From: a virus
Virus record (IMG/VR): IMGVR_UViG_3300042908_000670
Location: 1-24,383 of that record
Strand: one strand, 5' to 3'
Length of the DNA: 24,383 nt
Under the pieces are notes generated by a model. That model saw nothing but the letters and a program-made list of their open reading frames with translations, was not told the DNA's origin and did not search any database. Made by a program: the position numbers and the translations under genes. Below are positions 1-24,383 of the stretch, one piece after another; positions within the stretch are counted from its first letter, which is position 1; every line of letters begins with the position of its first letter.

Positions 1-50
1 AAACCGTGAGCCCTTGATGGGTTCTCAACTACGCCCAGGAGGCAACCAAC

Positions 51-524
51 ATGTCAGACGAAGCCGTTACCGCCGACACTGAATCTGCTGTGGCCCCGGA
101 GGTCACCCCAGATGACAGCGGCATGCTTGAGGAAATCCGCAAGGTTCGCAGGGAGAACGCGAAGTACCGGACGGAACGCAACGAAGCCCTCACGGCTATC
201 GAGGCACTCAAGAAGTCTCATGGTGAGCAGGACGCAGCGTTCAACGATCTGCAGGCCGAGCATTCCGCCCGCAACCTGGAGTTGTTGAAGTTGAAGACTG
301 TTCTCGCTGAGGGCATCCCAGCCGAGGATGTTCTGGATGTGGCCGCCCTGATTCAGGGTGACGATGAGGCCACGGTTTCGGACAGCGTGAAGCGTGTGAA
401 GTCGCTTCTGGATAAAGCTCCCACCCGGGAGCGCCCTGTTGACCCATCTCAGGGTTCGGGCAATGTGCTGCCGCTGAACGGTGATCCGTTGTTGGAGACC
501 GTGAAGCGGATGGTCGGCGCCTAA
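51..524 (+). CDS. Scaffolding protein
   Basis: This 157-residue acidic, Lys/Glu-rich, mostly helical protein lies directly upstream of the major capsid gene, the usual place for a siphovirus scaffold. Such proteins template procapsid assembly and are lost before DNA packaging. Visible features are an acidic, low-complexity N-terminus (about residues 1-30), a long predicted coiled coil (about residues 25-85, with charged heptad-like spacing such as EEIRKVRRENAKYRTERNEA), and a polar C-terminal tail that would contact the capsid protein. The ATG is preceded by a good AGGAGG ribosome site at about 38-43. Assignment rests on position and composition, as scaffolds diverge quickly. The 50 bases before it contain no complete gene and may hold the end of an upstream gene, which I cannot assign. 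Confidence 0.85.
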   Translation: MSDEAVTADTESAVAPEVTPDDSGMLEEIRKVRRENAKYRTERNEALTAIEALKKSHGEQDAAFNDLQAEHSARNLELLKLKTVLAEGIPAEDVLDVAALIQGDDEATVSDSVKRVKSLLDKAPTRERPVDPSQGSGNVLPLNGDPLLETVKRMVGA

Positions 525-559
525 ACCCCCCCTTTTATCAAGAAAGAAGACAAACAGAA

Positions 560-1492
560 ATGCCTGCATTCAATACTCCCGAAACGGTGGCCCTGACCGG
601 CGACACCATGTTCCAGGGCTACCTGGACCCAGTCCTGGCTCAGGACTACTTCGCTGAGGTTGAGAAAACCTCTGTGGTTCAGCAGATCGCCCGGAAGATC
701 CCTTTGGGGCCGACCGGTGTTCGCATTCCGCACTGGGATGGTGATGTTCGCGCCAAGTGGACCGGTGAGGGTGAGCAGAAGCCCGTCACCAAAGGTTCGA
801 TGACCAAGCAGGAAGTGGTCCCGCATAAGATCGCGACGATCTTCGCGGCGTCCGCTGAGGTTGTCCGGGTCAACCCGGGTAACTACCTCGCGACGATGCG
901 CACGAAGGTCGCTGAGGCTATCGCGTTGGCGTTCGACGCCGCGGTGCTGCACGGTGTTGACAGCCCGTTCGGCAAGTGTGTTGCTGACACCGCGAAGTCG
1001 GTCAAGCTGTCCGGCCCGGACACCGCGTTCGATTCGCTGAACAACGGCCTGGAGCTGCTCCTCGCGGACAAGAAGAAGTGGAACGGCACCCTGTTCGATG
1101 ATCTGGCCGAGCCGGTCCTCAACGGGTCGAAGGACAAGCAGGACCGCCCGCTGTTCATCGAATCCACCTACACCGACATCAACTCCCCGTTCCGTTCGGG
1201 TCGGGTGTTGGGCCGTCCGACGTTCCTGTCGGATCACGTCACCGACCCGACGAAGCCGAACAACGACACCGGCATCCTCGGCATCATGGGCGACTGGTCG
1301 AAGATCGTGTGGGGTCAGATCGGCGGCCTGTCCTACGACGTGACCGACCAGGCCACGCTGGACATGAGCGCCAACGGTGACGGCTCCGGCCTGGTGTCGC
1401 TCTGGCAGAACAATTTGATCGCGATCCGCATCGAGGCCGAGTTCGGTGTCCTCGTTGACGATGTCGAGTCGTTCGTCAAGCTGACCAAGTGA
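560..1492 (+). CDS. Major capsid protein (HK97-like fold)
   Basis: This 310-residue protein would form the icosahedral shell. It has features of actinophage HK97-fold capsid proteins: a short N-terminal arm, then a region rich in strand and turn (IPLGPTGVRIPHWDGDVRAK), a WTGEGEQKPVTK loop of the E-loop type (about residues 73-85), a spine-helix region (about residues 110-130), and an A-domain ending IRIEAEFGVLVDDVESFVKL, a typical capsid C-terminus. The length is normal for a capsid protein without a fused scaffold, and a separate scaffold gene precedes it. The ribosome site is modest (AAGAAAGAAG upstream of ATG 560). A 13-bp stem hairpin follows immediately, suggesting independent control of transcript level. 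A large antisense reading frame here is a shadow. Confidence 0.95.
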   Translation: MPAFNTPETVALTGDTMFQGYLDPVLAQDYFAEVEKTSVVQQIARKIPLGPTGVRIPHWDGDVRAKWTGEGEQKPVTKGSMTKQEVVPHKIATIFAASAEVVRVNPGNYLATMRTKVAEAIALAFDAAVLHGVDSPFGKCVADTAKSVKLSGPDTAFDSLNNGLELLLADKKKWNGTLFDDLAEPVLNGSKDKQDRPLFIESTYTDINSPFRSGRVLGRPTFLSDHVTDPTKPNNDTGILGIMGDWSKIVWGQIGGLSYDVTDQATLDMSANGDGSGLVSLWQNNLIAIRIEAEFGVLVDDVESFVKLTK

Positions 1493-1498
1493 GTTGTC

Positions 1499-1527
1499 GG
1501 GGGAGGGGAGCAATGCTCCCCTCCCCC
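1499..1527 (+). terminator. Perfect 13-bp GC-rich hairpin after the capsid gene
   Basis: The arms GGGGGAGGGGAGC (1499-1511) and GCTCCCCTCCCCC (1515-1527) pair perfectly around an AAT loop, seven bases after the capsid stop. There is no T tract after it, so it could act as a partial terminator, a 3' end stabiliser or a processing barrier. Almost the same stem follows the major tail gene at 6581-6618. Confidence 0.7.
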
Positions 1528-1558
1528 CTCAACTTCCCACCAGAAAAGGGGAAGTGTT

Positions 1559-1714
1559 GTGAAGCTGAAGAACAAGGCCAGCGGTGTTTTCGCGGAAGTT
1601 TCCGAAGAGCTGGGCAATGTCCTCGTCGGCGCGGGTGGTTGGGAGGAAATCTCCGAGCCGGCAGACGACGTGGAGCCCAAGCCGGTTCGCAAGCGAATCC
1701 CGAAGCCCCTCTGA
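1559..1714 (+). CDS. Small protein downstream of capsid
   Basis: A 51-residue protein beginning VKLKNKASGVFAEVSEEL and ending in a basic PKPVRKRIPKPL tail. The GTG start has a good ribosome site (AAAAGGGGAAG, about 6 bases before), and the stop overlaps the next start by one base (TGATG), so it is part of the head operon. Small proteins of this type, with a KxKNxxSG opening and a GGWEE-like motif near the middle, sit between the capsid and first connector gene in many actinophages, where they are usually annotated as hypothetical. A role in head completion or capsid decoration is possible but only inferred from position. Confidence 0.75.
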   Translation: MKLKNKASGVFAEVSEELGNVLVGAGGWEEISEPADDVEPKPVRKRIPKPL

Positions 1715-2124
1715 TGGCTTTCGCATCCGTTGACGATGTCGCGGTGCGCTGGTCCCGCGATCTGTCCTGCGAGGAACGGGAACTCGTTTCGGTTCGCTTG
1801 GAGGACGTGGAGCGCCTGATCCGCCGCAGGGTTCCCACGCTCGATGATCGGCTCGCCGCAGGTTCGATTGATGTTGAGGATTTAATTCAGGTTGAAGCTG
1901 ACGCGGTGCTGCGTTTGTGCCGCAACCCTGAGGGCTACGTCAGTGAAACGGACGGCAATTACACCTACCAGTTGTCGAAAGACCTCGCTACCGGGAAGTT
2001 GACTTTGACTTCCGATGAGTGGGCGATGCTGGGTGTTTACCGGAACCGTTTGACAACCCTTGTGCCTTCGGTGCTGCTTGGCGATGGATACACAGTTCTA
2101 GGTGAGGCGGAAATACAGCAATGA
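1714..2124 (+). CDS. Head-to-tail adaptor (connector 1)
   Basis: A 136-residue protein beginning MAFASVDDVAVRWSRDLSCE. The pattern of a short helical start (ASVDDVAVRW), an Arg-rich helix containing RLEDVERLIRRR, a middle helix (EDLIQVEADAVLRLCRNPEG) and a later YQL/LTSDEWAMLG segment matches the gp6/gp15-type adaptor family, which docks under the portal ring and starts the neck. I chose ATG 1714, which overlaps the preceding stop, over an upstream in-frame start that would run through the hairpin and the small gene. The stop overlaps the next start (ATGA). The family call is from pattern recognition and position, with good confidence. Confidence 0.85.
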   Translation: MAFASVDDVAVRWSRDLSCEERELVSVRLEDVERLIRRRVPTLDDRLAAGSIDVEDLIQVEADAVLRLCRNPEGYVSETDGNYTYQLSKDLATGKLTLTSDEWAMLGVYRNRLTTLVPSVLLGDGYTVLGEAEIQQ

Positions 2125-3542
2125 CAACAGTTTTCACGGTGATCGGTGTTAAGAAACTGATCTACCAAACACTGCAGGATGATTACGGTGTCCTGCCCAA
2201 TGGTGGTGGGACACTCGGCGGTGGTGCCGGTTTGACCCAGGCCGAGGTTCAGGCGCTTGTCGATGCGGCTGTCGCTAACGTGGTTGTCGGTGGCGGCGGT
2301 GTGACCCAGGCTGCTGTGGATGCGGCTATCGCGGCGGCTATCGCCACCGTTGCGCCGTCCAGCGGCGATCTTCAATCCCTGATTGATGGTTTGGCTGGTA
2401 GGCCGAGCTCGCCGGTGTCGACCGCCGTCAACAAGATCAACGCGGCCCTGGAAGTTCTGTCCGGTTTGGGTCCCGCCGTTGGGAATGCGTTGGCTGTGCT
2501 TGCTGGGGAGGCTCAGCCTTACCCCGGTGAACCTGCCGTTGATGACGCCGTGTTGGGGTGGCTCGCGAAGATCGAGACCAGTGTGGCGGCGTGGAACGCC
2601 GGCGGTGGTTTGACACCGGAGCAGGCTGTGCTGCTGGGGCAGGTTCAGCCGCTGCTTGATCTGCTCGCGGTGAAGCCTGGTGCGACGGTAGCTGACGTGG
2701 CCGAGGTGTGGGAAGCGTTGTCGGATACCAGCGTCGGGTTCGCGCAACTGCTAGCCACGCTTTCAGGTAAGCCGCTGTCGCAGAATCCTACGGTCGCTGA
2801 TGTGCAGGCCGGGTTGCCGGTGCTGATTCAGACCATCGTGGATGCGGCTGTCGCTAACCTCCCGGCGGGCGGGCCGACCCCGGCAGCGGTGACCGCCGCT
2901 ATCGTCAACTGGGTCACCGCTGATGTGAACACCAATACCGGCATCATTGGCGGCTACTTCTCGGACTTCAACCAGCGGTTGCTCGATGAGGTGACGACCC
3001 GCACCGACGAGACTCGGGGGTTGGAGCAGGGCTACCAGTTCCTCCGCACAGGCAAGGCTGAGCAGACCGCCCTCGACGGCGTGGTGGATCGCGTCACCGC
3101 CCTGGAAGGTGCCGCTCTTGGTGGCGGCGAGGGTGTTTCTCAGGCGGTTGTGGACTCGCTGCTGGCACGCCTAGACGCGCTGGAAGCGGAGAACGCCGCC
3201 CTAAAAGTCCGCGTTAAGAACAGCGAAGAAGTCTTGGGCGTTACAGGGAACACGCTTGACCAGCTACAGCAGAACGACGCGGAAATTGTGGAGTTCATGT
3301 CAACCAAGCTGGTCACTAAGGAGTTCTTTGAGATCTGGGAAGGTTCCATCGTCAATCTGCTCAGCGGCATCTACACCGACATCAACAACCTCAAGGCGTT
3401 GACGCAGGCCACCCTAGATGCGATGAACGGGCCGAACGCCACAGTGGAAAGCGTCCAGCAGATGTTCTGGTTGCTCAACGACATTCTGGTCGCGCTGATC
3501 GAAGCCACTGGAATCGAAATCGCCGGAAAGGTAACACCGTGA
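2121..3542 (+). CDS. Repeat-containing, coiled-coil structural protein (candidate head fibre or decoration)
   Basis: I do not recognise a named family for this 473-residue protein. It begins MTTVFTVIGVKKLIYQTLQDDYG and then has Gly-rich linkers separating copies of a G(L/V)(T/S)QAxV...(V)DAAVAN-type motif near residues 37, 60, 240 (partial) and 337. The DNA copies at about 2260 and 2838 are nearly identical (gatgcggctgtcgctaac). Near residues 310-370 there is a DRVTALEG segment and a heptad-rich coiled coil (LARLDALEAENAALKVRV). This looks like a trimeric, fibrous protein. It sits among head-tail connector genes, overlaps its neighbours by ATGA and GTGA junctions, and shares the VTALE element with the next gene. 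A capsid-attached fibre is my inference. A tail or neck fibre is the alternative. Confidence 0.6.
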   Translation: MTTVFTVIGVKKLIYQTLQDDYGVLPNGGGTLGGGAGLTQAEVQALVDAAVANVVVGGGGVTQAAVDAAIAAAIATVAPSSGDLQSLIDGLAGRPSSPVSTAVNKINAALEVLSGLGPAVGNALAVLAGEAQPYPGEPAVDDAVLGWLAKIETSVAAWNAGGGLTPEQAVLLGQVQPLLDLLAVKPGATVADVAEVWEALSDTSVGFAQLLATLSGKPLSQNPTVADVQAGLPVLIQTIVDAAVANLPAGGPTPAAVTAAIVNWVTADVNTNTGIIGGYFSDFNQRLLDEVTTRTDETRGLEQGYQFLRTGKAEQTALDGVVDRVTALEGAALGGGEGVSQAVVDSLLARLDALEAENAALKVRVKNSEEVLGVTGNTLDQLQQNDAEIVEFMSTKLVTKEFFEIWEGSIVNLLSGIYTDINNLKALTQATLDAMNGPNATVESVQQMFWLLNDILVALIEATGIEIAGKVTP

Positions 3543-4435
3543 CTGCAAGTAACAAGATGGCCCCGATGATCGGCAGCAAGGACCGTATTGGCGATCCGAC
3601 GCAGATCACCGTGCCACCCCGAGGCGGGGATTCCACCGATCTGACGGGCCTTGACGGCCGTGTCACCGCGTTGGAGCGGCGGCAGTGCTGCCCCGCATCA
3701 ACCACACCCGACCCGACGTTGGTACGTGTCTCCAACACCGCTGTCGGCGCAGGCCAGTACAGCGTCACCGCATCGAAAACGATGGGGTCAAGGTACATGC
3801 ACACCCCCGGCGAGTTTGATGACTTTCTGGTTGTGTTCGTGGGTTACACAATCCCCGATGTTGTTCCAGGCGGGTCGGTGTGGAACATCACGGTCAAGTA
3901 CGGTACGCAGACGCTCACCCAGTTGGGTGCGTATTTGACCGGTGGTTCACATCCCACCGATAAGACGCGGGGCGAGGTTCGAGCCTACGGTGCGGCTATC
4001 ACACCGGGCAAAGGCCCGCAGGAAGTTGTGGTCACGTGCACCACAGGCACGGATTTGACTGGTAGGGCCGGTAATCCGACTTACACGTTCGCCTCTAATT
4101 CGGTGTCGGTGAGTAACTATTCCAGCCACTCCAATACCGGTACGTCTAGCACCAACGATCTGGACACTTTCCAGGTCCGCGCACGCTATCGACGGCTTAT
4201 CGGGATAAGCCAGGTGGCGACAACCCCGGCGAAAACGTATGTGCAGTCCGGTGCAGGTGGCCCAGCCAAGGTGCTGTGGGAAGCGTCCGACAAGGACGGT
4301 CGGCGTGTGGTCGTGTTCGAGGACCCCAACCCGTCACCGGATGGCATGACGATCATGTACGGCGGCAACGCTTCCAACCGTTATGCATCAGGGTCAGGTG
4401 TGTTTGACGTACTGGCCCCACCGAAGGTGCTGTGA
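3539..4435 (+). CDS. Beta-rich structural protein (candidate partner of the upstream fibre)
   Basis: This 298-residue protein has a short N-terminal linker (residues 1-40, with LDGRVTALERR, a coiled-coil trimerisation-like element also present in the upstream protein) followed by a CC pair and a Thr/Ser/Gly-rich, strand-forming region of about 240 residues (for example VVFVGYTIPDVVPGGSVWNI). It ends in a compact domain with MTIMYGGNASNR. I do not recognise the family. The layout resembles a receptor-binding or decoration beta-sandwich carried on a short stalk. The GTG start overlaps the previous stop (GTGA) and has GGAAAGG about 8 bases before. Its place inside the neck genes suggests virion attachment near the head, but this is inference. 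Confidence 0.6.
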   Translation: MTASNKMAPMIGSKDRIGDPTQITVPPRGGDSTDLTGLDGRVTALERRQCCPASTTPDPTLVRVSNTAVGAGQYSVTASKTMGSRYMHTPGEFDDFLVVFVGYTIPDVVPGGSVWNITVKYGTQTLTQLGAYLTGGSHPTDKTRGEVRAYGAAITPGKGPQEVVVTCTTGTDLTGRAGNPTYTFASNSVSVSNYSSHSNTGTSSTNDLDTFQVRARYRRLIGISQVATTPAKTYVQSGAGGPAKVLWEASDKDGRRVVVFEDPNPSPDGMTIMYGGNASNRYASGSGVFDVLAPPKVL

Positions 4436-4755
4436 CTATGAAAATCACCAACGGCGAAATCAAAGCCGATCTGCCCGACACGCTGGCGAATTTGCTCATC
4501 GACAACCTCGACTGGAAGAAGGATCGGGCAGGCAGGACCGGTGAAACCGTCACCCTGGCAGACCGGGTGAACGCCCTCGCCGCGCAGCCGGCAGAGGACG
4601 ACACTCCGATCCCGATGACACGTGTGCCAGGCGTCGTCGACATCTCCATGAACCGGCTGAAGAAGCTCGTCGCTGACGGGGTTATCCCGCACATCCTCAA
4701 GGACCGCACGAAGCTGATCCGGCCCTCGGACGTGAAAGCCGCACTCACCCAATGA
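4432..4755 (+). CDS. Small protein with MerR/excisionase-like helix-turn-helix C-terminus
   Basis: A 107-residue protein starting at a GTG that overlaps the preceding stop (GTGA), with GAAGG about 6 bases upstream. An in-frame ATG at 4438 is the alternative. The N-terminal half (KITNGEIKADLPDTLANLLI) is acidic to mixed. The C-terminal half, VDISMNRLKKLVADGVIPHI followed by a basic turn and IRPSDVKAAL, follows the pattern of a short winged-helix DNA-binding domain of the excisionase/MerR type. It aligns by eye with the excisionase-like protein at 19459 (IRQIKSGKI, then ADVEFAL). DNA binding is inferred from this pattern only. A structural connector with a helical hairpin is also possible. The stop overlaps the next ATG. 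Confidence 0.6.
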   Translation: MTMKITNGEIKADLPDTLANLLIDNLDWKKDRAGRTGETVTLADRVNALAAQPAEDDTPIPMTRVPGVVDISMNRLKKLVADGVIPHILKDRTKLIRPSDVKAALTQ

Positions 4756-5099
4756 GCCTCCTCGACAGGGGTAATCAGTGCGTGGTTGTGTACCCGGAGG
4801 AAAAGGTCACCGACGCCGACGGGAACACGAAAACCCAAGCCGCTAAGTGCGGGTTCCGGGCCAGGGCACGCATCCAACCGTTGGGTTCCGGTGGCGCAGC
4901 CTCAGCTGACCAGTACGGGGATGGGTTCGACAGCGAGAAGGTGTATTCGCTGCGTTTCCCCCGCGGCCTGCGGTGTGTGTTGGGTGCCCAGTCCCAAATT
5001 GAGTGGATGGGTGAGCGGTGGGTCATCCACGGTGACCCGCTGAGGTACACCAACTCTCCGCGCACCTCCCACCTGATCTACACCATCAAGAGGTACTGA
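4752..5099 (+). CDS. Head-to-tail stopper
   Basis: A 115-residue, mostly beta protein that likely seals the neck and retains DNA in filled heads. The sequence opens MSLLDRGNQCVVVYPEEKVT and includes a Gly/Ala-rich loop (GSGGAASADQYGDGF) and strands YSLRFPRG and QIEWMGERWVIHGDPLRYTN. The WxVxGDPxxY element near the C-terminus is common in stoppers of mycobacteriophages. Length is normal for the family. It overlaps the upstream gene (ATGA) and the downstream gene (TGATG) and sits between adaptor and tail terminator genes as expected. Confidence 0.8.
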   Translation: MSLLDRGNQCVVVYPEEKVTDADGNTKTQAAKCGFRARARIQPLGSGGAASADQYGDGFDSEKVYSLRFPRGLRCVLGAQSQIEWMGERWVIHGDPLRYTNSPRTSHLIYTIKRY

Positions 5100-5455
5100 T
5101 GGCGGAAATCTACAAGAAGGGCAAAGCGTTCAACGGGATGATCGCCCACATGGGCGGGGTGAAGGGTGCGTTGCGGGACGAAGCGGGCCGCCTGGAGGGC
5201 ATCGCGCAAACCCGATTAACAGCTGCCCGCTCATCAACAAGGTGGGTGAAGTACGACCGCGACTCGGCCGGCGAAACCGCCATCGAGGTGTCCGAAGCGG
5301 ACGGCCAGTACACCTGCGACTACCACGTGTCCATGACCGCCGCGAACGCGATGGCCATCGAGTACGGGCACGCCCCCTCGGGGAAGTTGAAGGGAACCCG
5401 CACGAAAGCGCCGTTCGGTCTTTACATCATGACGGGGACGCACAGCCAAGCCTAG
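5099..5455 (+). CDS. Head-to-tail connector / neck protein (HK97 gp10-like)
   Basis: A 118-residue protein. The N-terminal half is helical (MAEIYKKGKAFNGMIAHMGG, then an AGRLEGIAQTRLTAARSST helix), and the C-terminal half has paired strands ending near the AIEYGHAPSGK motif. The pattern helix, R/K-rich loop, strands, then E(Y/F)GH is typical of the HK97 gp10-type neck protein family, which joins the stopper to the tail terminator. The ATG overlaps the previous stop (TGATG). A strong ribosome site for the next gene overlaps its TAG stop. Exact placement within the neck (connector versus tail completion) cannot be settled from sequence alone. Confidence 0.75.
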   Translation: MAEIYKKGKAFNGMIAHMGGVKGALRDEAGRLEGIAQTRLTAARSSTRWVKYDRDSAGETAIEVSEADGQYTCDYHVSMTAANAMAIEYGHAPSGKLKGTRTKAPFGLYIMTGTHSQA

Positions 5456-5467
5456 GAGGTGAGCATG
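5454..5467 (+). promoter_or_regulatory. Strong ribosome site fixing the tail terminator start
   Basis: AGGAGGTGA (5454-5462) lies five bases upstream of ATG 5465 when measured from AGGAGG. An upstream in-frame GTG at 5459 overlaps this site itself, so ATG 5465 is preferred. Confidence 0.75.
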
Positions 5468-5890
5468 TCGAGGATGCCTCGCATCCAGTCGGTCATTCTC
5501 CCCATCCTGCGGGAATCTTTTCCCGATGTGAAGGTCGGTTCCTGGGTTGAGGACATCGACTTTCGTGACTTCCCGATGCTGCAAGTCAGGCGGATCGGTG
5601 GGATGCGGCACGACCGAAGACCTACCCAGTTGGCCATGCCGGTCATCGAGTTGACCGCTTACGGCACAGAGGGGTTGGTGGAAACCGAGCAGCTGTACGA
5701 AGACGCCCTGGAGGCGCTGTACGACGCTGCAAGGAATCAGAAACGGACAGATACCGGCTATCTGCACTCAATGAAGGAGACCGCTGGCGCCGCCCAGTAC
5801 CCATCTCCTTTCCAGGACTCCTGGCGGGTCCAAGGACTCATCGCATTCGGGGTTCGACCCCTTTCCAATCAAGTAACCAGGAGTAAATAG
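5465..5890 (+). CDS. Tail terminator protein
   Basis: A 141-residue alpha/beta protein, MSRMPRIQSVILPILRESFP onward. The first helix precedes a V(K/R)VGSWVEDID segment and a FPMLQVRRIGG strand. Later there is a helix rich in acidic and aromatic residues (LVETEQLYEDALEALYDAAR). This layout (N-terminal helix, central strand pair, long helix, final strand VQGLIAFGVRPL) matches the lambda gpU/SPP1 gp17-type terminators that cap tail tube growth and connect to the head. Position directly before the major tail gene is the usual one. The gap to the next start is only two bases. Confidence 0.85.
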   Translation: MSRMPRIQSVILPILRESFPDVKVGSWVEDIDFRDFPMLQVRRIGGMRHDRRPTQLAMPVIELTAYGTEGLVETEQLYEDALEALYDAARNQKRTDTGYLHSMKETAGAAQYPSPFQDSWRVQGLIAFGVRPLSNQVTRSK

Positions 5891-5892
5891 AC

Positions 5893-6573
5893 ATGCCAAT
5901 CAATGACAAAGCGGTGATCACCGCTGCGACTGGGTTCATTTTCACGGCCCCAGTCGGCACTGTTGCACCGACCCCAACTGAGCTTGCGGCTTTGGATTTG
6001 CCGAAGCTGATCCGCGATGCTACCGGCGAGGACGTTGTTGTCGATCCCGATGCCGATGCTGATGCTGGCGGCAAGGCCGGACGTTCCACTGTCACCGCGG
6101 ACCCGAAGGCCCCGCTGGCTGCGACGTGGGTCAACGTCGGCCACACCTCCAGGGATGACCTCCCGGAGTGGGGTCTAGATGGCGGCGACCTTGAAACCAA
6201 AGGCACATGGCAGAACGAGTCGCTGCGTGAGGTCGAAACGAAATCGACGGTCGACTACCTGACGTTCAAGTTGCACCAGTTCGACTCGGGTGCGTTCGAG
6301 CTGTACTACGGCAAGGACGCCCTGCCCACCACGACCGGTGTGTTCGGTGTGGCCGGCGGCACCACCGTCCCGACGGAGAAAGCCCTGTTCATCCTGATCG
6401 TGGACGGGCAGAACAAGATCGGGTTCCACGCCCACAAGGCGTCGTTCCGGCGGGACGACTCGGTGGAGATGGCCACCGACGAGTTCGCGGCGCTGCCCAT
6501 CCGGGCGACGCTGCTGCGCCACAACTCCGAAGTGAAGTTCTCCTGGATCAACAAGGACTTCTTTGTCCCGTGA
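5893..6573 (+). CDS. Major tail protein
   Basis: A 226-residue protein forming the tail tube. Features are a leading MPINDKAVITAATGFIFTAP motif common in mycobacteriophage tube proteins, an acidic repeat (VVDPDADADAGG, about residues 50-60), and the core strands W(V/N)VGHTSRDDLPEWGLDG, KSTVDYLTFKL, FILIVDGQNKIGFHAHKASF and VEMATDEFAALPIRATLL, which build the tube beta-barrel. AGGAG lies upstream of ATG 5893. It is followed by a hairpin with the same stem as the one after the capsid gene, which fits the need for high, separately controlled expression of the two most abundant virion proteins. Confidence 0.93.
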   Translation: MPINDKAVITAATGFIFTAPVGTVAPTPTELAALDLPKLIRDATGEDVVVDPDADADAGGKAGRSTVTADPKAPLAATWVNVGHTSRDDLPEWGLDGGDLETKGTWQNESLREVETKSTVDYLTFKLHQFDSGAFELYYGKDALPTTTGVFGVAGGTTVPTEKALFILIVDGQNKIGFHAHKASFRRDDSVEMATDEFAALPIRATLLRHNSEVKFSWINKDFFVP

Positions 6574-6580
6574 GTAGGCC

Positions 6581-6618
6581 GGGGGAGGGGAGTTCCTGGC
6601 GGGCCGCTCCCCTCCCCC
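6581..6618 (+). terminator. Hairpin after the major tail gene (stem shared with 1499-1527)
   Basis: GGGGGAGGGGAG (6581-6592) pairs perfectly with CTCCCCTCCCCC (6607-6618) around a 14-base loop that can fold further (GGC/GCC). It lies seven bases past the stop of the major tail gene. No strong T tract follows, so partial termination or mRNA stabilisation is more likely than a full stop. Confidence 0.65.
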
Positions 6619-6664
6619 CTTCACCACCTTGCCCGCCAAGACCCGCTATGAGAAAGGCCCAGCC

Positions 6665-7051
6665 ATGCCCAACAGCAACATTTTGACTTTGGATTCCCTC
6701 CGCGAAGACATCGAGCGGGAGTTCGCCCCCTGCCAAGTGGATTTGGGGGAGGGGAAAACCTTGACGCTGCGGAACCTTCTGCGGCTCCCGAAGAACACCC
6801 GGGAACAGGTGTACACACTGCTCGATGAGCTGTCCGACATCCAGAAGGATGACGACCAGGACGGTTTGGTGGCCACTGAGCAGTCCGCGCAGATCGCCCT
6901 GAAGATCCTGCCTTTGGTGGCCGACAACGAGAAGCTCGGCGCGAGGCTCGTGGAGTCCATTGAGGACGATTTGGCGTTGACGTTGCGGGTGTTCTCGCGG
7001 TGGATGGAGGGCACCCAGGCGGGGGAAGCCGAGGGCTCGCCGACCTCATAG
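6665..7051 (+). CDS. Tail assembly chaperone, short form
   Basis: The unshifted product of the chaperone gene, 128 residues. It is acidic and helical, with VYTLLDELSDIQKDDDQDG near the middle and ending in GEAEGSPTS just past the slip site. In this family the short form is made in excess over the fusion, and the ratio of the two matters for tail assembly. Confidence 0.85.
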   Translation: MPNSNILTLDSLREDIEREFAPCQVDLGEGKTLTLRNLLRLPKNTREQVYTLLDELSDIQKDDDQDGLVATEQSAQIALKILPLVADNEKLGARLVESIEDDLALTLRVFSRWMEGTQAGEAEGSPTS

Positions 7052-7503
7052 ATGAGTACGGTGAGCATTTAGCCGCTGACCTGCTCGAGCATTACCGGGT
7101 GGATCTGCGGGATCTGGTGCATCCGAGTAGCCCGTTGACCCCGCTGTGGTTGTTGGTGTTGATCCGCGGCCTGCCTGAGGGCGGCCGGTTCAACGCAGCT
7201 GTGCGTGGTGGGCAGGAGTTCCGCGGTTGGGACGCGTCCCGGTACGCCGCTGTGGCGACGGTGAACGCGATGAGGGGTTTGCAGCACACCTATGTGTCGG
7301 CGCATGTGAAGTCCCGGCCGAAGCCGCCGGAGCCGTTCCCCATCCCTGACCGTCCGAAGCGCCGCGGCGCTGGTTCGTTCGCCGCTATCGCGGCCCAAAA
7401 GTTGGCTGAGGAAGGTTCAGATGGCCGGTTCGAAGGAAGTCGGGAAGGTCTCCATCCGGGTCATCCCCGATTTGGATCGGTTCCGGGAGGAACTTCAGGG
7501 TGA
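6665..7503 (+). CDS. Tail assembly chaperone, long form made by -1 frameshift (G/GT type)
   Basis: Two overlapping frames form the usual siphovirus chaperone pair. The short product (6665-7051, 128 residues, MPNSNILTLDSLREDIEREF onward) ends at TAG 7049-7051. Slipping back one base at GGGGGAA (7021-7027) gives a 279-residue fusion that continues SRGLADLIDEYGEHLAADLL in the -1 frame to the stop at 7501-7503. The C-terminal part has the WLLVLIRGLPEGG and helical ALRG-type segments common in this family. The chaperones coat the tape measure before tube assembly. The start ATG 6665 has GAAAGG about 7 bases before; an upstream TTG at 6629 would begin just past the hairpin and is less likely. The long form overlaps the start of the tape measure gene. 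Confidence 0.88.
7021..7027 (+). other. -1 programmed frameshift slip site
   Basis: In the zero frame the bases read G GGG GAA. After slipping back one base the P-site codon stays GGG, and the A-site codon becomes GGA, which the GAA-reading tRNA can pair with by a G:U at the middle position. The two chaperone frames overlap exactly here, and no internal start with a good ribosome site serves the second frame. Confidence 0.8.
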
Positions 7504-10144
7504 GCTGGAGAAACTGGAACGTAAAGTCGCGGAGATCCGGGTTGGTGCTGACACCAGCCGGCTGCGCGACGAGGTCCGGGCCGCAACGTCGAACCTTCCC
7601 GACGCCCAAGTCACTGTCAACGCCGATACATCCCGGATCGGTGGGCAGTTGCGGAACAGCCTCAAAGGCGTAACAACCACCAGCGATAAAGGGCTGATCG
7701 GGCTTTCCAGGGGTTTGACCGATGTGGGGAAGTCCGCCGATTCCGCCTCAGCGTCGATGGGGCGGCTGAGGGGACGAACCCAGCTGATCACGTTCGCGGT
7801 GTTCGCCGCCGCCGCACCCGCGATCGGGTTGGTTTCCGGTCTCCTCGCCGGGCTGCCATCCCTGATCAGTGCGTTCGCCGCTGGTGGTGCGGCGGTCGCT
7901 TTGGGTTTGGATGGCATTAAAGCGGCAGCGGAGTCGGTGAAACCAGCGTTCGATGAGCTGAAAGCGGCGGTGTCCGGCACGTTCCAGGATCAGCTGACCC
8001 CGATCTTTCAGCAGTTCCTCCCGATTCTTCCGCAGCTGAAGTCGGGATTCCAAGAGGTCGCTTCGGGGCTTTCCGGGCTTTTTCAGGGATTCGCGAACGC
8101 CGCCACCTCAGTTCAGGGGGTGCAGCAGATCGGAACAATCCTGCAAGGGGTAGGTGGTTTCTTCCGGGACCTCGGCCCGGTAGTGCAAACAGCAACCCAG
8201 TCGTTCCTCACGTTAGCTTCGTCGGGTGCGCAGTCCTTCGGCCTGCTGCTCGCCCCGCTGCAGAACTTCGCGAACGGTTTCGACGCGATGGTGCAACGCA
8301 TCACGTCCAACGGTGTGTTCGAGGGCGCGTTGCAGGGGTTGTCGCAAACCCTCGACGGCATTTTCACCTTATTCACCCGGCTGTTCGAGGTGGGTGCGCA
8401 GGCGATGGGTTCGTTGGGTGGGCCTCTGCAGAACCTGCTCGGCGGGTTCGGTGATCTGCTCGTCGGGGCGACGCCGGCGCTGACAGCGTTCGCGGCGGGT
8501 GTCGCGAACACCATTGGGGCGTTGGGCACGTCGTTGGCCCCGGCGTTCGCCGCTCTCACCCCTGCGGTGTCAGCGATCTCACCGATCCTCACCCAGCTGG
8601 CGTCAACATTAGGCACCGCGCTATCGCAAGCTGTGGTTGCCGTCGCCCCCGCTCTAACCCAGTTGGCGCAGGTGCTGGGGCCGGTGTTGACCGCCGCCGC
8701 GACAGCGTTGGCGCCGATCCTCGCCCAGTTGGCCACCACCCTCGGCGGGGTGTTGACGACCGCCATCCAGGCGTTGGCCCCGCTGATGCCGCTGATCGTT
8801 GCGGCGTTCACCCAGTTGGCCACCGCGTTGTCGGGGGCGCTGGCCCAGGTGCTGCCCCAGTTGGCGCAAACCTTCGCCGCTCTGCTGCCCGTTTTCATTC
8901 AGCTTGTCCCGCCGCTGCTGCAACTGGTGCAGGCGTTCATACCGCTGATCCCGGCGGCGGCGAATCTGGCGACCGCTGCGCTGCAGGTGCTTTCGGCGTT
9001 CGCGCCGCTGCTGAACATCATCAGCAGCTTGGCTGGGGTGGTGGCCCAGGTGATCGGTGTGTTCGCGGGGCTGGCCGCCGCGATGATCAACGCGGTGACT
9101 TCCGGGGTGTCCGGGGTGGTCAGCTCCATCACCGGCGGTATGAGCCAGTTCGTCTCAGCGATCACATCGGGTGTGGCCAGCGGGATCGCTGAGTTCGTGG
9201 CGTTCGGCGCGAGAGTTGTATCGGCGTGCTCCGGGTTCGGTTCGCTGCTGGTGTCGGCGGGCAAGGACCTGATCCAAGGGTTGGTCAACGGCATCAAGTC
9301 GATGGCCGGCGCAGCCTTGCAAGCCGCCCAGGATGTGGCGTCCAGTGTGGTCGGCGCGGTGAAAGGCTTCCTCGGCATCAACTCGCCGTCGACGGTGTTC
9401 CGCGACATCGGTGTGAACGTCGGTGAGGGCTTCAACGAAGGTGTCGGCTCCCAAGTCGGTTCCAGCGTCGCCCAAATCAAGGAATACGCGACGGCCATCC
9501 TGCAGTCGGTGAAGGACGTGTTCGGCTCCGCCGAAGGGGTGAACCTGAACTTCAACCTCAACGCGGCGTCGGAGACCCCCGCGCTTTCGGGGCTGCAAAC
9601 CCAGTTGGCGTCCACGTCGGCGTCGGCGGCGGACTTCAAACAGTCAATGGGTGCTGCCGGTCAGTCGTTAACTCAGATCGACACCACCGGGGCGAAACAG
9701 AAGATCGACCAGCTGGGGCAGTCCATCGCGGAGTTGGAGATCCGCCGCAAGGAACTGCAACTCGCCAAGGACAACCCGAACGCCGACCAGGGCGCGATCA
9801 AGGCGCAACTTGAGCAGATCCGCAACCAGAAAACCGCCCTCGGGTTGGAGCGCGACAAACTGAACTACGCCCAAAAGTACGGCGGGCAAATGTCATCCAC
9901 CTCCCAGAGCTACCAGGAACAAATCAAGAGCCTCCAGAAAATGCCGTTGGACTTCGCCACTTCCACCGGCAACCAGTTCCTGTCCGACCTGGGTTGGTCC
10001 GGCCAGGGCGCTATCCCGTCACTGATGCAGCAGGGCCTCGACTACGCATCGAGTTTCGTGTTCAACGTGGCGAACATGGACGACGCTCTGAGCGGCCAGA
10101 GAACCCTCCAGAACCGGCAAATGCAAGCAACTATTGGGAGATAA
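7421..10144 (+). CDS. Tail tape measure protein
   Basis: The largest protein in the window (907 residues). It sets tail length, so at about 0.15 nm per residue the tail would be near 136 nm. The N-terminus is a coiled coil (residues about 15-60, RFREELQGELEKLERKVAEI). A hydrophobic stretch from about 115-175 could insert in the host membrane. An Ala/Leu/Pro-rich middle contains three near-exact 22-residue tandem repeats at residues 390-455. A NSPSTVFRDIGVNVGEGFN segment near residue 653 is a hallmark of this family. A coiled coil near residues 765-815 follows, and it ends with a helix and short linkers. The ATG has GAGGAAGG upstream and lies within the chaperone fusion frame. Confidence 0.95.
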   Translation: MAGSKEVGKVSIRVIPDLDRFREELQGELEKLERKVAEIRVGADTSRLRDEVRAATSNLPDAQVTVNADTSRIGGQLRNSLKGVTTTSDKGLIGLSRGLTDVGKSADSASASMGRLRGRTQLITFAVFAAAAPAIGLVSGLLAGLPSLISAFAAGGAAVALGLDGIKAAAESVKPAFDELKAAVSGTFQDQLTPIFQQFLPILPQLKSGFQEVASGLSGLFQGFANAATSVQGVQQIGTILQGVGGFFRDLGPVVQTATQSFLTLASSGAQSFGLLLAPLQNFANGFDAMVQRITSNGVFEGALQGLSQTLDGIFTLFTRLFEVGAQAMGSLGGPLQNLLGGFGDLLVGATPALTAFAAGVANTIGALGTSLAPAFAALTPAVSAISPILTQLASTLGTALSQAVVAVAPALTQLAQVLGPVLTAAATALAPILAQLATTLGGVLTTAIQALAPLMPLIVAAFTQLATALSGALAQVLPQLAQTFAALLPVFIQLVPPLLQLVQAFIPLIPAAANLATAALQVLSAFAPLLNIISSLAGVVAQVIGVFAGLAAAMINAVTSGVSGVVSSITGGMSQFVSAITSGVASGIAEFVAFGARVVSACSGFGSLLVSAGKDLIQGLVNGIKSMAGAALQAAQDVASSVVGAVKGFLGINSPSTVFRDIGVNVGEGFNEGVGSQVGSSVAQIKEYATAILQSVKDVFGSAEGVNLNFNLNAASETPALSGLQTQLASTSASAADFKQSMGAAGQSLTQIDTTGAKQKIDQLGQSIAELEIRRKELQLAKDNPNADQGAIKAQLEQIRNQKTALGLERDKLNYAQKYGGQMSSTSQSYQEQIKSLQKMPLDFATSTGNQFLSDLGWSGQGAIPSLMQQGLDYASSFVFNVANMDDALSGQRTLQNRQMQATIGR
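8588..8785 (+). repeat. Three tandem 22-residue repeats in the tape measure gene
   Basis: Three in-frame 66-base units (8588-8653, 8654-8719, 8720-8785) encode variants of L(T/A)QLAxxLGxxLxxAxxAxAPx. The units are similar in protein but divergent in DNA, so they are old duplications. Changing repeat number would change tail length. Confidence 0.7.
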
Positions 10145-10145
10145 C

Positions 10146-12113
10146 GTGAGACCTGACACCGTAGTCGTGCTGGAAGGTGTCAACGGGGAACGGTTCACCA
10201 TCGCCGGCCCCAACGCCGGGGATAAAGGTGTGTACCTGGGAACAGGGGTGAAAGAATTTTATGACCCTGCGGTGAAGGTGGTGTCCGAGGAGCCCGGGAA
10301 CTACCCCGGCTCCCGGTACCTGAATCACCGGGTGTTGCGCCGCGACATGGTATTCGCGGTGGAGATCCTGGACGACCCGTCGAAGAACCAGTCGTGGTTG
10401 TCGAGGGACTCGGAGTGGCGCAAAGCGTGGTCTTTTGAGGCTGACTGCACACTGTTCGTCACGACCCCGGAGTCGGGGACACGGTATCTGAAGTTGCGGC
10501 TGTTGGAGTCCCCCCAGGTGGACACCACCACCGACCCCCGTATGCACACCATCAACCGGGTGTCGATGGTCTGTGTGGCGAATGACCCGTTCTGGTGGGG
10601 TGAGGACGAAATCCACACCGCTGTCACGAAAACAGACACCAGCTTCGACCCGAATGCCCTCAATTTGCCGTGGCCGTGGCCGCAGAACGAACTCCCCAAG
10701 GAAACACTGTTCATTGATGTCCCCAAGGTGAATCCGACTGACCAGATCATCTGGCCGAAATGGTCGGTCCCTGGTTCCACTGAGGCCCCCGCTGAGCCCT
10801 ACATCCCGTGGCTGCCGTGGCTGGGTGCCCCGAAGTCGAAGGCAACTATTTGGACGTTGCCGGACTATTCGTGGGAGGACGACGACCAGAAGGAACGCCG
10901 GCTGCGGCTCCCCGGTTTGATCGGCGGTCTGCGTACCAACGAGATCCAGCAGCTCGTCATCGACGGTAGGCCCACGGGCGGGAATTTCCGCCTGAAGTTC
11001 GGAACGGAAACCACCGGCACGATCCCGCATAACGCGACTACAACGCAAATCCAGAACGCGTTGGTGGCGTTAGCTCAAATCGCGGCCGGGGATGTTCAGG
11101 TCAACCGCAACCCCGCTGTGAATGAGCAGCAGACCGTGGAGCTGACCGGCGGTGCCACGGGGGGTACGTTCCGGCTTGCCTTCGAGGACAACTTCACCGA
11201 CAACATCCCGTTCAACGCCATCGCCTTGAACGTGTATGCGGCTTTGGCTGCGCTGCCCCAGGTGTCGATGGTGGGTGTGACGGTGGAGCAGGATTCGCAG
11301 GACTGCATCCAGGAAATCCGCATTGTGGGTGAACCCACCAAGGGCACCTTCAAGTTGACGTTCGACGGGCAGACCACCGGAGAAATCCCGTTCAACGCCT
11401 CGAATCTCACTGTGGCGTTCGAACTGTCGAAGCTGTCGAACATCGGTTCCTTCGACGTCAACGTCACCGGGGCGGGTCTGTTCGGTGGTGGGCCGTGGTG
11501 GAAAGTCGCGTTCCAAGGCAACCTGGCGGGGGTGGCGGTGAACCGTTTGACCGCCGACGCTTCAGGGTTGTCCGGTGGTGCGGGGATCGCGGTGAACACC
11601 AAAATCCTCACCCCGGGCTACCGCAAATACACCATCACCTTCGGTGGTTCCCTGTCGGGCTACAACGCCGAAATGTTGAAGGCGGACGCCACGAAACTCA
11701 CCGGGGGTAAGAACCCGGCCGTGGACATCCGCACCACCAGGGAGGGTTCCCACCCCTTCCAGATCACCTTCCTGGGTGCTCTGTCCGGTAAGGACGTTCC
11801 CCCGTTGGAGCCGACCGCTGTCGCGTTGACCGGCGGCCGGAACCCGAGGGTCACCACCGCTGTCCGGTTGGCCGGCGCCACCGCACCCGCCGAAAACGCA
11901 TTCATCGACACCGACCCGCGTGTGGAGCAAGTGGTGTCGGAATCCGGCTCGGAGGTGTGGGCTCGAATGAACGGAATACGTTGGAAACACTTTGTTCCGC
12001 CGTACACCGGGCCGCGAAGGTTTGAGATAACGGTGTCTGGTTGTAAGCCAGGCCAGATGGTGGCTCTGCGTCTACCCCGCCCTTGGTCAAGGCCGTGGGG
12101 ATTGGAAGGCTGA
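10146..12113 (+). CDS. Minor tail protein, Dit-like with repeat insertion
   Basis: A 655-residue protein, first gene after the tape measure, where the distal tail (Dit) protein is expected. The N-terminal part (about residues 1-160) has the pattern of a Dit N-domain: VVVLEGVNGERFTIAGPNAG, a GTGVKEFYDPAV strand region, and ending near ANDPFWWGEDE. From residue about 275 to 580 there are six repeat units of G(G/T)xF(R/K)L(K/T)F...TTGxIPxNAxxxxVxxAL type, the last three shortened (10965-11880). A C-terminal domain follows (NAFIDTDPRVEQVVSESGSE). I chose GTG 10146, with GGGAG six bases before; an upstream TTG at 10134 lies inside the tape measure gene. The repeats probably form beta modules displayed around the tail tip. 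Confidence 0.8.
   Translation: MRPDTVVVLEGVNGERFTIAGPNAGDKGVYLGTGVKEFYDPAVKVVSEEPGNYPGSRYLNHRVLRRDMVFAVEILDDPSKNQSWLSRDSEWRKAWSFEADCTLFVTTPESGTRYLKLRLLESPQVDTTTDPRMHTINRVSMVCVANDPFWWGEDEIHTAVTKTDTSFDPNALNLPWPWPQNELPKETLFIDVPKVNPTDQIIWPKWSVPGSTEAPAEPYIPWLPWLGAPKSKATIWTLPDYSWEDDDQKERRLRLPGLIGGLRTNEIQQLVIDGRPTGGNFRLKFGTETTGTIPHNATTTQIQNALVALAQIAAGDVQVNRNPAVNEQQTVELTGGATGGTFRLAFEDNFTDNIPFNAIALNVYAALAALPQVSMVGVTVEQDSQDCIQEIRIVGEPTKGTFKLTFDGQTTGEIPFNASNLTVAFELSKLSNIGSFDVNVTGAGLFGGGPWWKVAFQGNLAGVAVNRLTADASGLSGGAGIAVNTKILTPGYRKYTITFGGSLSGYNAEMLKADATKLTGGKNPAVDIRTTREGSHPFQITFLGALSGKDVPPLEPTAVALTGGRNPRVTTAVRLAGATAPAENAFIDTDPRVEQVVSESGSEVWARMNGIRWKHFVPPYTGPRRFEITVSGCKPGQMVALRLPRPWSRPWGLEG
10965..11880 (+). 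repeat. Six degenerate repeat modules in the Dit-like gene
   Basis: Units beginning near 10971, 11150, 11334, 11487, 11618 and 11747 encode related GG-F/Y/W-(K/R)-(L/I/V)-x-F-G strands followed by a helix rich in Ala and Leu. Spacing is about 180 bases for the first units and 130-150 for the later ones. The first three share IPxNAxxxxVxxAL; the later three share a GxLSGYNAExLxxDAxxLTGG-type pattern. Confidence 0.65.
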
Positions 12114-12322
12114 TGCGTTACGTGCTGCGGCTGTTCGGTGTCCCAGTGGTGTCTCTCACCGTGGAGCAGCTAGTGGAGTACGAGGAAACCGAAGAGGCCC
12201 CCACGGTGGGTGGTGGCAGCGCACACAACTTTGAACGTGACGGCAGCCCGCTCTCCCCGGAGAGCCGGTACGAATGGGAGTGGGAGGATCGGCGTGGATT
12301 CGGTTTTGGAGCAACGCGCTGA
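12113..12322 (+). CDS. Small conserved protein between the two large minor tail genes
   Basis: A 69-residue protein, MRYVLRLFGVPVVSLTVEQL followed by an acidic stretch (VEYEETEEAP), Gly/Ser linker and a DRRGFGFGATR tail. Proteins of this type (a hydrophobic RLFGVPV start and FGFG end) are often encoded between the Dit-like and Gp37-like genes in mycobacteriophages, and their role is not known. ATG 12113 overlaps the preceding stop (TGATG) with GGAAGG four bases upstream. Its last 29 bases overlap the start of the next gene. Position suggests tail tip assembly, but no function can be read from sequence. Confidence 0.7.
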   Translation: MRYVLRLFGVPVVSLTVEQLVEYEETEEAPTVGGGSAHNFERDGSPLSPESRYEWEWEDRRGFGFGATR

Positions 12323-14120
12323 CCTTTCAGGTGGGTTGTCGAGCCTCGCAGACCACGCGAACCTGTGGGGGAAGGTTCAGGAACGCCGCGCATGGTTGGA
12401 GAAGATGCGGCTGGAGAAACCAGTCGTCGAACTGTACGACGGGGACTACCAGCTGCGCGGTGTGGTGGCGGGGGAACGCTCAGGTGACTTCGAGGAAATC
12501 GAAAACGAGACCGGCACCGCCTCAATCCGACTCGGCTTAGACCACTACCTGGCGAAGTGGATCATGGGGCACAAAGGCCGCCAAAAACGAAACATCCACC
12601 TGGTAATCGAGAAGCAGGGCGTCAGGTGGTCGGGCCGAATGTCCGATTATCGTGTGGTCAAGGAGGACTCGGGGGACTGCTACCTGGATGTGACGTTCCT
12701 TCATGATTTCGAGGAACTGAAGCACATCAGGGTGTGGGCCAACCCGTTCCTGCGCCCGGAGTTCCAATTCCCGAAGCTGTGGGTCATTTTCGGTCCGGCC
12801 CGGTTTTGCCTGTTGACAACCCTTTTCGTGAACCTGTGCATCCGCCTGGAAGGGTCTTTGTGGTCCCTTCCCGATGATCCTCTGGACATCAACGAGTGGA
12901 TGGGGCCGTCGTTTTGGCCGGGTAACTGGCGAAACATTGTGAAGCCCTACCCTCTGCTGGGGGACAACACCCCAGTCACGATTGTGTTCTCGAGGTTCGG
13001 TTCGTTCTACGACACCGCGAAACAAGTCCTGGACGACACCGGTTTGACGATGACGTGCCGGCGGTATCTGCCGGATCGTGACCCGCACCCGTTCGAGAAC
13101 CTCATCGGTGAGCAGCAACTACTCGTTGACCTTTACACCGCTATCCCTCTGCGCCCGGGCTGCTTGGTGTGGGATGTGGAGGACAACAACGAATGGGGGA
13201 AGGAAACCGCGTTCGGTGGCAGCATCCTGGTCGGTTTGACCAGGGGCATCGTCCAGTTGACCTCTGATGGATACACCGAGGGTGTGGATGTGTTCACCGG
13301 GGATCCGACATTCCCCGGGGAGTACTACACCCCAATGTTTTTCGGCACTTCGCCGCAGGCTCCGTGGGTGGTGTTCCAGGAAGGCAAATACACGGGCATC
13401 AAATCGTCGGAGTTTCAGTACTTCGAGGCCACCGACACGTCCTTCCTCACAGGGGGCTCCTCAGCACCGGGGGTGAACGAGGCTTTCTCGGCCGCGGTGA
13501 ACATCGGCGGCGACATCATTTCCTCGCTGATCAACAGTGCGTTGGAAGCCGCTTCAGGTGCCCCTGTTGGTGCCATCCCCTTCGAAATGCCTTCACTTGG
13601 GGGCATGCTCGATGCTGTAGCCCAAATTTTCTACCGCGACGTTCTGTTGGCCTTCATGCAGGTACCGACACTGCGGGCAATGGGTGTCAGCCTCCCCATC
13701 GCCGGTTTGGAGAACATCAAAACCGGTTTAGGCGACTTCCATTACTACGAAGGCTTCGCCGATGCGGAGAAAGCATTCACCCTCGGGGCCGCACTGGCCA
13801 TCAAGAAGAGAATGTTCGAAACCCAGGCGCACACCGCGCACACCCTGCAAATCAGTGACGCCGCACCGTACCTGTTCGGCCGCAACGGCTACGGGCACAT
13901 GTGGATCGGTTCCCGGGTCGGCACAACCGTTTTGGGTTACCCGGACCCCGACACGATCTTCGTGGAACGGGTCAAGAAGGCGAAATACAGTTGGGGTAAG
14001 GACGGCCCTTCGGGTTGGCAGATCAGTTTGGGTTACCGCAAACCATCTGACCCCATGACCCGTGTCATGTCGGAAATTCAGAAACTAGGCAGCATCGGAT
14101 CTCAGTTAGGGCTGTTGTGA
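12294..14120 (+). CDS. Minor tail protein, Gp37-like (tail-associated baseplate hub)
   Basis: A 608-residue protein with the pattern of the siphovirus ReqiPepy6 Gp37-like family, the baseplate hub or Tal-type protein under the distal tail protein. Visible elements are an N-terminal helix-rich stretch (SLADHANLWGKVQERRAWLE), KPVVELYDGDYQLRG, GTASIRLGLDHYLAKWIMGHKG, a WSGRMSDYRV motif, the middle FWPGNWRNIVKPYPLLGDNT region, GCLVWDVEDNNEWGKETAFG and a C-terminal RVKKAKYSWGKDGPSGWQIS region. GTG 12294 has GGGAGG six bases before and overlaps the small gene's end; a more upstream ATG-free extension was rejected. It likely threads the tape measure end and DNA through the tail tip. Confidence 0.88.
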   Translation: MDSVLEQRADLSGGLSSLADHANLWGKVQERRAWLEKMRLEKPVVELYDGDYQLRGVVAGERSGDFEEIENETGTASIRLGLDHYLAKWIMGHKGRQKRNIHLVIEKQGVRWSGRMSDYRVVKEDSGDCYLDVTFLHDFEELKHIRVWANPFLRPEFQFPKLWVIFGPARFCLLTTLFVNLCIRLEGSLWSLPDDPLDINEWMGPSFWPGNWRNIVKPYPLLGDNTPVTIVFSRFGSFYDTAKQVLDDTGLTMTCRRYLPDRDPHPFENLIGEQQLLVDLYTAIPLRPGCLVWDVEDNNEWGKETAFGGSILVGLTRGIVQLTSDGYTEGVDVFTGDPTFPGEYYTPMFFGTSPQAPWVVFQEGKYTGIKSSEFQYFEATDTSFLTGGSSAPGVNEAFSAAVNIGGDIISSLINSALEAASGAPVGAIPFEMPSLGGMLDAVAQIFYRDVLLAFMQVPTLRAMGVSLPIAGLENIKTGLGDFHYYEGFADAEKAFTLGAALAIKKRMFETQAHTAHTLQISDAAPYLFGRNGYGHMWIGSRVGTTVLGYPDPDTIFVERVKKAKYSWGKDGPSGWQISLGYRKPSDPMTRVMSEIQKLGSIGSQLGLL

Positions 14121-14290
14121 TGGATCTAGTCATCCAGGAGATCACCGTGTCCCGGCACATCACCGAGGACGGCGGCCAGGGCTTCTCCGTAGCGATGAAT
14201 GAGAACACCTCGTTCATTGATGCGTTGGGGTTGCTCGATGCCGCTAGGTGGGAGTTGTTCAAACAGATGTCGGAAAGGTTCGCCTCATGA
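14120..14290 (+). CDS. Small tail-region protein
   Basis: A 56-residue protein, MDLVIQEITVSRHITEDGGQ onward, ending EKQ-free helical WELFKQMSERFAS. ATG 14120 overlaps the previous stop (TGATG), and its stop (TGA 14288-14290) overlaps the next ATG (ATGA). It is short enough to escape simple ORF calls. The first half has a strand-turn-strand pattern and the second half is a helix. I do not recognise a family. Location suggests a minor tail or assembly role. Confidence 0.65.
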   Translation: MDLVIQEITVSRHITEDGGQGFSVAMNENTSFIDALGLLDAARWELFKQMSERFAS

Positions 14291-14739
14291 TCCGCACGCA
14301 GGAGCAGACGAACTACGCGAACCCGCGTGAGCATTTCGTGTGGGCTCTGAGGTGCCTGCCGATGATCGCGGGTGTGGGTGGCATCACTCACCCCCAGTTC
14401 CTCACGCAGTGGTCCGAGCATCTGTTCAACTGCGGGTTCGCCCACCGCGACTACATAGCGTCGTTGGCTGATGAGAACGGCATGGTGCATGTCGATCAGT
14501 TGCCCAGGCAGGTTTTGGAGTTCCAGCCCGCTGTGCGCGGCCCACGCCACGCCTACAACAACGCATCCCGGTGGGTCACCGAGGGCACGCCGGCACCGGA
14601 ACCCGTTCGGCTGCCCGACATCAACGAGCTGACCGCCAACGAACAGCAGGCGATGCTGCAGCAGTTCGTGGATGCGGGGATGGTATCGGAGCCGGCGAAC
14701 GGGCCGGCGTTCCTCCCCGCCGAGGTCGCTGATGAGTGA
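14287..14739 (+). CDS. Minor tail region protein, gene-29-like
   Basis: A 150-residue protein. It opens MIRTQEQTNYANPREHFVWAL and has FLTQWSEHLFNCGFAHRDYI, a PGPRHAYNNASRW-like stretch, and a tail of two helices (PVRLPDINELTANEQQAMLQ). The pattern ADPxEHFxWAL...LxxWSxHLxxCGxxH is one I associate with the actinophage gene 29 protein family (found next to Gp37-like genes); the molecular role is not established. The ATG overlaps the preceding stop (ATGA) with GGAAAGG about 9 bases upstream. The end overlaps the next gene by eight bases. Confidence 0.7.
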   Translation: MIRTQEQTNYANPREHFVWALRCLPMIAGVGGITHPQFLTQWSEHLFNCGFAHRDYIASLADENGMVHVDQLPRQVLEFQPAVRGPRHAYNNASRWVTEGTPAPEPVRLPDINELTANEQQAMLQQFVDAGMVSEPANGPAFLPAEVADE

Positions 14740-15781
14740 CGGCTCGTACGTCATCGGGGGTGGGGATTGGGGTCAGAACGTCAACGAAACCCTGTTGAAT
14801 CAGATTGTGGGGGTGACTCCGACGTGGGATGCCCCGTTGGAGCAGGTTGAGCGCCAACTGTTGCGGTTACCGTTGGATGCTTTGAGGCAGTTTGAGCCGG
14901 TTTTAGGTGGGGATTTCGGCGGCGAAACATCTGCGGTGACCACCATCATGGGTGCGTTGAAAACCAAACCCGATCTGATGAAGTTCTTCAAAGACATCAT
15001 CAACAACATCGTTGATGGTTGGCAGGGCTTGGTGGAGGGTGACTGGGATTTCCTCGACATCTACGCGACGATGGAGCAGATCGCCGCCGCTATTGCCAAT
15101 CTGAACTCAGATGTTGCTGCACTGTTCGCCGGGGGCGCTGATGGGATCAGCAAAACGGAGAACTTCAACCTCTACCCTGACGGTGGTCCTGGTTCGAAAT
15201 GGGAAACGTGGCATAAAGGTTTGGCTGCGGAAACCATTGAGATCAAAGACGGCAAGATGTGGTTGTTTTGCTTCCCTCTGGCTACCCGCACCGGTTGGGC
15301 CAAATATGTTGCGGAGGACACCGGCACCGACTTCCAGCGTGTCGGTGTGGTGTTCGGATCGAAACCGCAAACAGGGTTGTTCAACCAGACTGCGTTCAAC
15401 TACATCATGGGGCGCGTCGCCCAGATGGGTAACACTGAGGGCACTGCGACGTTCGTGTTCGCAAAGTTGGGCGCTAAATCCGCTGAGATCGGTGTGAACA
15501 TTCGTGGCACTGAAACGATCCTCAGGAAGGCCGGCGCATTCAACTTCAACCCCGCCGCCAGCTACACCCTGCAGTGCGGTGTGAAAGGCACAGGCGGGGC
15601 TGCTGACGCCCCGTACACCTTCCGGTTGTTTGAGGGCGGCACCCAAATCCTTGAGGCGATAGACACCGGCAGGATCTCGTTCGTCGGCCCCGTCCACCGT
15701 TACACCGGGTTGGCGTTCTCAAACGCGGGTGCGTTGCAGTCCGGTAAAGCAGCCCAGTTCGTCATGTTCGATTCAAAGTAG
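14732..15781 (+). CDS. Minor tail protein, putative receptor-binding protein
   Basis: A 349-residue protein. It begins MSDGSYVIGGGDWGQNVNET, a pattern common to mycobacteriophage tail tip proteins, then an amphipathic helix region (QVERQLLRLPLDALRQFEPV) and a helix with WQGLVEGDWDFLDI (about residues 55-125). The C-terminal two thirds (about residues 150-349) is strand-rich and aromatic (TWHKGLAAETIEIKDGKMWL, FVGPVHRYTGLAFSNAGALQ), which suggests a lectin-like beta-sandwich of the kind used for cell surface binding. Start ATG 14732 overlaps the preceding gene's stop. Being the last large tail gene before the terminator, it is the best candidate for host recognition in this window. Confidence 0.75.
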   Translation: MSDGSYVIGGGDWGQNVNETLLNQIVGVTPTWDAPLEQVERQLLRLPLDALRQFEPVLGGDFGGETSAVTTIMGALKTKPDLMKFFKDIINNIVDGWQGLVEGDWDFLDIYATMEQIAAAIANLNSDVAALFAGGADGISKTENFNLYPDGGPGSKWETWHKGLAAETIEIKDGKMWLFCFPLATRTGWAKYVAEDTGTDFQRVGVVFGSKPQTGLFNQTAFNYIMGRVAQMGNTEGTATFVFAKLGAKSAEIGVNIRGTETILRKAGAFNFNPAASYTLQCGVKGTGGAADAPYTFRLFEGGTQILEAIDTGRISFVGPVHRYTGLAFSNAGALQSGKAAQFVMFDSK

Positions 15782-15790
15782 GAGATTGTT

Positions 15791-16057
15791 GTGGCTGATG
15801 CCGGTTTAGTGCGGGCCGTGACCGCACAAGTAGCGGACCTGACCGAGGAACAAGTCAAAGCCGTCCTGACGGCGGTGCAACGAGTCCAGGGCGGCGACCC
15901 CGTGGGCACCGTCCTCGAGGAACCCGGCACCGGCAAAATCGCCGTCAGGGTCTCCGACCAAGGTGTGCTGTATTGGCATGTGACCAGTTTGGATGGCGGC
16001 ATTTCCAACGACGCGCAGGGCACCTTGTCGGGGTGGACCGTCCTGAAGGCCATCTGA
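15791..16057 (+). CDS. Small protein at the end of the tail operon
   Basis: An 88-residue protein with GTG start (GGAGA about 8 bases upstream). It begins MADAGLVRAVTAQVADLTEE, continuing with an Ala/Val-rich helix (VKAVLTAVQRVQGG), and then has a strand region with GKIAVRVSDQGVLYWHVTSL. It has no transmembrane segment, so it is not a holin. Function unknown; the strand region may form a small beta fold. Its stop overlaps the next start (TGATG). Confidence 0.65.
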   Translation: MADAGLVRAVTAQVADLTEEQVKAVLTAVQRVQGGDPVGTVLEEPGTGKIAVRVSDQGVLYWHVTSLDGGISNDAQGTLSGWTVLKAI

Positions 16058-16221
16058 TGGCTGTCACCCCGAAGGATTTGTTGGCCGCCGGTTTACGTTT
16101 GTGTGGGTGCCGCGAAGTCATGCCGCTGTTCCTGTACAACCCGAAGGGGCGCCGCCGCAACGTCGACACCGGCCAGTGCCGCCTCTGCCAAGGCACCTTC
16201 AACCGCAAACGGATGCCGTGA
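16057..16221 (+). CDS. Small zinc-ribbon-like protein
   Basis: A 54-residue basic protein with two Cys pairs, C16-x-C18 and C41-xx-C44 (LCGC ... CRLC), separated by an Arg/Lys-rich loop (NPKGRRRN). This spacing could bind one zinc ion. Similar tiny zinc-ribbon proteins occur in phages as nucleic acid or protein binders, but I do not recognise a family. ATG 16057 overlaps the preceding stop, and its stop overlaps the next ATG (GTGATG). It is odd to find such a protein at the end of a tail operon. Confidence 0.6.
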   Translation: MAVTPKDLLAAGLRLCGCREVMPLFLYNPKGRRRNVDTGQCRLCQGTFNRKRMP

Positions 16222-16547
16222 TGGAAGACCGCTCATTCATCGACCTGCTGTACCAAGTGTGGTCGAAAACCACCGGGGCGCAGGGAACGTTCTGGAAGCC
16301 CGTGGAAACCATTAACGGTGTCGACATCGTCGCCGTGAACGAGAAACACGAAGAAACGCTGATCGGTTCATTCCTCAACAGCGCCGACGCCGACTTCATC
16401 ACCTCGCTGCATGGCTGCATGGGGGATTTGGTGCGCCGGCTGCACGAGGCTTTGGATGAGGCTGATCGGGCCGACCAAGGCCGGGACGAGCGTGAGGTGC
16501 GGATCGCTGAATTGGAGTTGCAGGTCGCTTCCCTGCGAAGCGCATAG
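16221..16547 (+). CDS. Small helical protein, last gene of the late operon
   Basis: A 108-residue protein, MEDRSFIDLLYQVWSKTTGA onward, with a central mixed region (NGVDIVAVNEKHEETLIGSF) and a C-terminal coiled coil from about residue 70 (LVRRLHEALDEADRADQGRD, then REVRIAELELQVASL). I do not recognise a family. It ends just 7 bases before a tandem hairpin and a strong terminator, so it is the last product of the structural transcript. Acidic, with no membrane segment, so not a holin. Confidence 0.65.
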   Translation: MEDRSFIDLLYQVWSKTTGAQGTFWKPVETINGVDIVAVNEKHEETLIGSFLNSADADFITSLHGCMGDLVRRLHEALDEADRADQGRDEREVRIAELELQVASLRSA

Positions 16548-16554
16548 ATAGTTT

Positions 16555-16575
16555 GGGCACACCATCCTTGTGCCC
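16555..16575 (+). other. Short hairpin before the terminator
   Basis: GGGCACA (16555-16561) pairs with TGTGCCC (16569-16575) around a 7-base loop, two bases before the strong terminator stem. It may aid termination. Confidence 0.5.
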
Positions 16576-16577
16576 TG

Positions 16578-16626
16578 GTGGGCGTCCACCGACTCGGAAC
16601 ATGAGTCGGTGGGCGCCCACTTTTTT
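16578..16626 (+). terminator. Strong intrinsic terminator of the late operon
   Basis: An 18-bp stem (16578-16595 with 16603-16620, one G:U pair) with loop GGAACAT is followed by six T residues (16621-16626). It closes the structural operon 30 bases after its last stop and protects the attP/integrase region from readthrough. Confidence 0.93.
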
Positions 16627-16628
16627 GC

Positions 16629-16863
16629 TGTCAGTCATAGCTGCCTTTAGCGCACTTAGGGTTCTATGACCGTGTCACTACTCCGGGGTGTTTCCCCAGG
16701 TCACCCCATGACATTTCATGTATGTTTTGTCAGCTAACTACATGCTGTGAGCTGGGGAAACACTGCTTTTCCACCCCGGTTCGATTCCCGGCAGCTCCAC
16801 CACAAAAACATATTCTGACCTGCAAATACAGGAAAGCCCGGAAAGCTTGTCACGGCTGTGTCA
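16629..16863. other. attP region with candidate integrase arm sites
   Basis: Within 235 bases the pentamer TGTCA occurs five times in direct orientation, starting at 16629, 16673, 16728 (left of the core), 16848 and 16859 (right, 11 bases apart), mostly as TGTCAC/G, and once inverted (TGACA, 16709-16713). This enrichment around the core is what arm-type integrase or excisionase binding sites would look like, though no site has been tested. Apart from this, the 355-base gap (16548-16902) holds the terminator, the core and the integrase leader. Confidence 0.5.
16777..16802 (+). other. attP common core (tRNA/tmRNA 3'-end identity)
   Basis: The stretch CGGTTCGATTCCCGG (16777-16791), continuing CAGCTCCACCA to 16802, is the T-loop, acceptor strand and CCA end of a tRNA-like gene. 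The acceptor 3' strand CAGCTCC plus A with U70 fits tRNA-Ala or tmRNA. From memory it equals the last 25 or so bases of the mycobacterial ssrA (tmRNA) gene; position 51 of the T stem would be mismatched in the phage copy, so identity probably begins there. No full tRNA precedes it. Integration here would rebuild the host gene's 3' end. Confidence 0.8.
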
Positions 16864-16902
16864 CACTGATGGCCCCGACAAGCCGATAGATGGGGGATTC
16901 TG

Positions 16903-18114
16903 GTGGCTTCACTGCGCGTCCGTAAACGGGCCGACGGCTCCACCGCCTACAACGTTGTCTACGTCCACGACGGCAGGCAGACCAGCGTCACTTTCGACAC
17001 CGAGCCCGCAGCCGAGGAGTTCCTCAACAGCGTCCGGCTCCTCGGCGCGGAGCGGGCCATGAAAGCGTTCGGCATTGCACCCACCGCCCGGGCAGTACCC
17101 CGCAGACCGTCCGGGGTGACGGTGGCGGACTGGATCGCCAGCTACATCGCCTCACGATCTGGTGTCGCGAAGTCGACCATTTATGACTACGAGGCGATCC
17201 TCCGCAACGACATCCGAACGCACACCATCGGCGGCATCCCTCTGGAGCTCCTCGCCCGCGGTGATGTGGTCGGCTGGGTGAACGGCATGACCACCTCAGG
17301 CAAAACCATCGCCAACAAACACGGCCTACTCAGCGCGGCGCTGAACACGGCGGTGCGGGCCGAACTGATCCCCTCAAACCCCGCAGTGGGGATCCGGCTG
17401 CCCCGCTCAGAGAAACCGGAGATGGTGTTCCTCACCAAAGAGGAGTTCGCCCAGTTGCAGGCCGGCTTCACCGACTACTGGCAGCCGCTGATCGAGTTCA
17501 TGGTGTTGTCGGGGATGAGGTTCGGGGAGATCTCTGCGCTGAAACCGTCCGACGTGGAAGTCGCGGCCGGGACGGTGCGGATCTCCCGCGCCCGGAAACG
17601 CACCTACGAGAAGGGCTCGAACTACCAGATCGGGACAACTAAAACCCAACGCTCAGTGCGGACGATCAACGTCCACCGCAACATTCTTGAGAAGCTGGAC
17701 TACACGGGGGAGTGGCTGTTCACCAACACCCGCGGTGGGCCGCTGCTGCTGGCCGGCTGGCGCGCGAATGTTTGGTACAAGTCGGTGGCCCGCGCCCAGG
17801 CGTTGGGGCTGAAGAAAGCCCCGAGGGTGCATGACCTTCGCCATACGTGCGCTAGCTGGATGGTTCAGGCCGGGGTTCCGTTACCGGTGATCCAAGCGCA
17901 CCTGGGACACCAGAACATTTCGACGACGATATCGCTGTATGCCCATCTTGACCGGGCGAGCTACCTCAGTGCTGCGGAGTTGATCGGCGCCGGTTTGTAC
18001 GGAGCCGACGCAGCCGATACACCAGCTGCGGATCAGCCTGAAGAAACGCCGGATCATCCAACAGCTGGTTCAACAGTTGGTGGTAGCGAACCGAAGACAG
18101 CCCCAACGCCCTGA
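16903..18114 (+). CDS. int: Tyrosine integrase
   Basis: A 403-residue site-specific recombinase catalysing integration at attP/attB. An N-terminal arm-binding domain (residues about 1-50, SLRVRKRADGSTAYNVVYVH) is followed by a SAM-like core-binding domain (about 70-165, ADWIASYIASRSGV...). The catalytic domain has R206 (SGMRFGEISAL), a Lys/Arg strand (TKTQRSVR, about 245-252), H310-xx-R313 (HDLRHTCASWM), H336 (GHQNISTT) and the nucleophile Y346 (SLYAHL). All catalytic positions are present. The GTG start has GGGGGAT about 6 bases before. The last ~50 residues are low-complexity (Ala/Pro/Thr/Glu) and lie antisense to the DUF3263 gene. It sits next to attP as expected. Confidence 0.95.
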   Translation: MASLRVRKRADGSTAYNVVYVHDGRQTSVTFDTEPAAEEFLNSVRLLGAERAMKAFGIAPTARAVPRRPSGVTVADWIASYIASRSGVAKSTIYDYEAILRNDIRTHTIGGIPLELLARGDVVGWVNGMTTSGKTIANKHGLLSAALNTAVRAELIPSNPAVGIRLPRSEKPEMVFLTKEEFAQLQAGFTDYWQPLIEFMVLSGMRFGEISALKPSDVEVAAGTVRISRARKRTYEKGSNYQIGTTKTQRSVRTINVHRNILEKLDYTGEWLFTNTRGGPLLLAGWRANVWYKSVARAQALGLKKAPRVHDLRHTCASWMVQAGVPLPVIQAHLGHQNISTTISLYAHLDRASYLSAAELIGAGLYGADAADTPAADQPEETPDHPTAGSTVGGSEPKTAPTP

Positions 18115-18184
18115 TCGCTTCGTCTTTCGCCCCGGCGGTACGCCAGAACTGCCGCTCGATCTGCAGCACGGTCACGGGATCCAC
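17966..18184 (-). CDS. DUF3263 family protein
   Basis: A 72-residue protein with the clear pattern of the actinobacterial DUF3263 family: an ERQFWRTAGAKDEAIRALGL start, SSVRYHQLLNQLLDDPAFLQ and a basic VYRLRRLRTNRRRS tail. The family is helical, with a predicted helix-turn-helix-like fold, found in host genomes and phages; its role is not known. I chose GTG 18184 with GGAGA six bases upstream over GTG 18190, which would overlap that ribosome site. It overlaps the 3' end of the metalloprotease gene by 13 bases. Its 3' half overlaps the end of the integrase gene (17966-18114) on the opposite strand. Confidence 0.8.
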   Translation of the reverse strand: MDPVTVLQIERQFWRTAGAKDEAIRALGLSSVRYHQLLNQLLDDPAFLQADPQLVYRLRRLRTNRRRSTPQH

Positions 18185-18603
18185 AGCCACTCTCCGTTCA
18201 ATCTGTTCTCCAACTCGGCCACCTCGACGGGATCCAGCGCGGCCATCCGGGCTTGCAGGGTGGGTACATCGACCCAGAGGTGTTCGGCGAGCTGCTCTGG
18301 GTCGCGGGTCCAGCGCAGCCCGTCCACCAACGCGGGCAGGGTGATGAGGCGCCGGGCCGCGATGTGATCCACTGCCCGTTCCTCCCGGGCCAGGCCGCGG
18401 GCATCAGCTGGGGTGAGGCCGCGCTCGAGGTGGACGATTTCGTGGGTTAGGGTGCAGCGGCGGGCGGCCTGATCGAGGCGGCGGCACAGCCAGATCCGCC
18501 GGCCGTTCGTCAGCCCCCACATCCGGCCGGGCAGCTCGACGTTCGTTACGACGGACACGTCGGGGTAGTGCTTGCCGATGTGCCGCCACGGATTCCACCC
18601 CAT
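18172..18603 (-). CDS. ImmA/IrrE-like metalloprotease
   Basis: A 143-residue protein with a zinc protease motif H54-E55-xx-H58 (THEIVHLERG), preceded by LDQAARRCTL and followed by a helix (EERAVDHIAARRLI) that supplies a likely third ligand (E74 or E75). ImmA-type proteases cleave repressors to switch on mobile elements (known from ICEBs1). The start ATG 18603 gives MGWNPWRHIGKHYPDVSVVT, the usual family opening, although no clear ribosome site precedes it; TTG 18654 is an alternative. It is cotranscribed with the upstream repressor (62-base gap). A role in repressor turnover is inferred from this arrangement. Confidence 0.8.
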   Translation of the reverse strand: MGWNPWRHIGKHYPDVSVVTNVELPGRMWGLTNGRRIWLCRRLDQAARRCTLTHEIVHLERGLTPADARGLAREERAVDHIAARRLITLPALVDGLRWTRDPEQLAEHLWVDVPTLQARMAALDPVEVAELENRLNGEWLWIP

Positions 18604-18665
18604 GACCGCGAAAGCTAATCGGGGGCTCTGACAAGAAGCCGCCGTGACCAGCAACTACACCGATG

Positions 18666-18947
18666 TCATTCCGGTTTCGGTTTGGGCCGGTCCTCGGTGC
18701 GGGCCGCCATAGGAAGGTCCCCATCGCTGTATCCGGCGTCCTGCAGTGCGGCGTTGAGTACGACCTCGTAGGGCACGCCGATGACCCGGGCGACACCTTC
18801 GAGGTGTTCCCGCCTAGGCAGTGTCGTCGGCCGGTCTTTCCAGTTCTGCACGGTTTGCGGTGTTGTGCCCGCTCGTCGTGCGAATTCGGAGCGAGTCACA
18901 CCGTAGCGATCCAGGTGAGCCTGGATCAGGTTCAGTAACTCACTCAC
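18666..18947 (-). CDS. Phage repressor (XRE-type helix-turn-helix)
   Basis: A 93-residue protein beginning MSELLNLIQAHLDRYGVTRS and containing an XRE helix-turn-helix (RSEFARRAGTTPQTVQNWKD, about residues 19-38), a dimerisation-like middle (HLEGVARVIGVPYEVVLNAA) and a short acidic/Lys-rich tail. Position, orientation (divergent from a Cro-like gene, next to integrase) and size make it the likely immunity repressor. The GTG start has only a weak ribosome site, and it overlaps the TGA of a possible 20-codon leader frame (GTGA), which may couple its translation. An extended upstream start at 19028 is possible but lacks a ribosome site. Confidence 0.75.
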   Translation of the reverse strand: MSELLNLIQAHLDRYGVTRSEFARRAGTTPQTVQNWKDRPTTLPRREHLEGVARVIGVPYEVVLNAALQDAGYSDGDLPMAARTEDRPKPKPE

Positions 18948-19006
18948 GGGAGTGATCTTCCCGGTTTTCGAGATGTGTCGGCAACTTCCGCCGCTTGCGT
19001 GTTCAC
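18944..19006 (-). CDS. Possible 20-residue leader peptide before the repressor
   Basis: A GTG at 19006 is preceded by a strong purine run (GGGGGGAGGAAAC) and opens a 20-codon frame reading MNTQAAEVADTSRKPGRSLP. Its TGA overlaps the repressor GTG (GTGA). This would let ribosomes reach the repressor start, which has only a weak site of its own. The peptide is too short to judge by conservation here, so it could be simply a strong ribosome site with no real product. Confidence 0.4.
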   Translation of the reverse strand: MNTQAAEVADTSRKPGRSLP

Positions 19007-19028
19007 GTTTCCTCCCCCCAGGCGACAC

Positions 19029-19207
19029 GCCGGGTGTCCACCTGTCTACGCTGCGCGCTGTTTATCAACCGTGCAGTTAGATGCCGCTAATTGTGCGTGC
19101 TAACTGTTTGCTCTGTCAACCGGCTCAATAAACAGATACCCAGGGTGGTTGACACTGAAACGTCAACATGAGTACGGTTCATCCCGAAACTGAGGGAAGG
19201 AAGTGAG
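19029..19207. promoter_or_regulatory. Divergent lysis/lysogeny control region
   Basis: This 179-base AT-richer gap separates the repressor operon from the early operon. Rightward, TTGACA (19149-19154) with an 18-base spacer to TACGGT (19173-19178) fits a mycobacterial promoter. Leftward, TTGACA (19119-19114) with an 18-base spacer to CACAAT (19095-19090) is plausible. Candidate operators are the perfect GTTGAC-N8-GTCAAC (19148-19167), which spans the rightward promoter, GTCAAC at 19115-19120 (leftward -35), CAGTTAG-N19-CTAACTG (19074-19106) and CTGTTTAT (19058-19065) opposite ATAAACAG (19128-19135). Assignments are by eye. Confidence 0.6.
19148..19178 (+). promoter_or_regulatory. Rightward early promoter with operator palindrome
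   Basis: TTGACA at 19149-19154 and TACGGT at 19173-19178 (18-base spacer) lie 30-60 bases upstream of the Cro-like gene. The dyad GTTGAC-N8-GTCAAC (19148-19167) covers the -35 box and spacer, a position where repressor binding would block polymerase. Confidence 0.6.
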
Positions 19208-19462
19208 ATGCGACTCCAGTCAGGGGCCACCCTGCAAGCGTTGATTGAGCAACGCGGCCTGAATCAGTCCCGGCTGGCCGAAGCCGCCGGCTGCTCCCGA
19301 AGCTTCATCAATGGGCTGTGCTCGGGGCAGCGCCGCTCATGCACCGACGACCTGGCCGCCCGTATCGCGGAGGTCGTCCAGGTGCCCATCGGTGTTCTTT
19401 TCGCGCCCGTTGAATCCCCAACCTCGGGATGCGCCGTATCGAAAGTGGGTGTTGTGGCATGA
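19208..19462 (+). CDS. Cro-like DNA-binding protein
   Basis: An 84-residue protein with an XRE-type helix-turn-helix, QSRLAEAAGCSRSFINGLCS (about residues 20-39), and AARIAEVVQVPIGVLF following it, as in Cro/CI-like regulators. It is the first gene of the rightward early operon, divergent from the repressor, the standard place for a Cro antagonist. A good ribosome site (GGAAGGAAGTGAG) precedes ATG 19208. The stop overlaps the next ATG (ATGA), so the excisionase-like protein is coupled to it. Confidence 0.85.
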   Translation: MRLQSGATLQALIEQRGLNQSRLAEAAGCSRSFINGLCSGQRRSCTDDLAARIAEVVQVPIGVLFAPVESPTSGCAVSKVGVVA

Positions 19463-19725
19463 GCGGCGTGACGTTGACCGAGTTCGCTGCCATCCTCGGC
19501 GCGGACAAGGTGATGCGGGAACCGGAGAGGTTCCTGATCCGCCAGATCAAGTCCGGGAAGATCCGCGCCCGCAAGGTCGGCCGGCACTGGGTGATGACCG
19601 AAGCGGACGTGGAGTTCGCCTTGGAGGCGTTCGGGAACGCCATAAAGCCTGAAGCCCCACCGGTTGAGGTTGTTAACGGTTTGTCGTCGGGGTCGGCGCG
19701 GCGCAGGTTGGCGGTGGCCGGATGA
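19459..19725 (+). CDS. Excisionase-like helix-turn-helix protein
   Basis: An 88-residue protein with a MerR/excisionase-type winged helix: LTEFAAILGADKVMREPERF, then LIRQIKSGKIRARKVGRHWV and MTEADVEFALEAF (about residues 5-60), and a Pro/Arg-rich C-terminal tail (SGSARRRLAVAG). Phage excisionases of this fold direct integrase toward excision. Its coupling to the Cro-like gene puts it under the early promoter, as suits an excision factor. No test here tells excisionase from a general regulator. Confidence 0.75.
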   Translation: MSGVTLTEFAAILGADKVMREPERFLIRQIKSGKIRARKVGRHWVMTEADVEFALEAFGNAIKPEAPPVEVVNGLSSGSARRRLAVAG

Positions 19726-20042
19726 GCGACCAGCTGGCTTTGTGCTTGGAGGAGACGGCGTTCGACCGTTTCCACGCAAACAACCCGCACGTCTACAAGA
19801 CGCTTGTTGCACTGGCACGGCAGTGGGTTTCACGAACAGGTCGTAGCAAGCTCGGTATCGCCACCTTGTTTGAGCGTGCCCGCTGGGAGATCGCCGTCAC
19901 CACAGTCGGTGACGACTTTCGCCTGAACAATTCGCACCGCGCTTACTACGCCCGCCTGATCATGCTGCGGGAACCTGACCTCGCGGGCCTGTTCGATCTG
20001 CGGGCCTCTGAGGCCGATCAGTGGATCGCGGGTGTCGCGTGA
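19722..20042 (+). CDS. Conserved early phage protein, function unknown
   Basis: A 106-residue protein (MSDQLALCLEETAFDRFHAN onward) with a helical middle and a NNSHRAYYARLIMLREPDLA stretch ending in LRASEADQWIAG. The F.RFH.NP.VY..L..LAR.W...G pattern is one I have seen in actinophage and prophage early proteins near repressor/excisionase modules, where they are unassigned. ATG 19722 overlaps the previous stop (ATGA), and its stop overlaps the next GTG. It is not a membrane or secreted protein. Confidence 0.75.
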   Translation: MSDQLALCLEETAFDRFHANNPHVYKTLVALARQWVSRTGRSKLGIATLFERARWEIAVTTVGDDFRLNNSHRAYYARLIMLREPDLAGLFDLRASEADQWIAGVA

Positions 20043-20149
20043 CTCTGAAGCAGCAGCGCCGTGTGCAGCAGTATTTGGCGACGGTGAGGCGCCGCGCCCG
20101 TAACAAGGTGGCCCGCCGCTCGAGGCGCATCAACCGGGTGGCGCGGTGA
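20039..20149 (+). CDS. Arg-rich 36-residue peptide
   Basis: GTG 20039 overlaps the preceding stop and its stop overlaps the next GTG, so it is a real link in the operon chain despite its size. The product is MTLKQQRRVQQYLATVRRRA followed by RNKVARRSRRINRVAR: roughly 15 of 36 residues are Arg or Lys, with a likely amphipathic helix. It could bind nucleic acid. No family recognised. Confidence 0.55.
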   Translation: MTLKQQRRVQQYLATVRRRARNKVARRSRRINRVAR

Positions 20150-20397
20150 TCAGCCGGCTGCTCCCCTTCGCGTGGGTTAACCAGATCCATGACGCCGTGT
20201 TCGGCGGCGATGACTCCGCACCCTGGCCCGCCGGTGCGGCGCCGACCGGCGCAGAACCGTCTGCGCCGGTCGGCACTCCAACCCTCACCCAGGTGATCGG
20301 CGAAACCCTTGCGCTCCTTGAGGTGCCGAACCGGTTGGCCATCGGTGACGCGTTGGAGCGGGAACTGTTCAACCACTTCGATTTCCAACCCAAATAG
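20146..20397 (+). CDS. Hypothetical early protein
   Basis: An 83-residue protein (MISRLLPFAWVNQIHDAVFG onward) with a Pro/Ala-rich middle (PWPAGAAPTGAEPSAPVGTP, about residues 25-44) and a C-terminal helical part with LTQVIGETLALLEVPNRLAI and ERELFNHFDFQPK. GTG 20146 overlaps the preceding stop. It is followed by a GC hairpin, so it ends the first sub-segment of the early operon. Function unknown. Confidence 0.6.
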   Translation: MISRLLPFAWVNQIHDAVFGGDDSAPWPAGAAPTGAEPSAPVGTPTLTQVIGETLALLEVPNRLAIGDALERELFNHFDFQPK

Positions 20398-20401
20398 AAG
20401 C

Positions 20402-20432
20402 GGCCCCGGGCTGTTGGCGCAGTCCCGGGGCC
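20402..20432 (+). terminator. GC hairpin in the early operon
   Basis: GGCCCCGGG (20402-20410) pairs perfectly with CCCGGGGCC (20424-20432) around a 13-base loop, four bases after a stop. No T tract follows, so it may attenuate rather than end transcription. It sits in the only gap of the early operon that is longer than 50 bases. Confidence 0.5.
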
Positions 20433-20452
20433 ATGACACAGAAAGAGAAGGT

Positions 20453-20716
20453 ATGTCAACTAAGAAGTGTAGCAACCTCCCCGACCCGGTGTACGGGTCG
20501 CTGGACACCCACACCTGCCACCCCGCCCAAGTGTCGGCCGGTTCAAGCGACGACGGGAAACTGATCCACGTCTACATCGGCCCGTTCAACATCTCCATGT
20601 CGGAGCGGAACTGGCAGGCCGTGTTCTCCACGATCACCCGCGTTGAGGTGCCCATCCCGACGCGCCGCATCGTCCTGGACGACGAGAACGGCACCGCGAA
20701 GGTGGTGTCCGAATGA
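20453..20716 (+). CDS. Hypothetical early protein
   Basis: An 87-residue protein starting after the hairpin with an AGAGAAGG ribosome site close to ATG 20453. It begins MSTKKCSNLPDPVYGSLDTH, contains three Cys-free beta-like strands (KLIHVYIGPFNISMSERNWQ) and ends with a VPTRR-type basic strand and DDENGTAKVVSE. The stop overlaps the next ATG (ATGA). I do not recognise the family. It is encoded right before a secreted protein, but has no signal peptide itself. Confidence 0.6.
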   Translation: MSTKKCSNLPDPVYGSLDTHTCHPAQVSAGSSDDGKLIHVYIGPFNISMSERNWQAVFSTITRVEVPIPTRRIVLDDENGTAKVVSE

Positions 20717-21045
20717 GGACCAGCACTGTGCGGGCTTTCGCCCTGGGGATCTGCACCGGCTCCCTGATCGCCGCGGCCACCATCATCATCGCCGCCCCGG
20801 CGAAGGCCGACCCGGATCGGGTGTCACTGGACTACGCCCAACGCTACGGCTGGGCGGTGTGCGCCACCCTGGATGAGTTCCCCAGCTTCGCCGGGGTCGT
20901 CGGGGTCGGTGCATCCATCAACGACGACGGCCTGTCCTGGCAGCAAGCCGGCCATGTCCTCGCCGTGTCAGTTGCCGACCGGTGCCCACGCCACCTGGCG
21001 CTGCTCAAAGCGTTCGCCGCCCAAGACAGCGGGGTCGTGGCGTGA
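20713..21045 (+). CDS. Secreted DUF732-like protein
   Basis: A 110-residue protein with a clear Sec signal peptide: basic start (MRTSTVR), hydrophobic core (about residues 8-28) and an AKA|DP cleavage site at residue 32. The mature part has two Cys (C50 and C91, likely disulfide), GVVGVGASINDDGLSWQQAG and AVSVADRCPRHL, which match the DUF732 family of small secreted mycobacterial proteins. Family members are abundant in the cell envelope of mycobacteria and their role is unknown. ATG 20713 overlaps the previous stop, and its stop overlaps the next GTG. A phage copy in an early operon might alter the host surface. Confidence 0.75.
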   Translation: MRTSTVRAFALGICTGSLIAAATIIIAAPAKADPDRVSLDYAQRYGWAVCATLDEFPSFAGVVGVGASINDDGLSWQQAGHVLAVSVADRCPRHLALLKAFAAQDSGVVA

Positions 21046-21437
21046 TCGACTGGCTGGCTGTCCATTTCGTGGTTGAAGGGTCCGCCCTGAAACTGCGGCC
21101 CGACGAGAAACGCATGGTCATGCGGCGACTTGAAAGCAAAGTCGTCACCGCGCAGGAATGCGAAGGGAACTTCGTCCCCCCGGGGAAGCTGACGTTGGCT
21201 GAGGTGGCCGACCGGTTGCAGATCACCGACCGTTCGGTATCCAGGTTCCTCGCGGAAATGCCGTGCGGGGAGAAGAAAACCTGCCCCGTGTGCCACGAAT
21301 CCATGTGGGTGGTGTCCGGTGTTGTCGAACCGCACCCCACACGACTGTTCGAGGAGTGCCCCATGTCGGGCCGGGAGGTTCGCCGCGGGTTGGCGGCCAC
21401 ACGCCCCGACCTTTACTCCTGGTTGGAGTCGGTGTGA
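21042..21437 (+). CDS. Helix-turn-helix protein with Cys-rich element
   Basis: A 131-residue protein, MIDWLAVHFVVEGSALKLRP onward. Residues about 50-70 (LTLAEVADRLQITDRSVSRF) form a clear helix-turn-helix, and C75, C81, C84 and C106 (CPVC plus flanking Cys) could bind zinc. A helical C-terminus (REVRRGLAATRPDLYSWLE) follows. A DNA-binding regulator is likely. The GTG overlaps the previous stop (GTGA) and the stop overlaps the next GTG. Not similar to WhiB, which has a different Cys pattern. Confidence 0.7.
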   Translation: MIDWLAVHFVVEGSALKLRPDEKRMVMRRLESKVVTAQECEGNFVPPGKLTLAEVADRLQITDRSVSRFLAEMPCGEKKTCPVCHESMWVVSGVVEPHPTRLFEECPMSGREVRRGLAATRPDLYSWLESV

Positions 21438-21652
21438 ACAGGCTGCGGGTGGGTTTCGCGTTGACGGGGATCATCGGGATGCTCCTGACGGCGTTCGGGT
21501 TGTTCGACTCGATGGTGCAGCTCGCCGCCGGGATGGTGGTGGCGGCAGCTGGTCTGATCGGTTACTGCGCAGTGGATTACGTCGACAACGACCGTTCCTT
21601 CCGTGAGGACTACCGGGATCAGGTGTGGGCTCGCCGGGATGGTGGCTGGTGA
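21434..21652 (+). CDS. Small membrane protein
   Basis: A 72-residue protein with two transmembrane helices (about residues 6-26 and 30-50; VGFALTGIIGMLLTAFGLF and MVQLAAGMVVAAAGLIGYC) and a soluble acidic/basic C-terminal tail (DYVDNDRSFREDYRDQVWAR). Location in the early operon makes a classical holin unlikely; it could be a membrane factor acting on the host. GTG 21434 overlaps the preceding stop, and its stop overlaps the next GTG. Confidence 0.65.
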   Translation: MNRLRVGFALTGIIGMLLTAFGLFDSMVQLAAGMVVAAAGLIGYCAVDYVDNDRSFREDYRDQVWARRDGGW

Positions 21653-21900
21653 GCGGGCTGCGGTGGGTTCAGAGAAGGTACACCGGTCACACCGCTGATG
21701 TGGTGGCGGGCCATTACTCGGTGCAGCCCGATAAGAGTTACCGCCTTGGGGTGGCGGAGGTGCGGTGGGTGGCGCGTTTGGTTCGGCACCGCCGCCCGCT
21801 GGTGATGCTCGGGTATTTCGACACCGCGGAGGCTGCGAAGCGGGCGTGCGAAATCAACGACAGGTGGTGCGAGGACATAGAAGCGGGAGCAATCGGATGA
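21649..21900 (+). CDS. Hypothetical early protein
   Basis: An 83-residue protein (MSGLRWVQRRYTGHTADVVA onward) with several aromatic and Arg residues, a strand-like middle (SYRLGVAEVRWVARLVRHRR) and a C-terminal helix with GYFDTAEAAKRACEINDRWC. The LGYFDTAEAAKRACE segment resembles an AP2-like or short domain of phage proteins, but I cannot name a family. It precedes the ERF gene with an ATGA overlap. Function unknown. Confidence 0.6.
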   Translation: MSGLRWVQRRYTGHTADVVAGHYSVQPDKSYRLGVAEVRWVARLVRHRRPLVMLGYFDTAEAAKRACEINDRWCEDIEAGAIG

Positions 21901-22517
21901 GTGACGGTTTAGCGGCGGCGCTGGTGAAGTTCCAGGCGCAGGTTCCGACGATCCCGAAGAACAACACCGCGAAGATCCCGATGAAGGGCGGCGGTTCGTA
22001 CTCCTACAAGTACGCCGATCTGTCGGATGTGTGGGAAGCGATCCGTAAGCCGTTGTCGGATAACGGGTTGGCGGTCACCCAGCCTTTGACAACGGTCACC
22101 GCGGGGTGCTTGGGCATCAAAACGAAGATCTGGCATGTGTCCGGTGAGACCGACGAGTCGGTGTTTGAGTTCCCTGTGGCGGGTAAGTCGCCCCAGGAAG
22201 TCGGCTCCGCGATCACCTATTACAAGCGGTATGCGTTGTCGGCGGCGTTGGGGTTGGACATCGACGACGACGATGACGGCGCCGCGGCCACCCACCGCCC
22301 CCAGGCGAAACCCGCCGCTAAGCCGTTGTCGCCGGCGGATCAGGCCCGGGAGGACCTGCTGAGGTTGGTGACCGCCAACAAGCTGGATCCGAAGAAGTTG
22401 GGTGTCCGGTTCTTCAACGATTACGGGTTGGACATCAAGGACGCCGATGTGGAGACGGTTCGCGGGTTCCTGTCGATTGTCGCGGATGAGGTCGCTGTGG
22501 ATAAGGCGGCCGGCTGA
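21897..22517 (+). CDS. ERF family single-strand annealing protein
   Basis: A 206-residue protein of the ERF superfamily: the N-terminal part has LVKFQAQVPTIPKNNTAKIP, then YSYKYADLSDVWEAIRKPLS, TVTAGCLGIKTKIWHVSGE and SPQEVGSAITYYKRYALSAA (about residues 90-115), the classic ERF signature, and an acidic linker (DIDDDDDGAAATH). A C-terminal helix bundle follows. ERF proteins anneal single-stranded DNA during phage recombination and repair. Start ATG 21897 overlaps the preceding stop (ATGA). Its stop overlaps the next ATG (TGATG). Confidence 0.9.
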   Translation: MSDGLAAALVKFQAQVPTIPKNNTAKIPMKGGGSYSYKYADLSDVWEAIRKPLSDNGLAVTQPLTTVTAGCLGIKTKIWHVSGETDESVFEFPVAGKSPQEVGSAITYYKRYALSAALGLDIDDDDDGAAATHRPQAKPAAKPLSPADQAREDLLRLVTANKLDPKKLGVRFFNDYGLDIKDADVETVRGFLSIVADEVAVDKAAG

Positions 22518-22864
22518 TGTCCGAAATCACCCCCACCGCTGCTGTTCTCGAGTTGTCCAGGCTGTCCCGCCAACTAGACGAACTCGGCTTCAAACTCCGC
22601 CCAGCCGAAATCGAAGCCGTCCGCAAACGCCACGCCCACTCAGTGGCCTACGCGAAAGCCATCATCTCCGCTGACGGCACCAACGCTGAGATCCGCAAAG
22701 CCCAAGCCGTCCTGGCCACCGACGAGTTGTCGTTGGCCGCTGATTTGGCGGAGGCGGAGGTCCGCATCCTCCGCTCGGATATCAGGGATGTGTTGTCTGG
22801 CCGTATTGATGTGGGCCGCTCAGTGGTTGGTGTGTTACGCGCCGAAGCGCAGGTGATCCGGTGA
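22517..22864 (+). CDS. Hypothetical protein linked to ERF
   Basis: A 115-residue, all-helical protein (MSEITPTAAVLELSRLSRQL onward) with long charged helices (LGFKLRPAEIEAVRKRHAHS, LAADLAEAEVRILRSDIRDV), likely coiled-coil or helical hairpin. Its position between ERF and an HNH gene fits a recombination accessory protein, but no family is recognised. ATG 22517 overlaps the ERF stop. Its stop overlaps the next GTG (GTGA). Confidence 0.65.
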   Translation: MSEITPTAAVLELSRLSRQLDELGFKLRPAEIEAVRKRHAHSVAYAKAIISADGTNAEIRKAQAVLATDELSLAADLAEAEVRILRSDIRDVLSGRIDVGRSVVGVLRAEAQVIR

Positions 22865-23172
22865 AAACCTTGAAGCGCGGCGAACAGAAATGCCGCATCA
22901 CCGTCCGGGACCGGAGCGGCGGGCTCTGCGAAATCTGCTACCTCTCCGAAGCCATCCACATGCACCACCGCAAAAACAGAAGCCAGGGCGGCACATGGAC
23001 CGCGGAAAACATCATGCATGTGTGCTTGGAATGCCACAACCGGGTCGGTGCTCACCCAACTGAGTCTTACCGCTGCGGGTGGAGTGTCCGCTCCGGGCAT
23101 GACCCGTTGACGACACCTGTGTTGCGGCGCCGGGAATGGGTGCTCCTCGACGACCAAGGCGGCGTCATCTGA
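22861..23172 (+). CDS. HNH endonuclease
   Basis: A 103-residue protein with the HNH layout: C23-xx-C26 (CEIC), H35/H36 (MHHRKNRSQGG), N50 (TAENIMHVC), C55-xx-C58 and H59-N60 (CLECHNRVGAH). The two Cys pairs would hold a structural zinc, and the His and Asn residues form the nuclease site. Small HNH proteins in phages are often linked to DNA packaging or recombination; this copy is far from the terminase end and next to ERF, so recombination or a homing role is likelier. GTG 22861 overlaps the previous stop. Confidence 0.88.
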   Translation: MKTLKRGEQKCRITVRDRSGGLCEICYLSEAIHMHHRKNRSQGGTWTAENIMHVCLECHNRVGAHPTESYRCGWSVRSGHDPLTTPVLRRREWVLLDDQGGVI

Positions 23173-23375
23173 TGGCCGAAGCAATTGTGTGGTGCCACGA
23201 ATGCCGCGACGCAGAAGGCCGCATGAAGCGGTGGCGGCACCTATGCGAGGACTGCGCCGAAACCCAGCTCTACACCCACAAAACCGAAACCGGCCACCGG
23301 CCCTACATGAAGGTCACCACCGACCAACTCATTCAACAGATCGTTGAAGCCGCACTGAAAGGGGGAAACCGATGA
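23172..23375 (+). CDS. Small zinc-ribbon protein
   Basis: A 67-residue protein with two CxxC pairs, C8-xx-C11 (CHEC) and C25-xx-C28 (CEDC), separated by basic residues (MKRWRH), giving a zinc-ribbon-like knuckle, and a helical C-terminus (DQLIQQIVEAALKG). No family recognised. ATG 23172 overlaps the HNH stop (TGATG), and its stop overlaps the next ATG (ATGA). Confidence 0.65.
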   Translation: MAEAIVWCHECRDAEGRMKRWRHLCEDCAETQLYTHKTETGHRPYMKVTTDQLIQQIVEAALKGGNR

Positions 23376-23719
23376 ACCAACTCGAATTGTTCGACGCCTC
23401 AGACGCTGTCATCGCACCGGGGAAACCCGGCCGCTACCAGCACGCCGCGATCCTCTTCACCGCTTTGGGTGGGGACCGCAAAGGCCAGCCGGCGCACTGG
23501 CCGCTCCCATCGACGGTGCAGAGCTGTGAGTGTGATTGCGAGGACTGCGAGTTCCTCGGTCACTGCTCCGACAACCCGTGTGGTTTCACCGATGTGTTGC
23601 CGGATTCGGCGTTGACGGTGTTGGAGTGGCTGCGGGATCAGCAGCGGAAGTTCGGTGTGTTGCCGGATGCCCGTTTCGCGTGGCGCCGCCTCATCGTCGG
23701 GGAATGGACCGAAGCATGA
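23372..23719 (+). CDS. Cys-rich hypothetical protein
   Basis: A 115-residue protein with six Cys in 19 residues (C52, C54, C56, C59, C65, C70; CECDCEDCEFLGHC), a pattern fit for a metal cluster, followed by an acidic linker and a helix (LTVLEWLRDQQRKFGVLPDA). It is not WhiB, whose four Cys and GVWGG motif are absent. ATG 23372 overlaps the previous stop, and its stop overlaps the methyltransferase ATG. Function unknown, but it is always-coupled to the methyltransferase here. Confidence 0.65.
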   Translation: MNQLELFDASDAVIAPGKPGRYQHAAILFTALGGDRKGQPAHWPLPSTVQSCECDCEDCEFLGHCSDNPCGFTDVLPDSALTVLEWLRDQQRKFGVLPDARFAWRRLIVGEWTEA

Positions 23720-24383
23720 CCCTGACCCTGACCGATTTGTTCTGCGGGGCTGGCGGCAGCTCCACAGGCGCAATCGAGATCCCCGGCGTGAAGGTTCGGA
23801 TGGCATCCAACCACTGGGACCTCGCGGTAGAAACGCACAACAAGAATCATCCCGACGCGGATCATCTGTGCGCCGACCTGTCCCAGATCGACCCGCGCTA
23901 CTTCCCGCGCACCGACATCCTCTGGGCGTCACCGGAATGCACCAACCACTCGGTGGCGAAGGGAAAGCGGCGCGTCGACTCCCAACCGGACCTGTTCGGG
24001 GAGATCCTGCCCGACGCCTCAGCGGAACGTTCCCGGGCCACCATGTGGGACGTTCCCCGCTTCGCCGAAGTTCACCGCTACGAAGCGGTGATCGTGGAAA
24101 ACGTTGTCGATGCGTGGCATTGGGAGCCGTTCAGGGCGTGGCTGATGGCGATGGACTGCCTGGGCTACGACCACAAAGCGGTGTTCGCGAACTCGATGCA
24201 CGCCCAAGTGTTCGGGCCTGGCGCCCCCCAGTCCCGGGACCGCATGTATGTGGTGTTCTGGCGCAAAGGCAACCCGGCCCCGGACCTGGCGATGGTGAAC
24301 CGCCCCAACGCGGTGTGCCCGGAGTGCGGCCCCGTTCGGGCGATGCAGGCGTGGAAGCGGCAGCCGGCGTGGGGGCGGTACCG
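23716..24383 (+). CDS. DNA cytosine-C5 methyltransferase, 3' end outside the window
   Basis: Partial: 222 residues are visible. Motif I is LFCGAGGSSTG (residues 8-18, AdoMet binding). Motif IV reads ASPECTNHSVAKG with C75 as the likely catalytic Cys; the usual PPCQ is replaced by SPEC, a variant I know from other phage methyltransferases (SPDC/SPEC-type). Motif VI is VIVENV (E128-N129-V130) and motif VIII is QSRDR (Q172, R174, R176). The region after residue 200 has a CPECG element and the target-recognition part is off the window. ATG 23716 overlaps the preceding stop (ATGA). It probably protects phage DNA from restriction. No restriction gene is seen nearby. Confidence 0.88.
   Translation, partial: MTLTLTDLFCGAGGSSTGAIEIPGVKVRMASNHWDLAVETHNKNHPDADHLCADLSQIDPRYFPRTDILWASPECTNHSVAKGKRRVDSQPDLFGEILPDASAERSRATMWDVPRFAEVHRYEAVIVENVVDAWHWEPFRAWLMAMDCLGYDHKAVFANSMHAQVFGPGAPQSRDRMYVVFWRKGNPAPDLAMVNRPNAVCPECGPVRAMQAWKRQPAWGRY

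What the first reader, a model, noticed from the sequence alone, without database searches (positions are those of the whole stretch)
20713..21045. Phage-encoded secreted DUF732-like protein
A signal peptide, cleavage site and paired Cys in the early operon point to export early in infection. Since DUF732 proteins are host envelope proteins, the phage copy may have been taken from a host and may block superinfection or alter the surface.
Basis: partly seen in the sequence, partly recalled or inferred. Interest (0 to 1): 0.5.

Follow-up and report, generated by a model that had tools for sequence, protein, structure and literature searches.

The report
Secreted early DUF732 phage protein
This is a real virus gene for a small, probably exported protein from a family that recurs in the same early-gene position in related viruses of mycobacteria; of three tested relatives found, two harm the host cell when overproduced and one does not, and the target is unknown.

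Summary
ORF 20713-21045 (+, 110 aa) has a predicted signal peptide ending AKA|D, and C50 and C91 in the mature part. Purifying selection is clear: 9 of 9 substitutions against L007 fall at third codon positions. It overlaps both neighbours (ATGA, GTGA) between the lysogeny switch and an ERF recombinase. Alone it scores below Pfam's DUF732 cut-off (19.3 against 22.4 bits), but relatives pass it and it joins phrog_658, so DUF732 kinship is well supported. It belongs to a short subfamily (100/96 support) of 16 phage or prophage rows and 5 rare chromosomal rows, lacking the classic first helix. In 12 of 12 short-type phages read, and 6 of 10 classic cases, the gene lies between switch and recombination genes. 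In F1 phages that slot adjoins Fruitloop gp52, a superinfection-exclusion gene, and whiB. From published screens, Girr gp54 (printed as 'NKF') is a DUF732 and toxic (score 2), Troll4 gp76 toxic (4 of 5), Adephagia gp40 not toxic. Best reading: an early exported envelope effector, possibly for superinfection exclusion. Recent host capture is not supported. New member of a known kind.

The parts
20713..21045 (+). Secreted short-type DUF732 protein, 110 aa (the finding)
20713..20808 (+). Predicted signal peptide (residues 1-32), cleavage A-K-A|D
   Evidence: one search rule plus sequence; A32 and D33 invariant
20809..21042 (+). Mature domain: four predicted helices (34-55, 59-71, 76-90, 92-105)
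   Evidence: AlphaFold2 model, block means 91-95 pLDDT for residues 41-100
20860..20862 (+). Cys50 codon, first of the invariant pair
20983..20994 (+). Cys91-Pro-Arg-His94: second Cys and short-type C-x-x-H motif
20453..20716 (+). Upstream ORF, 87 aa, no family; its stop overlaps the DUF732 start (ATGA)
21042..21437 (+). Downstream DUF7368 protein (phrog_2096), start overlaps DUF732 stop (GTGA)
18172..18654 (-). Metallo-protease (phrog_87; ImmA-like by recall)
18666..19028 (-). Transcriptional repressor (HTH)
19208..19462 (+). Cro/C1-type HTH protein, first rightward gene of the switch
19429..19725 (+). Excisionase (phrog_1840)
21434..21652 (+). Small protein with two hydrophobic stretches (by eye), no family
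21897..22517 (+). ERF single-strand annealing protein
16903..18114 (+). Integrase (phrog_1)

Best explanation
The gene encodes an early lytic effector that works outside the cytoplasm. After infection or induction the rightward early operon is transcribed. The protein is exported by Sec, cut after A32, and folds into a small four-helix domain held by a C50-C91 disulfide. In the mycobacterial envelope it binds a host partner, probably one used by host DUF732 proteins, and so changes envelope function. The likeliest benefit is excluding or hampering competing phages during the infection. Shown here: the gene, the signal (by rule), the Cys pair, DUF732 kinship and the conserved position. Published for relatives: growth inhibition on overexpression in two of the three that I found tested. 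Inferred: expression time, export, disulfide, partner and benefit.
For: Coding and signal peptide. DUF732 kinship. Short-type clade 100/96. Slot between switch and recombination genes in 12 of 12 short-type phages read: the window, 10 of the 53 records, and prophi91-4. Same slot in 6 of 10 classic cases read (Fruitloop, DLane, Cerasum, Girr, Redi, Camster). Short and classic types replace each other in one slot: Butters gp44/Redi gp45 and Purky gp45/Camster gp38, the latter pair with similar leaders by eye. Fruitloop gp54 lies two genes from gp52, which impedes superinfection through Wag31 (PMC7474061 passages). Girr gp54 is DUF732 (65.6 bits) and cytotoxic score 2, a 1-3 log loss (PMC11075535 section 11). 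Troll4 gp76 is DUF732 (40.5 bits), toxicity index 4 of 5 (PMC7474061 passages). Early lytic transcription begins upstream of the Cro gene in Adephagia (PMC11373665 section 19).
Against: No short-type protein was found tested. Adephagia gp40, also DUF732, is non-toxic, lies on the other strand and is expressed in lysogens. The two toxic relatives are classic type, and Troll4 gp76 is not in the slot. About a quarter to a third of genes score as toxic in such screens (28% in Girr, with 34% and 25% quoted for two others), so two toxic relatives are weak evidence. Overproducing any exported protein may jam secretion. Girr gp53, the 85% identical homologue of Fruitloop gp52, was not toxic. No match to gp52 or WhiB families was seen among the window ORFs scanned. 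No relative in the PDB points to a target.
Confidence: 0.5

Rival explanations
1. Lysogenic conversion: the protein is made by the prophage and changes the surface of the lysogen, helping the host or blocking other phages.
For: Adephagia gp40, a DUF732 lipoprotein-like product, is relatively strongly expressed in lysogens. phiGD20-1 carries a second DUF732, gp105, on the minus strand near glycosyltransferase genes.
Against: In the window the gene is on the rightward strand downstream of cro and xis, which the repressor should silence in a lysogen. The 11 short-type records read have the same layout. No lysogen transcript data were seen for any of them.
Confidence: 0.15
2. Envelope preparation for later steps of the phage's own cycle: it perturbs cell-wall growth or division early, to favour replication or timely lysis, without any role against other phages.
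For: Toxicity of Girr gp54 and Troll4 gp76. In F1 phages neighbours act on division and wall growth (gp52-Wag31; TM4 WhiB inhibits WhiB2, passages).
Against: For the neighbour gp52, exclusion and not toxicity is reported as the benefit, and gp52 is not essential. Nothing was measured for the DUF732 gene itself.
Confidence: 0.2
3. Near-neutral passenger gene kept by mosaicism, with no important role.
For: Short and classic types replace each other in the slot. Four phages screened genome-wide (Waterfoul, Hammy, Amelie, LeBron) have no DUF732 match. Adephagia gp40 is non-toxic.
Against: Strong third-position bias, invariant Cys pair, and the same slot in 12 of 12 short-type phages read.
Confidence: 0.15

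Closest known systems
Phage short-type DUF732 proteins of phrog_658 (prophi68-1 gp21, phiT46-1 gp43, Butters gp44, Purky gp45)
   Same: Leader plus mature domain of similar size, Cys spacing 41, C-x-x-H, early slot, 35-45% identity in the matched part
   Different: The window protein is on its own unresolved branch; of 53 phage records none matches 80% of it in one place and none exceeds 60% identity
Classic phage DUF732 (Girr gp54, Fruitloop gp54, Redi gp45, Troll4 gp76)
   Same: Export signal, Cys pair, same PHROG; three of these four in the same slot
   Different: An extra N-terminal helix (model of a Redi-type relative: 5 mature helices; window: 4); Cys spacing 39-44 (Girr by eye)
Host DUF732 proteins (PF05305)
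   Same: Signal peptide or lipobox, Cys pair, DUF732 domain; found in 52 of 61 sampled genomes
   Different: The host rows read are mostly classic type (25 classic, 5 short). M. tuberculosis LprJ is reported to interact with KdpD (PMC3610689 passage; that LprJ is DUF732 is recalled). No partner is known to me for phage forms
Fruitloop gp52 (Wag31 inhibitor, superinfection exclusion)
   Same: Early-region small protein, neighbour of the DUF732 slot in F1 phages
   Different: No DUF732 match and no signal-like start by eye; Wag31 is a cytoplasmic target (recalled)

Membership tests
DUF732 (Pfam PF05305) | Score over the curated gathering cut-off, 22.4 bits | tested here: not met
   19.3 bits, E=0.0016. 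Relatives P0005 33.8 and P0004 25.5 bits meet it; P0002 19.3 and P0003 16.8 do not.
DUF732 (Pfam PF05305) | Homology to accepted members shown by intermediates and profile | tested here: met
   tblastn E 4e-12 with prophi68-1 gp21, itself over the cut-off; shared phrog_658 with Girr gp54; Foldseek ranks 1-2 are phage DUF732 proteins, only rank 1 under E 0.001.
DUF732 (Pfam PF05305) | Full-length domain including N-terminal helix (profile positions 1-19) | tested here: not met
   Match covers profile 20-71 of 72; four instead of five mature helices.
Short-type phage DUF732 (clade defined here) | Place in the clade, Cys spacing 41-42, C-x-x-H | tested here: met
   Clade 100/96, bootstrap not fully settled; C50-C91 spacing 41, CPRH.
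Secreted or envelope protein | Signal peptide with SPase I site | tested here: met
   Rule-based only, control 3 of 102; SignalP not available; export itself not testable here.
Superinfection-exclusion protein | Blocks infection by another phage | not testable with these tools
   Only neighbourhood evidence in F1 relatives.
Recently captured host gene | Nests closely within host DUF732 sequences | tested here: not met
   Short-type clade of 16 phage and 5 host rows; the window row has a 0.83 terminal branch. Host rows were a sample.

The most novel reading that the evidence does not exclude
Temperate mycobacteriophages keep a dedicated early slot for an exported DUF732 effector. Phages exchange short and classic versions there to jam host envelope proteins or sensors of the same family, and so shut out rival phages: an outside-acting partner to cytoplasmic excluders such as Fruitloop gp52.
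Probability: 0.25. Interest if true: 0.6.

Novelty: new member of a known kind. Interest (0 to 1): 0.36.

Why it matters
DUF732 proteins are numerous in mycobacteria (up to 13 matches in one genome here) and the domain is still named as of unknown function. Phage versions in a recurrent early position, two of three tested relatives being growth inhibitors, give a handle on what the family does. The link that Girr gp54, listed as having no known function, is a DUF732 protein makes existing constructs usable for that question.

Tried and rejected
Rejected: chance ORF (third-position bias). Rejected: recent host capture. Rejected: lipoprotein for this protein (no lipobox at the cleavage site, by eye; Camster gp38 and RedWattleHog gp163 do look like lipoproteins). 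No sequence relative in the PDB (best E 0.73 and 0.57, unrelated) and no PDB fold match under E 0.001 (best 2.8). Hits L074, L075 (inside 4584-aa open frames) and L076 (lipase-like by eye) were set aside as chance. In the passages searched, the papers on Butters (PMC7542560) and on structural annotation of mycobacteriophages (PMC12363180) hold nothing on this gene. Searches for print: 'DUF732'+'phage' 5 papers, 'DUF732' 7 papers, Girr/Fruitloop gp54 by name 0 papers, so no paper in this library was found to call Girr gp54 a DUF732. Mycobacteriophage+signal peptide+secreted+superinfection gave 5 papers, none on point by title and abstract. The NormanBulbieJr screen (listing) and the other phages of PMC7474061 were not checked for DUF732 genes, so more tested relatives may exist. 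Rows left out of the tree: 9 of the 34 loci L035-L068 (L037, L049, L057, L059, L061, L063, L064, L066, L068) and L074-L076; 25 host classic rows were used. One search listed many more host matches for which no locus was made. Girr gp54, Adephagia gp40, DLane and Cerasum were not in the tree. L070 entered it with a start inside the domain. Of 36 distinct proteins (window plus 35, itself a pick of 37 loci) A3 used 33; L150, L163 and L171 were dropped. The tree has few columns (72), its bootstrap had not settled, and the host short rows group with 56/69 support only.

Full report
What is there. The ORF at 20713-21045 on the + strand is intact, starts with ATG and gives 110 residues. The window is a whole IMG/VR virus record of 24383 bases. 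The ORF's start overlaps the stop of the ORF before it (20453-20716, ATGA) and its stop overlaps the start of the next (21042-21437, GTGA). Three IMG/VR contigs carry copies at 98-99% protein identity (L006-L008). Against L007 and L008 all 9 substitutions are at third codon positions, with one in-frame 3-nt deletion in the signal peptide; against L006 11 of 13 are at third positions. The gene is real and constrained.

Signal and cysteines. A simple rule (positive start, uncharged hydrophobic 12-mer, A-x-A type site) finds a signal peptide with the site AKA|D. Nine of 12 short-type phage proteins pass at their annotated start and the other three only from an alternative start. Only 3 of 102 control CDS from five of the same loci pass, against 4 of the 5 DUF732 genes there. 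C50 and C91 are the only cysteines after the cleavage site and are invariant in alignments of 23 and 33 rows. The disulfide itself is inferred.

Family. Pfam gives DUF732 as the only match, below its cut-off (19.3 against 22.4 bits). PHROG phrog_658 matches at 7.8e-12. The relatives prophi68-1 gp21 and phiT46-1 gp43 pass the Pfam cut-off (33.8 and 25.5 bits); phiGD20-1 gp49 and Butters gp44 do not (19.3 and 16.8 bits). Classic DUF732 proteins of other phages hit the same PHROG. The AlphaFold2 model has four helices, with block means of 91-95 pLDDT for residues 41-100; the two best viral fold matches are phage DUF732 proteins, the first at E 8e-4. A classic relative of the Redi type has five mature helices. 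The window protein lacks the classic first helix: the profile match begins at position 20.

Short type. In a 52-row tree the short-type proteins form one group with 100/96 support: 16 phage or prophage rows and 5 chromosomal rows; the bootstrap had not fully settled. C-x-x-H at the second Cys is found in 16 of 16 phage or prophage short rows, 1 of 5 chromosomal short rows, 2 of 6 classic phage rows and 3 of 25 classic host rows; one further viral-contig short copy, L016, has CPRR. In 351 genomes of the family of M. franklinii P0001 matched in 8, at 12 places. Judged by neighbours, four of these are prophage (L069 and L077 clearly, L078 and L079 by weaker matches), five chromosomal (L070-L073, L080) and three chance (L074-L076, judged by their large or unrelated frames). 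Four of the five chromosomal copies (L071, L072, L073, L080) share flanking genes across four genomes. DUF732 itself was found in 52 of 61 sampled genomes of that family and in none of the 14 control genomes.

Position. In the window the order is metallo-protease and repressor (-), Cro-like, excisionase, phrog_13625, two small ORFs, DUF732, DUF7368, a small hydrophobic protein, ERF, HNH, then a stretch matching the DNA methyltransferase of phage Mao1. I opened 11 short-type phage records: 10 of the 53, plus prophi91-4. In all 11 the gene lies likewise on the rightward strand after the switch genes and before recombination genes. Some labels there are inferred: phiT46-1 has no gene labelled repressor, and phiGD20-1 labels its later genes 'dsDNA binding' and 'AAA-ATPase'. 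Classic DUF732 genes of Fruitloop, DLane, Cerasum, Girr, Redi and Camster are in the same slot; the Fruitloop record has few labels and is read by analogy with DLane. Those of Troll4, RedWattleHog, Adephagia and phiGD20-1 (gp105) are not. These phages share ancestry, so the counts are not independent. In clusters N and P (cluster names recalled) short and classic versions alternate in the slot: Butters gp44 and Redi gp45, Purky gp45 and Camster gp38.

Function clues from print. Fruitloop gp54 (DUF732, 66.5 bits) lies two genes after gp52, which interacts with Wag31 and impedes superinfection (PMC7474061 passages), and next to a WhiB gene. The original gp52 paper was not held. Girr gp54 is DUF732 (65.6 bits); its authors list it as 'NKF; TMD (1)' with cytotoxicity 2, a 1-3 log loss (PMC11075535 section 11). 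Troll4 gp76, listed as DUF732, has toxicity index 4 of 5 (PMC7474061 passages). Against this, Adephagia gp40, also DUF732 (40.1 bits), was not toxic and is expressed in lysogens from the reverse strand (PMC11373665 section 19). Toxic genes are common in such screens (28% of Girr genes), and Girr gp53, the gp52 homologue, was not toxic. Waterfoul, Hammy, Amelie and LeBron, also screened, have no DUF732 match. DUF732 was the most abundant domain around whiB loci of actinobacteriophages in one survey (37.9%, PMC8612146 passage). A host protein, LprJ of M. tuberculosis, is reported to interact with KdpD (PMC3610689 passage); that LprJ is DUF732 is recalled, supported only by the LprJ-like label of Adephagia gp40.

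Reading. The best reading is an early exported effector acting in the envelope, with superinfection exclusion as a likely but unproven benefit. The finding is ordinary as a family member. Its added value is the recurrent slot, the short subfamily and the link to published toxicity data.

Noticed in passing
L098:2423-2770 (Girr gp54): Published cytotoxic protein listed as of no known function is a secreted-type DUF732 protein (65.6 bits).
   Followed up: yes
L081:3717-3998 (-), phiGD20-1 gp105: A second, classic DUF732 gene on the minus strand near a glycosyltransferase cluster in a phage that also has the early short type; a possible lysogenic version.
   Followed up: partly
L034:3842-4258 and L095:3740-4243: Purky gp45 and Camster gp38 share a similar long N-terminal leader but carry short and classic DUF732 domains, a likely domain swap in one slot.
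   Followed up: partly
window 16577-16621: 20-pair terminator-like hairpin with T run between the tail-side genes and the integrase (the total of such sites, 6, is not above the shuffles, 6.3).
   Followed up: no
window 2121-3542: 473-aa Gly/Ala-rich protein among the head-to-tail genes with almost no family match (phrog_9321, 1.2e-5, 31 residues only).
   Followed up: no
L072:1453-1800 and L084:7112-7483: Rare chromosomal short-type DUF732 gene with shared flanking genes in four host genomes; could be a domesticated phage gene or the phage source.
   Followed up: partly
[quoted passage not shown]
   Followed up: no
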